Of a DNA stretch of 64,000 nucleotides, positions 1-64,000 are shown one piece after another. Numbering within the stretch: position 1 is the first letter of the stretch; each line of letters starts with the position of its first letter. The stretch is from Leeuwenhoekiella aestuarii. Lineage in GTDB: Bacteria > Bacteroidota > Bacteroidia > Flavobacteriales > Flavobacteriaceae. The translations under genes and the position numbers were made by a program. The stretch spans positions 310,001 to 374,000 of the forward strand of contig NZ_QOVJ01000003.1 in the NCBI RefSeq assembly GCF_004104055.1, given 5' to 3'. The notes beneath the pieces are model-generated. The model searched no databases and was not told the origin of the DNA. It worked only from the letters and a program-made list of their open reading frames with translations.

Positions 1-565
1 AATCAGATAAAATGATAACACTAACAAATTCACTGGGATGCTCTTCAATCAATTGAATTCTTCTGCGTGTATCTGCATCATTAATGGCGTCAAATTCGTT
101 ACGTATGATAGTTACTTTTGACGTATCGCCGCTTTGCATTGCAGCCATCCCTTCTTGTTGTAATTTTTGCTTTTCTTTATTAGATGCAACCACATCATCA
201 TAATAGAGTTTAAAAAAGTCATTTTCTGCACCACCGTTAACTTCAGAAGTATATAAGCTATCTTTATACGCTTTTACGGTAATCTCTTCGTTTTCGGCGA
301 TAAGTATTACGTTTCCACGAGCGCTTTCAAAAGTTAAAACCATCATTTCTGGAGCACTAACGGGTTCAGGATTAAAGCTGAATTTTCCTTCCTTAATAAC
401 AGTCGTATCTATGTTTTGTAATTGATTATTTGCATCAATTCTCTGTAAGAAAACATTGGTTCCGTTATTAATATCTGGTGTGGTACCGTTAATCTTAAAA
501 CCGGCATCAGAGCCGCAGGATATAAGTAAAATTGCTGCCGCAATTAGTAAACAAAATTTATTCAT
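1..565 (-). CDS. DUF4369-type lipoprotein, N-terminal part (3' end outside window)
   Basis: Read on the minus strand from the ATG at 563-565, the frame stays open to the window edge, giving about 188 residues. The N-terminus is a lipoprotein signal peptide with lipobox LISC (Cys at about residue 16). The body resembles the DUF4369 domain found in front of TlpA/AhpC-TSA thioredoxin folds in Bacteroidota: a beta-rich stretch with FSFNPEPV and a segment on loss of function or side products, then a helical linker ending in HPSEFVSVIILSD. A redox C-terminal domain is likely but lies outside the window, so the function stays open. It would be an envelope lipoprotein. It is divergent from the GAF gene at 750, with 163-184 bp between them holding nothing clearly recognisable. 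Confidence 0.75.
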   Translation of the reverse strand, partial: MNKFCLLIAAAILLISCGSDAGFKINGTTPDINNGTNVFLQRIDANNQLQNIDTTVIKEGKFSFNPEPVSAPEMMVLTFESARGNVILIAENEEITVKAYKDSLYTSEVNGGAENDFFKLYYDDVVASNKEKQKLQQEGMAAMQSGDTSKVTIIRNEFDAINDADTRRRIQLIEEHPSEFVSVIILSD

Positions 566-749
566 TCTTATCTAGATTTAGTTGTGCTGCAATATACGTG
601 ATTTTAAGTTTTCTTAGAAGTTATGTTAGCTATATCAAGTGGGCTCAATATTTGACAGAATATAATGTAAGTTTAAACCTATGTTAAAGACAAACCTGTA
701 GTAACGGGTTCAGAACTATTTTAGTATTTTGAATGTAAAGATTAAGGAT

Positions 750-3125
750 ATGGAAGATTTAAATGAATTTCCACTACAGATACAGTTGAGTTTCGCTAAA
801 GTTTTAGAGATGCTTAAAAAGCGTATGCACCAATCTAAAAATGAGGTGACTAAGAATTATTTAAAATCTATTCTGGAATATGCAGAATCTTTTCCTGAAC
901 TTATAGATGGTATTGAAGACTCTGAGAAGATTGATGAACTCCAAGAAACTCTAAGTACGCTACTTGATAATCTCTTTCCCGCTGCCTTAACTAAAAATGA
1001 AATTAAAGCAGCTACAATTCCTTTTAAGAATAAGATATTCAATCCTACCCGAAGATTTGCTTCAATTATTGAGGATGCAGGAGAAGATTTTGATTTAGCT
1101 ATTAGAAATCTGGATCCTAATTATTACTACATCATAGGATGTGTGGTTATTTTGAATAGTTATTATAACTACGATATAGATTTTAAAAGACCTATGTTTT
1201 ACGAGATTCCTGATAAAAATGGAGTTATACGTACTTACAGAGCGTCTATGAATGCAGATTTTACATTCTGTGAACCTACAGATATTTCTATTGAAATCAC
1301 TCCGGAAATCGTAGACAAGTTGATAGAAAATGGAGACAATGTGTCTATGTGGAAAGAATATTTTCCGCCTCAAAGCTGGATTCTTAAGGGTATTACTATT
1401 TTAAACCTTACAGACGTTACGGTTGACGATTCTATATCAGACTTAAAAAGTACATTACTTTCTAAAAAAAATTTAAAGCAGGGAAATACTGCAAAACAGT
1501 TTCAGAATATATTCAGTTCAATTTTTAATATTCCTGATTTGCGTGTTGGGTTTACAGAATTTGATAAGGATGAAGATCTATTTACGAGAATGAGTGACGG
1601 TGATGCAACAAGCTTTATTCTTAATGAGAAAACTCGCTCTGATTGTCGTCAAAGTATGTGCGACGGCTCTTATAATACGTTGATACACGATAAAAAATAT
1701 TTTGTAATACCCGATGTGGAAGATTATGCTAGAAAGAATGAAAATGAAGTACTAGCTCAAAATTTATTAAAACAGAATATTAAAAGCTGTATGCTTGCTC
1801 CAATAACATTGGGTAATGAATTACTTGCCGTTCTAGAATTGGCATCTTCTAAAAGAAACTCTTTACATAGTCTTAATGCAACAAAATTAGACGATGTGTT
1901 ACCCTATATTATCTCAACTGTAGAACGAAAAAAGTTTGAAGAAGAGAATAGGATAAAGGCAGTTATTCAAAATGAATGTACAAGTATTCACCCTAGTGTA
2001 TTATGGATTTTTGAAGAGGAAGCTAAGCGATTTATCAATAATCAAAATGCGGGTAAATTTGCTGCATTTAAGGATATAGCCTTTGAAGATGTTTATCCAC
2101 TTTATGGGCAGATAGATATTGTTGGTTCTTCAGATGAGCGTAATAAAGCCATTCAACAGGATATTTTGATTCAGTTAGAGATGGTTCACGGTATTCTCGA
2201 TCTGGCATTAGAATCTAATCCAATACCTATTTATGAGCAGGTAAAGTTTAGAATTCAAGAGTTTACTGAAGAGATAAAAGAAAGATTAAATGCCAATAGC
2301 GAAAGCGAGGTTTTCGCATTACTTCAAGAAGAGGTAAATCCGTTATTGAGTCATCTTAATACCAAAATACCTGAGCTAAAAAGAGAAATTGATAATTATA
2401 AAGAATCTATTAATAAAGATACTGGTTTGATTTATCAAAATCGTAAAAATTATGATGATACGGTTCAGCTCATTAATCAAAATCTAGCAACGTTTTTAGA
2501 TAGAAAACAACAAGAAGCGCAGCAAATTTTTCCGCATTATTTTGAACGTTATAAGACAGATGGTGTAGATCACAATATCTATATTGGTGCATCTATGACT
2601 CCTAAGGAGAAATTCAATAAAGTGTATTTATACAACCTTAGATTGTGGCAGCTTTGTACGATGTGTGAGATGGAAAATCACTTCTATCATAAACAAGAAG
2701 GAGCAGAATTGCAATTAGATGCTGCTTCATTGATTCTTGTTTTCAGCACAACTTTGTCTATTAGATATAGAATGGATGAGAAGAAATTTGATGTTGACGG
2801 TACATATAACGCACGATATGAAATTATCAAAAAGCGTATAGATAAAGCTCTTGTTAAAGGAACAGATGAGCGTATAACACAAAAAGGTAAAATCGCCATT
2901 ATTTATTCTCAGGATAACGATGCAGAAGAGTATACACGTTATATTAACTACTTGCAGCGTAAAGAATATTTAGGATCTGAAATTGAATATCTTGAACTTG
3001 AAGATGTTCAAGGAGTAGTAGGACTTAAAGCTATACGAGTAAATGTTTTATATACTTCAAACTTACCGCGTAGTAATGATGAAGAAACAATTACTTATGA
3101 AGATTTAATGGAGATCTTAGATTAA
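750..3125 (+). CDS. GAF-domain protein of about 790 residues
   Basis: A soluble cytoplasmic protein without signal peptide or membrane segments. A GAF-like domain lies at about residues 250-395, including the segments GFTEFDKDEDLFTRM and APITLGNELLAVLELAS. Long helical regions with coiled-coil character follow (about 480-620), then a C-terminal alpha/beta region. It has no kinase, cyclase or HTH domain that I can recognise, so it may be a ligand-responsive scaffold; the ligand is unknown. A TTG at 729 would add seven residues, but ATG at 750 is preferred. It ends in a bidirectional terminator shared with the convergent HD-PycTM gene. Family assignment rests on the GAF pattern only. Confidence 0.75.
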   Translation: MEDLNEFPLQIQLSFAKVLEMLKKRMHQSKNEVTKNYLKSILEYAESFPELIDGIEDSEKIDELQETLSTLLDNLFPAALTKNEIKAATIPFKNKIFNPTRRFASIIEDAGEDFDLAIRNLDPNYYYIIGCVVILNSYYNYDIDFKRPMFYEIPDKNGVIRTYRASMNADFTFCEPTDISIEITPEIVDKLIENGDNVSMWKEYFPPQSWILKGITILNLTDVTVDDSISDLKSTLLSKKNLKQGNTAKQFQNIFSSIFNIPDLRVGFTEFDKDEDLFTRMSDGDATSFILNEKTRSDCRQSMCDGSYNTLIHDKKYFVIPDVEDYARKNENEVLAQNLLKQNIKSCMLAPITLGNELLAVLELASSKRNSLHSLNATKLDDVLPYIISTVERKKFEEENRIKAVIQNECTSIHPSVLWIFEEEAKRFINNQNAGKFAAFKDIAFEDVYPLYGQIDIVGSSDERNKAIQQDILIQLEMVHGILDLALESNPIPIYEQVKFRIQEFTEEIKERLNANSESEVFALLQEEVNPLLSHLNTKIPELKREIDNYKESINKDTGLIYQNRKNYDDTVQLINQNLATFLDRKQQEAQQIFPHYFERYKTDGVDHNIYIGASMTPKEKFNKVYLYNLRLWQLCTMCEMENHFYHKQEGAELQLDAASLILVFSTTLSIRYRMDEKKFDVDGTYNARYEIIKKRIDKALVKGTDERITQKGKIAIIYSQDNDAEEYTRYINYLQRKEYLGSEIEYLELEDVQGVVGLKAIRVNVLYTSNLPRSNDEETITYEDLMEILD

Positions 3126-3126
3126 T

Positions 3127-3162
3127 AAAAAAGCCTTGAAATATTATTTCAGGGCTTTTTTT
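3127..3162. terminator. Bidirectional intrinsic terminator
   Basis: A 16-bp stem (AAAAAAGCCTTGAAAT against its complement, with one G-T pair) has a 3-nt loop ATT, with A-tract and T-tract flanks. It sits between the convergent stop codons at 3125 and 3174 and can serve both strands. Confidence 0.85.
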
Positions 3163-3173
3163 ATTTCTGATAA

Positions 3174-4379
3174 TTACATCATCCAGAATGCGATGATAAA
3201 ACTTATTACAGAGATGATTATTCCTACCATAAAAACGGTGTAGGTTTTTCTAAGCAGCATGTATTTTTTGTTCAGAACAACACCTAAAAGGTATAAATCT
3301 TTAGTAAGTGCTTCATAGATATAATCTTTATCGTAGATGATCTCGTTAATAGCCCACTGATATTGATCGTATTTCATTTTGTGAAAGTTCCCAAAGAATA
3401 AAATATTCACTTGTTTTTTCTTCACTTGCTCTCTTGTAAACTCTCCGGAAGTGACATTAGGACGCGTAGAAAGTATAGACATGATTATTGAAGCTACACT
3501 AAATATAACTAACACAAGAGTTGGTATCAATAAATGGCGGTTACTAGGTGCATCTAGCTTAGGAATCATATTAGATAACGCCAGTGAAATAATAATAGCA
3601 TTTACTGAAAGTAAAATGTTTGCTTTTGTATCTGCAATATCACTTAATTTGATGTGGTTTCTTAAAGTTGTACGATATAACGTTTGTACCCCGCGATCCG
3701 GACTTTCATCTTTAAATTTGGCCTTAAGTTTGGCTTTAACTTCTTCCTTCCGGTATTTTTTCTTCTTTTTCTTTTCTTTTTTCAATAGAGAAATAAGGTT
3801 CTCATCCTTTTGGTTTTTCCAATTTCTGGCAGCATAATCAGTATAGAATTTATGCTTATGAGTAAACATCTGAATGTTTTCTTCACGCCATTCTGCTGGA
3901 GTAAACTTTTTAGTTTCTGTTAAGAGTAATTCTTGTCTTAAAAACTCGCTAGTTTGAGCATAATATTCTTTAGCAAAATGGGAATTATCTGCATCTTTTA
4001 AGATGCGCTCTAATTCATTCTGAGGTTCTTCACCCATTTTTGTTGATGCGATAAGTTCAACAACAAGTTGTTGTGTTTCGGCGTCAACATTCTCTTTTTC
4101 CATATAATCCTTAGCAATCTCAATACTAGCTTCTTCATGACCGTCTCGAGTCTTGGTATAACCCGTATCATGCATCCATGCAGCAAGAATTAAAGCATCT
4201 TTCTGTTTAACATTAATTTGAGAATTTTCGGCTATTTCTTTAGTACTTTTAACAACTCTTACGGTATGATTGTAATTGTGATATAGATAACTGTTAGGAA
4301 GTTTTTCCTTAAAAAGTTCTAGAACAAATTGATCTGCTTTTGAAAAAGTACCCTTTGTTTTTTCTGCTGTTTCAGCCAT
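3174..4379 (-). CDS. HD phosphohydrolase fused to a PycTM-like (DUF5706) membrane domain
   Basis: Residues about 30-180 form an HD domain. The metal-binding pattern is visible as H38, H70-D71 (WMHDTGY) and an acidic D129/D131 (LKDADNSH). A very basic linker (about 200-225, Lys-rich) leads to a C-terminal domain with three predicted membrane segments (about 253-275, 286-308, 379-401). Its conserved TKANILLSVNAIIISL block resembles the PycTM/DUF5706 family, whose members act as membrane-damaging effectors in Pycsar anti-phage systems. No nucleotide cyclase gene is in the window, so a defence role is inference; a housekeeping nucleotide hydrolase is equally possible. The gene is divergent from the outer-membrane phosphoesterase, and a minus-strand -7 box TAATTTTG lies at 4424-4431. 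Confidence 0.8.
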   Translation of the reverse strand: MAETAEKTKGTFSKADQFVLELFKEKLPNSYLYHNYNHTVRVVKSTKEIAENSQINVKQKDALILAAWMHDTGYTKTRDGHEEASIEIAKDYMEKENVDAETQQLVVELIASTKMGEEPQNELERILKDADNSHFAKEYYAQTSEFLRQELLLTETKKFTPAEWREENIQMFTHKHKFYTDYAARNWKNQKDENLISLLKKEKKKKKKYRKEEVKAKLKAKFKDESPDRGVQTLYRTTLRNHIKLSDIADTKANILLSVNAIIISLALSNMIPKLDAPSNRHLLIPTLVLVIFSVASIIMSILSTRPNVTSGEFTREQVKKKQVNILFFGNFHKMKYDQYQWAINEIIYDKDYIYEALTKDLYLLGVVLNKKYMLLRKTYTVFMVGIIISVISFIIAFWMM

Positions 4380-4423
4380 AAAATTTGGTTATTAAAGTAA
4401 GGGAAAGTACGAAAAAGAATTCC

Positions 4424-4431
4424 CAAAATTA
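4424..4431 (-). promoter_or_regulatory. Bacteroidota -7 promoter box for the HD-PycTM gene
   Basis: The minus strand reads TAATTTTG, a perfect TAnnTTTG, about 45 nt before the start codon at 4379 in the 57-bp divergent gap. No clear -33 TTG was found. Confidence 0.5.
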
Positions 4432-4436
4432 TTTTC

Positions 4437-7400
4437 ATGATAAAAAATAACATACTTCTAACACTTGTAATCTGCTTGTTTCTCTCGGCTTGCGCCACTT
4501 ATACTTCCAGATACAAAGAAGATGTTGAACAAGGGATTTATCCATCAGCAAAAAAAATAGATCGTACTTTTTATTTACTAGGTGACGCCGGTAATTCTGA
4601 AATGGGCGAAAGCACCGAGGGGATTAAATTATTTAAGAAGTTTTTAGATAAAGCAAATGAGGAGTCATTTGCTATTTTTTTAGGTGATAATATTTATCCG
4701 GTAGGGATGCCTCCCGAAGGAACAGAAGAGCGACCTCTTGCTCAACACAGGCTTGATGCGCAGGTTGAGACTTTTGAAAAATATGGAGGAACGCCCATAT
4801 TTATTCCCGGAAATCATGACTGGTATAGTGATCATTTACACGGTTTAAATAGAGAAGAAGAATATTTGAAAAAAGTAACCGGTTTAGATGATATTTTTCT
4901 ACCTAAAGATGGTTGCCCACTAGTGAGTTATGATATTAATGAGTCTGTACATATGATCCTTTTAGATACACAATGGTATTTAGAAGATTGGGACAAAAGC
5001 CCGGAGATTAATGATAAATGTGATAATATTAAAGATCGGGAGAAGTTTTTTATTGAGCTTGAAAATGAGATTAAGAAAAATCAGCATAAGACTCTGGTAA
5101 TAGCTATGCATCACCCAATGTACACAAACGGAGTGCACGGTGGTAAATTTGCTTTAGACAAACATTTATATCCATCTCAACAGAAAATTCCTGTACCCAT
5201 CTTAGGTTCTTTAGTAACTCAGATTAGAACACAGGGAGGAGTTTCAAAACAAGATCGTTTTAATGAGAAATACAATGAGTTAATGAAGCGTTTGCGTGTT
5301 TTAGCTCAGGGACACAATAAAATTATTTTTACTTCTGGGCACGAACATGGCTTGCAGTACATTGAGCACGATGAGGTTAGACAGATCGTTTCGGGGTCGG
5401 GTTCTAAATCATCTTATGCGTATTTAGGTAATGATGGTTTGTTTAGTTCAGATTATGAAGGCTTTGCTCAGTTAGATATTTTTAAAGATGGTTCTTCTTG
5501 GGTTCGTTATTACGGAACTAATCAAGAAACCGGAGAACCTGAATTGTTTTTTCAGAAAGAAATATATGGCCCTGATAAGGTAGAAGACTATTCTCATTTA
5601 CCTACAGATTTTCCTGCCACGGTAAAAACTTCTGTTTATTCTATAGAAGAAACAGAGCGGTCAGACTTTTTTGAAAGAGTATGGGGCGAGCATTACCGCG
5701 AAGTTTATGGCAAAAAAGTGACAGCTCCTGTAGCTCTACTAGATACACTATATGGAGGTCTTGAAGTTGTGCGACCAGGTGGGGGGCATCAGACCGTTTC
5801 TCTTCGGCTTAAAGATAACACCGGTAGAGAATACAATATGAGAGCGCTACGTAAAAGTGCGGTTCAGTTTTTACAAAAAGTTATTTTAAAAGAAAATGCT
5901 GATGCAGAAGAGGATTTAAAAAATACATTACCAGAATCTCTGATTCAGGATTTTTATACATCTGCACATCCATACGGAGCTTTTGCAGTTCCGCGTTTGA
6001 GCAATGCTGCACAGGTTTTACATACAACACCTAGATTATATTATGTGCCAAAACAACCTGCTTTAGGTCTGTATAATGAAGATTATGGCGATCAACTTTA
6101 TATGATCGTTGAGCGACCGGTTAAAGAGTACAGTGGGGAGACTTTTAATTATCCTGATGATATAGAGAGTACAGATGATATTCTAAGCAAATTGCGCAGT
6201 GATGAGTCTAATGTGGTAGACGAGCCTACTTATATACGTGCCCGTATGTTTGATATGCTTATAGGAGATTGGGATAGACATAACGACCAGTGGCGTTGGG
6301 CGGAATTTAAAACTACAGATGGTAAAGATGTATTTGTACCCATTCCTAGAGATCGTGATCAGGTATTTACCAATTTTGATGGAGCTATTCTAGATGTTGC
6401 CCGTACTTTATTTGGCATGGCAAAACAGTTTCAGGTTTATGATAAGAATCTGGATGATATGAAATGGTTTAATAATGCAGGTATCAAGCTTGATCGTGCT
6501 TTGGCACAGCAGTCGGGAAAAGAAGTCTGGTTAGCTCAGGCAGAGTACATAAAAGAGCATGTTACAGATGATGTTATAGAAGAAGCTTTCACAGATCTTC
6601 CACCCGAGGTTAGTAATGGTCAATCTATACAGGATATAAAAGAGAATTTAAAAGGGCGGCGTGATAACTTAGTCAATATAGCAGAGTCATTTTATGATTA
6701 TCTGGTACAACTACAAATGGTTGTAGGTACAGATAAAGATGATTATTTTGAGATAACTCGTGGAAACAATCAGACTACTATAAAAGCCTGGCGAATAAAA
6801 GATGGAGAGAAGGCAGATTTAATACATGATCGCACTTATTTTTCTGATGAAACTAAACAGATTTGGATTTATGGTCTTGATGACGATGATGTTTTTGAGG
6901 TAAAAGGAGAAGGAAACAACCCAATTTTTACCCGAATAATCGGTGGGCAGAATAATGATATCTATCGTATTAAAAGTGGAAGAAAGGTTAAAATTTACGA
7001 TCACGAGAGTTTACCCAATACTATTGAAGAAAAGGGAAAGGCGAATTTTAGGCTCACAGATGTATATGATTACAATACCTATGATTATCAGAAACAATTC
7101 TTACGCTCTAATGTTTTAACTCCAGCATTTGGTTATAACCCAGACAATGGTATAAGTCTGGGACTTTCTGATGTATACACTGTACAAGGTTTTAAACAGA
7201 ACCCTTTTTCGCAGCAGCATCGCTTTAGTGTGCTGTATTATTTTGCAACAAGTGGTCTTGACTTTTCGTATAAAGGAGAGTTTGCGGGTATTATGAATGA
7301 TTGGAATTTAGTTTTAGCGGGTAGATATACTACACCTAATTATGCCAGAAACTTTTTTGGCTACGGGAACGAGTCAACCAATAATGATGAAGAGTTTGGA

Positions 7401-8144
7401 ATGAATTTCAACCGGGTTCGTTTGAGCCGTATGGAAGCTTCTGTAGGGCTTTTACGTAATTCTGATTATGGTAGTACGTTTTCAGTGAAGGCAAATTTTG
7501 AAGGGATTAAGGTGGCAGATAACAACTTTAGATATATTGACATCGTAGATATCATAGAGCAGGACAAGCGTAAGTATTTTGCAACTTTAGATGCCACTTA
7601 TGAATATCACAGTAAAGATAATTCGTTAGCTCCCACACGAGGGATGGATTTTATACTTAACGGTGGGTTTACAAATAGTCTTAGCGAAACAGGGAAACGG
7701 TTTTTGTACTTAAATCCAAGCATTGGTTTTTATAACGCGATAAGCGCAAATAGAAAGCTGGTGCTTAAGACTTCTGCGAGTAGTCAGTTTAGATTTGGAG
7801 ATAATACTGAATTTTATCAGGCGGCAACGTTGGGGCAAAATAATGGATTACGCGGTTATCGTTTTGACCGTTTTACAGGTGAACGAGCTTTTGCAACTTC
7901 AGGAGATTTAAGATATGCTTTCAACACATTTAAAACAGGATTTTTACCGCTGCAGATAGGAGTTTTTGGAGGTTATGATTTAGGTAGAGTTTGGTCAGAT
8001 TTTGATAACAATTCAGAGAAATGGCACGACTCATATGGTATAGGTTTTTGGGTAAATAGTGCAGATGCGTTGAGTGGTACATTCAACCTTTTTAAATCTA
8101 GTGAAGGCTACCGCGTTTCATTTGGATTTGGTTTCAATTTTTAA
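4437..8144 (+). CDS. Lipoprotein with metallophosphoesterase, kinase-like region and Omp85-type barrel
   Basis: The signal peptide has lipobox LSAC (C19). A calcineurin-like phosphoesterase covers about 45-330, with GDAG (D50), GDN (D84), GNHD (N126-D128), HH (H225-H226) and GHEHG (H302, H304). Residues about 430-720 look protein-kinase-like: a Gly-rich strand near 440, NMRALRK near 460-473, DWDRH at D611-H615 and PIPRDRDQ near 635-642. A long outer-membrane barrel follows (about 880-1235), with the Omp85 signature LRGYRFDRFTGERAF and an aromatic C-terminus (GFNF). At 1235 residues it is much longer than a plain phosphoesterase. It probably sits in the outer membrane. The first and last domains are clear; the kinase-like reading is inference. 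Confidence 0.85.
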   Translation: MIKNNILLTLVICLFLSACATYTSRYKEDVEQGIYPSAKKIDRTFYLLGDAGNSEMGESTEGIKLFKKFLDKANEESFAIFLGDNIYPVGMPPEGTEERPLAQHRLDAQVETFEKYGGTPIFIPGNHDWYSDHLHGLNREEEYLKKVTGLDDIFLPKDGCPLVSYDINESVHMILLDTQWYLEDWDKSPEINDKCDNIKDREKFFIELENEIKKNQHKTLVIAMHHPMYTNGVHGGKFALDKHLYPSQQKIPVPILGSLVTQIRTQGGVSKQDRFNEKYNELMKRLRVLAQGHNKIIFTSGHEHGLQYIEHDEVRQIVSGSGSKSSYAYLGNDGLFSSDYEGFAQLDIFKDGSSWVRYYGTNQETGEPELFFQKEIYGPDKVEDYSHLPTDFPATVKTSVYSIEETERSDFFERVWGEHYREVYGKKVTAPVALLDTLYGGLEVVRPGGGHQTVSLRLKDNTGREYNMRALRKSAVQFLQKVILKENADAEEDLKNTLPESLIQDFYTSAHPYGAFAVPRLSNAAQVLHTTPRLYYVPKQPALGLYNEDYGDQLYMIVERPVKEYSGETFNYPDDIESTDDILSKLRSDESNVVDEPTYIRARMFDMLIGDWDRHNDQWRWAEFKTTDGKDVFVPIPRDRDQVFTNFDGAILDVARTLFGMAKQFQVYDKNLDDMKWFNNAGIKLDRALAQQSGKEVWLAQAEYIKEHVTDDVIEEAFTDLPPEVSNGQSIQDIKENLKGRRDNLVNIAESFYDYLVQLQMVVGTDKDDYFEITRGNNQTTIKAWRIKDGEKADLIHDRTYFSDETKQIWIYGLDDDDVFEVKGEGNNPIFTRIIGGQNNDIYRIKSGRKVKIYDHESLPNTIEEKGKANFRLTDVYDYNTYDYQKQFLRSNVLTPAFGYNPDNGISLGLSDVYTVQGFKQNPFSQQHRFSVLYYFATSGLDFSYKGEFAGIMNDWNLVLAGRYTTPNYARNFFGYGNESTNNDEEFGMNFNRVRLSRMEASVGLLRNSDYGSTFSVKANFEGIKVADNNFRYIDIVDIIEQDKRKYFATLDATYEYHSKDNSLAPTRGMDFILNGGFTNSLSETGKRFLYLNPSIGFYNAISANRKLVLKTSASSQFRFGDNTEFYQAATLGQNNGLRGYRFDRFTGERAFATSGDLRYAFNTFKTGFLPLQIGVFGGYDLGRVWSDFDNNSEKWHDSYGIGFWVNSADALSGTFNLFKSSEGYRVSFGFGFNF

Positions 8145-8176
8145 GATTAAATTTTTCGCCGTTAGGCAACTTATAT

Positions 8177-9748
8177 ATGAAAGAAATAGACAATATTGAT
8201 AATACAGAGGGTTTAGAGAAGCGTGAACGCGTAGACACAATCAATCTAGAGTATCTCAAGGTTAAAGACTATGAGGAGCTCAAAGAGATCATGATTGCTG
8301 TGTATCCTAATATTACAGATCCATACTGGAAGAAAAAAGACATTCAAAAACTGATATCAATTTTCCCCGAAGGTCAGGTTGTGGTAAAAGTCAATGGTGA
8401 GATTGCCGGCTGTGCGCTTTCAATCATTGTAGATTATGATAAGTTTACAGATACGCATACCTATATGCAAATAACAGGTGACGAGACTTTCAGTACTCAC
8501 ACACCTAAAGGAAATGTCCTTTACGGAATAGAGATATTTATTTCGCAACAATATCGAGGGATGCGTATAGGTCGTCGTTTATATGACTATCGTAAAGAAT
8601 TGTGCGAGAACCTCAATCTGGAGCGTATTGTTTTTGGCGGAAGATTGCCCAATTACCATCAGCATGCAGACAAACTTTCTCCTAAGGCTTATATTGAGAA
8701 AGTAAGATCACGTGAGATTAACGATCCGGTTCTTGATTTTCAACTGAGTAATGATTTTCACGTAAAACGAATCATCACAAATTATCTGGAAGGAGATAAG
8801 CAGTCTAAAGATTATGCGGCACTTCTGGAATGGGATAATATTTATTATCAGAAACCTGCAAAAAAACCAAATGCAATCAAAACCGTGGTGCGTTTAGGCC
8901 TGGTGCAATGGCAGATGCGAACGTATAAGAACTTTGAAGAGCTTATAGAGCAAGCAGAGTATTTTATAGATACCATTTCGGGTTATCGCTCAGATTTTGC
9001 TTTGTTCCCAGAGTTTTTCAATGCACCGCTTATGGCTGCCTACAATCACCTTTCTGAGCCTGATGCTATTCGTGAACTTGCAAAATATACAGAGCGTATA
9101 AGAGATCGTTTCTCTGAACTGTCGGTAAGTTATAACATCAATATTATAACAGGGAGTATGCCTTATATTGAAGACGGCACACTTTATAATGTTGGCTTTT
9201 TATGTAAACGTGACGGAACAATAGAGAAGTTTTATAAATTACATGTAACTCCAGATGAGGCTAAAGCCTGGGGAATGAGTGGAGGAGAAGTGCTAAAAAC
9301 TTTTAATACAGATTGTGGTAAAATAGGAATTCTTATTTGTTATGATGTAGAATTCCCAGAACTGGGACGTTTGCTTGCAGATGAAGGTATGGATATTCTT
9401 TTTGTTCCCTTCCTAACCGACACCCAGAATGGGTATAGCCGTATACGTCATTGTGCACAGGCACGAGCGATTGAAAACGAATGTTACGTGGCGATTGCTG
9501 GTAGTGTGGGTAATATTCCTAAAGTGCATAATATGGATATGCAATTTGCCCAAAGTATGGTCTTAACACCTTGTGATTTTCAGTTTCCTACAAACGGGGT
9601 GAAGGCTGAAGCTACGCCGAATGCCGAGATGATTCTTGTAGCAGACGTTGATCTTGACCTTTTAAAAGAATTGAATCAGTTTGGTAGTGTTCACAATCTC
9701 ATAGATCGTAGAAAAGATTTATTTCAGTTAAAATGGAAGAAAAAATAA
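8177..9748 (+). CDS. GNAT acetyltransferase / carbon-nitrogen hydrolase fusion
   Basis: The N-terminal half (about 20-215) is a GNAT fold with the acetyl-CoA loop YRGMRIGRRL at 126-135. The C-terminal half (about 235-515) is a nitrilase-superfamily domain with a complete catalytic triad: E279 (FPEFFN), K354 (FYKLHVTP) and C388 (LICYDVEFPE). Such fusions are known in bacteria, usually as amidases or deaminating hydrolases of unknown substrate. It is cytoplasmic, with no signal peptide. It starts 32 bp after the outer-membrane lipoprotein gene and ends 5 bp before a convergent gene with no obvious terminator between. The N-terminal 20 residues are charged and probably disordered. The substrate cannot be told from the sequence. 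Confidence 0.88.
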   Translation: MKEIDNIDNTEGLEKRERVDTINLEYLKVKDYEELKEIMIAVYPNITDPYWKKKDIQKLISIFPEGQVVVKVNGEIAGCALSIIVDYDKFTDTHTYMQITGDETFSTHTPKGNVLYGIEIFISQQYRGMRIGRRLYDYRKELCENLNLERIVFGGRLPNYHQHADKLSPKAYIEKVRSREINDPVLDFQLSNDFHVKRIITNYLEGDKQSKDYAALLEWDNIYYQKPAKKPNAIKTVVRLGLVQWQMRTYKNFEELIEQAEYFIDTISGYRSDFALFPEFFNAPLMAAYNHLSEPDAIRELAKYTERIRDRFSELSVSYNINIITGSMPYIEDGTLYNVGFLCKRDGTIEKFYKLHVTPDEAKAWGMSGGEVLKTFNTDCGKIGILICYDVEFPELGRLLADEGMDILFVPFLTDTQNGYSRIRHCAQARAIENECYVAIAGSVGNIPKVHNMDMQFAQSMVLTPCDFQFPTNGVKAEATPNAEMILVADVDLDLLKELNQFGSVHNLIDRRKDLFQLKWKKK

Positions 9749-9753
9749 TATTT

Positions 9754-10896
9754 TTAATTTTTGATTGGCAATAATTGATAGTTATCATCATCAATTTCCA
9801 CGACTTCAAAGGTTGAAAACAGCCAGTCGCTTTGCTCTTTGTTCAACTGTTTTATAACATCCCGTTCGAAGGTCTTATTCACACGGGCATTTGTAAGATC
9901 TACATCTAGAATTTTAGACTTTAAGAGGCTCACATTTCTCAAATCTGCCATTTTTAAATTTGCGTTTTGCAAGTTGGCATGATCTAAGATCGCATTCTGA
10001 AGTTTTGCAGATTCAAGATTGGCATTATTGAAGCTCGTATAGGTCAGATTTGTATTAGCTAAGTCAGTATTACTAAAGTTTGCATTTTCAAAATCGGTGC
10101 CGTTAAAGTTTGAATTTCTTAAATCAGCATAAGAAAGATCAATGTTCAACAGGTCATAACCTTTAAGTGAAATGTTTCTCAATTCTGCATAGGTAAAATC
10201 TAAGCGCTCAATTAGTTTTCCGTTAGTACGGGTTCTTGTGGTGCTGTTGAGGTTTACTCCTGTTTCTAGAAGAGAAATTAAAAGATAACCCCGTTCTGGG
10301 CTAGTAACGTGAGCTATAAGACTGTCGTTTTCGAGGTATTTGTAGGGTTTCAGCATTTTGCTCAAAGCAATAAGTCTTCCTGCAGTGGCGTCTTCTATTT
10401 TGTTCTGAGAACTGGCGGCAACATCATTACTTATTTCTTTCAGCATATTATCCATTATCAAAAGGGTCTGACCGCGACGATCTGCTTCTTGTAAATAGGT
10501 TTGCTGATCCAGACGTGTATTTTGTTGCTGAAACATTTTGCTCTGACCGGTAATCAATGTATTCTGTTTGGCGAGATAATAGGTTTGAAAAATTAATAAG
10601 ATAGAAGGTAGAACAGCTGTTAGAACCAGTAAAAATCCCACACGTGTAAGCCTTATTATAATACTGCTCAGTAACTCTGAAATGGTTTCTCTAGATACGC
10701 GTTGTTGTTGCGCCATTTCGTCTAAAAACCGCTCAATACTTTTCTTAAGTTGGGCCCCTAGAATCATACCTGAAGAGCGTTTTAAGAAAGTCCAACCCAG
10801 TTTGCGGCGCTGTTTCTTTTTAGACTCTTGCTTGTCGAGTTTAGCTTTTAGCTTTTCATTTTCGGCTTCAAGTTCAGAAAGACGTTCTTCGATCAT
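9754..10896 (-). CDS. Membrane-anchored pentapeptide-repeat protein
   Basis: Residues 1-35 form a short coiled coil (ERLSELEAENEKLKAKL). One or two hydrophobic segments occur at about 86-106 (VGFLLVLTAVLPSILLI). A helical region with glutamines follows (110-160). Residues about 231-345 form a right-handed pentapeptide-repeat helix with many A(D/N)LxN units (YADLRNSNF, NANLESAKL, HANLQNANL, MADLRNVSL). Pentapeptide proteins can mimic DNA or act as membrane signalling scaffolds; nothing here tells which. No enzymatic motif was seen. Its start ATG is preceded by about 70 bp before the propeller lipoprotein gene. Confidence 0.78.
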   Translation of the reverse strand: MIEERLSELEAENEKLKAKLDKQESKKKQRRKLGWTFLKRSSGMILGAQLKKSIERFLDEMAQQQRVSRETISELLSSIIIRLTRVGFLLVLTAVLPSILLIFQTYYLAKQNTLITGQSKMFQQQNTRLDQQTYLQEADRRGQTLLIMDNMLKEISNDVAASSQNKIEDATAGRLIALSKMLKPYKYLENDSLIAHVTSPERGYLLISLLETGVNLNSTTRTRTNGKLIERLDFTYAELRNISLKGYDLLNIDLSYADLRNSNFNGTDFENANFSNTDLANTNLTYTSFNNANLESAKLQNAILDHANLQNANLKMADLRNVSLLKSKILDVDLTNARVNKTFERDVIKQLNKEQSDWLFSTFEVVEIDDDNYQLLPIKN

Positions 10897-10965
10897 ATTT
10901 TTAAAGTCTGGTCCTGTTTAAAAATACTATAAACGAACAGCTTTTAAGAATGTTGTCAAACCTAT

Positions 10966-11844
10966 TTAAGGTGTATTCTTTCCTGTAATAGAATATTCAT
11001 ATAAATTTCCGCCGGTTTGAGCCCTGCGTTCATCTACTATGTATAGGGTAGAATCATTTTTAAAAGCGATCCCTTCTTTTGGGGAGGTGTAGTTGAGGTC
11101 TAATCTTTCAATTTTTCCAGAGAAAAAATTTTCCCCTTTAAATTCTGAAAGCATTAGTATCTTATCTGAAGTGAGTAGTGCAATTCTATCGCCTTTTGGA
11201 GATAATGCAACACCTGTAACTGCGCAAGTGTTTAAATTTTCACATACAATATATTGATCAATAAGTTGTGCCTGATAATTACCGGGACGCGCCGGAAGTT
11301 TGTATACTTTAGTTGTTCCATCAAAATTCCGGCTTCTGTTGCGGGTAAACATATATAAGCTACCTTTTTTATACAGCAAAGCCTCTATATCGAAATTAAG
11401 ATTATTTAAATCTGGCGGGTAATCTTTTTGATCTGAAAGTGTAAATGTAATACGTTTGGCTTGCAAGGTATCTGAAGTGCCTGCAAGGCTTGCGAAATTT
11501 TCAATGATATAAATAAATTGATCTTCGCGCTCATTCTCATTATTCCCCGTATCAGAAATATAAAGCGTACCATTTGGGTCAGTTGTAAGATCTTCCCAAT
11601 CTTCATTAGGTGCATTGCTAATTACGATTTCCCGCTGAATATTGCCATTACTATCTAACCCATAGATATAATTAGGATTTCCGTGATCTGCAGCGGTGTA
11701 AATTAGGGTGTCATTTTCAAAAACCGCTAAGCCAGAAACTTCTGCGAGGTTACGAGCTAAACCACCTTTTTTATCGAGATTACCATAATCCTGACAACTG
11801 AAAATAGAGAGAATTATAACGAAATAAAAGGCGGTTTTAAACAT
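10966..11844 (-). CDS. Beta-propeller lipoprotein (SdiA-regulated/phytase-like type)
   Basis: The start is placed at ATG 11844 rather than 11874, because the shorter form avoids overlapping the upstream mscS stop (11849) and begins directly with a lipoprotein signal (MFKTAFYFVIILSIFSC). The mature protein is rich in short beta-strand repeats such as EDLTTDPNGTLYISDTGNN, FDIEALLYKKGSLYMF, GVALSPKGDRIALLT and EGIAFKNDSTLYIVDE, typical of six-bladed propellers in the esterase-like phytase or SdiA-regulated families. No catalytic residues could be assigned. It is probably an envelope lipoprotein downstream of, and cotranscribed with, mscS (gap 4 bp). Substrate or partner unknown. Confidence 0.75.
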   Translation of the reverse strand: MFKTAFYFVIILSIFSCQDYGNLDKKGGLARNLAEVSGLAVFENDTLIYTAADHGNPNYIYGLDSNGNIQREIVISNAPNEDWEDLTTDPNGTLYISDTGNNENEREDQFIYIIENFASLAGTSDTLQAKRITFTLSDQKDYPPDLNNLNFDIEALLYKKGSLYMFTRNRSRNFDGTTKVYKLPARPGNYQAQLIDQYIVCENLNTCAVTGVALSPKGDRIALLTSDKILMLSEFKGENFFSGKIERLDLNYTSPKEGIAFKNDSTLYIVDERRAQTGGNLYEYSITGKNTP

Positions 11845-11848
11845 AAGA

Positions 11849-12796
11849 TTATGCTTCTGAAGATTGACTGTCACCAGAGTTGGCGATAGTTATAGTCTCT
11901 GATCTAAATTTGTTTTTGCCAAAATCTAAAGTACGTATTGGGAATGGAATGTTTATATCATTAGCATCAAATGCTTTCTTGATAGCTATTATGGCTTTAT
12001 CTTGAGCGATGAGCATATCTCTTCTTTTAGAAACGGGAGCCCAAAAACGCGCAACAAAGTTTATGGAACTGTCTCCAAAACCTTCATAATAAAATTCTAT
12101 TTCTTCTTTACTCTGCTGTTCAAAAGTACTGTTTAAGGTTTCTAAAGTAAGTTCTTTTACCTTTTCTAGATCACTTTCATAACCCACACCACAATTGATG
12201 AAAACACGTGATCGGGCTGTTTGACTCCAGTTCTTAAAGGGAGAATCAACGATGTTAGAATTAGGAACAATAACATAATTATTATCTGATTGTCTTAAAG
12301 TGACATTACGCAAAGTGATATCCTCAACAACACCTGCATAATCATTCGTCTCAACCCAATCTCCTAATTGCAGACGTGGCATAAAACTTAAAATAACTCC
12401 GCTAAAAGTATTATTTAGGGTTCCCTGTAAAGCCAGACCAATAGCAAGACCCACAACACCGGCACCTGCCAATACTGAGGTTAAAACTTTATCTAAATCC
12501 ATTATACCTAATGCAACAAAGAAACCAATTAACACCGTAATCGCAAAAGCTGTTTGACCTGCCATTACTTTAATAGAATCTTGGCCTACGCCACGCATTA
12601 AAATATTGCGAACAAATTTGGATACGTATTTGGCAATAAACCAAAAAACTGCAAAGACTAAAACTGCAACAATAAAATTGGGTAGTTTTAATATTAAACT
12701 TTCACCCCAACCTTGAAGTTTGTCTATTAGTTTGTAAAGGTCAAACCCTAAAAAGGTTAGGTCAGATTTTGATGCAGCTTCTTGTAAAATTAGCAT
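11849..12796 (-). CDS. MscS-family mechanosensitive channel
   Basis: Three predicted membrane helices (about 40-60, 80-98, 104-125) include the Gly/Ala-rich pore helix GAGVVGLAIGLALQG. The beta domain follows with RLQLGDWVE and the cytoplasmic alpha/beta domain with NSNIVDSPFKNWS. The length (315) matches full-size small-conductance MscS. It acts as an inner-membrane osmotic release valve. The gene lies 33 bp after the dps start-proximal end and overlaps nothing; it is probably transcribed with the downstream propeller lipoprotein. Family assignment is firm; the paralog type is not. A second shorter MscS-like protein lies at 29993-30574. Confidence 0.92.
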   Translation of the reverse strand: MLILQEAASKSDLTFLGFDLYKLIDKLQGWGESLILKLPNFIVAVLVFAVFWFIAKYVSKFVRNILMRGVGQDSIKVMAGQTAFAITVLIGFFVALGIMDLDKVLTSVLAGAGVVGLAIGLALQGTLNNTFSGVILSFMPRLQLGDWVETNDYAGVVEDITLRNVTLRQSDNNYVIVPNSNIVDSPFKNWSQTARSRVFINCGVGYESDLEKVKELTLETLNSTFEQQSKEEIEFYYEGFGDSSINFVARFWAPVSKRRDMLIAQDKAIIAIKKAFDANDINIPFPIRTLDFGKNKFRSETITIANSGDSQSSEA

Positions 12797-12829
12797 AGTT
12801 AATGGTATAGTTTAGTTTTGTATTATAAT

Positions 12830-13321
12830 TTACGATTTTTTATGGTTTGAAGTTTTTGTCATTCTCCAAGAGTCTAACATCCAGCTCGTTTTTTCTAACT
12901 CTCTTATATAACCACCTAATAAATCTATGGTACCTTCATCACCACCTTCGTCTGCAGTTTTTACTGTAGATCGCATTTGCTTTAACAGTAAACTATGGTC
13001 GTCTAAAAGTACTTTTACCATCTCAATATCTTTAATCTCACTCGGAGCTTCTTCAATATTAGATAATTTAAGGTAATCTGTGAGATTACTTACTGGTTGA
13101 TAGCGTAAGGTTAGGATTCGTTCAGCTACTTCATCAATTTTAATTAATGTGTCGGTATACATTTCTTCAAACTTTGCATGAAGATCAAAAAAGTTTTCGC
13201 CAATTACATTCCAGTGAAAGTTTCTAAGTTTTTGATAATATAAGTGATAATCTGCAAGAAGTACATTAAGTTTTTCAACTGTAGCTTCTGTTTTTTTAAT
13301 ATCTAAATTTAGGTAATTCAT
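12830..13321 (-). CDS. dps: Dps-type DNA-protecting ferritin
   Basis: The 163-residue length is typical. All ferroxidase ligands are present with the known spacing: H36 (FHW), H48 (LH), E52, D63 and E67 (IDEVAER). The protein stores iron by oxidising Fe(II) with peroxide and protects DNA in a dodecamer. A perfect minus-strand -7 box (TAAATTTG, 13350-13357) lies just upstream, giving a short leader. The divergent neighbour is the nucleotide-sugar cluster at 13510. Whether this Dps binds DNA is not shown: the N-terminus has few basic residues. Confidence 0.92.
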   Translation of the reverse strand: MNYLNLDIKKTEATVEKLNVLLADYHLYYQKLRNFHWNVIGENFFDLHAKFEEMYTDTLIKIDEVAERILTLRYQPVSNLTDYLKLSNIEEAPSEIKDIEMVKVLLDDHSLLLKQMRSTVKTADEGGDEGTIDLLGGYIRELEKTSWMLDSWRMTKTSNHKKS

Positions 13322-13349
13322 AGTTTTGATAGTAATTATTTATGTATAT

Positions 13350-13357
13350 CAAATTTA
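13350..13357 (-). promoter_or_regulatory. Bacteroidota -7 promoter box for dps
   Basis: The minus strand reads TAAATTTG, a perfect TAnnTTTG, about 29 nt before the dps start at 13321. A clear -33 TTG was not found. Confidence 0.5.
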
Positions 13358-13509
13358 CTATTGATTTTTCTTAGAGACTAATTACTTAATCCGTTTAGTA
13401 AAAGTTTAACCTCAAAATTTAAAAGATGTTAAATAGTATAATAAAGTTAAATAAAAGTTAAAATTTTTAAATAAAAAAATAATATATTAGTAGTCTTGAT
13501 CCCTACTTC

Positions 13510-14517
13510 ATGAGAAATACAAATTTTAAGCAGTTAAAAAATAAGAATGTTTTAATAACTGGAGGCTGCGGCTTTATAGGTTCGCATTTAATTGAGGCAT
13601 TGCTAGAACATGGTGCTAATGTTAAATGTTTAGACAATTTATCTACCGGTAAATTCGAAAATATCAAAGAATTTTATAACAATTCGTCTTTTGAATTTAT
13701 AGAAGGTGATATAAGAGATTTTGATACGTGTAAAAAAGCGCTGCAAAATTTTGATTATGTAAGTCATCAGGCAGCTTTAGGTTCTGTCCCAAGAAGTTTG
13801 AAGACACCTTTAATTACAAATGGTGTTAATGTAACAGGATTTTTAAATGTTATTGAAGCTGCGAGATTGGCCAAGGTAAAACGGTTTGTTTTTGCAGCAA
13901 GTTCTTCGACTTATGGGGATAATGCTGCTTTGCCAAAAATTGAAAGTGAAATAGGCAGACCGCTATCACCTTATGCAGTTACAAAATTAATTAATGAATT
14001 GTACGCAGAAGTCTATAAGCAATCTTTTGATTTTGATAGTATAGGTTTGCGTTATTTTAATGTTTTTGGTCCAAGACAAGATCCTAACGGAGCTTATGCT
14101 GCTGTTATTCCAAAATTTATATCATCCTTATTGCAAGGTAAATCCCCTGTAATCAACGGTGATGGTTCTTTTTCGAGAGATTATACTTATGTCGATAATG
14201 TTGTAGAAGCTAATTTATTAGCATTAACTACTTCAAATAAGCGAGCTTTAAATGAAATCTATAATATTGCTTTTGGAGAGCGTACAACATTAGTTGAATT
14301 AGTAAATTTGCTCAAAGAACGATTACTCAATTACGACAGTTCGTTAGCTAAAATTAAACCTGAATTTGGACCAGAGCGTCCGGGAGATGTACCACATTCT
14401 TTAGCTTCTATACAAAAAGCTATAAATCTATTAGGGTATAAACCACAATGTGATATTTCTGAAGGTTTAACTAAAGCTATTGACTGGTATTATGAGAATT
14501 TGAAAATAGAAACTTAA
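13510..14517 (+). CDS. NAD-dependent UDP-sugar 4-epimerase (WbpP/TviC-like)
   Basis: An extended SDR protein. It shows the NAD-binding GGCGFIGSH at about 18-26, the YxxxK catalytic pair (SPYAVTKL), and [20 protein letters not shown], typical of UDP-GlcNAc/GlcNAcA 4-epimerases (WbpP, TviC). The 335-residue length fits. It begins a three-gene block and its stop overlaps the next start by one base (TAATG), implying translational coupling. Together with the dehydrogenase and 2-epimerase it would make UDP-GalNAcA or UDP-ManNAcA for capsule or O-antigen. Substrate choice is inferred from context. A very AT-rich 188-bp gap precedes it. Confidence 0.87.
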
Positions 14518-15788
14518 TGAAGATTGGAATTATTGGGCTGGGTTATGTGGGCTTACCACTAGCAAGCTTGTTTGCAACTAAATATGCTACTACCGGCTTT
14601 GATATCAATTCAGATAGAATTCAACAGTTAAATGCAGGCTTTGATAAAACAGGCGAACTTGAAACGGATACTTTAAATGCTGTTTTAAAAAAAGAGCAAT
14701 CTACAGGGTATGGACTGTTCTGTACGGCTGATTCAGATCATTTAGCAGAATCCAACGTCTATATTATAACGGTTCCTACACCAATCGATCAGAATAATAA
14801 TCCTGATTTATCACCTTTAGTAAGTGCAAGCCAATTAGTTAGCAAGTACCTTAAAAAAGGTGATATTGTGATTTATGAGTCTACAGTTTATCCCGGTGTT
14901 ACAGAAGAGATTTGTATTCCTATTCTAGAGAAAGAAACAGGCTTGGTTTACAATAAAGATTTTTATGCAGGTTACTCACCAGAACGCATCAATCCTGGTG
15001 ACAAAATCCATACGGTAGATAAAATTAGAAAAGTAACTTCAGGTTCTACACCAGAAATTGCTTCTCAAATTGATGAATTATACGCTTCTGTTATAATCGC
15101 CGGAACCTACAAGGCTGCTTCTATTAAAGTTGCCGAAGCTGCAAAAGTGATTGAGAATTCACAGCGTGATATAAACATTGCTTTTGTAAATGAGCTTGCC
15201 AAAATCTTTAACCTTCTCGATATTGATACTAATGCGGTTTTAGAAGCTGCCGGTACAAAATGGAATTTTCTTCCGTTTAAACCCGGTTTGGTAGGTGGGC
15301 ATTGCATAGGTGTAGATCCATATTACTTGGCTCAAAAAGCAAAGCAAGTAGGTTATCATCCCGAAATTATTTTAGCCGGAAGAAAATTGAATGACAGTAT
15401 GGGGCCTTATGTAGCATCCCAGGTAGTTAAACTGATGGCACAGAGAGATATTAAACTTAAGAACAGCCGAATTTTGGTTATGGGAATTACTTTTAAGGAG
15501 AATTGCCCAGATGTTCGCAATACTCGAGTTATTGATATTATAACAGATTTAAAAGAATATGGAGCTGAAGTTTCAGTTTATGATCCTCTCGCGGATCCTG
15601 AGTTAGTTAAAAAGGAATATGGTTTTGAATTATTAGATAGTATTGAGTCCAAAAAGTTTGAGGCTGTCGTTTTAGCCGTGGCACACGCTCCATTTGAGCA
15701 AATAGATTTTGAATTGCTAAAAGAGGAAAATGCCATTGTCTATGATGTAAAAGGATTTTTAAAAAACGGGGTTGATGGCAGACTCTAA
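14517..15788 (+). CDS. Nucleotide-sugar 6-dehydrogenase (UDP-HexNAc type)
   Basis: The UDP-Glc/GDP-Man dehydrogenase family. The N-terminal Rossmann motif is [11 protein letters not shown] (about 7-17). The catalytic Cys is in [13 protein letters not shown] (about residue 262), and the C-terminal UDP-binding domain carries [18 protein letters not shown]. The sequence is closest in feel to WbpA/TviB enzymes that oxidise UDP-GlcNAc to the uronate using NAD. At 423 residues it is full length. The gene starts inside the epimerase stop codon and overlaps the following 2-epimerase. Whether it prefers UDP-GlcNAc or UDP-ManNAc is not decided by sequence alone. Confidence 0.9.
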
Positions 15789-16899
15789 AAAAAAGACCGT
15801 ACTTTTCGTATTTGGTACACGTCCTGAGGCTATAAAGCTGGCTCCTGTAATTAAGTATTTTAAAAAGGACTCTTATTTTGACACACGCGTTTGTATAACA
15901 GCTCAGCATCGAGAATTGCTGGATCAGGTTTTAGATTTTTTTGAGATTGAAGCAGATTACGACCTGGATTTGATGAAGAACAATCAGGACTTATTTTCAC
16001 TTACTGCTAGAGCTTTAGAAGCATTAAAAGAGCCTTTGAGTAGGTATAAGCCAGAGCTTGTTTTTGTACATGGAGATACCACGACTAGTATGGTAGCTAG
16101 TTTGGCAGCCTTTTATGCTGGTGCGAGAGTAGGACACATAGAAGCAGGTTTGCGCACTTTCAATAAGCAATCTCCATTTCCTGAAGAAATTAATCGACAG
16201 CTAACGACGCGTATTGCAGATTTTCATTTTGCACCTACTGAAAAATCTAAAGCCAATCTTTTAGCGGAAAATATCCAAGAATCTCAGATATTCATAACCG
16301 GAAATACAGTTATTGATGCCTTAGAAGAAACAGTAATAAAGGTTTCTCAGCAAACACCGCATTTCGCTGAAAAAATTCCATTCAGTTCAAAAAAAATTAT
16401 ATTGATCACGGGGCACCGTCGAGAAAATTTTGGTGCAGGAATGCAACGTATCTGTGAGGTTTTTAAGGAAATTGCCGAAATGCGTCAGGATGTGCATTTG
16501 GTTTATCCTGTGCACTTAAATCCTAATGTAAAAAATACCGTTCACGAGATCTTGGGCAATATTGCGAATGTTTCACTTATTGAACCACTGAATTACCCAG
16601 ATTTTATCTGGATTATGCACGCTTCTTATTTTATCATTACCGATAGTGGTGGCGTTCAAGAGGAAGCTCCGGGACTGGGCAAGCCAGTTTTAGTAACGAG
16701 AGATACTACAGAGCGTCCCGAAGCGGTAACCGCAGGGACGGTAAAATTAGTTGATACAAATTCGATAAAGCTAAAATCAGCAATTTTAGAACTTTTAGAT
16801 CAGCCCGAGGCTTATAAAGCAATGAGCAAGGCTCATAATCCATACGGTGATGGTAAAGCTTCTGCACGAATTCTTGACATAGTAAAAAAGAAGTTATAG
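15775..16899 (+). CDS. wecB: UDP-N-acetylglucosamine 2-epimerase, non-hydrolysing
   Basis: The signature motifs are present: [14 protein letters not shown] at the N-terminus, [24 protein letters not shown], and [18 protein letters not shown] in the C-terminal Rossmann domain. It interconverts UDP-GlcNAc and UDP-ManNAc and is cytoplasmic. ATG at 15775 is chosen over the in-frame TTG at 15772; it overlaps the dehydrogenase end by 14 bp. With the two upstream genes it gives a compact set for UDP-amino-sugar uronates used in surface polysaccharide. No glycosyltransferase or flippase follows directly; the nearest GT is at 17653. Confidence 0.93.
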
Positions 16900-17031
16900 T
16901 CTTCACTGTTTACTTAGAATACTTCAGTAGGATTAAGTTTTAACAAGTTTTCTTAAGCTTTTTATTCGGTTTAAAATCTTTGTTACCTTTACGCGACAAG
17001 CGGATTTGAAACGCTATTCTTTTATTTTTCT

Positions 17032-17649
17032 ATGGAATTTTCATCAAAACTTTTAGAGCAGGCAGTTTACGAGATGTCTCAATTGCCGGGAATAGGTAAG
17101 CGTACGGCCTTGCGGCTGGTGTTGCATTTACTAAGGCAATCAGAGAGTCAGACTGAGCATCTTACACAAGCACTTACTAAATTACGTACCGATATCAAGT
17201 TTTGTAAAAATTGCCATAATATTTCTGATGTAGAGCTTTGTGAAATTTGTTCAAACCCCAATCGAGATGCTTCGGTGGTTTGTGTGGTAGAAGATGTGCG
17301 TGATGTGATGGCAATAGAAAATACGAGTCAGTATCGCGGACAATACCACGTATTGGGTGGAAAAATATCTCCTCTAGACGGGATTGGCCCTCAGGATTTA
17401 ACCATTCATTCTTTAGTAGAAAAAGTAAAAGCAGGTGAGATAGAAGAAATAATTTTTGCACTAAGCTCAACTATGGAAGGCGATACGACAAATTTTTATA
17501 TCTATAGGCAATTGGAAGAATACAGGATAAAAACCTCTACAATTGCTCGAGGGATTGCAGTAGGTGATGAGCTAGAATATGCAGATGAGGTGACTTTAGG
17601 ACGCAGTATTCTTAACAGGATTCCTTTTGAAAATTCGTTAAAGAATTAG
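17032..17649 (+). CDS. recR: Recombination mediator RecR
   Basis: Contains the helix-hairpin-helix ([12 protein letters not shown], about 18-30), the four-Cys zinc finger C58-C61-C70-C73, and a Toprim domain ([12 protein letters not shown]; later [15 protein letters not shown]). It loads RecA with RecO/RecF at gapped DNA. The length of 205 is standard. Upstream there are near-matches to the -7 box (AAATCTTTG, TACCTTTA) about 40-60 nt before the ATG but no perfect one. The GT2 gene follows 3 bp after the stop, so the two are probably cotranscribed, an association that need not be functional. Confidence 0.96.
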
Positions 17650-17652
17650 CCT

Positions 17653-18771
17653 GTGAAGCTATCGGTATTAATTCTCAACTATAAAACTCCTTATTTTCTC
17701 CACCTTTGTTTAGAGAGCGTTCAACGCGCAACAGCTAAGCTAGAGTCAGAAATTATAGTAATTGATAACAATTCTGAGGACGAAAGTGTAAACCTCGTTA
17801 AGACCCATTTTCCTGAAGTTCTTTTAATAGAGAACAAAAAGAATTTGGGATTTTCAAAGGCAAATAACCTAGGTGTAAAACAAGCTAAAGGTGAGTTTAT
17901 TTGTATACTAAATCCAGATGTCGTACTACCAGAAAATTGTTTTGAAATTCTCTTAGACTTCTCAAGCGATAAAAAAGATTTAGGAGCAGTAGGAATACGA
18001 CTTAATGACGGCACAGGAGCCTATTTGCCTGAGAGTAAAAGAAATATTCCAAATATTGAAGTTGCTTTTCAGAAATTAACAGGGGACACTTCTAAATATT
18101 ACGCGAATCAGTTAGCTCAAGATGAGATTGGGGAAGTTCCGGTTTTAGTGGGGGCATTTTTATTTATTAGAAGGGGTGTATTCAATGATGTTGATGGCTT
18201 TGATGAAGATTATTTTATGTATGGAGAAGACATAGACCTGAGCTTTAAATTGATTCAAAACGGTTATAGGAATTATTATTTTGGTCAGTTAACTGCGTTG
18301 CATTTTAAGGGAGAGAGCACGATTAAAAATAGAAAATACCACAGAAGATTTTACAAAGCTATGCAGACCTTTCAGAAAAAGCATTATTCAAAAGGTAGGT
18401 TTGTGAATGGTATACTTACTTTGGTTTTAAAATTGATTGCCGAAACTAAGTCGAATAAACGCGACAAACCAGAAAACAGAGCTGCAGATAAAACTATATT
18501 TTGGGTGTCAAAGCAATCAGACATACGCAAAACTTTCCATCTGAAAAATTTTGAATCATTGAAAGTGATAGCCTTTACTAAGATATCGCAATTGCAGAAA
18601 ACTTCTGCAACCGTGATTTTTGACCTTCAAGATCTTGAAGTTGGTGAGGTTTTAAGAGCCATGCAGTTGTTAAAAAACAGTAAAAATAGGTTTCGCATAC
18701 GACCCCCAAATTGTAATTTTAGCGTGGGAAGTGATACTTCTACAAGTCAGGGAGAACTCATAAAATGGTAG
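17653..18771 (+). CDS. Family 2 glycosyltransferase with extra C-terminal region
   Basis: GT2 N-terminal domain with LSVLILNYKTPYFL, IVIDNNSEDES, ENKKNLGFSKANN, the DxD-like NPDVVLP, and FDEDYFMYGEDIDLSFKL for acceptor and catalytic base. This is the dTDP-rhamnosyltransferase type used in surface polysaccharides. The start is GTG at 17653, 3 bp after recR. After about residue 280 comes a charged linker, then roughly 85 residues (KTIFWVSKQSDIRKTF onwards) that I do not recognise. No membrane segments. It probably acts at the cytoplasmic face of the inner membrane. Substrate unknown. Confidence 0.87.
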   Translation: MKLSVLILNYKTPYFLHLCLESVQRATAKLESEIIVIDNNSEDESVNLVKTHFPEVLLIENKKNLGFSKANNLGVKQAKGEFICILNPDVVLPENCFEILLDFSSDKKDLGAVGIRLNDGTGAYLPESKRNIPNIEVAFQKLTGDTSKYYANQLAQDEIGEVPVLVGAFLFIRRGVFNDVDGFDEDYFMYGEDIDLSFKLIQNGYRNYYFGQLTALHFKGESTIKNRKYHRRFYKAMQTFQKKHYSKGRFVNGILTLVLKLIAETKSNKRDKPENRAADKTIFWVSKQSDIRKTFHLKNFESLKVIAFTKISQLQKTSATVIFDLQDLEVGEVLRAMQLLKNSKNRFRIRPPNCNFSVGSDTSTSQGELIKW

Positions 18772-18854
18772 TTCTTTAGTAATATAAAGCGGAATACGTT
18801 TATTTTTATTAATTTCGCAAAAATATAAAGTCAACTAATAATTATTTTGATAAT

Positions 18855-20192
18855 ATGGCAAAATTTGAACTAAAATTACCGAAAATGGGAGAAAGCGTTG
18901 CTGAAGCTACAGTGACAAACTGGCTCAAAGAGGTAGGGGACACCATAGAAATGGACGAACCAGTTGTTGAGATTGCCACTGATAAAGTTGATAGTGAAGT
19001 TCCAAGCGAAGTAGAAGGTGTACTCATTGAGAAGTTATTTGAAGCTGACGATGTGGTTCAGGTGGGGCAAACTATCGCTATTATCGAGATTGAAGGAGAT
19101 TCTTCTGATGATCAAACAGATTCTGCAATTGAAGAAGAAAGTGTGACTACTGAAGAAGCTGAAGAAAAACAGACGGAAACAAGTGCAGACGAAGCAGCAC
19201 AATTGGTAAATGCAGCAAAAGAAACTGTAGGAGTATCGGCAATAAGCAACGACGGAGATCGATTTTATTCTCCTTTAGTTAAAAATATTGCGCAACAAGA
19301 AGGTATAGAACAGGAAGAATTAGATAAAATTTCGGGTACTGGTCTTGAAGGGCGTGTTACGAAAGACGATATTCTAAAATATGTTGAATCACGTAAATCT
19401 GGTAAAGCCCCGGTTAAAGAACCAAAATCAGAACCCATTAAAGCAGCTCCAAAAGAAGCGCCAACTCCAGTTAGTGTAAATGGAGAAGACGAGATCATTG
19501 AAATGAGCCGTATGGGCAAAATGATTTCAAAACATATGATAGCTTCTGTACAGACCTCTGCGCACGTGCAGTCGTTCATAGAAGTTGATGTTACTGCAAT
19601 CTGGAAATGGAGAGAGCGTATTAAAAATGATTTTCAGAAGCGGGAAGGCGAGAAGCTTACATTTACTCCGATTTTTATGGAAGCTGTGGCAAAAACCATA
19701 CGCGATTTTCCTATGATCAACATCTCGGTTGATGGGGATAAGATAATTAAACGTAAAAATATAAACTTGGGTATGGCAGCTGCATTACCTGACGGAAATC
19801 TAATTGTTCCGGTTATTAAAAATGCAGATCAGCTTAATCTGGTAGGTATGGCAAAAGCCGTTAATGATTTGGCTACTAGAGCCAGACAGGGTAAGTTAAA
19901 ACCAGATGATACGCAAGGCGGAACGTATACGGTGACAAATGTTGGTACTTTTGGCAGCGTGATGGGAACACCCATAATCAATCAGCCACAAGTGGGGATT
20001 TTAGCGTTAGGAGCTATACGTAAAGTTCCTGCTGTAATTGAAACTCCAGACGGTGATTTTATAGGTATTCGTCATAAAATGTTCTTGTCGCATTCATACG
20101 ATCATCGTGTTGTAAATGGTGCGCTTGGTGGGCAATTTGTTCAACGCGTTGCTCAGTATCTTGAAGCTTGGGACGTTGACAGACAAGTATAA
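18855..20192 (+). CDS. 2-oxo acid dehydrogenase E2 (dihydrolipoyl acyltransferase)
   Basis: The lipoyl domain (1-77) carries the lipoylated K44 in ATDKVDSE. An acidic/Ala-rich linker leads to a peripheral-subunit-binding domain (about 137-173, with TGLEGRVTKDD). A catalytic domain (about 215-445) contains the H417 motif SYDHRVVNGALGG. The usual HxxxDG Asp is Asn (N421). It transfers acyl groups from lipoamide to CoA; with no E1 or E3 neighbour, pyruvate versus branched-chain specificity is open. It stands alone between recR-GT2 and a clear terminator. A near-consensus -7 box TAATTTCG lies at 18810-18817. Confidence 0.9.
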   Translation: MAKFELKLPKMGESVAEATVTNWLKEVGDTIEMDEPVVEIATDKVDSEVPSEVEGVLIEKLFEADDVVQVGQTIAIIEIEGDSSDDQTDSAIEEESVTTEEAEEKQTETSADEAAQLVNAAKETVGVSAISNDGDRFYSPLVKNIAQQEGIEQEELDKISGTGLEGRVTKDDILKYVESRKSGKAPVKEPKSEPIKAAPKEAPTPVSVNGEDEIIEMSRMGKMISKHMIASVQTSAHVQSFIEVDVTAIWKWRERIKNDFQKREGEKLTFTPIFMEAVAKTIRDFPMINISVDGDKIIKRKNINLGMAAALPDGNLIVPVIKNADQLNLVGMAKAVNDLATRARQGKLKPDDTQGGTYTVTNVGTFGSVMGTPIINQPQVGILALGAIRKVPAVIETPDGDFIGIRHKMFLSHSYDHRVVNGALGGQFVQRVAQYLEAWDVDRQV

Positions 20193-20214
20193 ATTTTAGC
20201 AAATACATCAGATG

Positions 20215-20243
20215 AACCTCCCTCATACAGGGAGGTTTTTTTT
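20215..20243 (+). terminator. Intrinsic terminator after the E2 gene
   Basis: A perfect 9-bp stem AACCTCCCT/AGGGAGGTT with a 5-nt loop is followed by a run of T to 20243. Confidence 0.9.
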
Positions 20244-20317
20244 GAATTAACTTTTAAGATCTTTTTTAAGTGATGTGATAGGTTTTTAAAAAGTTAGAGT
20301 ATTGCTTAAGGTAATTG

Positions 20318-20325
20318 TACTTTTG
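20318..20325 (+). promoter_or_regulatory. Bacteroidota -7 promoter box for the exonuclease gene
   Basis: TACTTTTG is a perfect TAnnTTTG. Its last base is the first base of an in-frame GTG (20325), so transcription should start after that codon. This argues for the ATG at 20343 as the start. Confidence 0.55.
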
Positions 20326-20342
20326 TGAAAATTGAACAACCT

Positions 20343-21119
20343 ATGAACTTAAACCTATCCAGACCTATCTGTTTTTTTGATCTTGAGACAACAGGAATCA
20401 ACGTTGCTCAAGACCGCATAGTTGAAATATCTGTACTTAAAGTTTTCCCTGATGGAAAAGAAGAAAAGCACACTTGGCTTGTAAATCCCACTATTCCTAT
20501 TCCGGCAGAGACAACTGCAGTACACGGAATTAAGGACGAAGATGTTGCTGATAAACCCACTTTTAAGGAGCTCGCGGTTACAATAAATAATCTGATAAAA
20601 GATTCAGATTTGGCCGGTTTTAACTCCAATCGCTTTGATATTCCGCTACTTGCCGAAGAAATGCTTCGTGCTGATGTTGATTTTGATATGAAAAACCGTA
20701 ATGCGATAGATGTACAGACCATTTTTCATAAAATGGAGCAGCGTACCTTGAGTGCAGCTTATAAATTCTATTGTGATCAGACTTTAGAAGATGCGCATAG
20801 TGCAGAAGCCGATACGATAGCAACGTATGAAGTTTTAAAATCTCAACTTGACCGTTATGAGGATTTAGAAAATAATATGAAGAGTCTGGCAGAATTTAGT
20901 GCTCGTAAGAAGTTTGCAGACTTTGCCGGTTTTATAGCTTTTAATAAAGAAGGTGAAGAGATTTTTTCTTTCGGAAAGCACAAAGGAAAAAAGGTAGAAG
21001 ATGTTCTTGAGAATGAACCCGGATATTTTGGCTGGATTCAAAATGCAGATTTCCCGCTTTATACTAAAAAAGTACTCACTGCTATTAAGCTTAGAAAATT
21101 GAATACCAAATTGTTTTAG
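20343..21119 (+). CDS. DEDDh 3'-5' exonuclease with DUF3820-like tail
   Basis: The exonuclease domain (about 6-175) has the DEDDh motifs: FDLETTG (Exo I), FNSNRFDIPLL (Exo II) and HSAEADTIATYEVL (Exo III, with His). This is the DnaQ/epsilon superfamily. The last ~70 residues contain FSFGKHKGKKVEDVL, resembling the DUF3820 family. It is annotated elsewhere as a 3'-5' exonuclease and is not the polymerase III epsilon fused to a GIY-YIG nuclease. ATG at 20343 is preferred over GTG 20325 because the -7 box ends at 20325. It is followed 3 bp later by the FAH gene. Confidence 0.9.
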   Translation: MNLNLSRPICFFDLETTGINVAQDRIVEISVLKVFPDGKEEKHTWLVNPTIPIPAETTAVHGIKDEDVADKPTFKELAVTINNLIKDSDLAGFNSNRFDIPLLAEEMLRADVDFDMKNRNAIDVQTIFHKMEQRTLSAAYKFYCDQTLEDAHSAEADTIATYEVLKSQLDRYEDLENNMKSLAEFSARKKFADFAGFIAFNKEGEEIFSFGKHKGKKVEDVLENEPGYFGWIQNADFPLYTKKVLTAIKLRKLNTKLF

Positions 21120-21122
21120 CTT

Positions 21123-21737
21123 ATGAAAATCATTTGTATCGGTCAGAACTATAGCGATCACATTAAAGAACTCAATAGTAAACCTTCAGGTGAACCTGTG
21201 TTTTTTTTAAAACCAGATTCGGCAGTTTTATTAAAAAAGCATCCCTTTGTCATACCAGAGTTTACTAATGAAGTACATTATGAAGTTGAACTTTTAGTAC
21301 GTATTAATAGATTGGGTAAATATATTCAGCCTAAATTTGCACATAAATATTATGAAGAGTTAGGGCTGGGTATAGATTTTACCGCGCGTGATCTGCAAAG
21401 AGAATGTAAAGAAAAAGGACATCCCTGGGAGAAAGCAAAGGGGTTTGATGGTTCTGCAGTTTTAGGGGATACTTGGGTTTCTAAAGAAAATTATAAAGAT
21501 TTAAATAATATTAATTTTCATTTAGAAAAAAATGGTGAAATTGTACAAAAGGGAAATACGGCAAATATGATTTATGACATAGATACGTTGATTGCCTACG
21601 TTTCTCAGTTTATGACTCTTAAAATAGGAGATATACTGTTTACGGGGACACCTGCTGGTGTTGGTCCTGTTGCTATAGATGATAAACTGACTGGTTATTT
21701 AGAAAATGAGCCCCTATTTACCGTCAATATAAAATAA
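21123..21737 (+). CDS. Fumarylacetoacetate hydrolase family protein
   Basis: A short (204-residue) FAH-fold protein of the FAHD1/YcgM type. It shows CIGQNYSDHIKEL, FFLKPDSAVLL, the metal-binding acidic cluster EVHYEVELLV, GIDFTARDLQ and LFTGTPAGVGPV. Relatives act on oxaloacetate, acylpyruvates or hydroxyhepta-dienedioate; specificity cannot be set. It is cytoplasmic and starts 3 bp after the exonuclease stop, then the Hpt gene follows after 16 bp, so one operon from 20343 to cinA is likely. Confidence 0.9.
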   Translation: MKIICIGQNYSDHIKELNSKPSGEPVFFLKPDSAVLLKKHPFVIPEFTNEVHYEVELLVRINRLGKYIQPKFAHKYYEELGLGIDFTARDLQRECKEKGHPWEKAKGFDGSAVLGDTWVSKENYKDLNNINFHLEKNGEIVQKGNTANMIYDIDTLIAYVSQFMTLKIGDILFTGTPAGVGPVAIDDKLTGYLENEPLFTVNIK

Positions 21738-21753
21738 CCCAAATTATATAAAT

Positions 21754-22095
21754 ATGCCTACTCATTACGATTTATACCAGCTTGAAGATATGTCTGGCGG
21801 GGATAAAGAATTTATGAAAACTGTTGTTGAAGCTTTCTTAGTTGAGATTCCACCAGATCTTGAAAGTATGCAACTTGCCATAGATAATGATAATCATAAA
21901 ATGGCATACCAGTTTGCTCATAAAATGAAACCAAATTTAGAGATGTTTGGTATTGATCTTATTCGTGAAATTTCGGCTATGGAGCGCTGGGCAGATAGCA
22001 ACAAACCTACATCAGCTATCAGACCGCAACTTAATACTATTGTAACAATGGTTAATGATGCGATTGCCGAGATGCGAAAAGATTGGAAAATGTAA
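21754..22095 (+). CDS. Stand-alone Hpt phosphotransfer protein
   Basis: A 113-residue all-alpha protein. H56 in the [13 protein letters not shown] motif is the expected phospho-accepting histidine. Such domains relay phosphate between hybrid histidine kinases and response regulators. There is no kinase or regulator gene in the neighbourhood, so partners must be encoded elsewhere. Its stop TAA (22093-22095) shares the A of the cinA start (TAATG), giving translational coupling. It is full-length for a single Hpt domain; no other domains. Confidence 0.88.
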
Positions 22096-23342
22096 TGCGA
22101 GCACATATAATAACAATAGGTGATGAGATTCTCATTGGCCAGATTGTAGATACCAATTCAGCTTTTATTGCAAAGGAGTTAGACAAGATAGGAATTGAAG
22201 TTCGTGAGATTTCTTCTATTTCTGATGATAAACAACACATTATAAACAGTCTTACTTCTGCGAAAGACGCTGCTGAAGTTGTAATTATAACCGGCGGTCT
22301 GGGTCCCACAAAAGATGATGTTACTAAGCATACATTTTGTGAATTTTTTGAAGATCATTTAGTTGAAGATGCTGCAGTGCTTCAAAATATCGAGCACATT
22401 TTTAAGCATCACGTCAATAGACCTATGTTACCTGCAAATCGTTCTCAGGCTTTGGTGCCGAGTAAATCAACTGTTTTGATGAACAGAAACGGCACAGCGC
22501 CCGGGATGTGGATGAAAGATGGTAATACTGTTTTTATCTCTATGCCGGGCGTTCCTTTTGAGATGAAAGCCTTAATGACTGATGAGGTTATTCCCAGATT
22601 GCAGCGAGAATTCAGTAGACCTTTTATCGTTCATAAGACGCTGCAGACCTATGGAATTGGGGAAAGTGAGATTGCTGATAAAATTGAAGATTGGGAGAAT
22701 GAGCTGCCAAAAGAAATTAAGCTTGCATATTTACCAGCTTTAGGAAAAGTTCGCCTTAGACTTTCTACAAAAGGACCTGTTAAAGAAGTGCTAGATCAAA
22801 AGCTTGAAGAGCAAGTTATAAGTCTTCATAAGTTGATAGGAGATATTATTGTAGGCTATGATGACGATGAGCTTATAGAGACGGTTGTAGGTCGTTTGTT
22901 TGTTCAAAAAGGAAAAACACTTTCTGTAGCAGAAAGTTGCACTGGAGGGCAGATAGCCTCAGCTATCACGTCAATTCCTGGAGCTTCGGCCTACTTTAAA
23001 GGAGGTATGGTTACCTATGCGACGCATTCTAAAGTCGAATTGCTTAAAATTGAACAATCTGTGATTGATGAACATTCTGTAGTAAGCGCTCCGGTAGCCG
23101 AAGCAATGGCTTCAGCTGTCAAAAATTGGTATAAATCAGATTATGCGATTTCTACAACAGGAAATGCAGGACCATCAAAAGGAGATTCTGATGCTGAAGT
23201 AGGTACAGTTATTATTGGTATAGCAACGCCAGACGGTGTGTTTTCTCAAGAATTTAAGATGGGAAGCCAGAGGGAGCGAGTTATATCTAAAAGCGTAAAT
23301 AAAGCTTTTGAACTCCTGCAAAAAGAAATTTTAAAAAACTAG
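22095..23342 (+). CDS. cinA: CinA-like NMN deamidase-related protein
   Basis: The N-terminal MoCF-type domain contains [17 protein letters not shown] and GGLGPTKDD. The C-terminal CinA domain (PncC) has [12 protein letters not shown] and [18 protein letters not shown]. It would hydrolyse nicotinamide mononucleotide to nicotinate mononucleotide in NAD recycling, with a possible ADP-ribose pyrophosphatase activity of the N-terminal part. The start is ATG 22095; an upstream TTG at 22083 is an artefact that would place the start within the Hpt gene. The 416-residue length is standard. It is cotranscribed with Hpt. Confidence 0.93.
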
Positions 23343-23351
23343 TGTTTTAAG

Positions 23352-23382
23352 TTGGTCAACTTGTTTTAGTTGTGTAAATTTG
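23352..23382 (+). promoter_or_regulatory. Promoter for rpmB-rpmG-DUF4295
   Basis: TTG (23352-23354) lies 20 nt before a perfect -7 box TAAATTTG (23375-23382), 40 nt upstream of the rpmB start. This is the expected Bacteroidota promoter architecture. Confidence 0.65.
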
Positions 23383-23421
23383 CACCCTGTTTTTCAGTAA
23401 CACATTATAAAGTTTAGAATC

Positions 23422-23661
23422 ATGTCAAGAGTTTGTGAGCTTACGGGCAAAAAAGCAATGGTAGGAAACAATGTTTCTCACGCGATGAATAAAACCAAGC
23501 GTAAATTTGATGCCAATTTAATCAAAAAACGTTTTTATATTCCGGAAGAAGATAAGTGGATTACATTAAAAATTTCTACAGCCGCTCTTAAAAATATAAA
23601 TAAGAAAGGAATTACTGCTGTGCTTAAAGAAGCACGTGCAAAAGGCTTTCTTACTAAGTAA
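23422..23661 (+). CDS. rpmB: 50S ribosomal protein L28
   Basis: A 79-residue basic protein beginning SRVCELTGKKAMVGNNVSH, characteristic of bL28, with the C-terminal KKGITAVLKEARAKGFL. It is part of the large subunit. The following gene is rpmG, 23 bp downstream, as is usual in Bacteroidota. Confidence 0.97.
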   Translation: MSRVCELTGKKAMVGNNVSHAMNKTKRKFDANLIKKRFYIPEEDKWITLKISTAALKNINKKGITAVLKEARAKGFLTK

Positions 23662-23684
23662 TAACGGTATAACGATTAGGAATT

Positions 23685-23867
23685 ATGGCAAAGAAAGGCA
23701 ATAGAGTACAGGTAATTTTAGAGTGCACAGAGCATAAAGCTTCTGGGAAACCAGGAACTTCTCGTTATATTACCACTAAGAACAAAAAGAACACCCCAGA
23801 TAGAATGGAATTGAAGAAATTCAATCCAATCTTGAATAAAATGACTGTTCACAAAGAAATAAAATAA
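23685..23867 (+). CDS. rpmG: 50S ribosomal protein L33
   Basis: A 60-residue protein with [18 protein letters not shown] and [20 protein letters not shown], the bL33 signature. The single Cys means it is the zinc-free (C-minus) form, since a four-Cys ribbon is absent. It ends 3 bp before the DUF4295 gene. Confidence 0.96.
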
Positions 23868-23870
23868 GAC

Positions 23871-24023
23871 ATGGCAAAGAAATCAGTAGCAACATTACAG
23901 ACCGGTTCAAAACGTTTGACCAAAGCCATTAAAATGGTAAAATCTCCTAAGACAGGAGCTTACACTTTTGTAGAAGCTGTTATGGCACCAGAAATGGTTG
24001 GAGAGTTTTTAGACAAAAAATAA
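23871..24023 (+). CDS. DUF4295 small basic protein (ribosome-associated candidate)
   Basis: A 50-residue, Lys-rich protein starting MAKKSVATLQTGSKRLTKA and ending at the TAA at 24021-24023. It belongs by pattern to the DUF4295 family and is routinely encoded directly after rpmB-rpmG in Bacteroidota. The 3-bp gap to rpmG and the following terminator show that it is the last gene of this ribosomal operon. The position and basic charge suggest a large-subunit component. I recall a Bacteroidota-specific ribosomal protein being described in this family but cannot confirm it here. Confidence 0.85.
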   Translation: MAKKSVATLQTGSKRLTKAIKMVKSPKTGAYTFVEAVMAPEMVGEFLDKK

Positions 24024-24045
24024 GACATTCTAAATGTTTATACTT

Positions 24046-24076
24046 AGCCGTTACACTTTGGTGTAACGGCTTTTTG
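24046..24076 (+). terminator. Intrinsic terminator after the ribosomal protein operon
   Basis: A perfect 11-bp stem AGCCGTTACAC/GTGTAACGGCT with a TTTG loop is followed by T-rich sequence. Confidence 0.93.
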
Positions 24077-24117
24077 TATTTTTATTTCAACAAGTTTTTA
24101 AATAGCATTAAAGAGAA

Positions 24118-24125
24118 TACCTTTG
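24118..24125 (+). promoter_or_regulatory. Bacteroidota -7 promoter box for ftsY
   Basis: TACCTTTG is a perfect TAnnTTTG, 28 nt before the ftsY start at 24154 and after the terminator of the preceding operon. Confidence 0.6.
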
Positions 24126-24153
24126 CACTGCTAACCAATGCATCCTGAATACG

Positions 24154-25107
24154 ATGAGTTTTTTCAAAAAAATATTTTCAAAAGAAAAAAAAGAAACTTT
24201 AGACAAAGGTCTGGAGAAAACAAATACGAATTTTTTAAACAAACTAGGAAAAGCTGTTGCTGGTAAAAGCAAAGTAGATGATGAGGTTTTAGATAATCTT
24301 GAAGAGATTTTAGTTTCTAGTGATGTTGGGGTAGCTACTACGATTAAAATCATAGACAGAATTGAAGAGCGCGTTGCGAGGGATAAGTATTTAGGTACAG
24401 AAGAACTCAATACAATTCTTAGAGAAGAGATCGCTGGTTTGATGAGTGAGACCAATTCAGGTGATGCTACAGACTTTTCGGTTCCTGCTAAAAAACCTTA
24501 TGTGATTATGGTAGTGGGTGTGAATGGTGTAGGTAAAACAACGACCATTGGTAAGTTAGCATATCAGTTTAAAAAGAAAGGGCTTAACGTTGTTTTGGGA
24601 GCAGGTGATACCTTTAGAGCAGCTGCTATAGATCAACTACAAATCTGGGCAGATCGCGTAGATGTTCCTATTGTAAAACAACAAATGGGTAGTGACCCTG
24701 CTTCAGTGGCTTTTGATACGGTGCAAAGCGCTGTTAAAATGAATGCTGATGTAGTGATCATAGATACCGCAGGACGTTTACATAATAAAGTCAATTTGAT
24801 GAATGAATTGACTAAAGTAAAGCGTGTGATGCAAAAAGTAGTTGACGATGCACCAGACGAAGTTCTATTGGTTTTAGATGGTTCTACCGGGCAGAATGCT
24901 TTTGAGCAGGCTAAGCAGTTTACAGCTGCTACAGAAGTAACATCTTTAGCCGTTACTAAACTAGATGGTACGGCAAAAGGTGGTGTTGTAATTGGTATTA
25001 GTGATCAATTTCAAATTCCTGTAAAGTATATAGGTGTAGGCGAGGGAATTGAAGATTTACAAGTATTTAATAAGATTGAATTCGTAGATTCTTTTTTTAG
25101 AGTCTAA
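24154..25107 (+). CDS. ftsY: Signal recognition particle receptor FtsY
   Basis: An SRP GTPase with a short basic N-terminal region (FKKIFSKEKKETL) lacking the long acidic A domain of E. coli. The N domain is at about 15-100, followed by the G domain with VNGVGKTTTIGKLA, GAGDTFRAAA, DTAGR and TKLDGTAKGGV. It receives the Ffh-ribosome complex at the inner membrane. At 317 residues it matches other Bacteroidota. It stands alone between two terminators. Confidence 0.97.
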   Translation: MSFFKKIFSKEKKETLDKGLEKTNTNFLNKLGKAVAGKSKVDDEVLDNLEEILVSSDVGVATTIKIIDRIEERVARDKYLGTEELNTILREEIAGLMSETNSGDATDFSVPAKKPYVIMVVGVNGVGKTTTIGKLAYQFKKKGLNVVLGAGDTFRAAAIDQLQIWADRVDVPIVKQQMGSDPASVAFDTVQSAVKMNADVVIIDTAGRLHNKVNLMNELTKVKRVMQKVVDDAPDEVLLVLDGSTGQNAFEQAKQFTAATEVTSLAVTKLDGTAKGGVVIGISDQFQIPVKYIGVGEGIEDLQVFNKIEFVDSFFRV

Positions 25108-25131
25108 AATTTACCAAATTGTTTAAAATAT

Positions 25132-25165
25132 AAAGGCATCCATTTTTATGAGATGCCTTTTTGTA
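25132..25165 (+). terminator. Intrinsic terminator after ftsY
   Basis: A perfect 9-bp stem AAAGGCATC/GATGCCTTT with an 11-nt loop precedes TTGTATTTT. Confidence 0.85.
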
Positions 25166-25189
25166 TTTTAGGTGGAAAATTAAAACCCT

Positions 25190-26830
25190 ATGAAACAAAT
25201 TTTACTTCTTTGTACACTATTTATACTACTCTCTTGTAAAAAAGAATCGAACACCAATACTCAGGAAAGCCCAGAAATTCAAAAAGATAGTAATCAGGAA
25301 CGTGAGTATGCTGTTTTAGATTCTAAGGTTTTAGATACATCAGTTTTGTGGAAATCATTCAATTTTGAGGTAAAAACATTTATCGAAACGAAGTACGATA
25401 AACTCAAACCTCTGATTTTTGAAAAAACAATTCCTGAAATACAGGAGGCTGTAGCAAATGGTAAACTTACCTATGAAGAGCTTACCTTATTTTATTTAAG
25501 CCGAATCAAAAAATACGACCGCAATAATGAATTGTCATTGAATTCAGTTATTGCATTAAATCCAAAAGTTTTAGAAGAGGCAGGCGAATTGGATGCAAAT
25601 CGACCTGAAAATCTTGATCTATATTCAATCTACGGGATGCCGGTTTTATTAAAGGATAATATAAACGCTTCCGGAATGCCAACTACTGCCGGAGCGGTTG
25701 TTTTTGAGAAAAACACTACAGGTGATGCTTATATTACTCAAAAATTAAAAGAAAACGGTGCTTTGATTCTTGGTAAAGCTAACTTGAGCGAGTGGGCTTA
25801 TTTCTTTTGTGGTGATTGCCCCAGCGGGTATTCTGCAGTAGGCGGTCAAACTCTAAATCCTTACGGAAGAAAAATTCATGATACTGGCGGTTCTAGTTCG
25901 GGCAGCGGTGTTTCAATGGCGGCTAATTTTGCTGTCGCCGCGGTAGGTTCAGAAACTAGTGGATCTATTTTGTCACCATCAAGTTCAAACTCAGTTGTAG
26001 GTTTGAAGCCTACCATAGGTTTACTTTCTCGTGGAGGAATTGTGCCCATCTCAAGTACGTTAGACACCCCGGGGCCGATGACACGCTCTGTGATCGACAA
26101 TGCGATTATGCTTCAGGCAATGACCGGTCTGGATTCTGAAGATGAAAAGGCTGTAAGTTTAAATGCACCGCAAACAAATTATATCAACGCTTTGAAGAAT
26201 TTAGATCCTGAAGGATTCTTAAAAGAAAAACGCTTAGGATATTACAAAGGCTATGAGGATACCTTGTACGTGCAGGCAGTACAGGCTTTAAAAGAAGCTG
26301 GCGCCACTTTAGTTGAGTTAGAACGACCTGAAATTGATTTACCGCAATTTGTACGGGTTTTAAATCTGGATATGAAAGTAGATTTACCTGCTTACATCTC
26401 AAAATATGGTTCTGATAAACTTTCAGTAAATGATTTAGATGAAATCACAGTTTACAACAAAGAAGATTCTTTGATTAGAATGCCTTACGGTCAAAAATTA
26501 TTTTATGGGGTTTTAGCAGATTCTGCATCTACCGAAGAGTTCACGGCAATTAAAGATACCTTAGAGCGTAATGGAAGAAAGTTCTTTGATGAACCGATAA
26601 AAGCCAATAATCTAGATGCTGTACTTTCAATAAATAACTATATGGCAGGATATGCAGCTGTAGCAAAATACCCTGCGATTACGGTACCTATGGGCTATCA
26701 GAAGGATAATCGCCCGATGGGATTAACGTTTATCGCACCCACACTATCAGAAGCTCAGTTATTAGAACTAGCTTTTGCCTATGAGACGATTTCAAAAAAG
26801 AGAAAGACTCCTGCAGATTTTAAGGAGTGA
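25190..26830 (+). CDS. Amidase-signature lipoprotein
   Basis: The signal has lipobox LLSC (C16), so the protein is a lipoprotein, unlike cytoplasmic GatA. The amidase signature is complete: K154 (MPVLLKDN), cis-Ser S235 in GGSSSGSG, and S258 in SETSGSIL, the Ser-Ser-Lys triad. The C-terminal region carries ITVPMGYQKDNRPMGLTFIAP. It probably hydrolyses an amide in the periplasm; secreted amidases of this kind occur widely in Flavobacteriia. The substrate is unknown. It stands alone between the ftsY terminator and the rimO promoter. Confidence 0.88.
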   Translation: MKQILLLCTLFILLSCKKESNTNTQESPEIQKDSNQEREYAVLDSKVLDTSVLWKSFNFEVKTFIETKYDKLKPLIFEKTIPEIQEAVANGKLTYEELTLFYLSRIKKYDRNNELSLNSVIALNPKVLEEAGELDANRPENLDLYSIYGMPVLLKDNINASGMPTTAGAVVFEKNTTGDAYITQKLKENGALILGKANLSEWAYFFCGDCPSGYSAVGGQTLNPYGRKIHDTGGSSSGSGVSMAANFAVAAVGSETSGSILSPSSSNSVVGLKPTIGLLSRGGIVPISSTLDTPGPMTRSVIDNAIMLQAMTGLDSEDEKAVSLNAPQTNYINALKNLDPEGFLKEKRLGYYKGYEDTLYVQAVQALKEAGATLVELERPEIDLPQFVRVLNLDMKVDLPAYISKYGSDKLSVNDLDEITVYNKEDSLIRMPYGQKLFYGVLADSASTEEFTAIKDTLERNGRKFFDEPIKANNLDAVLSINNYMAGYAAVAKYPAITVPMGYQKDNRPMGLTFIAPTLSEAQLLELAFAYETISKKRKTPADFKE

Positions 26831-26979
26831 TTCTTTTTATTATTTCTTACCTAAATAATTTAATTATTCATCTAAGAGCAATTCAGTAGTAGCATAATAA
26901 GTGATCTTAAAAGTAATGGTCTCATATTCACTGAATTTAAGATTCATCTAATTTAAGGCATAAAATCGTTAAAACACCG

Positions 26980-26987
26980 TATCTTTG
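26980..26987 (+). promoter_or_regulatory. Bacteroidota -7 promoter box for rimO
   Basis: TATCTTTG is a perfect TAnnTTTG, 21 nt before ATG 27009. The in-frame TTG at 26985 lies inside the box and cannot be the start. Confidence 0.65.
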
Positions 26988-27008
26988 CGCCCCAAAATAA
27001 AGAGCATT

Positions 27009-28316
27009 ATGCGTACTAAAACCCTTAAGAAGAATAAAATAAACGTAGTGACCTTAGGTTGCTCTAAGAACGTTTATGATAGTGAAGTTTTGATGGGACA
27101 ATTGCGGGCAAATAACAAAGAAGTTGTTCACGAAGAGGAAGGTAATGTTGTGGTGATCAACACGTGTGGTTTTATTGCTAATGCTAAAGAAGAATCGGTT
27201 AATACGATTTTAGAATACGTTCAAAAAAAGGAAGATGGTATCGTAGATAAGGTTTTTGTAACCGGTTGTCTTTCTGAACGCTATAAGCCTGATTTGCAAC
27301 AGGAAATTCCGGATGTTGATCAGTATTTTGGAACCACAGAATTACCCGGATTATTAAAGGCTTTAGGAGCAGATTATAAGCATGAGTTGATAGGAGAACG
27401 TTTGACTACTACTCCAAAAAACTATGCCTATTTAAAGATTGCTGAAGGCTGTGATCGCCCTTGTTCGTTTTGTGCTATCCCGTTAATGCGTGGCGGACAC
27501 AAAAGTACGCCGATAGAAAATCTGGTAATTGAAGCAGAAAAGTTAGCTGCAAATGGGATCAAAGAACTGATTCTTATCGCCCAGGATTTAACCTATTATG
27601 GTCTTGATCTGTATAAAGAACGTGCACTGGCAAAGCTTTTACGCGAACTCGTAAAAGTTGAAGGTATTGAGTGGATTCGTCTGCATTATGCGTTTCCTAC
27701 CGGTTTCCCGATGGATGTGCTCGACGTGATGAATGAAGAACCTAAAGTGTGTAATTATATTGACATCCCATTGCAACACATCTCGACCAAGTTGCTGAAG
27801 TCTATGCGTCGTGGGACGACTTATGAAAAGACCAATGCACTATTGCATACCTTTAGAGAGAAAGTACCGCAAATGGCGATTAGGACTACCTTGATCGTAG
27901 GGTATCCCGGCGAAACTCAAGAAGATTTTGAGCTGTTACGCGATTGGGTAAAAGAAATGCGTTTTGAGCGTTTGGGTTGTTTTACCTACTCTCACGAAGA
28001 AAATACACATGCTTATAATCTGGAAGATGATGTTCCTGAAGATGTTAAAATGGAGCGAGCTAACGAAATTATGGCGTTGCAATCACAGATCAGCTGGGAG
28101 TTAAATCAAGAGAAAATAGGGAAGGAGTTCCGTATTGTTATTGACCGAAAAGAGGGAAACTATTTTGTAGGCCGTACGGAATTTGACTCGCCAGATGTGG
28201 ACAATGAAGTGCTTATTGACGCTTCGCAACATTATTTAAAAACCGGAGAATACACTTGGGTAAAAATCACTGAAGCTGAAGATTTTGACCTATATGCAGA
28301 GCCTGTAAAAAAATAA
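27009..28316 (+). CDS. rimO: Ribosomal protein S12 methylthiotransferase RimO
   Basis: A radical SAM methylthiotransferase. The N-terminal MTTase domain has VVTLGCSKNVYDSEVLMGQL and NTCGFIANAKEE. The radical SAM domain has the CxxxCxxC cluster (EGCDRPCSFCAIP). A C-terminal TRAM domain ends with YTWVKI. SKN..DSE and GCSKN distinguish RimO from MiaB. It modifies Asp88/89 of S12. The start at 27009 gives 435 residues; starting at 26985 would begin inside the promoter. Confidence 0.96.
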   Translation: MRTKTLKKNKINVVTLGCSKNVYDSEVLMGQLRANNKEVVHEEEGNVVVINTCGFIANAKEESVNTILEYVQKKEDGIVDKVFVTGCLSERYKPDLQQEIPDVDQYFGTTELPGLLKALGADYKHELIGERLTTTPKNYAYLKIAEGCDRPCSFCAIPLMRGGHKSTPIENLVIEAEKLAANGIKELILIAQDLTYYGLDLYKERALAKLLRELVKVEGIEWIRLHYAFPTGFPMDVLDVMNEEPKVCNYIDIPLQHISTKLLKSMRRGTTYEKTNALLHTFREKVPQMAIRTTLIVGYPGETQEDFELLRDWVKEMRFERLGCFTYSHEENTHAYNLEDDVPEDVKMERANEIMALQSQISWELNQEKIGKEFRIVIDRKEGNYFVGRTEFDSPDVDNEVLIDASQHYLKTGEYTWVKITEAEDFDLYAEPVKK

Positions 28317-28351
28317 TATTTATATTTAGAAGCATATATATAGTTCTAGAG

Positions 28352-28792
28352 ATGAAAAAAATAACTTCGAAATTGCACAAAAAGCAACGCAATTATTTAT
28401 TAGTATTTGGTGTGCTATATGTCGTTATCGGACTTATTCCCCAATTTACAGAAGATAATTCCATTTTAAATTGGTGGTATCTTGTTGTAGGTATCTCAAT
28501 GCTCGGTATGCTAGGTTATCAGCTTTACAGTAACAGTTTATTTTCTGTTATCAAGTGGGACGATCAGAACCTGATGCTAAAAGCACCAGAACAAAAACCA
28601 ATTGTTTTTAATCGGAATGCGATCAAATCTATCAAATTGACCGATAAGAGTTTAACGATTAACGCAGGTATGGGAAATGGTGAAATGCTGGATCTCAATT
28701 ATTTCAAAGCTGAAGATTTAAGATACTTCAAAAATGACTTTGTTCAGCAGGAACTTACTCAGGGAGAAGCTTATAATCTAACGGAAGCATAA
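28352..28792 (+). CDS. Small membrane protein of unknown function
   Basis: 146 residues with two membrane segments near the N-terminus (about 18-34 and 42-60) followed by a soluble beta-rich domain (SVIKWDDQNLMLKAPEQKPIV). The C-terminal half resembles PH-like or bPH domains in pattern, a low-confidence impression. It follows rimO after 35 bp, so it may be cotranscribed, without telling its job. Its 3' end overlaps the convergent gene at 28755 by 38 bp. Confidence 0.75.
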   Translation: MKKITSKLHKKQRNYLLVFGVLYVVIGLIPQFTEDNSILNWWYLVVGISMLGMLGYQLYSNSLFSVIKWDDQNLMLKAPEQKPIVFNRNAIKSIKLTDKSLTINAGMGNGEMLDLNYFKAEDLRYFKNDFVQQELTQGEAYNLTEA

Positions 28793-29765
28793 AAGCAAAT
28801 CTTCTTGTAGACATCGCACCCCCCATAATTATAGCATTGGGGGGGGTGTGATTTCCAAAAGCATCTATCATAAAAGGCTGATTGGTTTGAATAGCTGATT
28901 GTTCATCATTATCGTAAAGGATACTTAACTTGTCAACCAGCAGTTTTACATAAGTTTTATCTTGAACTTTTCTAAATTCAAAATGTAAATAAGGTGGAGC
29001 TTCAAATTTATCATAGAAGATTCTGAAGCCATTTTCGTGTAACTTCTTTTGTGCTAATGAACGCATAAAATGAAGTGTAGAACCTGAATAGGAGTTTTCT
29101 CGGTTTTTGATATATTTTTTACGTGTTTTCTTTTTCAATTCCTGATAAAAATTAAAGCCTTCATAGTAAACCATATTTACAAACTGCATTCCTGAATTAA
29201 GGCTTTTTTCATAATTTACATGAAAATCACTTAAGGTATAGTCTACCGTATAACCCATATATTTATTTTCAATAATAAGAGGCTCGTTAGCCCAAGCAGT
29301 AAGTTTTAATTGAGATGGACTGTAATGAAGTTTGAGTACCTCAGGATTACGTATCTTACATTTTAGAGCTTCTTGTGAGTGTCCTAGAAATTCAAGCATA
29401 AACACTTTTAATTTGCGTTCGCGTGTCCAGGGATCGGTTTCGAGAAATACTTGATCCAGTTGCTCAGTCATTTCTTCTAAGTAAACAGGAGGCATTTTCC
29501 CATCTGTATTTAAATAATTGTTGATGTAAACCGGAGAATAACCCATCATTGTGAGAACTAATGGACTTTTTATACCTTCTTGTATAGGAATGGAGTAGTG
29601 GCCATTTTGATTAGTTATTGTACCTATTGTTGTGCCATCAAAATAAATACTAACAGCTTCTAGAACTGTCGAGTCTTTAGCGCTGTAAACGTAGCCGCTA
29701 AGGTGCTTTTGTCCCGATGCAGTTACACAGCATATCAACCCTGTAAAAAACAAAAAGATATGCAT
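28755..29765 (-). CDS. Secreted protein with carboxypeptidase-regulatory-like domain
   Basis: An N-terminal signal peptide (MHIFLFFTGLICCVTASGQ) is followed by a CarboxypepD_reg-like beta domain (about 21-105: SGYVYSAKDSTVLEAVSIYF, TNQNGHYSIPI). The remaining 230 residues are unrecognised, with basic KKKTRKKYIKNRE near 210. No TonB-box, plug or barrel follows, so it is not SusC. Such proteins are common in Flavobacteriia outer envelopes with unknown role. Near its 3' end lies an 8-nt G homopolymer (plus strand 28839-28846). Its last 38 bp overlap the convergent gene. Confidence 0.75.
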   Translation of the reverse strand: MHIFLFFTGLICCVTASGQKHLSGYVYSAKDSTVLEAVSIYFDGTTIGTITNQNGHYSIPIQEGIKSPLVLTMMGYSPVYINNYLNTDGKMPPVYLEEMTEQLDQVFLETDPWTRERKLKVFMLEFLGHSQEALKCKIRNPEVLKLHYSPSQLKLTAWANEPLIIENKYMGYTVDYTLSDFHVNYEKSLNSGMQFVNMVYYEGFNFYQELKKKTRKKYIKNRENSYSGSTLHFMRSLAQKKLHENGFRIFYDKFEAPPYLHFEFRKVQDKTYVKLLVDKLSILYDNDEQSAIQTNQPFMIDAFGNHTPPNAIIMGGAMSTRRFAFMLPLDYKLLPE

Positions 29766-29992
29766 AGAACAAAAAAAAACTATTATTATAGTTATAAAAC
29801 TACAATAATAGTTTTCAATATAAATGCTTATGTGCTTTTATTTTTTCAAAGATTTTTGAGGTTTTAAATTTTGATCAATAACTTGTACCTCAAGTCTTAA
29901 TTACTGAACTTTTTTGAGCTGAGTCAAGCATTACCCACAATGAAATATATAAGTTTTTCAGGCTCAGCATATTTTTTAGAGATATTTTTAAT

Positions 29993-30574
29993 TTAATCAA
30001 GTGCAGTTTCTGTGCCTGGTGTGTTTTTATCTTCTTGTTCTTCTTCTAATTTTTTTATTTCCTCAAAAAATTCTTCTGGTTTCATAATGCGCATTGTTTT
30101 TTGAACAACAATGGTATTTGCTAAAGTATAGACATGGTTATCTTTGTTACGAAGGTGTAAGAAGAAAAGGGTGATGTTTTCAACTTGTCCTGACATCGGA
30201 AAATCTTTATCTACGATTTCTACATAATCACCAATTTTTAAAGGATGATTAAAAAAGAGAATCAATCCTGAAGTGATGTTGCATAACAATGACCATTGCG
30301 CGAAAAAAGCAACACCCAGAATCGTGATTACAGATCCAATACCGGCAATTACATCTGCTCCCGAAAAGCCCCAAATAATTACCATCGAAAAGCCCAGCAC
30401 GAGAAAAAATAGCATGTTGAGGACTTTGACGGTTATTTGTTTACGTGTAATATCAAAGTTAGCCTTCTTAAATCGTCTGATAATGAGTTTAGATACTGCA
30501 TATCGTATTACTAATAATACAAATAAGAGTACAAAACTCTCAATTAGTTTGAGTTCAATTTCTGTGAGAATCAC
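29993..30574 (-). CDS. Short MscS-like channel protein
   Basis: 193 residues. Three hydrophobic segments (about 10-29, 50-68, 75-100) precede the MscS beta domain with LKIGDYVEIVDKDFPMSGQVENITLF. The pore helix is less Gly/Ala-regular (IAGIGSVITILGVAFFAQWS). The usual C-terminal alpha/beta vestibule is absent; instead there is a Glu/Lys-rich tail (FFEEIKKLEEEQEDK). The start is one base after the M14 peptidase stop codon, so the two are in one transcript. It could be a low-conductance or regulatory channel. Confidence 0.8.
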   Translation of the reverse strand: MILTEIELKLIESFVLLFVLLVIRYAVSKLIIRRFKKANFDITRKQITVKVLNMLFFLVLGFSMVIIWGFSGADVIAGIGSVITILGVAFFAQWSLLCNITSGLILFFNHPLKIGDYVEIVDKDFPMSGQVENITLFFLHLRNKDNHVYTLANTIVVQKTMRIMKPEEFFEEIKKLEEEQEDKNTPGTETALD

Positions 30575-30575
30575 G

Positions 30576-33047
30576 TTAGTTTCTGTAGTTATTAGGGTTA
30601 TTTAAAAATAGGGCATTTACAAAAAATAATTTTCCGTTTTGCCAGAATGCTCTAAAAAGCGGATCATCTACCATATACGTTACAGTACCTCGACCCATAG
30701 GCTGAACACCAAAAATCAAACTGTTTTTTAAAGCCTTTAAAGCATCTTCACCAGCGTAGCCTGATACACTTTCCAGACTGTCATTCAAATAAGCAACATT
30801 ATAGCCGTTGTCTAGCAAGGCATACGCATCGCTACCTATTTTTAAGCTGTAATAGGTATCACTGTATCCAAAAGCCAACGGATGGGTGTTATCTACTTGT
30901 GTTTTAAATATACTACCGCTAATGAGTTCTTTAGCTCGTGAACTTTCACGCTCTGCATAAGGAACCAATTTATCAACAATAGTATCTCCATTTTTTAGAG
31001 GTTCAGACTCTTTTAAACCAAAACCATCTTTATCGCTAAAAGATCTTAATGCATTATCTATAGCTATTAAATTTCCACCACTACGAACCCAAGACTTTAA
31101 TTGATCTAAGGTGTTTTCATCAAAACGGTATCTCCCGCTAGGCAAGACCAGAATATCATAATCAGTTAGGTTTATACGCCCCAAATCTTCGGCTAAAATA
31201 GAAGTTACAGGATAATTTAATTGTTGTTCAAAAAAGTGCCAAGTTGCACCATAACTTAATGAAGAAGTTTGTTCTCCGCTTAAAACTGCGATTTTTGCTT
31301 TATTAATCAGTTTTACTGATGACGAACCAAAATCTGGACCTGCAGATGCAAAACTGGTTTTTACAGGGGTGAGTTTGCGTTTAAATTCATTAGCTATTGT
31401 AATTAATTTGGAATCAAATTCAGTTGTGTTATTATCGCTTCTGGTAATAATTAAAGAACCGGTAGGATAGTCTACCCCACTGTTTGTAAAAGCTTTTTCA
31501 GAAAACCGAACCTTAATATTTGCCTGAAGCAAGGCACTTAAGAATTTTGCATCCTCCATACTATTCCATTTTGAGATATAGCCAGCTGCATTATTTGATA
31601 TTACATTAGGCTCATGATTTGAAGGATCTGTTTTAGTTTCAGAATTCGCTTTTGTACTTGCAACCGCTTCTAAACCGTATGCATATGGTAAGCTCCAAGC
31701 AGTTATATCGTAAGTAAGCGGAGTAGACAAAGCTGCTTCTGGCTCAAAAAGTACGTGTACCAGTTTACCTTTAGGTTGATCTGTACTCACAACCAGAGCC
31801 TGGTCAAAATTCATACTTCCTTGCTTCTTAGAATCATAATTGTATCCACTTGTTTTTCCGGAAAAGGCAAATCGGTATTGTATACCGTGTGTATCTAAAA
31901 GTTCAGCCAAAGCAGCCTGATGATCGCTTTCCCCGGTAAGCGTGAAGTTTTTATATGCTACATCAGGGTTGCTGTAATACTTTTTAAATTCAGAATTAAG
32001 TCTTTCTACATTATTGGCAGCCATTTCAACAGTAGAAATCCCAGTAGTAAAATGATGGGCTACACGATCTACTAATGTTAGAATTGTACCGTCTGCTTTT
32101 TTGATGCCTAAACCTGCATGCCCACCGCCTGCTTGCTCATAGGTCATGCCTATAGAGCCGGTGTAAGTAGGATAGGTGTCGCCATAACTTGGGTAAAGTA
32201 AATCGAACACCTCTCGGGTGAAAAACAGCCATCCATTTTGATCAAAATACTTAGCGTGGTTGCTTCCTATTTCTTGCTGAAATTGAAACTGAAACGGGGT
32301 TATTATCTTGTGATAAGGTTCTGCTGCTGGAGCAAAATAATACGGGTTATTTATGCCTTGCTCGTGAAAATCTACGTGAATATGAGGCAACCAACTGTTA
32401 TAAACTTTTAAGCGCTGCCGGGTTTCCTTTTGAGTTGCCCAGGCCCAATCGCGGTTTAGATCAAACAAGTAATGGTTTGCTCTACCACCAGGCCAGGGCT
32501 CGTTATGCTCTGCAGCATCAGGATTGGTGTCGAATGGCGTTGCTTTTACTTTGTTATACCAGTTAGCATAACGATCCCTACCATCAGGATTAATGCAAGG
32601 GTCAATAATAACAACGGTATTTTTCAACCACTCTTTTTTATTCGTGATTAATTCATAAAGTGTAAGTATTGAAGCTTCTGTGCTGCTTGCTTCATTACCG
32701 TGTACATTATAGCTCAGCCAAACGATGGCTTTATCAGGATTTGCAGTTCCACTCTCAATACCGGCGTTTTGAAGTTGATTGGTTCTAATAGTTTCAATAT
32801 TCGCCTGGTTTTCTGGAGTTGTAACTATGGCATAGGTTAAGGGTCTACGTTCATTGGTTTTTCCATACTCTTTATAAGTAACCCAATCAGAATTGGAAGC
32901 TACATACTCAAAATATGACACAACATCTGCGTGTCTAGAGAATTCTGTCCCTATTTTATATCCTAGAAATTCTTCGGGCGACTGCAGAGATTGAGAGAAA
33001 CTCAAACTAGTAAAAAGTAGGGTAATTAATAGTGTAAATCTGTACAT
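30576..33047 (-). CDS. M14-family zinc carboxypeptidase, secreted
   Basis: The signal peptide ends near residue 19. The catalytic domain (about 45-340) shows the zinc ligands H116 and E119 (NVHGNEAS), a third His at H228 (HVDFHEQG), and catalytic E304 in MTYEQAG. FDLNRDWAW and INPDGRDRYANW are M14 motifs. The remaining 480 residues contain a DUF-like beta region with a ThuA/GATase-like ILVLPSGRYRF, SGGNLIAIDNALR. 823 residues is typical of Flavobacteriia secreted M14. It probably processes peptides outside the inner membrane. Confidence 0.9.
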   Translation of the reverse strand: MYRFTLLITLLFTSLSFSQSLQSPEEFLGYKIGTEFSRHADVVSYFEYVASNSDWVTYKEYGKTNERRPLTYAIVTTPENQANIETIRTNQLQNAGIESGTANPDKAIVWLSYNVHGNEASSTEASILTLYELITNKKEWLKNTVVIIDPCINPDGRDRYANWYNKVKATPFDTNPDAAEHNEPWPGGRANHYLFDLNRDWAWATQKETRQRLKVYNSWLPHIHVDFHEQGINNPYYFAPAAEPYHKIITPFQFQFQQEIGSNHAKYFDQNGWLFFTREVFDLLYPSYGDTYPTYTGSIGMTYEQAGGGHAGLGIKKADGTILTLVDRVAHHFTTGISTVEMAANNVERLNSEFKKYYSNPDVAYKNFTLTGESDHQAALAELLDTHGIQYRFAFSGKTSGYNYDSKKQGSMNFDQALVVSTDQPKGKLVHVLFEPEAALSTPLTYDITAWSLPYAYGLEAVASTKANSETKTDPSNHEPNVISNNAAGYISKWNSMEDAKFLSALLQANIKVRFSEKAFTNSGVDYPTGSLIITRSDNNTTEFDSKLITIANEFKRKLTPVKTSFASAGPDFGSSSVKLINKAKIAVLSGEQTSSLSYGATWHFFEQQLNYPVTSILAEDLGRINLTDYDILVLPSGRYRFDENTLDQLKSWVRSGGNLIAIDNALRSFSDKDGFGLKESEPLKNGDTIVDKLVPYAERESSRAKELISGSIFKTQVDNTHPLAFGYSDTYYSLKIGSDAYALLDNGYNVAYLNDSLESVSGYAGEDALKALKNSLIFGVQPMGRGTVTYMVDDPLFRAFWQNGKLFFVNALFLNNPNNYRN

Positions 33048-33357
33048 ATAATAATTAGGTTAGTAAGCAGTATTTTGGCCAAGTCCAAGAAATCGTTTAT
33101 AAAAGCATATTTACTTAGAATATAGCCTTTAAATGATTAAATCTCGATTATCGAGCGAACAGTAAAACTACTAAAATTGTGAGTAAGTTGTTCTCTGTGA
33201 ATTAACGTAAATTTGGGCTGTAAAACTGGGCTATTCTTTTATTTTTGCTCTCGTTGTGAAATCTAAAATTTGACTACTAATAATTACCTTGAAAACTAGT
33301 TTTTGACGATTAAAGTAATAATTTTTGCGGAATCGTTGATATTGAAAAAAGAACTCC
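33048..33357. promoter_or_regulatory. 310-bp divergent intergenic region
   Basis: Separates the M14 peptidase (minus) and bshC (plus). It is AT-rich. A good plus-strand promoter lies inside at 33188-33215. A second imperfect box (TAATTTTTG, one base too long) lies nearer bshC. I see no ORF, hairpin with a T-run, RNA gene or long repeat in it. Confidence 0.5.
33188..33215 (+). promoter_or_regulatory. Promoter for bshC
   Basis: TTG (33188-33190), 17-nt spacer, perfect -7 box TAAATTTG (33208-33215). This leaves an untranslated leader of about 135 nt before bshC. Confidence 0.6.
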
Positions 33358-34962
33358 ATGTCGATTCATAAAATAGTGTATAAAGAAACCGGATATTTCT
33401 CTAAACTCATCTGTGATTATCTAGATAAGAAAGAGAGTCTGAATCAATTTTATGGTAATTTTCCGACATTGGAGAATTTTAAAAAGCAGCTAGAAGCAAA
33501 ATCTTTTTCTGCAAAGAATCGTTCTGTTTTAGCTTCCGCTTTGCGTAATCAATATAAAAACTTAGAGGCAGGAGAGGCTTTAGAATCAGCTATTGAGCAA
33601 TTAGAACAAGAAAATACATTTACCGTAACAACTGGTCACCAACTTAACTTATTTACCGGGCCACTTTATTTTTTGTATAAGATTATAAGCACAATTACGC
33701 TTTCGCGAAAATTAAAAGAGGCCTATCCTGAGTATAATTTCGTTCCGGTTTATTGGATGGCTACCGAAGATCATGATTTTAACGAAATCAATTATTTTAG
33801 ACTTCATGGTAAGAAAATACAATGGAACCGGGAGGATATACAGGATAATGATAAGGGAGCAGTAGGGGGTCTTAAAACGAAAGGTCTGCAAGAGGTTTTT
33901 AATCTTATTTGCGCAGAATTAGGAAACACGCATTTAGCTAAAGAGCTTTGTAATTTGTTTGAATCTGCTTACCTTAAACACGACACGCTTACGGAAGCTA
34001 CCCGTTATTTAGCACATCATATTTTTAGTCAATATGGGCTAGTGATTGTAGATGGTGATGATCACCAGTTGAAGTCTATTTTTACTCCTTATATGAAGCA
34101 GGAGTTGCTTCAAAACAAGGCCCGTAAAGCTGTGACTACGCAAGCAGAAAAACTGGAAAAAGCGGGTTACTCTATTCAAGTTAATGCCCGAGATATCAAT
34201 CTTTTTTATCTGGCAGACGGTATTAGAGAACGTATTATTGAAAAGGACAGTCGTTATTTTGTAAATAATACTTCAATTGAATTTTCTGAGGAAGAATTAT
34301 TAACTAAGTTAGAAGAAACACCTGAAGCATTTAGCCCTAACGTCATAATGCGACCTTTGTATCAAGAGGTTATTTTGCCTAATCTAGCGTATATAGGTGG
34401 AGGCGGAGAGATTGCTTACTGGTTAGAATTGAAAAGCTTTTTTGATGCTGTTGAAGTTACGTTCCCAATGTTGATGGTGCGTAATTCTGCATTATTAATA
34501 ACTGAAAAGCAACAGGAGAAATTAAAAAAACTCAACGTTTCAATAGAAGATCTTTTTCTCAATCAGAATGATCTCATTAATCGAAAGATTAGAAAAATAT
34601 CAAATATAGATGTTGATTTTAGTACGCAAAAAGAACATCTCGTTAAACAGTTCGAGGATTTATACAAGTTGGCATCAGAAACCGATGCTTCCTTTTTAGG
34701 AGCTGTAAAAGCTCAGGAAGTAAAGCAGTTAAAAGGTTTAGATAACCTCGAAAAGCGCTTGCTTAAAGCACAAAAGAAAAAATTAGGAGATCACGTAAGA
34801 AGATTAACATCTATTCAAAACGAGCTTTTCCCATTAGAAAATCTACAAGAGCGTATCATGAACTTTTCTGAATTTTATTTAGAATACGGTTCAGATTTGA
34901 TCCCGCAGTTGTTTGAAGCCTTAGATCCTTTAGATTATAGGTTTACGGTAATTATTAAATAG
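33358..34962 (+). CDS. bshC: Bacillithiol biosynthesis cysteine-adding enzyme BshC
   Basis: 534 residues with the BshC motifs VTTGHQLNLFTGPLYFLYK, YWMATEDHDFNEINYF, and VIVDGDDHQLK. The C-terminal coiled-coil (LKGLDNLEKRLLKAQKKKL) is characteristic. It joins cysteine to glucosaminyl-malate to make bacillithiol, the Bacteroidota low-mass thiol. Neighbours are unrelated. Convergent with the carotenoid operon with only 17 bp between stop codons and no strong terminator. Confidence 0.95.
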   Translation: MSIHKIVYKETGYFSKLICDYLDKKESLNQFYGNFPTLENFKKQLEAKSFSAKNRSVLASALRNQYKNLEAGEALESAIEQLEQENTFTVTTGHQLNLFTGPLYFLYKIISTITLSRKLKEAYPEYNFVPVYWMATEDHDFNEINYFRLHGKKIQWNREDIQDNDKGAVGGLKTKGLQEVFNLICAELGNTHLAKELCNLFESAYLKHDTLTEATRYLAHHIFSQYGLVIVDGDDHQLKSIFTPYMKQELLQNKARKAVTTQAEKLEKAGYSIQVNARDINLFYLADGIRERIIEKDSRYFVNNTSIEFSEEELLTKLEETPEAFSPNVIMRPLYQEVILPNLAYIGGGGEIAYWLELKSFFDAVEVTFPMLMVRNSALLITEKQQEKLKKLNVSIEDLFLNQNDLINRKIRKISNIDVDFSTQKEHLVKQFEDLYKLASETDASFLGAVKAQEVKQLKGLDNLEKRLLKAQKKKLGDHVRRLTSIQNELFPLENLQERIMNFSEFYLEYGSDLIPQLFEALDPLDYRFTVIIK

Positions 34963-34979
34963 CTTTTGTTAAAAGGTTT

Positions 34980-35693
34980 CTATTTTTTAATAAGCTTTTT
35001 ACCTTCAATACTAATTGCAGAGCCTTCCATACATTGTACAGAATCAGGATCGCGAGTAGATAGTTCATTAAACTTTGAACCGTAGATTTTTCCAAAGTCA
35101 AAAATCACTTCATAATCCAGAACTTTATAAGCTTCCCAAATAGGGTGACGCACTTCGTACTCCCAGGTTTGATTCTTATTCTTTTTACTATAACCCCAAA
35201 AGTGTTCTGTAATAAATTCGGTTATACTGCCGGGTTTATAGTTGTGCGTTTTAGTAGCTGTTGCAACTTGAAACAATTGCCAGTTCTCTTCAAAGTCTAA
35301 CCCATAACTAAAGAAGTTTTCTTCATCAGTAAGGTCGTGCTTATAATGCATCTTAAAAACGCTGTATTGCTCATTATAAAGCAAATTAGCAACCCAGGCA
35401 ATAGCAGGTTTTCTAACGATTTCAGATATGAAAACCGTACCACGCTTCCAGATTTTACCATTAAAATACTTTACGTAAAACCTGAGATTAATTTCTTCAA
35501 ACCGCTTATGGAAAGGAATCGTGATGCCTTTAAGTTTAACATCGTCAAATAAAAAACCTACAAGGCTTACGTAACATTTCCCTTCATAAAAATCAAGTTC
35601 TGTATGTGCAGGCACATAAGGCTTGAGTATCTCAGGGTCGATGGTGTAATTAGCAAAGCAGAGCTTTTTCCAAGAAGCGGTTAAAAAGCTCAT
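34980..35693 (-). CDS. YqjF-like DUF2071 protein in the carotenoid operon
   Basis: 237 residues of the DUF2071 family: CFANYTIDPEILKPYVPAHTE, YVSLVGFLFDDVK and RFYVKYFNGKIWKRGTVFISE at the N-terminal part, and AWVANLLYNEQY. The fold is related to acetoacetate-decarboxylase-like barrels. No signal peptide. Its start overlaps the crtZ stop by 4 bp (ATGA), so it is translationally coupled and the last gene of the operon. A role in carotenoid synthesis is suggested only by this position. Confidence 0.85.
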   Translation of the reverse strand: MSFLTASWKKLCFANYTIDPEILKPYVPAHTELDFYEGKCYVSLVGFLFDDVKLKGITIPFHKRFEEINLRFYVKYFNGKIWKRGTVFISEIVRKPAIAWVANLLYNEQYSVFKMHYKHDLTDEENFFSYGLDFEENWQLFQVATATKTHNYKPGSITEFITEHFWGYSKKNKNQTWEYEVRHPIWEAYKVLDYEVIFDFGKIYGSKFNELSTRDPDSVQCMEGSAISIEGKKLIKK

Positions 35694-36142
35694 TTATTTT
35701 TGAAATATTTTAAGGGAGGAGCAAGCATTCCAAAACATTCACCTTCTTCTTTACCTAAATGTTTATGATGAATTTTATGAGCTCTTCTAATTCCCCTAGC
35801 ATACCAATTGTTAGCATTTCTAAAAAGTTTAAAACGCTGGTGGATAAAAATATCATGTACCATAAAATAGGCAACACCATAGGCAAAAATACCAAGTCCT
35901 ATAGGTAAACCAATCCACACATTTTCATATTGCCATAATAGAAAGCAACCTATACTTACTAATGCATAAAAGATGAAGAAAAAGTCATTGCGCTCCCACC
36001 AAGAGCCGTGGTCTTTATGATGGTGATCCCTGTGTAATGACCACAAAAAACCGTGCATAACATATTTATGAGTAAACCAAGCCATAAACTCCATAATGCC
36101 AAAAGTGAGCAAGAAAACAAAGATCCAGAGTAATGTTTGCAT
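35690..36142 (-). CDS. crtZ: Beta-carotene hydroxylase CrtZ
   Basis: 150 residues, four hydrophobic segments and the histidine boxes HKYVMH, HRDHHH, HDIFIH and HKIHHKH of the CrtZ di-iron hydroxylase family. It adds 3- and 3'-hydroxyls to beta-carotene giving zeaxanthin. It lies one base after crtB and overlaps DUF2071 by 4 bp, so it is part of the polycistron. Length is standard for bacterial CrtZ. Confidence 0.95.
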   Translation of the reverse strand: MQTLLWIFVFLLTFGIMEFMAWFTHKYVMHGFLWSLHRDHHHKDHGSWWERNDFFFIFYALVSIGCFLLWQYENVWIGLPIGLGIFAYGVAYFMVHDIFIHQRFKLFRNANNWYARGIRRAHKIHHKHLGKEEGECFGMLAPPLKYFKNK

Positions 36143-36143
36143 T

Positions 36144-36983
36144 TTAAATAAGGTTTAATCTATATTTTACATAACTACGCGCCAGTAGAGATGCCTTCAC
36201 ATAATTAGGAACACGAATACGTGCATTTTTTATCTCCAAAGACGGAGTGTTTTTTAACTTGAGTAACAATTTTCTATAATAACGGTATGCGGTATAAACA
36301 CCAAATTTTGCTTCTACAGGCAATTTACAAATACCAGAAAGACCTTTTGCAAAATCAGCTTCGATTTCTGCAATAATTTTTTGCTTTGATGCTTCGTCTA
36401 AAGCATTGAGGTTAGTATTGGGAAAATACGTTCTGCTTAATTCTTCGTGATCTGCTTTAAGGTCTCTTAAAAAATTTACCTTTTGAAAGGCAGAGCCTAG
36501 GCTTTGTGCACTTTCTTTAAGTTCATCATATTTAGCTCTGTCTCCTTTTACAAATACAGTAAGGCACATAAGCCCTACAACATCAGCAGAGCCATAAATA
36601 TAATTTTTGTATTCCTCTTGCGTAAGATATTTACTTTTAGAAAGATCTAGGCGCATACTGTTCATAAAAGCATCTACAAGATGTTTTTCGATCTTATAGG
36701 TATGGAAAGTATGCTGAAAAGAGTTGAGAATAGGATTTAAACTTATTTTGTGTTCAAGTGCGTGCTCCAGGTCATTTTCAAAGCGCTCAAAGAGTTCTTT
36801 TTTGTCATAATCGTGGAAGGTATCTACGATTTCGTCTGCAAACCTTACAAAACCATAAATGTTGTGAATGTCCTTCCTTATACTCGGCGCAAGCATACGG
36901 GTAGCCGTAGAAAATGAAGTGCTATACGAGCGCGTCACCGTTTCTGAACAAGCTAAGGATACGTTGTCGAAAATTTCTTTCAT
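36144..36983 (-). CDS. crtB: Phytoene synthase CrtB
   Basis: 279 residues, squalene/phytoene synthase family. The two Asp-rich motifs are FADEIVDTFHD (about 65-75) and NFLRDLKADHEE (about 170-180), and the start SYSTSF motif (RSYSTSFSTATRML) is present. It condenses two geranylgeranyl diphosphate molecules to phytoene. It lies 9 bp after crtI and 1 bp before crtZ. Confidence 0.96.
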   Translation of the reverse strand: MKEIFDNVSLACSETVTRSYSTSFSTATRMLAPSIRKDIHNIYGFVRFADEIVDTFHDYDKKELFERFENDLEHALEHKISLNPILNSFQHTFHTYKIEKHLVDAFMNSMRLDLSKSKYLTQEEYKNYIYGSADVVGLMCLTVFVKGDRAKYDELKESAQSLGSAFQKVNFLRDLKADHEELSRTYFPNTNLNALDEASKQKIIAEIEADFAKGLSGICKLPVEAKFGVYTAYRYYRKLLLKLKNTPSLEIKNARIRVPNYVKASLLARSYVKYRLNLI

Positions 36984-36992
36984 TTCTTTTTC

Positions 36993-38453
36993 TTAGTCAT
37001 TTTTAGTTATCAAACCGGCCACTAGTTTACCGGAGATTAGAGCAGGAGGCACTCCCGGTCCCGGGACAGTGAGTTGGCCTGTAAAGTAGAGGTTATCAAC
37101 TTTTTTACTCTTAAGTTTAGGTCTTAAAAATGCGGTTTGTAACAAGGTATTCGCTAATCCGTACGCATTTCCTTTATATGAATTGTACTCTTCAACGAAG
37201 TCATTTACACAAAAGGATTCCTTAAATATAATATTTTTTTTAACAGATTGACCCGTAAGTTCTTCAAGTCGATTTATAATTATTTCAAAATATTTTTCAC
37301 GCTGTTCTGGAGAATCATAAACTCCGGGAGCCAACGGAATCAGAAAAAAACCAGCTTCTTTACCTTCTGGTGCCATACTATCGTCTGAAATAGATGGGAA
37401 GTTTGCATAGAACAAGGGCTCGTCTGGCCATTCTGGCTCATCGTAAATTTCACGGGCATGTTTTTCAAAATTCACATCAAAAAACAAGGTATGATGATTA
37501 ACGCGTTCAATTTTTTTATCAAAGCCTACATAAAATAGTAGAGAAGAGGGAGCAAATACTTTTTTATCCCAGTATTCTTCAGAATATTGTCTGAGGTTTT
37601 TAGGAAGTAAGGTTTCGGTGTGGTGATAGTCGGCGCCACTAAGTACAATATCGGCTTCAATAGTTTTACCGTTTACTTCAATTCCTGTAGCTTTTGAACC
37701 CGATGTACGGATGCGCCCAATAGTGCTGTTGACGTGAGTTTTAACCCCAAGACCTTCGGCTAAATTAACCATTGCAGCAACAACAGCGTGCATCCCATTT
37801 TTAGGATGAAATGTTCCTATACCAAAATCGGCATAATTCATAAAGCTATAAAAAGAAGGCGTTTTATCTGGCTTTGCACCTAAGAATAAAACAGGAAATT
37901 CTAGTATTGAAACCAGTTTTGGATTCTTAAAAGATTTGCGTACATCTTTGCTTATCGTGCTAAAAAAGCTACCTATTTTTTTTATAGTAGCAGGTGTCAC
38001 AAGTTCAAGTGGAGAAACTCCGGGACGATATACTAAATCCTTTATCGCAACATCATAATTGGCCCCGGCTTCGTCTATAAATTCTTGTAGTTTTGAAGCG
38101 CTGCCCGGCTCAATAAGCTCAAAAGTCGCTTTAATTTTTTCTAATGTATCTTCAATTGTGATGTATTCATTTTTACCAAAATAGACACTGTAAGCAGGAT
38201 TCAATTTTTCTAGCGAATAGTAGTCCGAGGTTTTCTTACCAAAATCTTCAAAAAATCGATCAAAAACATCTGGCATCCAGTACCACGATGGTCCCATATC
38301 AAAGGTGAACCCCTCGCGTTTAAATTGTCTTGCACGACCACCCAGACTGCTGTTCTTTTCGTAAATACTTACATAATGACCAGCTTTTGCTAAGTAACAA
38401 GAAGCTGCAAGAGCCGAAAAACCAGAACCTATAATTGCAATTTTTTTAGACAT
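36993..38453 (-). CDS. crtI: Phytoene desaturase CrtI
   Basis: 486 residues. An FAD dinucleotide motif IGSGFSALAASCYLA at about 8-22, SSLGGRARQFKREGFTFDMG, and the C-terminal CrtI signature GQLTVPGPGVPPALISGKL are present. It carries out the desaturation of phytoene to lycopene. The gene lies 7 bp after the MerR regulator stop and 9 bp before crtB, making a tight operon. Length fits bacterial CrtI. Confidence 0.96.
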   Translation of the reverse strand: MSKKIAIIGSGFSALAASCYLAKAGHYVSIYEKNSSLGGRARQFKREGFTFDMGPSWYWMPDVFDRFFEDFGKKTSDYYSLEKLNPAYSVYFGKNEYITIEDTLEKIKATFELIEPGSASKLQEFIDEAGANYDVAIKDLVYRPGVSPLELVTPATIKKIGSFFSTISKDVRKSFKNPKLVSILEFPVLFLGAKPDKTPSFYSFMNYADFGIGTFHPKNGMHAVVAAMVNLAEGLGVKTHVNSTIGRIRTSGSKATGIEVNGKTIEADIVLSGADYHHTETLLPKNLRQYSEEYWDKKVFAPSSLLFYVGFDKKIERVNHHTLFFDVNFEKHAREIYDEPEWPDEPLFYANFPSISDDSMAPEGKEAGFFLIPLAPGVYDSPEQREKYFEIIINRLEELTGQSVKKNIIFKESFCVNDFVEEYNSYKGNAYGLANTLLQTAFLRPKLKSKKVDNLYFTGQLTVPGPGVPPALISGKLVAGLITKND

Positions 38454-38460
38454 AAATTAA

Positions 38461-39366
38461 TTAGTTAAGCAGCGTATTAAACGCATCTATAGATTTTATA
38501 AGTTTTACGTTTTCAGGCATTTCTGATTGTTTAGCCGTTTGTATGATTCTTCCCAGAAGGTACAAAGGCATATTATTTCGTCCAATATCTTTATTGAAAC
38601 GTTTTGCAAAATCGGCTACAGAAGTTTCGCAGGGATTAACTGTAAGATAGGACACAAAATAAGGTTGTTGTTGTGTACTTGCTAAGTATTTTAAATCTTC
38701 AATGTGAATATTCTGTCCGAGATATACACACTTAAAACCGTGTGCAACGATCTCATAATTTAAAAACATCAACCCTAGATCATGAATCTCATTTTCTGGT
38801 AAAAAGAGAATAAACATTTTTTCACATCCATCACGATCAGCATTTTCTAAAAGCTCTTTATTGATTAGAATTTTTTGTTTGATAAGGTTTGAAATGAAAT
38901 GCTCGTGAGCAGGATTAATAACTCCAGATTGCCAGAGTAAGCCTATGTTTTCTAATAATGGGATGAATATTTTAAAAAAGATTTCTCTAAACGATAGCGA
39001 TTGCTTTAGGGTTACATAGGTTCTATTGAAAAGTTTCTGATCAAAATTCATCATCGCAATTTTGAATGAGTTGACTGCATGATGATTAGTGCCCATATCG
39101 TCTTCCTCAACAATATCTGAAACTAGTGTTGCGATCTCTTTACTTGAGTGCTTTGCAATTTTTGAGATCTTATAATTGTGGTCTAATAAGAAAGTGACGT
39201 TTAATAATTTTTGAAGATCTCCTATAGAATAAGTACGAATGTTTGTTTCAGTTCTATCTGGCTCGAGAAGATTATAACGGCGTTCCCACATACGAATCGT
39301 ATGGGCTTTTATGCCACCAAAGCTTTCTAAATCTTTGATGCTAAAAGAGGTTTTTACCGTATTCAT
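38461..39366 (-). CDS. CarH-like MerR regulator with B12-binding domain
   Basis: 301 residues. A MerR winged helix (about 8-75, with AHTIRMWERRY) precedes a four-helix bundle and a cobalamin-binding Rossmann domain. The known CarH ligands are all present: W145 then nine residues then E155-H156 (the W-x9-EH motif; H156 corresponds to the upper axial His), and E193-x-H195-x-x-G198 (lower axial His). An SxL motif follows (SYLTV). CarH proteins bind adenosylcobalamin in the dark, repress carotenoid genes, and release DNA in light. As first gene of the crt operon it is probably autoregulated. The organism's cobalamin source is not in the window. Confidence 0.9.
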   Translation of the reverse strand: MNTVKTSFSIKDLESFGGIKAHTIRMWERRYNLLEPDRTETNIRTYSIGDLQKLLNVTFLLDHNYKISKIAKHSSKEIATLVSDIVEEDDMGTNHHAVNSFKIAMMNFDQKLFNRTYVTLKQSLSFREIFFKIFIPLLENIGLLWQSGVINPAHEHFISNLIKQKILINKELLENADRDGCEKMFILFLPENEIHDLGLMFLNYEIVAHGFKCVYLGQNIHIEDLKYLASTQQQPYFVSYLTVNPCETSVADFAKRFNKDIGRNNMPLYLLGRIIQTAKQSEMPENVKLIKSIDAFNTLLN

Positions 39367-39394
39367 AAACTGTTTGTAGTCGTTCTCAAGTACT

Positions 39395-39428
39395 CAAATT
39401 TAATATTTTGTTTAAAAGAATTGTCTAA
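39395..39428 (-). promoter_or_regulatory. crt operon promoter with candidate CarH repeats
   Basis: The minus strand has a perfect -7 box TAAATTTG (39395-39402), about 29 nt before the regulator start. Just upstream are two copies of TTnnACAA (TTAAACAA at 39408-39415 and TTAGACAA at 39421-39428) 13 nt apart. They resemble the TnnACA half-sites of CarH operators, though those are normally 11 nt apart. Confidence 0.45.
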
Positions 39429-39500
39429 AACTTCAACAAAACAGAAACTTTAGCATTGTATTAAGAAAAACGGTAAGAATTGACTAATGACGGAGTTATG

Positions 39501-40190
39501 TTATATCTTAAAAGTGATACCGTCTTCTACGTTTCGGTCGTATTTCTCTTTGTCAAATTGATAGAGGTACGAACCTTTTCTAGATGAGGTCATATCTTTC
39601 TCCTCAAGTTTTACCAAGATGTCCAGACCATTCACTTTATTAATAAAATTGCGCTTGTCTAATTTTTCGTCTAAAATAGATTCGTATAATTTTTGCAATT
39701 GACGCATTGTAAATTTTTCGGGAAGAAGCTCAAAACCAATGGGTTTTGAGATAGCTCTACGACGTAATCTTAAAATGGCTTTTTGTACCATTTGATTGTG
39801 GTCAAATATGAGTGATGGTGCTTCATCTATACTGAACCATTTAGCAGAATATTGTTCAATAAGTTTCTCGTCGTGATCTTCAATATTAATTAAAGCATAA
39901 TACGCCACCGAAAGTGTTCGCTCTGCGGGATCCCGATCTACCTTACTAAAATTGTAAAGCTGCTCCATATAGATCTCTTCAAAACCGGTGAGATGGTGCA
40001 AAATACGATTTGCTGCATCATCTAAAGTTTCAGTCATTTTTAAGAACCCACCTATTAGAGACCATTTTCCCTTTTCAGGTTCAAAATCCCGTTTAATCAA
40101 GAGGATTTTTAAATCTTCCTGATCAAATCCAAAAATTATACAATCTACCGCAAGAAGCACTTTGTCTTCGGTATTGTAATTATTGAGCAT
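39501..40190 (-). CDS. araR: AraR-type regulator: Nudix-like domain plus winged helix (NrtR family)
   Basis: 229 residues. The N-terminal Nudix-like domain (about 10-145) retains the frame of the Nudix box (G48, E54, R62, G69) but the catalytic Glu positions of RExxEE are I63, H66 and L67, so it should bind rather than hydrolyse a ligand. A C-terminal winged helix (about 150-225, FTMRQLQKLYESIL) follows. This is the architecture of the NrtR family and of AraR in Bacteroides, which regulates L-arabinose utilisation. The gene is divergent from the arabinan/arabinose cluster (322-bp gap). Effector L-arabinose is inferred from the family. Confidence 0.87.
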   Translation of the reverse strand: MLNNYNTEDKVLLAVDCIIFGFDQEDLKILLIKRDFEPEKGKWSLIGGFLKMTETLDDAANRILHHLTGFEEIYMEQLYNFSKVDRDPAERTLSVAYYALINIEDHDEKLIEQYSAKWFSIDEAPSLIFDHNQMVQKAILRLRRRAISKPIGFELLPEKFTMRQLQKLYESILDEKLDKRNFINKVNGLDILVKLEEKDMTSSRKGSYLYQFDKEKYDRNVEDGITFKI

Positions 40191-40512
40191 AACAACACAT
40201 TTATTTAAAAGCTAAAATATAGAATATAGCTAAGTAAGATCCCAAAAATAAAATAAATGTTAATAATACAGTAATAAAAACAGTTATCGAATCACGAAAT
40301 GTTAATAAATAGCTGCTAAAATTAAAATTTTCTTAAAATATGTTTTTTTAGTTCTAAAATGTTTGCATACATTTGGAAATGTAAAATACACACTTATTTA
40401 ATTTTGAAGTATTAAACAATTTTAAATTTCGATTAGATGTTACGAAAGCGATATATCTTATTGAAGAGATTTAAATAGAAATATAAAAATATCAAATACA
40501 AATAATTTACAG
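40191..40512. promoter_or_regulatory. 322-bp araR/arabinan operon intergenic region
   Basis: Very AT-rich with several short A/T inverted repeats. It holds the main candidate operator-promoter at 40368-40383 and a leader of about 130 nt before the first glycosidase. I see no ORF, RNA gene or terminator hairpin. No good -7 box for araR was found on the minus strand. Confidence 0.5.
40368..40383 (+). promoter_or_regulatory. Candidate AraR operator overlapping the arabinan operon -7 box
   Basis: TACATTTGGAAATGTA is a 16-bp inverted repeat with 7-bp perfect arms (TACATTT/AAATGTA) and a GG centre. Its left half is itself a perfect -7 box, TACATTTG (40368-40375). A bound regulator there would block RNA polymerase, consistent with repression relieved by arabinose. 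Confidence 0.6.
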
Positions 40513-42063
40513 ATGAAGAATAAACTACAAATTATAGGTGCATTACTGGTAGCACTCAGCTGCTTCTCTTTAGTTAGTGCGCAAGATGCAACGATAAGAA
40601 TAATACCATCAGATGATGCACCTACGATAAGTCGTCATATCTATGGTCATTTTGCAGAGCATTTGGGGCGTTGTATTTACGACGGTCTATATGTGGGTGA
40701 AAAAAGCAATATTCCAAATACTGAGGGTGTTCGTAACGATATCATCAATGCATTAAAAGAGTTGAAAATTCCTAATCTACGCTGGCCGGGAGGGTGCTTT
40801 GCTGACACGTATCACTGGAAAGATGGAGTAGGGCCGCAAAGTGAGCGACCTACGATCGTAAACACATGGTGGGGTAATGTAACCGAAGACAATAGCTTTG
40901 GTACACATAACTTTTTAAACCTTTGTGAAGAGCTTGGTGCTGAGCCGTATTTGGCCGGAAATGTAGGAAGTGGAGAAGTACAGGAATTAGCAGACTGGGT
41001 ACAGTATGTTAATTTTGACGGCATAAGCCCTATGTCTGACTGGCGGAAAGAAAATGGTCGCGATAAGCCCTGGGGTGTAAAATACTGGGGAGTAGGTAAC
41101 GAAGCCTGGGGATGTGGCGGAAACATGCGAGTAGAATACTACGCAGACATCTACCGAAAGTATGCCACATTTATGTCTGATGCCGGTCTTGAAGGCGGGT
41201 TGTACAAAATTGCCTCAGGAGCTAGTAATGATGATTATCACTGGACTGAAGTGTTGATGCGCGACATTCCGCATAACTTACTTCAGGGTGTTGCGTTACA
41301 CCATTATTCGGTAATAGACTGGAATGCCAAAGGACCTTCAGTAGGGTTTTCTGAGGAGCAGTATTTTAAGACTATGGAACAAGCCTGGCTGATGGAAGAA
41401 CTCGTTACCAAGCATGTGGAGATCATGGATAAATACGACCCTAAAGGTAAAGTTGATCTTGTCGTGGACGAGTGGGGCGGCTGGTATGATGTTATGGAGG
41501 ATACTAATCCAGGGTTTCTATACCAACAGAATACTATGCGTGATGCGATGATTGCCGGTATGACATTGAATATCTTCCACAATCACGCAAGACGTGTAAA
41601 AATGGCCAATCTGGCTCAGGTGGTAAATGTGCTTCAGGCTGTTATTCTTACCGAAGGAGAGAAGATGATTTTAACACCCACGTACCACGTGATGAAAATG
41701 TACAACGTACATCAGGATGCGCAGCTTATTCCTATCGAACTTGCTACGCCAGATTATGCATATAATGACGAAAAACTTCCGGCTGTAAATGCTTCGGCTT
41801 CAAAAGATGCTGAAGGTAAGGTGCACATATCTTTGGTAAACATCGATGCTAATAAGTCAAATACCATAAGTGTTGATGTAAGCGCTTTAAAACTGAAAGG
41901 CTTTACAGCAGAAATTCTGACTTCAAAAACACTTGAAGATCATAATACCTTTGAATCACCGGAAAAGATTCAGCCTGAAAAATTCAAAAAGTTCAAACTT
42001 AAAAAAGGAATTCTTGAAGTGGAGTTGCCTCCGTTTTCGGTAGTGGTTCTTGAGGGAAACTAA
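40513..42063 (+). CDS. GH51 alpha-L-arabinofuranosidase, secreted
   Basis: 516 residues with an N-terminal signal peptide (ending VSA-QDA). It has the GH51 motifs HIYGHFAEHLGRCIY, LRWPGGCFADTYHWKDGVG, the acid/base Glu in GVGNEAWG and the nucleophile Glu in VVDEWGGWYD. The C-terminal beta-sandwich ends in PPFSVVVLEG. It releases alpha-L-arabinofuranose from arabinan or arabinoxylan, here in the periplasm or outside. It is the first gene of the operon and differs from the longer GH51 at 46474. Confidence 0.95.
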   Translation: MKNKLQIIGALLVALSCFSLVSAQDATIRIIPSDDAPTISRHIYGHFAEHLGRCIYDGLYVGEKSNIPNTEGVRNDIINALKELKIPNLRWPGGCFADTYHWKDGVGPQSERPTIVNTWWGNVTEDNSFGTHNFLNLCEELGAEPYLAGNVGSGEVQELADWVQYVNFDGISPMSDWRKENGRDKPWGVKYWGVGNEAWGCGGNMRVEYYADIYRKYATFMSDAGLEGGLYKIASGASNDDYHWTEVLMRDIPHNLLQGVALHHYSVIDWNAKGPSVGFSEEQYFKTMEQAWLMEELVTKHVEIMDKYDPKGKVDLVVDEWGGWYDVMEDTNPGFLYQQNTMRDAMIAGMTLNIFHNHARRVKMANLAQVVNVLQAVILTEGEKMILTPTYHVMKMYNVHQDAQLIPIELATPDYAYNDEKLPAVNASASKDAEGKVHISLVNIDANKSNTISVDVSALKLKGFTAEILTSKTLEDHNTFESPEKIQPEKFKKFKLKKGILEVELPPFSVVVLEGN

Positions 42064-42093
42064 AATTCTGGGCTAGGAATATAAAGATGCAAA

Positions 42094-43098
42094 ATGAGTA
42101 AAAGTCAAAGAAGGTCATTTTTTTTTAGTCTATACTTTTGTGCAGCTACGTTGGGTTTTGCTCAGGATCAGCAGCGGGAAGAAGAATTGTTTAAAAAGCT
42201 TGAAAGCTCCACCAACAATCCCATTATTACAGATAAATACACCGCAGATCCTGCAGCACTGGTGTATGATGGTCGGGTATACATTTATGCTGGTCATGAC
42301 CAGGCACCTGATGATCAGGAGCGTTACATAATGAATGAGTGGCTGTTGTATTCTTCAGATGATATGATCAACTGGAAAGAGCATCCGGTACCTTTAAAAC
42401 CCACAGATTTTGATTGGGCAATTCATTCTGCCTGGGCTGCTGAGGTTTTAGAGAAAGACGGTAAGTTTTACTGGTTTGTAACTGTTGAACATAACGATTC
42501 TAAACCCGGTAAGGCGATAGGTGTGGCTGTTGCCGATAGCCCGGAAGGCCCGTGGAAAGATGCTCTAGGTAAGGCCTTGATCACAAATGATATGACAACC
42601 CAGACTGATATTAGCTGGGATGATATTGATCCTACTGTTTTTATTGATGATGACGGAACCCCATATCTATATTGGGGAAATCAGGTTTGTAAATATGTAA
42701 AACTCAAAGACAATATGATTGAGATAGATGGCCCCATACATACGGTAGATTTACCAAAATTTACCGAAGCCCCATATATTCACAAACGTGGTGATTGGTA
42801 CTATTTATCATATGCATATGATTTTCCTGAGAAAACGGCTTATGCGATGTCAAAATCTATAACCGGTCCCTGGGAATATAAAGGCATTTTAAATGAGGTT
42901 GCGGGCAACTCCAATACTAACCATCAATCTATTATTGAATTTGAAGGTAAGTGGTATTTTGTGTATCATAATGGAAGTATTCCAACCCACGGTAGCAGCT
43001 TTCACCGCTCGGTTTGTGTAGATCGCTTATACTACAATAAAGACGGAACCATCAAACGCATTGTGATGAGCTCAGAAGGCATTCAACCTGAAAATTAG
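42094..43098 (+). CDS. GH43 glycosidase (arabinofuranosidase/xylosidase type)
   Basis: 334 residues; signal peptide ending AGFA-QDQQ-like near residue 25 (TLGFAQD). Five-bladed propeller with base D in TADPAALVYDG, pKa-modulating D in DIDPTVFIDDDG and acid E in FTEAPYIHKRGDW. Family GH43; the missing C-terminal sandwich suggests an arabinan- or arabinoxylan-oligosaccharide enzyme. It follows the first GH51 after 30 bp and precedes the next GH43 by 3 bp, so it is in the operon. The exact linkage is not told by sequence. Confidence 0.9.
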   Translation: MSKSQRRSFFFSLYFCAATLGFAQDQQREEELFKKLESSTNNPIITDKYTADPAALVYDGRVYIYAGHDQAPDDQERYIMNEWLLYSSDDMINWKEHPVPLKPTDFDWAIHSAWAAEVLEKDGKFYWFVTVEHNDSKPGKAIGVAVADSPEGPWKDALGKALITNDMTTQTDISWDDIDPTVFIDDDGTPYLYWGNQVCKYVKLKDNMIEIDGPIHTVDLPKFTEAPYIHKRGDWYYLSYAYDFPEKTAYAMSKSITGPWEYKGILNEVAGNSNTNHQSIIEFEGKWYFVYHNGSIPTHGSSFHRSVCVDRLYYNKDGTIKRIVMSSEGIQPEN

Positions 43099-43101
43099 AC
43101 T

Positions 43102-44082
43102 ATGAAAACTTTATTCACTTTTTTAAGCCTGTTTATTTTCAGTAATTTCTTTGCACAAGATATACGGGTGCACGACCCCGTCGCGATCAAACAAGGGGAT
43201 ACGTATTATATTTTTTGTACCGGAAGAGGAATTTCTGTTTTCAGTTCACCAGACCTTAAAAACTGGGAGCGAGAACCTCAGGTTTTTATTGAAGAACCGG
43301 TTTGGGCAGATGATGTTGCTGCCGATTTTAATAATCACATTTGGGCTCCGGATATTACGTTTTATAATGGTAAGTACTATTTGTACTATTCAGTTTCCAC
43401 ATTCGCGAAAAATACTTCGGCAATAGGATTGACTATTAATACAACGCTAGATAGTGAAGACCCCAATTACAACTGGGAAGATCATGGAATTGTTATACAG
43501 TCTGTACCCAACCGTGATTTATGGAACGCTATAGATCCTAATCTTGTTTTTGACGATAACGAAACGCCATGGTTGGCTTTTGGTAGCTTCTGGGAGGGGC
43601 TTAAAATGGTAAAACTTTCTGAAGATTTAAAATCTATAGCTCAACCGCAGGAATGGCATACCATCGCCCGCAGAGAGCGGTCTTTTGATTTGGCAGACAC
43701 CAATCCTGGTGATGCTGCTTTAGAGGCTCCTTTTATCTTTAAAAAGAACAACTGGTACTACCAGTTTTTATCTTGGGATTTGTGTTGTCGTGGTGAAAAT
43801 AGCACCTATAAAGTTGTGGTAGGTCGTTCTAAAAATGCTGTAGGACCTTATGTTGACAAGGAAGGTAAAGCATTAAATAACGGAGGAGGAACCTTGATTA
43901 TTGAAGGAAATGATAACTGGTATGGTGCTGGTCACAATAGTGCTTACACTTTTGACGGGAAGGATTATATCATTTTTCACGCCTATGATGCTAATGACAG
44001 GGGGACGCCGAAATTAAAAATTTCTGAATTAACCTGGGATGCAGAAGGCTGGCCAAGTTTAAAAGAAAAAGTACTCGATTAA
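43102..44082 (+). CDS. GH43 endo-1,5-alpha-L-arabinanase
   Basis: 326 residues with a signal peptide (SNFFA-QD). The arabinanase pattern is clear: VHDPVAIKQGDTYYIFCTG (base), HIWAPDITFYNGKYYLYYS, NAIDPNLVFDDNETPWLAFGSF (pKa modulator) and LEAPFIFKKNNWYYQFLS (acid Glu). GHNSAYTFDGKDYIIFHAYD is also typical. It cuts the arabinan backbone, giving oligosaccharides for the GH51 and GH43 exo-enzymes. The next gene starts after 1 bp. Confidence 0.93.
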   Translation: MKTLFTFLSLFIFSNFFAQDIRVHDPVAIKQGDTYYIFCTGRGISVFSSPDLKNWEREPQVFIEEPVWADDVAADFNNHIWAPDITFYNGKYYLYYSVSTFAKNTSAIGLTINTTLDSEDPNYNWEDHGIVIQSVPNRDLWNAIDPNLVFDDNETPWLAFGSFWEGLKMVKLSEDLKSIAQPQEWHTIARRERSFDLADTNPGDAALEAPFIFKKNNWYYQFLSWDLCCRGENSTYKVVVGRSKNAVGPYVDKEGKALNNGGGTLIIEGNDNWYGAGHNSAYTFDGKDYIIFHAYDANDRGTPKLKISELTWDAEGWPSLKEKVLD

Positions 44083-44083
44083 T

Positions 44084-46450
44084 ATGAAAAATCTAGTTTT
44101 TAGTTTTTTAGTTTTTGGTCTTTCTACTTCAGCACAGCAAGCGGTAGAAATGTTTCCATTGAATCAGGTTTCAGTTACTGAAGGCGTATTTAAAGAAGCC
44201 GCTTTGACCGATTTTGAATATATAAAGCAACTCGATCCAGACCGTTTATTAGCTCCTTTTTTAAGAGAGGCGGGTTTAGAACCCAAAGCAGAATCCTACA
44301 CTAACTGGGAAAATTCTGGACTTGACGGTCATACCGCAGGTCATTACATTTCTGCTTTATCTATGTATTATGCATCTACCGGAGATCAAAAAGCAAAAGG
44401 GCTTCTCGATTACACATTGGCTGAACTTCACAAAGTACAGCAAGCCAACGCTAATGGGTACATAGGTGGAGTGCCGGGAAGTGAAGCGCTTTGGACCGAA
44501 ATTAAAAGCGGAAAAATTAATGCAGGAAGCTTCAGCCTCAATGATAAATGGGTACCCTTATATAACATTCATAAGACGTTTAACGGACTGAAAGATGCCT
44601 GGGTACACGCCGAAATTCCGCAGGCAAAAGATATACTTATCAAGTTAACTGACTGGTTTCTGGATGTCACTAAAGATTTAAGTGAGGAGCAAATTCAGGA
44701 TATGTTACGTTCAGAACACGGCGGGCTTAACGAAGTGTTTGCCGATGTCTATGCAATAACCGGTGATAAGAAATACCTAAAACTCGCTGAAGACTTTTCG
44801 CAGAAGTCAGTTTTAGAGCCTATAGCTGCAAGCCAGGATATTTTAACGGGAATGCATGCCAATACGCAAATTCCAAAATTCATCGGTTTTGAGCGCATCA
44901 GTCAGTTGGAAAGTGCAAAAAAATATAATGATGCGGCTGTAAACTTTTTTGAGAACGTGACTTCAAAGCGTTCAATAAGTATTGGAGGAAATAGTGTTAG
45001 AGAACATTTCAACCCAATCGATGATTTTTCTTCGGTTTTGAGCAGTGAGCAGGGACCAGAAAGTTGCAATACTTATAACATGCTCAAATTGAGTAAAATG
45101 CTTTTTGAGGATACAGCAAACGAAGACTATATAGATTTTTACGAGCGTGGCTTGTATAACCATATTTTATCTACCCAAAATCCAGATGGTGGCTTTGTGT
45201 ACTTTACGCCTATCAGACCTGGTCATTATCGCGTATACTCACAACCTGAGACCAGTTTTTGGTGTTGTGTAGGTTCTGGTATGGAGAATCATACTAAATA
45301 CAATGAGCTTATTTATGCGAAGCACGACGATAAGCTTTACGTGAATCTGTTTATTCCTTCTGAAGTGAATTGGGATGAAAAGAAAGCATCTGTTCGGCAA
45401 GAGACAAAATTCCCTGATAAATCTTCAACAGAACTGATCTGGAGTAGTAAAAAGAAGACTAAGGCGACTTTGATGATGCGTTATCCGCAATGGGTTAAGG
45501 CCGGAGAATTAAGACTTTATGTAAATGGAAAACTTCAGCAAATAGCTGTAACTCCGGGTTCTTATTTTCCACTTGAGCGTAAATGGAAAAATGGAGATCG
45601 TATAAAGCTTGAACTACCGATGCATTTAAGTCTGGAGGAAATCCCTGATGAATCGGGTTACGTTTCTGTAAAGTATGGCCCTATTGTTTTGGCAGCAGTA
45701 ACAGGTGAAGATAATCAAGACGGACTTTTTGCTGATGATAGTCGCGGCGGTCATATCGCAGATGGTCCATTTCTACCTTTAAATGAAGCCCCGATGTTTA
45801 TTTCTGAAGAAGGAAAGTCTATTTTAGATAAAATTAAACCTATTCCCGGAAAGGCACTGGAGTTTAAGGCTTCAGATTTATTCTATCCTTCAGAATATAA
45901 AGATTTGGTACTGCAGCCTTTTTATAAAATTCATGAGAAGCGTTATTCCATTTATTTTAAACGGGAAACTCCACAAGGTCTTGCTAAAATGCAACGCGAG
46001 TTGAAAGAGAAACAAGAAGCAGAAGCATATTTACGCTCAATAACTTTAGATTTTGTCGCTCCCGGTGAGCAACAACCCGAATCAGATCACGGTGTCCAAT
46101 CTCAAAATTCAAACAGTGGTCTTAATCAAAACAGGCACTGGCGTGATGCGACAGGTTGGTTTAGTTATGATCTCAAAAATAAAGAAGCAAAAGCTCAAGC
46201 TTTGCGGGTGACTTATTTTGGCAAAGATACCAATCGTGATTTTAAGATATTAGTAAATGGAGAAGTCATTGCAAACCCTCAATTAATGGGTGCAGCAGGT
46301 GATAAATTCTTTACAGTAGATTATGAATTACCGGCTGAATTAGTCGCAGATAATGAAATATTAACGGTACGTTTTGAGGCTGAAGAAGGTTCTGTAACTG
46401 CTGGTGTTTATGGCGTTCGCTTGATTAATACAATCAAGACAAAAGAATAA
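44084..46450 (+). CDS. GH127 beta-L-arabinofuranosidase, secreted
   Basis: 788 residues; signal peptide MKNLVFSFLVFGLSTSA-QQ. The (alpha/alpha)6 domain covers about 25-540. Cys and Glu of the zinc-thiolate site are visible in PESCNTYNMLKLS (about 325) and FWCCVGSGMENHTKY (about 394-398), matching HypBA1-type enzymes. C-terminal beta domains and a DUF4986-like part follow. It removes beta-L-arabinofuranosyl residues, typical of hydroxyproline-rich plant or algal glycoproteins. Its presence widens the operon beyond alpha-arabinan. It is 23 bp from the next gene. Confidence 0.9.
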   Translation: MKNLVFSFLVFGLSTSAQQAVEMFPLNQVSVTEGVFKEAALTDFEYIKQLDPDRLLAPFLREAGLEPKAESYTNWENSGLDGHTAGHYISALSMYYASTGDQKAKGLLDYTLAELHKVQQANANGYIGGVPGSEALWTEIKSGKINAGSFSLNDKWVPLYNIHKTFNGLKDAWVHAEIPQAKDILIKLTDWFLDVTKDLSEEQIQDMLRSEHGGLNEVFADVYAITGDKKYLKLAEDFSQKSVLEPIAASQDILTGMHANTQIPKFIGFERISQLESAKKYNDAAVNFFENVTSKRSISIGGNSVREHFNPIDDFSSVLSSEQGPESCNTYNMLKLSKMLFEDTANEDYIDFYERGLYNHILSTQNPDGGFVYFTPIRPGHYRVYSQPETSFWCCVGSGMENHTKYNELIYAKHDDKLYVNLFIPSEVNWDEKKASVRQETKFPDKSSTELIWSSKKKTKATLMMRYPQWVKAGELRLYVNGKLQQIAVTPGSYFPLERKWKNGDRIKLELPMHLSLEEIPDESGYVSVKYGPIVLAAVTGEDNQDGLFADDSRGGHIADGPFLPLNEAPMFISEEGKSILDKIKPIPGKALEFKASDLFYPSEYKDLVLQPFYKIHEKRYSIYFKRETPQGLAKMQRELKEKQEAEAYLRSITLDFVAPGEQQPESDHGVQSQNSNSGLNQNRHWRDATGWFSYDLKNKEAKAQALRVTYFGKDTNRDFKILVNGEVIANPQLMGAAGDKFFTVDYELPAELVADNEILTVRFEAEEGSVTAGVYGVRLINTIKTKE

Positions 46451-46473
46451 AAGCCAACAAACACACTTAAAAG

Positions 46474-48468
46474 ATGATATCACAAACACTAAAAAAGATA
46501 GGCTTGATAGCTATAATGGCTTCCGCACTGTTGAGAAATAACACTGCCTTTAGTCAGCAAGAATTAATGGTAGATATGAGCGAGACCATCGCACCAATAC
46601 AGCCAACGATGTATGGTATTTTCTTTGAAGATATCAACTTTGCTGCAGACGGTGGTTTGTATGCAGAAATGATTAAAAACCGCTCTTTTGAATTTACGAT
46701 CTCTATGATGGGCTGGTCGCAACCCAATAGTGACAGACATTCTTACAATAATGAATCTGGCTTTGCGATGCCGGTTAAATATTTTGAAGGAGAGGGCAAC
46801 TTAAACTTCATTCGAGTTCAGGTTAAGAATGCTGAAGGTTATGAGCTACATAATGAAGGCTTCCGCGGGATGGGAATTAAAGAAGGAGACACGTATCGTT
46901 TTACCTTTAACGCCAAACAGATGGAAGGTACTGTTTCTGAAGTAAATGCTTTTTTATTAGACGAAGACGGCAATACAATTGCTGAGGTTTCGGTACCGGT
47001 TTCTGGATCAGAATGGAAAAATTATAAGGTTGAAATGGTTCCGAATAAAACCGTTATGAAAGGTTCTTTAAAGTTGACTTTTGAAGGAACTGGAGAATTA
47101 GGTTTAGATATGGTTTCTCTTTTTCCTACAGATACATGGAACGGTAGAGAGAATGGCTTACGTAAAGATTTGGTTCAGTTATTATATGATTTAGATCCCG
47201 GTTTTTTGCGATTTCCTGGAGGTTGTATTGTTGAAGGGCGTACACTGGCACGCCGTTATCAGTGGAAAAAAACTGTAGGGCCGGTAGAAGAACGTCCAAG
47301 TTTAGTAAACCGTTGGAATACAGAGTTTGATCACCGTTTAACTCCAGATTATTATCAGTCTTTTGGCTTGGGATTTTTTGAATATTTTCAGCTATCGGAA
47401 GATTTGGGAGCAGAGCCGCTTCCTATATTAAGTTGTGGTATTGCGTGTCAATTCAACACTGGCGAATTAGTACCTATGGATGAATTGGAGCCTTATGTTC
47501 AGGATGCATTAGATCTTATCGAGTTTGCAAATGGAAGCACAGATACGCCTTGGGGAAAAGTGCGTGCAGATATGGGCCATCCAGAACCTTTTAATATGAA
47601 ATATATAGGTGTAGGTAACGAGCAATGGGGACCAGAATATATTGAGCGTTATAAAGTATTTAATGAAGCGATTTCTTCAAAGTACCCTAATATTATCATT
47701 GTTTCAGGTAGTGGACCCTTTCCTGATGGAGATTACTTTGAATACGGAATGAAAGAGTTGAAAGAAATAGGAGCAGAGATCATAGATGAGCATTATTACA
47801 GAAGCCCAGAGTGGTTTAAAGAAAATGCTACACGTTATGACAGTTACGATCGTAACGGGCCTAAAATCTTTGCAGGAGAATACGCGGCTCAAAGTGTAGC
47901 CATAGCAAGCCCAGACAATAAAAATAATTGGGATACTGCATTAGCAGAAGCAGCATTTATGACTGGTCTAGAGCGTAATGCAGAAATTGTTCAACTTACT
48001 TCATATGCTCCTTTGATGGCACACGCCGAAGGATGGCAGTGGACGCCAGATATGATTTGGTTTAACAACCTTGAATCATATGGGACACCTAATTACCAAG
48101 TTCAAAAATTATATTCAACTAACAAAGGAACCGATTTGATAGCGGTAACTCAAGACGGAAAAAATTTAGTAGGTCAGGACGGGCTTTATGCGTCTGCTAC
48201 TTTAGATTCTGAGGCAGGTGAGGTTGTGGTAAAAGTTGTAAATACATCAAGCGATGTACAAGAGATTTCTTTAAATTTTAAAGGGAAAAAATTGAAGGGG
48301 AAAGGAAAGGTTTTGGTGTTGAAAGAAGAGAATCTTTCACAAGAAAATTCTTTTGAATCACAAGATGAAATTAGTCCGATTACTGAAGAAATCAAGGTAA
48401 GAGGTAGTTCGGCAATGTATGAGGTAGCTCCTTATTCGTTGAATGTCATTAGAATACCGATTCATTAG
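46474..48468 (+). CDS. Large GH51 alpha-L-arabinofuranosidase with CBM-like insert
   Basis: 664 residues. Signal peptide ends near NTAFS-QQ. A carbohydrate-binding beta-sandwich (about 60-215, KNYKVEMVPNKTVMKGSLKL) interrupts the N-terminal strand region, unlike the 516-residue enzyme upstream. Catalytic motifs are FLRFPGGCIVEGRTLARRY, GVGNEQWGPEYIERY (acid/base) and IFAGEYAAQSV (nucleophile). It resembles the Bifidobacterium/plant GH51 type. It is the last of the glycosidase block; a 92-bp gap to araB holds a second promoter candidate. Confidence 0.92.
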   Translation: MISQTLKKIGLIAIMASALLRNNTAFSQQELMVDMSETIAPIQPTMYGIFFEDINFAADGGLYAEMIKNRSFEFTISMMGWSQPNSDRHSYNNESGFAMPVKYFEGEGNLNFIRVQVKNAEGYELHNEGFRGMGIKEGDTYRFTFNAKQMEGTVSEVNAFLLDEDGNTIAEVSVPVSGSEWKNYKVEMVPNKTVMKGSLKLTFEGTGELGLDMVSLFPTDTWNGRENGLRKDLVQLLYDLDPGFLRFPGGCIVEGRTLARRYQWKKTVGPVEERPSLVNRWNTEFDHRLTPDYYQSFGLGFFEYFQLSEDLGAEPLPILSCGIACQFNTGELVPMDELEPYVQDALDLIEFANGSTDTPWGKVRADMGHPEPFNMKYIGVGNEQWGPEYIERYKVFNEAISSKYPNIIIVSGSGPFPDGDYFEYGMKELKEIGAEIIDEHYYRSPEWFKENATRYDSYDRNGPKIFAGEYAAQSVAIASPDNKNNWDTALAEAAFMTGLERNAEIVQLTSYAPLMAHAEGWQWTPDMIWFNNLESYGTPNYQVQKLYSTNKGTDLIAVTQDGKNLVGQDGLYASATLDSEAGEVVVKVVNTSSDVQEISLNFKGKKLKGKGKVLVLKEENLSQENSFESQDEISPITEEIKVRGSSAMYEVAPYSLNVIRIPIH

Positions 48469-48508
48469 TCACTCATAAAATTTCCTTAAAAATATTAAGT
48501 GTCATTTC

Positions 48509-48538
48509 TACATTTTAAAAGAGATTATATTAGATTTG
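48509..48538 (+). promoter_or_regulatory. Internal promoter with AraR half-site before araB
   Basis: TAGATTTG at 48531-48538 is a perfect -7 box. TACATTTTAAAAGAGA at 48509-48524 repeats the left arm of the operator at 40368 exactly and five of seven bases of the right arm. This suggests a second, weaker operator controlling araB-araD-transporter-araA. Confidence 0.45.
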
Positions 48539-48560
48539 TTACATAGTAAGATTTTAGTTT

Positions 48561-50258
48561 ATGAAAGAATATGTAATAGGGCTGGATTACGGTTCTGATT
48601 CTGTAAGAGCAGTTCTCATTGATGCTTCAAATGGTCATGAAATAGAAGCTGAAGTAAGCTTTTACAAACGTTGGAAAGAGCGTCTGTTTTGCAATGCTTC
48701 AGAAAATCGTTTTCGACAACATCCATTAGATCATTTAGAAGGATTAGAGAATACGATAAAAGCAGTTGTTTCAAGAAGTGGTGTTCCTGCTGCATCTGTA
48801 AAAGGGATTTGCATAGATACAACAGGTTCTTCTCCAATTCCGGTAAATGCAGCGGGAATTCCGCTTTCACTTACTGAAGGTTTTGAAGAAAACCCTAATG
48901 CCATGATGGTGTTGTGGAAAGATCACACCGCTATAGCAGAAGCTAATGAAATCAATGAACTGGCTCGCAATTGGGGTGGAGAAGATTTTACAAAATATGA
49001 AGGCGGAATTTATTCGTCAGAATGGTTTTGGGCAAAAATTTTACATGTAGTTCGAGAAGATCAAAAAGTAAAGGAAGCTGCGCATTCCTGGATGGAGCAT
49101 TGCGACTGGATAACTTATGCATTACTTGAGGGGATTTCATTAGAAAACTTCAAGCGTAGCCGTTGTGCTGCCGGTCATAAGGCGATGTGGCACGAGAGCT
49201 GGGGCGGGCTTCCTCCCGAAGAATTTCTAGGGAAATTAGATCCGTATTTGGCTACACTAAGAGATAACTTATATTCAGAAACGTATACATCAGACGAAAT
49301 AGCTGGAAATTTAAGTGCTGCCTGGGCAGAAAAATTAGGTCTCACTAAAGACACGGTTATAGCGGTTGGTACTTTTGATGCGCATGCAGGTGCCGTGGGA
49401 GCTAAGGTTGAAGAGCACACATTAGTTCGTGTAATGGGAACTTCTACTTGTGATATCAGCGTTTCTTCACCAGAAGTTACAGCAAATAAAACCGTTCGTG
49501 GTATTTGTGGTCAGGTTGATGGTTCGGTTATTCCGGGGCTTGTAGGTCTTGAGGCCGGGCAATCTGCTTTTGGTGATTTATTAGCGTGGTTTAAAGATGT
49601 ATTGAGTTGGCCTATTGATAATCTGGTGTTGACTTCAGATATACTTTCCGCAGAACAAAAAGAAAAGCTTAAAGAAGAGATCGATTCAGATTTTATCAGA
49701 AAATTATCTGACGCGGCAGAAGCGATCCCGCATAATGAGGCGATTCCGGTTGCATTAGACTGGATCAACGGTAGAAGAACGCCTGATGCCAATCAGGAAC
49801 TGGAAGCTGCTATTACCAACCTCAATATGGGAACCCGGGCACCACATATTTTTAAAGCTTTGGTCAATGCAATTTGCTTTGGTTCTAAAAAGATCTTAGA
49901 TCGTTTTGCCTATGAGGGTATTGAGATCAAAACCGTTGTTGGTATCGGTGGTGTTGCGCGTAAATCAAAATTTATTATGCAGTCACTGGCAAATACACTT
50001 AATGTTCCAATTAAAGTTGCAGCTTCAGATCAGGCTCCAGCTCTTGGCGCAGCGGTTTATGCAGCTGTTGCAGCAGGGATTTACCCTGATGTAATTGAAG
50101 CGAGTAAAACTTTAGGAAGTGATTATGAAGCAGAATATCATCCACAACCAGAGCATCTTGAAGAATTTGCCGATTTGATGGAGCGCTATGAAGTTTTAAG
50201 CCAATTTGTAGAAAAGTCGATTGTAAAATCTAAAAAGAAAACAGAAGCTCATGTATAA
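48561..50258 (+). CDS. araB: Ribulokinase AraB
   Basis: 565 residues, FGGY kinase fold. It has the N-terminal phosphate loop VIGLDYGSDSVRAVLID, GICIDTTGSSPIPVN, MVLWKDHTA and RSRCAAGHKAMWH of the AraB type, and the C-terminal GIGGVARKSKFIMQSLA. It phosphorylates L-ribulose to L-ribulose-5-phosphate. It overlaps araD by 8 bp and lies in the second section of the operon. Confidence 0.96.
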   Translation: MKEYVIGLDYGSDSVRAVLIDASNGHEIEAEVSFYKRWKERLFCNASENRFRQHPLDHLEGLENTIKAVVSRSGVPAASVKGICIDTTGSSPIPVNAAGIPLSLTEGFEENPNAMMVLWKDHTAIAEANEINELARNWGGEDFTKYEGGIYSSEWFWAKILHVVREDQKVKEAAHSWMEHCDWITYALLEGISLENFKRSRCAAGHKAMWHESWGGLPPEEFLGKLDPYLATLRDNLYSETYTSDEIAGNLSAAWAEKLGLTKDTVIAVGTFDAHAGAVGAKVEEHTLVRVMGTSTCDISVSSPEVTANKTVRGICGQVDGSVIPGLVGLEAGQSAFGDLLAWFKDVLSWPIDNLVLTSDILSAEQKEKLKEEIDSDFIRKLSDAAEAIPHNEAIPVALDWINGRRTPDANQELEAAITNLNMGTRAPHIFKALVNAICFGSKKILDRFAYEGIEIKTVVGIGGVARKSKFIMQSLANTLNVPIKVAASDQAPALGAAVYAAVAAGIYPDVIEASKTLGSDYEAEYHPQPEHLEEFADLMERYEVLSQFVEKSIVKSKKKTEAHV

Positions 50259-50949
50259 ATCGTTAAAAGAGGAATGTTACGAAGCAAATATGGAGCTAGA
50301 TGCTTTAGGTCTGGTTATTTATACCTTCGGAAATGTTAGTGCAGTAGATCGTAAAAATGGTGTATTTGCTATCAAGCCCAGTGGAGTTCCTTATGAAAGT
50401 TTAAAACCTGAAGACATTGTTATTGTAGATTATGATAACATTATTGTTGAAGGGGATAAGCGTCCGTCTTCAGACACTAAAACACACGCTTATTTATATA
50501 AGCATTGGGAAGATGTAGGAGGTATCGCGCACACGCACGCTACCTATTCTGTAGCCTGGGCTCAGGCACAGATGGATATTCCTGTTTTTGGTACAACTCA
50601 TGCAGATCATTTAACTGCAGATATACCCTGCGCACCACCTATGCATGACGATCTAATCGCGGGTAATTATGAGCATAACACAGGGATTCAAATCTTAGAT
50701 TGCTTCAAAGATAAAAACCTGGATTACAAAGAGGTAAATATGGTGCTTTTGGGAAATCATGGACCTTTTGCCTGGGGAGAGACAGCGGCTAAAGCGGTAT
50801 ACAACAGTAAAGTGTTAGAAGAAGTAGCTCGTATGGCGCAATTGACGCTGCAGATAAATCCTAATGCTCCAAGGCTTAAAGATTCGCTTATAAAAAAGCA
50901 TTATGAACGCAAGCACGGTAAGGATGCATATTACGGTCAGGGCTGTTAA
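50251..50949 (+). CDS. araD: L-ribulose-5-phosphate 4-epimerase AraD
   Basis: 232 residues, class II aldolase/adducin fold. GNVSAVDRKNGVFAIKPSGV binds the phosphate, the zinc histidines are in HTHATYSVAWAQA and the third in GNHGPFAWGETA. It converts L-ribulose-5-P to D-xylulose-5-P, entering the pentose phosphate pathway. It begins within the end of araB and precedes the transporter by 31 bp. Confidence 0.95.
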   Translation: MYKSLKEECYEANMELDALGLVIYTFGNVSAVDRKNGVFAIKPSGVPYESLKPEDIVIVDYDNIIVEGDKRPSSDTKTHAYLYKHWEDVGGIAHTHATYSVAWAQAQMDIPVFGTTHADHLTADIPCAPPMHDDLIAGNYEHNTGIQILDCFKDKNLDYKEVNMVLLGNHGPFAWGETAAKAVYNSKVLEEVARMAQLTLQINPNAPRLKDSLIKKHYERKHGKDAYYGQGC

Positions 50950-50980
50950 TTTTTAAACTAATCAATTACATTATCATATT

Positions 50981-52630
50981 ATGGGATTAATCACTTTTGC
51001 CGCATTTACACTTCTAGTGGCGGTTATTTCGTATTTCGCTTCGCGTACTACAGATGAAACAACATCAGATGGGTACTTTTTAGGAGGTCGTAGTTTAACA
51101 GGTCCTGTTATAGCCGGGTCTTTATTATTAACAAATCTTTCTACCGAACAAATAATAGGTACTAATGGTGTAGGTTTTAGCGAAGGTATACTTATAGCAG
51201 CTTATGAGATTATAGCAGCTGTTGCTATGGTTTTTACCGCTTTCGTACTCTTGCCTAAATATTTAAAAGGTGGGATTTCAACCATACCTCAATTTTTAGA
51301 GAAGCGCTACGGAAAACTTACGAAAACGATTGTGTCAATCCTGTTTTTGATGGCATATGCGATATCGATGCTGCCTACTGTACTTTATTCTGGTGCATTA
51401 GCGATTAACACGATGTTTGATATCCCAGAACGTATGGGGATGGAGCCCGAGTCTGCACTTTGGGTTACTGTCTGGGGAATTGGAATTATAGGATCTATTT
51501 ATGCAATTTTTGGAGGACTTAAAGCTGTTGCGGTTTCAGATTCTATAAACGCAGTTGGACTTATTGTAGGAGGTTTGTTGATTCCTATATTCGGTTTAAT
51601 GGCTGTGGGTGATGGTAGTGTTATTGAAGGGATGAATGTACTTACTACAAACCTACCTGAAAAGTTTGAAATTCTGGGTGGACCCAATTCTTCGGTGCCG
51701 TGGACAACCTTGTTTACCGGGATGCTCATTGTAAATTTTTATTATTGGGGAACCAATCAAGCTATTATTCAACGTGCTTTAGGAGCAAAAAATCTCGCTG
51801 AAGGACAAAAAGGGTTGTGCCTTGCAGCAGTTGTGAAAATATTAGGACCTATCATTGTAGTGCTTCCCGGTATCATTGCTTTTCAATATTTTAACGGTGA
51901 CCTTGCCAATGCAGATGAGGCGTATCCGATGCTTGTAAAAGCAGTTTTGCCTACAGCATTTGTAGGTTTCTTTGCAGCAGTTTTATTTGGTGCGATCTTG
52001 AGTTCGTTCAACTCAGCATTAAATAGTTCGGTTACCTTATTCGGTTTAGATCTATACAAGCAGTATTTCAATAATAATGCTTCAGAAAAGCAAGTAGTAC
52101 GTGCTGGTAAAACCTTTGGTATCTTTTTAGCCGTTTTCTCTATGGCAATAGCGCCATTACTTTATGGAGTAGAGGGTGGTATTTTTAACTACCTCCAAGA
52201 ACTTAACGGATCATTTAGTGTACCGATTTTAGCAATAATTTTAGTAGGCTATTTCTCAAAACGAGTTTCAGGGAAAGCTGCAAACATTGCAATTGTATTT
52301 GCTGTTGTAACTTATCTGGTAACACTTTACATCATTAAGCCTATCATTGCGGGTGATGCGGTTGCTGCAGCAGAATTAGCAGGTGTAACAGACGCTTCAG
52401 AGCTTGCTCAGATCGCTAAAGAAGCTTTCCCAAGTTTCTTACACATTATGGGGATCATCTTTGGTCTGGTACTCGTTATCCTTTTTGGTGTGAGCAAATT
52501 TTTCCCACGCAAGACAGATTATATAGAAGAATATACGCGTCAGGTAGATATCACTCCTTGGAAATATCTTAAACCTGCAGGTATATTTATTTGCATCGCT
52601 GTGATAGGAATCTACGTGTATTTTTCTTAA
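50981..52630 (+). CDS. Sodium:solute symporter, probable L-arabinose importer
   Basis: 549 residues, about 14 predicted membrane helices. SSS family hallmarks are TTSDGYFLGGRSL, LLLTNLSTEQIIGTNG (SGLT core), YGKLTKTIVSIL, and NFYYWGTNQAIIQRALGAKN. It is an SGLT-type inner-membrane sugar carrier. Position between araD and araA makes L-arabinose the likely substrate; this is inference. It is the only transporter in the locus: no SusC/SusD pair is present. Confidence 0.9.
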   Translation: MGLITFAAFTLLVAVISYFASRTTDETTSDGYFLGGRSLTGPVIAGSLLLTNLSTEQIIGTNGVGFSEGILIAAYEIIAAVAMVFTAFVLLPKYLKGGISTIPQFLEKRYGKLTKTIVSILFLMAYAISMLPTVLYSGALAINTMFDIPERMGMEPESALWVTVWGIGIIGSIYAIFGGLKAVAVSDSINAVGLIVGGLLIPIFGLMAVGDGSVIEGMNVLTTNLPEKFEILGGPNSSVPWTTLFTGMLIVNFYYWGTNQAIIQRALGAKNLAEGQKGLCLAAVVKILGPIIVVLPGIIAFQYFNGDLANADEAYPMLVKAVLPTAFVGFFAAVLFGAILSSFNSALNSSVTLFGLDLYKQYFNNNASEKQVVRAGKTFGIFLAVFSMAIAPLLYGVEGGIFNYLQELNGSFSVPILAIILVGYFSKRVSGKAANIAIVFAVVTYLVTLYIIKPIIAGDAVAAAELAGVTDASELAQIAKEAFPSFLHIMGIIFGLVLVILFGVSKFFPRKTDYIEEYTRQVDITPWKYLKPAGIFICIAVIGIYVYFS

Positions 52631-52671
52631 AAGTTCAAACAACTAATTAACATAATAGATTACAGTAATTT

Positions 52672-54183
52672 ATGAATTATAATATTGACCAGTACGAAGT
52701 TTGGTTTGTTACAGGAACCCAACACTTATATGGCGAAGAAACGCTTAATCAAGTAGCTGCACATTCTCAAGAAATAGCCAAGGGTCTTAACGACTCTGCA
52801 GCGATCCCGATTAAGATCGTTTATAAAGATCTAGTAAAGACTCCAAATGAAATTACAGACTTATGCCTGGAGGCTAACAGCAATAAAAATTGCATCGGAT
52901 TAATTTTATGGATGCATACCTTTTCACCTGCGAAAATGTGGATTAAAGGATTGAATTTACTTCAAAAACCTATCTGCCATTTGCACACACAGTTTAATGC
53001 AAAGATCCCTTGGGGTGAGATTGATATGGATTTTATGAATCTAAATCAATCTGCGCATGGTGATCGTGAATTTGGCTTTATGATGTCTCGTATGCGTAAA
53101 AAACGCAAAGTAGTAGTAGGTCATTGGGGAGACAAACGTGTACAAACAAAATTGGGTGTATTTACACGTGTGGCTCTTGGATGGAATGAATTTCAAAACC
53201 TTAAAGTTGCTCGTATTGGTGATAATATGCGTGAAGTAGCAGTAACTGAAGGAGACAAGGTAGAAGCACAAATGCGTTTTGGTTTTACCGTAAATGGATT
53301 TGACTCTTCAGATATTGTAGCAAAAATAAATGAGATCAAACAAGAAGACCTTGATGCTCTTTTGAAGACTTATGATGAGGAATACGAGCTTGCTGATTCA
53401 ATAAAAGACGGTGGAGCACAACGTCAATCTCTGGTTGATGCAGCTAAAATTGAATTGGGCCTAAGAGCCTTTTTAGAAGAAGGCGGTTTTGGAGCTTTTA
53501 CAGATACGTTTGAAAATTTAGGAGAACTGAAACAATTACCGGGTATCGCTACACAGCGCCTTATGGCAGATGGTTACGGTTTTGGAGGAGAAGGTGACTG
53601 GAAAACCGCTGCTTTAACTCGTGCGATGAAAGTTATGGCCATAGGTCTTGAAGGTGGAACTTCATTTATGGAAGATTACACGTATCATTTCACACCACAA
53701 GGATCTTATGTTTTAGGTTCTCACATGCTTGAGATTTGTCCTTCTATTGCTGATACAAAACCTAAATGTGAAGTACACCCACTAGGAATAGGCGGTAAAG
53801 AAGATCCTGCACGTTTGGTTTTTAATTCACCAGAAGGTCCTGCGATCAATGCTTCTTTAGTAGATATGGGTAACCGTTTTCGCTTAATTGTCAATGAAGT
53901 TGAAGCTGTAAAGCCAGAAGCAGATTTACCACATTTACCGGTAGCTCGTGTGCTTTGGGATTGTAAGCCAGATCTTGATATTGCTGCAACTAGCTGGATT
54001 CTTGCAGGTGGTGCACATCATACTGTTTACAGCCAGGCGGTGACTACTGAATTTATGGAAGATTTTGCCGATATTGCAGGTATTGAATTGCTGGTTATAG
54101 ATGATCAGACTGGTGTGCGTGATTTTAAAGATACAATCAACGCTAACGAAGCATACTATCAGATTTTTCAGCATCGCATGTAA
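52672..54183 (+). CDS. araA: L-arabinose isomerase AraA
   Basis: 503 residues. AraA family motifs include [69 protein letters not shown] and HMLEICPSI. The metal ligands (Glu, Glu, His, His) fall in these segments. It interconverts L-arabinose and L-ribulose. It follows the transporter after 42 bp and precedes the mutarotase by 22 bp. Confidence 0.97.
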
Positions 54184-54204
54184 TTATCAATCTAATAAAA
54201 GAGT

Positions 54205-55389
54205 ATGAAATTAAATAAAAAATTTTTAGTCATTCCAATTGTTCTGGGGATGTCACTTGCTTTGGTAAATTGTAAAAATGATACCAAGAAAGAAGACACT
54301 CCTGTCGTGGAAGAAATGGCAGAAGCAAGTATAATCAAGTCCAATTTTGGAATGTTTCAGGACAGTATACCTGTTGAGAAATATGCTTTAGTCAACGCGA
54401 ATGGAATGGAAGTAGATGTCATCACTTACGGTGGTATCATCACCAGTTTAAAAGCGCCAAGTCAAGACAGTACTTTTCAGGATGTGGTTTTAGGCTTTGA
54501 TAGCCTGGAGGAGTATGTAGAAGGTTCACCGTATTTTGGTGCAATCATTGGTCGCTACGGAAACCGAATTGCTAAAGGAGAATTTAAGTTAGACGGAGAA
54601 ACATACACATTACCTGTAAATGATGGGGATAACAGTCTTCACGGTGGAACCGCCGGTTTTGACAAAGTGGTTTGGAATGCCGAAGAAGTAAAAGACGGCG
54701 ATAACGTAGGTTTAAAACTTACCTACTTAAGTCCTGACGGCGATATGGGATACCCTGGTAATTTAGAAACTACGGTAACTTATACTTTACAGGCAGACAA
54801 TACATTGATGGTAAAGTATGAAGCGACTACCGATAAGCCTACTGTGGTTAACTTGACTCAACACACGTATTTTAATCTTTCAGGTAATTTTGACAACACT
54901 ATTTTGGATACTGAAGTAATGATCAACGCAGATCAATACCTTCCTGTTGATGCTGGTCTGATCCCTACGGGAGAGCTGAAATCTGTTGCAGGAACAACTT
55001 TTGATTTTAATAAGCCGAAGAAAATTGGTGCTGAAATCAATGCTGAAGACGATCAGTTAAAGAAAGGATTGGGTTATGACCATTGCTGGATTTTAAATGG
55101 AACCGGCGGTGAAATGAAACTTGCAGCTACTGCTCTTGATCCTGAAAGCGGAAGGTTTATGGAAATTATGAGCACAGAGCCTGCTATTCAGTTTTACACC
55201 GGTAACTTCCTTGATGGTACGCTTACTCAGAAGGATGGTGAAGGCACCTATGCGTATCGTAGTGGTTTTTGTTTAGAAACTCAGCATTATCCAGATTCAC
55301 CAAATCAAGCTGATTTTCCTTCAACGGTTCTTAAACCCGGGGAAAAATATGAGACTACAACCTCCTTTAAATTTTCGGTACAAGATTAA
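54205..55389 (+). CDS. Aldose 1-epimerase lipoprotein (mutarotase)
   Basis: 394 residues; lipoprotein signal with LVNC (C24). The galactose mutarotase fold shows IIGRYGNRIAKGEF, NSLHGGTAGFDKVVW (catalytic His), NLTQHTYFNLSG (His) and GFCLETQHYPDSPNQ (catalytic Glu). It would speed anomer interconversion of released sugars in the periplasm, feeding the transporter. It is the last gene of the operon and is followed by a bidirectional terminator. Confidence 0.93.
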   Translation: MKLNKKFLVIPIVLGMSLALVNCKNDTKKEDTPVVEEMAEASIIKSNFGMFQDSIPVEKYALVNANGMEVDVITYGGIITSLKAPSQDSTFQDVVLGFDSLEEYVEGSPYFGAIIGRYGNRIAKGEFKLDGETYTLPVNDGDNSLHGGTAGFDKVVWNAEEVKDGDNVGLKLTYLSPDGDMGYPGNLETTVTYTLQADNTLMVKYEATTDKPTVVNLTQHTYFNLSGNFDNTILDTEVMINADQYLPVDAGLIPTGELKSVAGTTFDFNKPKKIGAEINAEDDQLKKGLGYDHCWILNGTGGEMKLAATALDPESGRFMEIMSTEPAIQFYTGNFLDGTLTQKDGEGTYAYRSGFCLETQHYPDSPNQADFPSTVLKPGEKYETTTSFKFSVQD

Positions 55390-55408
55390 TCTTGAGTTTT
55401 ATATAATT

Positions 55409-55443
55409 AAAAGCCCGGTACTAATAAGTATCGGGCTTTTTTT
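55409..55443. terminator. Bidirectional terminator after the arabinose operon
   Basis: Stem AAAAGCCCGGTACT/AGTATCGGGCTTTT (one G-T pair) with an AATA loop and a T-run to 55443. It also serves the convergent YdeI-like gene. Confidence 0.88.
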
Positions 55444-56017
55444 ATGAACGCTGCTTAATATTCTCCTCACAAAGCTCAATGATTTGAGTAATACGTTTTT
55501 TGCGCGTCTCTTCGCGTTTTGCCTGATTGAGCCAATAGAGGTAACTCTTTCGATAGCCTTTTGAAAAGCCGAGGTAATTGGTGTAAGCTTTAGGGTTTTC
55601 ATCAAAAGCTTTTTTCAAATCATGAGGGATAATGCCTTTTTCAACATCATCCAGTAAATTCCAGGCGCCATTTTGTTTTGCGGTCTCTATGGCTTCTAGT
55701 CCGCTACTGTGCATTAGTCCGGCTTCAGCGAGGTGAGCGACATAATCTTTATTGATTGCGCTCCAGCCGCTGTTAGGCTTACGCTTGCAGAAGTATTGCT
55801 TTCGTCTTTTATCGTCAATGGCGCGCACGGTGCTATCGATCCAACCGTAGCAAATCGCAACCTGCACCGCTTCTTGCCAGCGCATGCTTTCTTCTTCACA
55901 ATCTACTTTATAAAATACAAGTTCTACACCATCATCTAAGTGATGGTTTTCGTGTAGCCAATTACGCCATTCTTCAGTATTTTTAAAATAAATTAGTGGA
56001 CGTTTGGGTTTAGTCAT
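55442..56017 (-). CDS. YdeI/OmpD-associated family protein
   Basis: 191 residues. The YdeI-type N-terminal part shows LIYFKNTEEWRNWLHENH, SMRWQEAVQVAICYGWIDS and KQYFCKRKPNSGWSAINK, and the C-terminal helical part FSKGYRKSYLYWLNQAKRE. The family is widespread; members have been linked to bacteriocin or antimicrobial peptide resistance but the biochemistry is unknown. It starts 2 bp after the M1 peptidase stop and may be cotranscribed. Confidence 0.9.
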   Translation of the reverse strand: MTKPKRPLIYFKNTEEWRNWLHENHHLDDGVELVFYKVDCEEESMRWQEAVQVAICYGWIDSTVRAIDDKRRKQYFCKRKPNSGWSAINKDYVAHLAEAGLMHSSGLEAIETAKQNGAWNLLDDVEKGIIPHDLKKAFDENPKAYTNYLGFSKGYRKSYLYWLNQAKREETRKKRITQIIELCEENIKQRS

Positions 56018-56019
56018 TG

Positions 56020-57645
56020 CTAATCTAATTCTTCAGATTCAATATAAAAATTGCGGTCTATTTCAAATTCAGAAATAGGTTCATCAAACGATTTGGTATT
56101 CCAGTTTGCAGCAGGGTAAATCCATATTTTTTCTTGGTTTACCATAATCTGAATTGGCATATCAAACCCTTCAACAATATCTGCATAACGGAATTTCAAA
56201 GTAGTTCCGTTAATAGTATATTCTAACTCCGGGATCATCGTAGTACGCAAATACTGATTCCAAAATTCGGTAAGATCAATTCCACTTTTTTTACTTATAT
56301 AATTTTCAACCTGAGCTGTGGTCACGGTTTGATGATAAAATTCTTTATTCAGTCCGCGCAGAATTTCACGCCATTTTTCATCATCTTCGATCAATTGTCT
56401 TAAGGTGTGCAAAATATTAGCACCTTTAAAATACATATCCCCACTTCCTTCGTGATCTACACCATACGTACCAATGATAGGGCGGTCATTACGAATAGCA
56501 TTTCGCATCCCAATGACATAATCTGAAGAAGCCTCTTTTCCGTAGAAGTAATCAACAAATAAGTTTTCAGAATAGGTGGTGAAACTTTCATGAATCCACA
56601 TATCTGCAACATCTTTATTTGTAATGTTATTCGCAAACCACTCGTGGCCACTCTCGTGAATGATGATATAATCAAATTTTAAACCCCATCCGCTACCAGA
56701 AAGATCACGACCTAAATAGCCATTTCCGTAGGCATTACCATATGTTACATTGCTTTGATGCTCCATACCTAAATACGGTACTTCAACTAATTTATAGCCA
56801 TCTTCATAAAATGGATAAGGGCCAAACCAATGTTCAAAAGCTTCTAGCATTTTAGGGACTTGCTTGAATTGTTCTTTGGCTTTTTTAAGGTTTTTCTTCA
56901 GTACATAAAAATTTAAGTCAAGGCTTCCTTTTTCACCTTCATAAGTTTCTGAAAAGTGCGCATAATCTGCAATATCTGCGCTAACACCGTAATTGTTGAT
57001 AGGATTTTCAACAGCCCAATGAAAGGTTGTTTTATCTTTAATTGAAGTAGAGTCTATGATTTTACCATTACCCACGCCCATCAAGCCTTTAGGAACTGTA
57101 ATATAGAAATCCAGACCTTCTACTTCGTCATAAGGAATATCTTTGTTAGGCCACCAGATGGACGAACCAATACCCTGATTTGCGTTAGCCGCAAAGGTTT
57201 TCCCATTGTTGTCTTCTTGCCAGGTCCATCCACCATCCCAGGGTAAGCGTTTACCAACCACTGGTTTTCCTTCAAATTTTACTTCGAGTTTATTTACAGC
57301 ATTTTTTTTCTGTTTTGCTTTCAGCGAAATAAAATGGGCTGCTCCATCTTTTTTTACCACTAATTCTTTACCATCTTGAATTGCACTCAAAAGCTTCATA
57401 GGCTCTTGCAGATCGATTTGTATCTTTTGGTACGGATCGATCACTTTATAGGTAATAGTATTAGTTCCTGAAATAAATTGCTTACCAGGATCTACATCAA
57501 CTTTTAAATCGTAATGTGAAACATCCCACCAAGCACGCTCAGGAGTGATACTTCCCTTTAAAGAATCTTGATGTGTGAAGGTTGTTTTTTGAGCTATTGC
57601 TGACACAGTTAGCAGTCCAAGTGCCAGAGAAAGTAATTTATGCAT
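56020..57645 (-). CDS. M1-family metallopeptidase, secreted
   Basis: 541 residues, signal peptide MHKLLSLALGLLTVSAIA. The zinc motif HESGHEWF gives H330, E331, H334 and the third ligand E353 in WIHESF. The exopeptidase motif GMEHQ lies at 293-297. N-terminal beta-sandwich YDLKVDVDPGKQFISGTNT. It is a short M1 without the C-terminal ERAP-like domain and would act as periplasmic aminopeptidase. It is adjacent to the M28 gene (46 bp), also secreted. Confidence 0.93.
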   Translation of the reverse strand: MHKLLSLALGLLTVSAIAQKTTFTHQDSLKGSITPERAWWDVSHYDLKVDVDPGKQFISGTNTITYKVIDPYQKIQIDLQEPMKLLSAIQDGKELVVKKDGAAHFISLKAKQKKNAVNKLEVKFEGKPVVGKRLPWDGGWTWQEDNNGKTFAANANQGIGSSIWWPNKDIPYDEVEGLDFYITVPKGLMGVGNGKIIDSTSIKDKTTFHWAVENPINNYGVSADIADYAHFSETYEGEKGSLDLNFYVLKKNLKKAKEQFKQVPKMLEAFEHWFGPYPFYEDGYKLVEVPYLGMEHQSNVTYGNAYGNGYLGRDLSGSGWGLKFDYIIIHESGHEWFANNITNKDVADMWIHESFTTYSENLFVDYFYGKEASSDYVIGMRNAIRNDRPIIGTYGVDHEGSGDMYFKGANILHTLRQLIEDDEKWREILRGLNKEFYHQTVTTAQVENYISKKSGIDLTEFWNQYLRTTMIPELEYTINGTTLKFRYADIVEGFDMPIQIMVNQEKIWIYPAANWNTKSFDEPISEFEIDRNFYIESEELD

Positions 57646-57691
57646 GGTGTGTATTTAGAATATGGAATTCAAAAGTTATTCCAAATAATTT

Positions 57692-59041
57692 CTATCTCAT
57701 TATATTATTAGGAAAAACTACTGGACTCTCGTGACCATTTGCACCTACCGCTGAAACACCAAAGAATGAATTATCAATTACAATCCCATCTAAAGTTATT
57801 TCTGAAATATCACCTACATAACGGCTGTGGTCCCACGTAGGAGATGTAGTATCTCTCCAGTAAACTTTATAACCAAAAGCACCTTCTACTTTAGTCCATT
57901 GCAGTTTAACGTCTGCCTCTACAATACCACCAATCTTCACTGTTTTGGGTGCAGGTGGTGCCCAGGCTAAGCTTGCCAGATTAATCGCGTTAACTGCTGT
58001 AAGCTTTGCTGCATATGGGAAGTTAACGTGCTCAACAACGTCTCCATATTCAATACCATCTTCCTTACGGATGTCTTGATGCTGTTGTGTATAATTTTCA
58101 TGAGCTTCCATAATTCTGATTCCGGCGAAGCCTAAATCATTAAAGGGTCTATGATGCCCCCCACGTCCAAAACGGTCCAAACGGTAAATCATCATCGGGT
58201 TCATTTCGGGCATATAATCAGAGACATTTTTATGAATATAACGCGCCAATTGGCGAGAATTTCCATCAACTTCACCCCCATAAAAACGACGGGCATTACG
58301 CTGTTTTTCAGTTTCGTTGGCCGGTACCGGTTCAGAAAAAATTCTAAAATCCCGATTACTGATTACTCCATCAACACCTTCAATATTACCAATCATATCG
58401 TTGTTTAAAATCCCGATGATATCCCAACCTTTTTTAATAGCATACTCTGCCAATCCTTTCCCGCCAAAGAGTCCTTGCTCTTCACCAGATAATCCTACAT
58501 AAATGATGCTATTCTCAAATTTATATTTAGAAAGCACACGGGCAGCTTCCATAGTCCCTGCCATTCCGCTTGCGTTATCATTTGCTCCGGGAGCATCGGT
58601 TGTAAAATCTGTAGCGTCACTTGCGCGAGAATCAATATCACCGCTCATAATAATATAGCGGTTAGGATATTTAGTTCCTTTTTGAATCGCAACAACATTT
58701 ACCACATATGTTTCTTTAGGAATACGGCTACCCATATCTGGAGTAACCAAATCTTTCTGATAAAACACATCTAGGCAATTTCCGCAGTTTTGAGAAGTTT
58801 TTTCAAATTCACCTTTAATGTATCTTCTAGCAGCTCCTATACCGCGTGTATTACTTAAGGTATCGCTAAAGGTGTTTCGGGTGCCGAAACCTGCAAGAGT
58901 GCGAACATCTTTTTCTATGCGATCTGCAGATACCGCACCGATTATCCCGTAGATGCGTAAATCTGTTTCTGAAGGGACATTGTTTTGAGCCAGAAGGGCT
59001 GTAAAACAAGAAAGAAAAATAAAAGTAAATGTATATTTCAT
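57692..59041 (-). CDS. M28-family peptidase with C-terminal Fn3-like domain
   Basis: Start taken at ATG 59041, so the protein begins with the signal peptide MKYTFTFIFLSCFTALLA; the upstream ATG 59098 only adds residues before it. M28 motifs: SGDIDSRASD (about 133-142), PGANDNASGM (D155), LSGEEQGLFG (E187-E188), NNDMIG (D215) and MEAHENYTQQH. The first zinc ligand, normally His in GxHxDS, reads Asp (D135). The last ~90 residues resemble a fibronectin type III domain. Probable secreted aminopeptidase, next to an M1 peptidase. Confidence 0.87.
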   Translation of the reverse strand: MKYTFTFIFLSCFTALLAQNNVPSETDLRIYGIIGAVSADRIEKDVRTLAGFGTRNTFSDTLSNTRGIGAARRYIKGEFEKTSQNCGNCLDVFYQKDLVTPDMGSRIPKETYVVNVVAIQKGTKYPNRYIIMSGDIDSRASDATDFTTDAPGANDNASGMAGTMEAARVLSKYKFENSIIYVGLSGEEQGLFGGKGLAEYAIKKGWDIIGILNNDMIGNIEGVDGVISNRDFRIFSEPVPANETEKQRNARRFYGGEVDGNSRQLARYIHKNVSDYMPEMNPMMIYRLDRFGRGGHHRPFNDLGFAGIRIMEAHENYTQQHQDIRKEDGIEYGDVVEHVNFPYAAKLTAVNAINLASLAWAPPAPKTVKIGGIVEADVKLQWTKVEGAFGYKVYWRDTTSPTWDHSRYVGDISEITLDGIVIDNSFFGVSAVGANGHESPVVFPNNIMR

Positions 59042-59220
59042 ATCAATTGTTAGGATTAAAAAAGGCGAGCAGAAATTTAAAATAAATCTGCTCGCCATAA
59101 AAGTAAATCATCTTGGATCAAGCCTACAAGACATTATAAAGAAATAGACCTTGATTTCGATGCAAGACTTAAAAGCGTTAAAAACTTGATTATCGAGTAA
59201 ATTATCTAAGTATAATTTTA

Positions 59221-61425
59221 TTAGGATGCTGCAAACTTTTTAAGCAAATCACGCACACGGTCTGTATCATCTACATAATATTTAGCTGCTGTTTTTTGTA
59301 AACCAACTTTAATAGTAAACGCATCATCAGGTAAATCCTGAAACATGTATTCATCGGTCCAGTCATCACCTATTGCAAACTTAAAACTATAGTCTTTGCC
59401 AAAAATATGTTTGGTAACCGCTTTACCTTTATGAATCGTACTGTCTTTAATTTCCAATACTTTGTTCCCGTCTAAAACACCCAACTCATTATTTGCTGAA
59501 AGTTCTTTAAGAACATTAGAGAGTTCGCTAGCTCGTTTCTCACCTAAATCTGGATCAGCATTGCGATAATGCCAAGCCAGAGAGTAGTTTTTTTCTTCGA
59601 TGAACGTACCGGCAGTACGGTCTACAAACTGTTCAAGAATAGGCCGAACCGTATCCATCCAATCGTTTTTAAGATTTTCTGTGACAGCCCATTCACCGCC
59701 TACAGGTCTTTTCCAAACACCGTGTTCTGCGATAAGCGTTATAGGTACATCTTGCCACCAGGTTCCTAAAGTATGGCGGTCACGACCGCTTATGATTACT
59801 ACTTCGGTATTATCTTGATTGTGTATAGTTCTTACTAATTCTATTAAGTCATCGTCAGGGCTGGCATCTTCAGGGTTGTTTACAAAACCTCTTAAAGTTC
59901 CGTCATAATCCAAGAAAAGAATGCGTTTGTCTGCTTTTTTATAAGTCTCAAACATTTCATCTTCCTGATCTGCGCGCATACGTATTGCTTTTACAATGTC
60001 TGCTTTGTGTGCAGTATCACGTAATGAGGTCATAAAGTCGTTAGCCCATTTTTCTACGTTATATCTTTTTAATCGTTTTTGAAGAAATTTATTGCGTTTG
60101 ATTTGTTCAGCTTCAGGCATTTCTATTGCTTGTTTTAAAGCATCTGCGATTTCCTCAAAATTATTTGGATTTATAATGAGGGCTTCACTCATTTCTTGAG
60201 CAGCACCGGCCATTTCACTCAATATCAAAACACCTTTTTTATCGGTTCTCGTTGCGACATATTCTTTAGCAACCAGATTCATTCCGTCTCTAATAGGTGT
60301 CAAAAGTGCCACTTCACAAGTGGTGTATAGATCAATTAGATTTTCAAAAGGCATTGAGCGGTAAAAGTACCAAATCGGTGTCCAGCTTACGGAAGCAAAC
60401 TTTCCATTAATACGACCTACCAGTTCGTCAACTTCTTTTTTCAATAATTGATATTGTGGAACATTAGATCGGGAAGGAACAGCAAGCATAACCAAGCGAA
60501 CTTTCTCTTTAAACTCAGGATATTTTTCAAGGAAATATTCATAAGCTCTGATGCGGTTTGCGATTCCCTTACTGTAATCAAGACGATCTATAGAAAGGAT
60601 CATTTTTGCATCTGGTGTAGAATCTATATGCAGATCGAGACGGCGTTGTAATTCTGATTGATTTTTTGCTGCGTCGTGTTTTGCTGCAGCTTCAGAAAAC
60701 TTATTATAGTCAATACCCATTGGGTACGAGTTAACCGTTACAATACGATCTTTAAGAGTAATTTCGTTAAAGCTGACTTCATTTCTTAAAATACGAGAAA
60801 CTGAACTTAAAAAGTGACGCTGATAATCGTAGGTATGAAAGCCGATGAGATCTGAACCTAATAACCCCTTTAAAATTTCTTCTCTCCACGGAAGCGTTCT
60901 GAAAACTTCATAAGAAGGAAAGGGAATGTGTAAAAAGAAACCAATTTGTACATCTGGTCGCTCTTTTTTAATAAGCGCCGGAAGCAACATCAACTGGTAA
61001 TCGTGCACCCAAACCGTATCGCCCTCTTCAATATTATCTAGAACTACCTCAGCATATTTTTGGTTTACGGTAACATAACTTTGCCAGCTTTCTTTTTCAA
61101 ACTCTGTATATTCCATAAAATAATGGAAAAGCGGCCAAATAGTGCGGTTGGAGAATCCGTAGTAAAAGCCGTCAATATCTTCTTCGGTTAACGAAACAGG
61201 TACACATTGTTCTTGTATGGTGGCTTCTACAACTTCATCGCGCAGGTCTGCGGGAATTTCTTCTTCGGTAAGACCAGTCCAACCAATCCAAATACCATTA
61301 CTGTCGCGGTGAACTGATTTCATCCCCGTTGCTAAACCTCCAACACTTGGAGTTGCTTTAATGGTTTTATTGTCGATTTGTAATTGTAAAGGCAGTCGAT
61401 TTGATATAATGATAGTTTTACTCAT
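59221..61425 (-). CDS. Bifunctional trehalose-6-phosphate synthase/phosphatase
   Basis: 734 residues. The GT20 OtsA domain (about 1-470) shows ISNRLPLQL, GGLATGMKS, VWVHDYQLMLLP, LHIPFPSYEVFRTLPW and RDGMNLVAKEYVA. The OtsB domain (about 500-734) is a HAD phosphatase with LFLDYDGTLRGF and GDDWTDEYMF. One polypeptide makes trehalose-6-P and removes the phosphate. This fusion occurs in Bacteroidota. The divergent GH15 gene is 109 bp away. Confidence 0.95.
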   Translation of the reverse strand: MSKTIIISNRLPLQLQIDNKTIKATPSVGGLATGMKSVHRDSNGIWIGWTGLTEEEIPADLRDEVVEATIQEQCVPVSLTEEDIDGFYYGFSNRTIWPLFHYFMEYTEFEKESWQSYVTVNQKYAEVVLDNIEEGDTVWVHDYQLMLLPALIKKERPDVQIGFFLHIPFPSYEVFRTLPWREEILKGLLGSDLIGFHTYDYQRHFLSSVSRILRNEVSFNEITLKDRIVTVNSYPMGIDYNKFSEAAAKHDAAKNQSELQRRLDLHIDSTPDAKMILSIDRLDYSKGIANRIRAYEYFLEKYPEFKEKVRLVMLAVPSRSNVPQYQLLKKEVDELVGRINGKFASVSWTPIWYFYRSMPFENLIDLYTTCEVALLTPIRDGMNLVAKEYVATRTDKKGVLILSEMAGAAQEMSEALIINPNNFEEIADALKQAIEMPEAEQIKRNKFLQKRLKRYNVEKWANDFMTSLRDTAHKADIVKAIRMRADQEDEMFETYKKADKRILFLDYDGTLRGFVNNPEDASPDDDLIELVRTIHNQDNTEVVIISGRDRHTLGTWWQDVPITLIAEHGVWKRPVGGEWAVTENLKNDWMDTVRPILEQFVDRTAGTFIEEKNYSLAWHYRNADPDLGEKRASELSNVLKELSANNELGVLDGNKVLEIKDSTIHKGKAVTKHIFGKDYSFKFAIGDDWTDEYMFQDLPDDAFTIKVGLQKTAAKYYVDDTDRVRDLLKKFAAS

Positions 61426-61534
61426 AAAAACAGGTAATCGGAGGGTTAGATTTTTTGTTAATGCTTAAATTTCGGAAAATCGAAGCGGTTACACTAGCCG
61501 TTTAATAGAACTTTAGAATATTTTAAAAACTTTC

Positions 61535-63346
61535 ATGGATAATTTAAACTACGGAATCATAGGAAACTGCAAAAGCGCAGCCTTAATATCAGAAAAAGGA
61601 TCTCTCGATTGGTGTTGTCTTCCCATTTTTGACTCTCCATCAGTTTTTGCGAAATTACTGGATGAAGAAAAAGGAGGTTCTCAGAGTTTTGAAGTGGGGG
61701 AGGACTATAAAATCTCTCAAAAATACATGTGGCAGACTAACATTTTGCGTACTATGTATGACAACGGGACTGATGCTTTTGAGGTATTTGACTTTATGCC
61801 GCGTTATGAAAAAAGAAGTGGGTCTTTTTATGCTCCACCAGACATCATCAGATTCATCAGATTAGTAAAAGGAGCTCCCAAGTTTGTTTGCAACTACGAT
61901 CCTAAGTTAGAATATGCCAGTGTAAAAACGATTACTGTAAACAAAGGGGAATATATAGAAAGCTATACCGATGATGGTAAATACGATTCACTCTATTTAT
62001 ATACTAATCTCGAAAAAGAGGATATTCTCAATAAAAAGGCCATAACACTAGAGGGAAATGCTTTTATGTTGATGTCGTATCACGAGAAATTGATGGAACA
62101 AACACTAGATCGTGCGTACCTTAAATTTCAGCGTACTAAGGTTTACTGGATGAACTGGAGTGAGGTGACTACTAAATATCCGCTTTATCAAAATGAGATA
62201 ATGCGTAGTGCACTCACCCTAAAAGCACTCACGTTTGAAAAATCTGGAGCGGTGCTTGCTGCTGCTACAACCTCCTTACCAGAAACTATAGGTGAAGTGC
62301 GCAATTGGGATTATCGTTTTTGCTGGGTACGTGATGCATCGATGGTGATACGCGTGATCTCGAACTTGGGCCACACGAAATATGCACATAACTTCTTGCA
62401 ATTTATTATAGACACCTTACCCGATAAGGATGAGAAAATGCAAATAATGTATGGTATCAATGGCGAAAAGATTTTAGAAGAATATACCCTAGATCATCTT
62501 TCTGGTTATAAAGATTCTGCACCGGTACGCGTAGGAAATGCTGCGTACATTCAAAAGCAAAATGATATCTATGGAATTCTGATGGAAGTTATCTATCAGC
62601 AATTTATACAGTTTGAGACTACTTTAGAAAACAGTGAAGAGCTTTGGACGGTTGTTCTGGGAGTTATCAAAATTGTAAAACAAAACTGGCGAGAACCCGA
62701 TAAAGGGATCTGGGAACTACGCACTGAAGACCGCCATTTTACATTCTCTAAATTATTATGCTGGGTTGCGATAGATCGTGCTATTAAAATAGCCGAAGTT
62801 TTAAAACGCCACCGGAATCTGGAAGAATGGCAAGCGTTGCGAAAAGAGATTCACGATGATATCTGCGAAAATGCCTGGAATGAAGATATGCAGGCTTATA
62901 CTCAATATTACGGCTCAAAAGATCTGGATGCGTCTACCTTACTTATGGAACAATACGGTTTTATAGATGCGAAGAATCCACGGTTTGTATCCACAGTTGA
63001 AGCAACAGAGCGCGAACTTTGTAAAGACGGTTTGATGTATCGTTATAAGAATGAAGATGACTTTGGAGAGCCTAGCTCTTCATTTACCATTTGTACATTC
63101 TGGTTTATTGACAGTTTGTTTAAAATAGGTGAGCGCCAAAAAGCAATCAAATATTTTGATCAATTGTTATCGTATAGCAACCACCTAGGTTTATTCAGTG
63201 AAGATATTGATTTTAAAACCAAGCGTCTGCTGGGGAATTTTCCGCAGGCATATTCACACCTTGCCTTAATTGAAACAGCAACGAATTTTGCCAAGTATGG
63301 AGGGGAAGAGGAAGAAGAGATTCACTTTAAACCGATTTTGTATTAA
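61535..63346 (+). CDS. GH15 glucoamylase/trehalase-like hydrolase
   Basis: 603 residues, no signal peptide. Bacterial GH15: N-terminal beta-sandwich with YGIIGNCKSAALISEKGSLDW and CLPIFDSPSVFAKLL, then (alpha/alpha)6 barrel with WDYRFCWVRDASM, PVRVGNAAYIQKQNDIYG and EPSSSFTICTFWFIDSL. Cytoplasmic members include trehalases. The divergent OtsA-OtsB gene supports a trehalase role; starch or isomaltose hydrolysis cannot be excluded. It ends before a strong hairpin terminator. Confidence 0.9.
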   Translation: MDNLNYGIIGNCKSAALISEKGSLDWCCLPIFDSPSVFAKLLDEEKGGSQSFEVGEDYKISQKYMWQTNILRTMYDNGTDAFEVFDFMPRYEKRSGSFYAPPDIIRFIRLVKGAPKFVCNYDPKLEYASVKTITVNKGEYIESYTDDGKYDSLYLYTNLEKEDILNKKAITLEGNAFMLMSYHEKLMEQTLDRAYLKFQRTKVYWMNWSEVTTKYPLYQNEIMRSALTLKALTFEKSGAVLAAATTSLPETIGEVRNWDYRFCWVRDASMVIRVISNLGHTKYAHNFLQFIIDTLPDKDEKMQIMYGINGEKILEEYTLDHLSGYKDSAPVRVGNAAYIQKQNDIYGILMEVIYQQFIQFETTLENSEELWTVVLGVIKIVKQNWREPDKGIWELRTEDRHFTFSKLLCWVAIDRAIKIAEVLKRHRNLEEWQALRKEIHDDICENAWNEDMQAYTQYYGSKDLDASTLLMEQYGFIDAKNPRFVSTVEATERELCKDGLMYRYKNEDDFGEPSSSFTICTFWFIDSLFKIGERQKAIKYFDQLLSYSNHLGLFSEDIDFKTKRLLGNFPQAYSHLALIETATNFAKYGGEEEEEIHFKPILY

Positions 63347-63371
63347 AAAGTATACCTATTTATAAAGAATT

Positions 63372-63397
63372 CAAAACCCCGTATTTACGGGGTTTTG
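63372..63397. terminator. Bidirectional terminator after the GH15 gene
   Basis: A 12-bp perfect stem CAAAACCCCGTA/TACGGGGTTTTG with a TT loop lies between convergent stop codons at 63346 and 63415. The T-run is weak (GTTTTGTGGTTTT). Confidence 0.8.
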
Positions 63398-63414
63398 TGG
63401 TTTTAAAATCTCTA

Positions 63415-64000
63415 TTAATACCTTGCTTCCATTATACGCTTCATACTTACATCTTCATAATTACGCTTTACAAAAGCCAAAGCAGTTTTTACAATTTGTC
63501 CCATAGACTTTGCACGCTTAAATTTCATATCCATCGTGTATTCATATAACTGACTGCGCAGTTGTTTGAGGTTTTTTTCTGAAGAAATTTGGTCTTGCGT
63601 CATACATTTTAGTAGACGTCGTAAGCGATTTTTAGAAGTGATAATTCTTTTTGCGAGTACAGCACGTTCTTCTTCACGGTATTGCTCTATAGATTTGTCT
63701 CTTAGTCGGTTAGAAACCAGTTCTACCATTCTAAAGTTCTCTTTAAAAATATGTGGTTTATACACTTTAAAATTTCCTTCATAACACTGTTGGTCAAAAT
63801 CAATAGCGCGTATTTTATACTTAATATGATCAAAATCATGAGTAGGAATCACGACGTAGTTATACGATCGCATATCGCCTAATAACAATATCATACAACG
63901 CTCATTAAACTTTACAAACTCTTTAGCCAATTGCGCTTTACCAACATCATCACAATCTTCCAGATAATCTGAAATAAAAACATCACCGGGAATACCCACA
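63415..64000 (-). CDS. Unknown protein, C-terminal part (start outside window)
   Basis: The frame is open to the window edge, so the N-terminus is missing; the GTG at 63999 is not a trusted start. At least 194 residues are visible. I do not recognise a family. A kinase-like pair of motifs is apparent: LLLGDMRSYNYVVI (about 38-51) and IRAIDFDQQCYEG (about 63-75), reminiscent of the catalytic loop and DFD metal site in HipA/FAM20-like folds. The C-terminal half is helical and basic with ERAVLAKRIITSKNRLRRLLK. It is beside the trehalose genes but convergent with GH15. Confidence 0.65.
   Translation of the reverse strand, partial: VGIPGDVFISDYLEDCDDVGKAQLAKEFVKFNERCMILLLGDMRSYNYVVIPTHDFDHIKYKIRAIDFDQQCYEGNFKVYKPHIFKENFRMVELVSNRLRDKSIEQYREEERAVLAKRIITSKNRLRRLLKCMTQDQISSEKNLKQLRSQLYEYTMDMKFKRAKSMGQIVKTALAFVKRNYEDVSMKRIMEARY

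Follow-up and report, generated by a model that had tools for sequence, protein, structure and literature searches.

A pairing of a phosphoesterase domain with an Omp85-type barrel has been described before under the name 'Metallo', an Omp85 subfamily in Heinz and Lithgow (2014); passages of that paper call the PF00149 domain N-terminal to the barrel a metalloprotease domain and say that the barrels resemble those of the 'noNterm' group (PMC4104836). The type Vd patatin-barrel protein PlpD, as portrayed in a section of the same paper, likewise joins an enzyme to an Omp85 barrel; it has a POTRA domain and a released lipolytic domain (PMC4104836). Kinases go unmentioned in the main text of Heinz and Lithgow (0 occurrences of the word; PMC4104836). 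Our searches of the open-access literature brought up no kinase-Omp85 fusion, and a phosphorylating enzyme in the bacterial outer membrane was found in none of the matches listed from that literature.

In this work, we analysed a gene of Leeuwenhoekiella aestuarii that lies in the window, namely the whole stretch of 64,000 nucleotides under study, and that had been read as a three-part protein of phosphoesterase, kinase-like region and barrel. This reading holds, and along the chain the lipobox cysteine C19 is followed by a phosphoesterase of purple acid phosphatase (PAP) type (MPE), a kinase-like domain (KIN), a strand-rich linker (ROLL) and a 16-stranded Omp85 barrel (BARREL; Table 1). Likened by description, the protein resembles the 'Metallo' subfamily in that a PF00149 domain precedes the Omp85 barrel; it differs from PlpD in its lipid anchor, its POTRA-less linker and its two enzyme domains. 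The preliminary description knew of no described function for such a combination; the phosphoesterase-Omp85 pairing in itself is already known as 'Metallo'. Searched with phmmer, the 4437-8144 protein had no match among PDB sequences, and viral contigs, scanned with six short peptide patterns of this protein alone, gave none either; a PDB profile match to enterochelin esterase (E 0.22) was dismissed as evidence.

Table 1. Positions of the gene, its modules and its divergent neighbour in the window
Feature	Position	Strand	Remarks
Whole gene	4437..8144	+	ORF of 1235 aa, ATG start; lipoprotein signal, MPE, KIN, ROLL, Omp85-type barrel
Signal peptide, lipobox LSAC, C19	4437..4493	+	mature protein begins C-A-T-Y-T-S, +2..+6 free of acidic residues
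MPE module, residues 40-375	4554..5561	+	purple-acid-phosphatase type; Pfam Metallophos, five motifs, VIA match
KIN module, residues 405-765	5649..6731	+	kinase-like fold; no Pfam match above cut-off; model, Foldseek, VIA
Gly-rich turn G448-G450 to K473	5778..5855	+	nucleotide-binding-type elements
D611-H615 (DWDRH)	6267..6281	+	catalytic-loop-like motif; in register with CotH
R638-Q642 (RDRDQ)	6348..6362	+	metal-site-like motif; aligned to IPxDxD of CotH
ROLL module, residues 766-885	6732..7091	+	short strands, model without POTRA-like helices
Omp85-type barrel, residues 890-1235	7104..8141	+	16 strands, LRGYR 1138-1142; VIA match to TamA
Divergent neighbour, HD domain and PycTM membrane domain	3174..4379	-	Pfam; conserved

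Motifs and folds of the modules

The metal site of purple acid phosphatases is marked by the motifs GDxG, GDxxY, GNH, xxH and GHxH. In the MPE module these appear as GDAG (49-52), GDNIY (83-87), GNHDW (125-129), MHHP (224-227) and GHEH (301-304), so that all the metallophosphoesterase motifs claimed earlier were found, and Pfam Metallophos (PF00149) matches residues 48-244 with 28.3 bits against a cut-off of 21.5. The fold resembles human PAP (2bq8) with a VIA Z of 28.6 (rmsd 3.0, 269 aligned residues, 21% identity). Fold and five metal-site motifs are hence common to MPE and the mammalian-type purple acid phosphatases, whereas MPE stands apart by its lipid anchor and by its fusion to a kinase-like domain and a barrel. 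As modelled, MPE is a purple-acid-phosphatase-like domain and a predicted phosphatase with a putative dinuclear metal centre.

In the middle region, the motifs GGGH (448-451), NMRALRK (467-473) and GDWDRH (610-615) were located, so that the Gly-rich strand, NMRALRK and DWDRH are present as claimed, and RDRDQ is present as well, its position being 638-642 and not 639-643. The KIN model (pLDDT 87.9) has D613 in a loop that connects a helix to the next strand, which is the place of the catalytic loop, and D639 and D641 directly after the following strand, which is the place of the metal site. Compared by VIA, the model gave Z values of 15.2 to PI4KII, 14.3 to CotH (5jd9; rmsd 4.2, 257 aligned residues), 13.0 to CtkA, 10.9 to HipA and 10.7 to Fam20C, and PI3K-like and mTOR-like kinases were also matched at about 10-11; the best Foldseek match was CtkA (E 1.1e-5), and the best TM-score was modest, 0.37 by query length. 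The kinase-like fold is thereby borne out by the model, by Foldseek and VIA and by D613, D639 and D641 at their expected places, and we regard the middle domain as kinase-like, with phosphotransfer as its predicted activity.

At the sequence level, the 4437-8144 protein matched no kinase family in Pfam (PI4K, Fam20 and others) at E up to 1, and PF08757 (CotH) was absent from its matches in the same range; the best sub-threshold PF08757 score among stand-alone KIN relatives was 13.6 against 23.8 bits, in one of six. Nor was PF07804 (HipA_C) matched by this protein, while two stand-alone relatives reached 12.4 and 11.4 against 30.5 bits. When the KIN profile was compared with the CotH profile by hhalign, the score was 34.3, at a probability of only 24.7%, with DWD and IPxDxD in register, and the controls stayed lower: at most 20.7 for 30 column shuffles (a small number), 14.6 for the reversed profile and 12.7-18.4 for the MPE, ROLL and BARREL profiles. 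For this comparison 42 segments were found, of which those over 150 aa were used. KIN thus has the fold (Z 14.3), the catalytic loop and the DxD in register in common with the CotH spore-coat kinases, but is not a PF08757 member by score; with PI4K type II, CtkA, HipA and Fam20 kinases it has the fold in common, but it lacks a Pfam kinase match, and a profile likeness to HipA was rejected, as its score of 18.0 did not exceed the controls (shuffles up to 22.9, reversed 19.0). Searched for in this phylum, in viral contigs and in one genome-contig scan (best 80 of at least 592 stretches), KIN is, as far as its sequence tells, an unnamed family without an entry in the family databases searched. 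A smaller KIN profile from 20 loci, compared with CotH without controls, scored 39.1.

The model of the C-terminal part contains 16 long strands, and its VIA match to TamA (4n74) has a Z of 27.1 (rmsd 2.9, 291 aligned residues), TamA and BamA being the closest solved structures; this supports the 16-stranded Omp85-type barrel proposed earlier. The expected LRGY/VRGF-type motif was detected too, since the pattern (V/L)RG(F/Y) hits LRGY at 1138-1141. By profile, NCBIfam Omp85_fam matches residues 1040-1235 (E 2.1e-12) with 47.3 bits, far below the cut-off of 200, and PF01103 is not listed for this protein; it is above the cut-off of 24 for the split barrel gene of locus L109 (49.1) and for L113 (47.6), while the paralogue L003 passes ShlB (22.8 against 22.7 bits) and the paralogue L002 has no Pfam match. 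No POTRA domain occurs in the model, where ROLL has strands and no POTRA-like helices, which argues against membership of the BamA, TamA or PlpD groups, not against membership of the Omp85 superfamily. The 'noNterm' Omp85 proteins, as characterised in part of one study, are likewise without an N-terminal extension (PMC4104836).

Retention, loss and separation of the modules

For the comparison of sites, 154 full-length ORFs were reduced to the 145 whose last 900 residues are distinct. These came from 43 genomes, from the best matches of the genome-contig scan (best 80 of at least 592) and from a few other loci, so that the set leans to flavobacteria. Matches were present in 44 of the 60 genomes searched, and the one left out, G047, has as its sole match a barrel fragment with stops; the copy of G059 (L027), whose 920-aa frame stops early within the barrel, was included. 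Loci L231-L234 lie outside the analysis.

Among the 145 proteins, the kinase-like residues K473 and D613 were each kept in 144, D641 in 143 and D639 in 134, which marks these as real motifs rather than chance strings. All eight MPE positions were retained in 117, and none of the proteins holds six or seven of the eight. Both sites were found in 106 proteins, the kinase residues only in 27, the phosphatase residues only in 11, and neither in 1. All of the 27 proteins without the phosphatase site kept K473, D613, D639 and D641, and all of the 11 phosphatase-only copies stand in tandem with a kinase-only copy; Aequorivita carries such tandem copies. The disabled domain is also the more diverged one, as the ratio of MPE to KIN identity, taken relative to the query alone and uncorrected for kinship, was 0.99 for both-site, 0.72 for KIN-only and 1.16 for MPE-only proteins. 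Every one of the 43 genomes classified retains an intact phosphatase site and an intact kinase site, in four of them solely on different proteins. On a quickly built LG+G4 tree that covers ROLL and BARREL, kinase loss required 2 changes and the 11 phosphatase-only copies formed one clade, so that the 11 tandem pairs are not independent. The division of the MPE and KIN sites between neighbouring gene copies in some related species suggests, from sequence comparison, that both are in use. Two catalytic-type sites on one chain, as the preliminary description had it, are therefore upheld, and the loss pattern across relatives points to selection on both.

The modules also occur apart. Elsewhere in the phylum the parts stand by themselves or in different combinations, and one genome has them as three genes side by side; at this last locus, L109, KIN-ROLL, MPE and BARREL are co-directional. 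KIN without a barrel occurs in proteins of 410-430 aa and of 498-570 aa, which indicates that the kinase-like part is useful by itself. K473, D613, D639 and D641 were all kept in 20 of 25 shorter KIN proteins, those at selected loci and thus a subset of all, and the other five lack one or more. The 27 proteins without a phosphatase site, together with many relatives without the MPE domain, mean that the two domains need not share one chain. Around the gene, 79 loci were compared, all of them flavobacterial or Bacteroidia records and drawn from the best 80 of at least 592 matching stretches; the HD-PycTM neighbour recurs in the flanks at 68 of them. The downstream GNAT-nitrilase gene flanks only 2 of these 79 loci from named genomes, and the two belong to one genus, so that a functional link to it was rejected.

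Membrane side and proposed mechanism

The lipobox noted earlier, LSAC with C19, was seen in the sequence, and a lipobox cysteine is present in 133 of the 145 relatives by a pattern loosened after the misses had been inspected (89 by the stricter first pattern). Surface lipoproteins of Bacteroidota carry an export signal of the K-(D/E)2 or SDDDD type at +2..+6, as set out in parts of one report (PMC5080379). No such signal was found at +2..+6 of the mature 4437-8144 protein, and for the 133 lipobox relatives the number of acidic residues there is zero in 104, one in 28 and two in 1. The earlier proposal that the enzymes are threaded through their own barrel was consequently rejected, for want of the acidic signal after the lipid cysteine and because the strand number is even, which by default leaves the N-terminal part on the periplasmic side. 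Most likely, we infer, MPE, KIN and the linker lie on the periplasmic side.

Based on the folds, motifs, modularity and loss pattern established by computation, we infer catalysis by both domains and their opposition on one substrate, and we propose an outer-membrane-anchored enzyme pair, an explanation to which we give slightly better than an even chance. The lipid on C19 and the Omp85-type barrel would hold the chain in the outer membrane; KIN, of the CotH/PI4KII/Fam20 class of fold, could transfer a phosphoryl group onto an envelope substrate, be it protein, lipid or glycan; MPE might take phosphate off the same or a linked substrate; and the barrel would anchor the enzymes or pass the substrate. 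ATP is not known in the periplasm, so that a periplasmic kinase would have no obvious donor, which counts against the enzyme pair.

It is also possible, if doubtful, that the protein constitutes an outer-membrane phosphorylation switch, in which KIN would add phosphate to an envelope component and the PAP domain take it off again, fed by some phosphoryl donor other than cytoplasmic ATP, the duplicates acting as partners of active kinase with dead phosphatase and of dead kinase with active phosphatase. Fam20C and Fam20A, a kinase-pseudokinase pair, provide a model for such a partnership of duplicated copies.

A type Vd-like self-exporter, whose barrel would bring both enzymes to the surface to scavenge outside phosphate compounds with environmental ATP, has a precedent in PlpD, whose enzyme part, joined to an Omp85 barrel, is translocated according to a section of one paper (PMC4104836). 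It would also suit two distant relatives, whose KIN-barrel gene lies near genes for a Porin_O_P porin, a CotH kinase and a PAP2 phosphatase; however, the N-terminal lipid without an acidic export signal, the even strand number and the lack in the model of the POTRA that PlpD has make this explanation unlikely. We also hold it improbable that the phosphatase is the sole classical enzyme and that the kinase fold performs other chemistry, such as AMPylation or another transfer, or senses a nucleotide or lipid. Kinase-fold enzymes with other chemistry exist, and the extracytoplasmic place without known ATP and the fold match, which is a distant one, would agree with one here, but the retention of K473, D613, D639 and D641 in the 27 phosphatase-less proteins and in 20 of the 25 shorter relatives argues for metal-dependent catalysis, a retention that leaves the chemistry itself undecided. 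Finally, a factor of BamA/TamA kind for outer-membrane protein assembly or lipid transport, with the enzymes as regulatory or structural additions, is quite unlikely, as the closeness of the barrel to TamA and BamA is set against the POTRA-less model and the KIN proteins that occur without a barrel.

New in this work is comparative evidence for the use of both the MPE and the KIN sites, and KIN would be a further domain of an Omp85 subfamily so far described as a metalloprotease fusion. To our knowledge, few enzymes phosphorylate anything on the outer face of the cytoplasmic membrane of bacteria, where ATP is presumed to be lacking. An outer-membrane protein of Bacteroidota with a kinase-like and a phosphatase site, which evolution has divided between neighbouring copies, makes the question of such phosphorylation testable.

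Folds of the three modules and kinship of the middle one

The gene under study encodes a phosphoesterase module (MPE, residues 40-375), a kinase-like module (KIN, 405-765), a strand-rich linker (ROLL, 766-885) and an Omp85-type barrel (BARREL, 890-1235); among the matches listed, the L. marinoflava copy shares 93% identity with this protein. The motifs named in the preliminary description are present, except that RDRDQ lies one position off, at 638-642. The phosphoesterase is the sole Pfam match over cut-off (28.3 versus 21.5 bits), an NCBIfam Omp85 match at 1040-1235 is sub-threshold, the middle region has no above-cut-off match in Pfam or NCBIfam, and phmmer found no match to the protein among PDB sequences.

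Two AlphaFold2 models were built on alignments of relatives, covering residues 380-790 (70 sequences, pLDDT 87.9, pTM 0.88) and 37-1235 (61 sequences, pLDDT 86.1, pTM 0.82). The element order in the middle model is kinase-like, with a Gly-rich turn flanked by two strands and then a strand ending directly before K473, followed later by a helix (model 217-230), the DWDRH loop, two successive strands and RDRDQ; judging from their places in this fold, the motif residues would cluster in space. With VIA-align 2, the middle model aligned with PI4KII (Z 15.2, rmsd 4.1, 249 aligned), CotH (Z 14.3, rmsd 4.2, 257), CtkA (Z 13.0, rmsd 5.3, 241), mTOR (Z 11.2, rmsd 3.8, 232), HipA (Z 10.9, rmsd 4.0-5.4, 209-229) and the Golgi casein kinase Fam20C (Z 10.7, rmsd 4.8, 232), and its top Foldseek match was CtkA (E 1.1e-5; TM-score modest, 0.37 by query length). 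The model and these kinase matches bear out the kinase-like fold proposed for the middle region. Over the N-terminal part of the 37-1235 model, human purple acid phosphatase aligned with Z 28.6 (rmsd 3.0, 269 residues aligned at 21% identity); the C-terminal part aligned with TamA (Z 27.1, rmsd 2.9, 291 aligned) and BamA (Z 26.8). In the barrel, 16 long strands were counted, and the expected 16-stranded Omp85-type barrel thus stands. The folds of the protein are near certain.

A KIN profile built from the query and 140 segments taken from relatives (the program filter kept 108) was compared by hhalign with a CotH profile built from CotH proteins of the window's own phylum. The score was 34.3, with KIN DWD on the CotH W-D loop and IPRDRDQ on CotH IPxDxDN, versus at most 20.7 for column shuffles (n=30), 14.6 for the reversed control and 12.7-18.4 for the MPE, ROLL and BARREL profiles; the two known kinases CotH and HipA scored 36.6 against each other. 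KIN against HipA scored 18.0, inside the range of the controls, so the profile comparison points to CotH in particular as a distant relative of KIN, though KIN is not a member of PF08757 (Pfam). In a review, CotH is likened to Golgi kinase Fam20C (PMC12189002).

Architectures, neighbours and place in the cell

When Heinz and Lithgow defined the Omp85 subfamily 'Metallo', which carries PF00149, they called that domain a metalloprotease domain (PMC4104836); a word search of the main text of this paper found no word starting 'kinase' or 'phosphatase', and searches of open-access papers found no phosphoesterase-kinase-Omp85 barrel combination. Of the 60 genomes covered in the window's family, one of them the window's own, 44 had a match; across the phylum 84 of 198 genomes matched, some to MPE or barrel only. 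Beside the full form there are KIN-ROLL-BARREL (about 850-950 aa), KIN-ROLL (498-570 aa), MPE-only and barrel-only proteins, and six of the 44 genomes carry stand-alone KIN genes (410-430 aa, with a hydrophobic N-terminal segment). Every catalytic-type residue checked is kept in six such stand-alone proteins (L014-L019). A genome from a different family encodes the three parts separately, in consecutive genes (locus L109; table). Among the shorter-architecture KIN proteins of the fetched loci, 20/25 keep K473, D613, D639 and D641; the set is incomplete in two KIN-ROLL proteins, two KIN-ROLL-BARREL proteins and one KIN-BARREL protein that matched in part. One genome has the gene split into 920-aa and 232-aa frames (L027), which may be an assembly error or a real break.

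Genes of the window and of related loci
Locus	Coordinates	Strand	Feature	Evidence
Window	729-3125	+	798-aa protein	weak GAF match, 21.6 vs cut-off 22.4 bits
Window	3174-4379	-	HD-domain protein with PycTM (Pycsar effector-type) membrane domain	Pfam
Window	4437-8144	+	MPE-KIN-ROLL-BARREL gene	open frame, 1235 aa
Window	8177-9748	+	GNAT acetyltransferase fused to carbon-nitrogen hydrolase	Pfam
L109	6051-7688	same as next two	KIN-ROLL lipoprotein gene	
L109	7702-8913	same as other two	phosphoesterase gene	Metallophos, 35.1 bits
L109	8910-10097	same as previous two	Omp85 barrel gene	49.1 bits
L027	3417-7098	-	split gene	
L174	589-3552		Porin_O_P, CotH, PAP2 set by KIN-ROLL-BARREL gene	
L175	3164-6169		Porin_O_P, CotH, PAP2 set by KIN-ROLL-BARREL gene	

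The HD-PycTM gene is divergent from the gene under study, and its kind is present in the flanks of 68/79 loci; on a recount restricted to the 76 loci whose KIN gene is complete it is found in 65, in 52 of them divergent and less than 1 kb off. In other families, too, it lies near KIN-ROLL-BARREL genes (L113, L122, L175), the L175 protein sharing 36% identity with the window's copy over 391 residues. The kind of the 798-aa protein flanks 57/79 loci, and the GNAT-hydrolase gene, about 33 bases 3′ of the gene under study, only two of the 79, both Leeuwenhoekiella. In two distant relatives, genes for a Porin_O_P porin, a CotH kinase lipoprotein and a PAP2 phosphatase adjoin the KIN-ROLL-BARREL gene.

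A lipobox-like cysteine is found in 133 of 145 full-length proteins, by a pattern loosened after the first try; acidic residues at +2 to +6, an export signal described for Bacteroidota surface lipoproteins (PMC5080379), number none in 104 of these, one in 28 and two in 1. With an even strand number and no POTRA in the model, the enzyme domains most likely face the periplasm, which makes the phosphoryl donor the main weakness of the kinase reading. The earlier suggestion that the chain is threaded by its own barrel finds no support in these three features.

Reciprocal loss of the two sites

We scored eight MPE positions (50, 84, 87, 126, 127, 225, 302 and 304), which we take to be metal-site or catalytic from their PAP roles, and four KIN positions (473, 613, 639 and 641) in 145 distinct full-length proteins, a pool that leans to flavobacteria because one scan, with at least 588 matches, contributed its best 80. 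Both sites are intact in 106, KIN is intact with at most five MPE positions in 27 (KIN-only), MPE is intact with KIN damaged in 11 (MPE-only), and neither is intact in 1; none keeps six or seven of the eight MPE positions. Divergence is greater in the damaged domain: the ratio of MPE to KIN identity, each to the query, is 0.99 in both-intact, 0.72 in KIN-only and 1.16 in MPE-only proteins (Mann-Whitney 9e-16 and 4e-8 for the two shifts, kinship ignored).

Each of the 11 KIN-damaged copies has as its tandem partner a copy with KIN intact and MPE damaged; among the matches listed, the genera include Aequorivita, Marixanthomonas and Marinirhabdus. On a quick tree of ROLL and BARREL columns, MPE loss took at least eight changes and KIN loss two; the 11 copies form one clade, so the best reading of the tandem pairs is a single old event, retained in several genera, rather than 11 separate ones. 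The gene under study is the one both-intact copy in its genome, which also has two KIN-only paralogues. Across 43 of the 44 matching genomes (G047 left out), every one holds at least one intact MPE and at least one intact KIN, in four (G054, G027, G012 and G039) solely on different proteins.

We read this pattern of loss as two needed, predicted activities divided after duplication. That both sites, MPE and KIN, are used is well supported, and that the predicted kinase and phosphatase act in opposition on one substrate is a guess.
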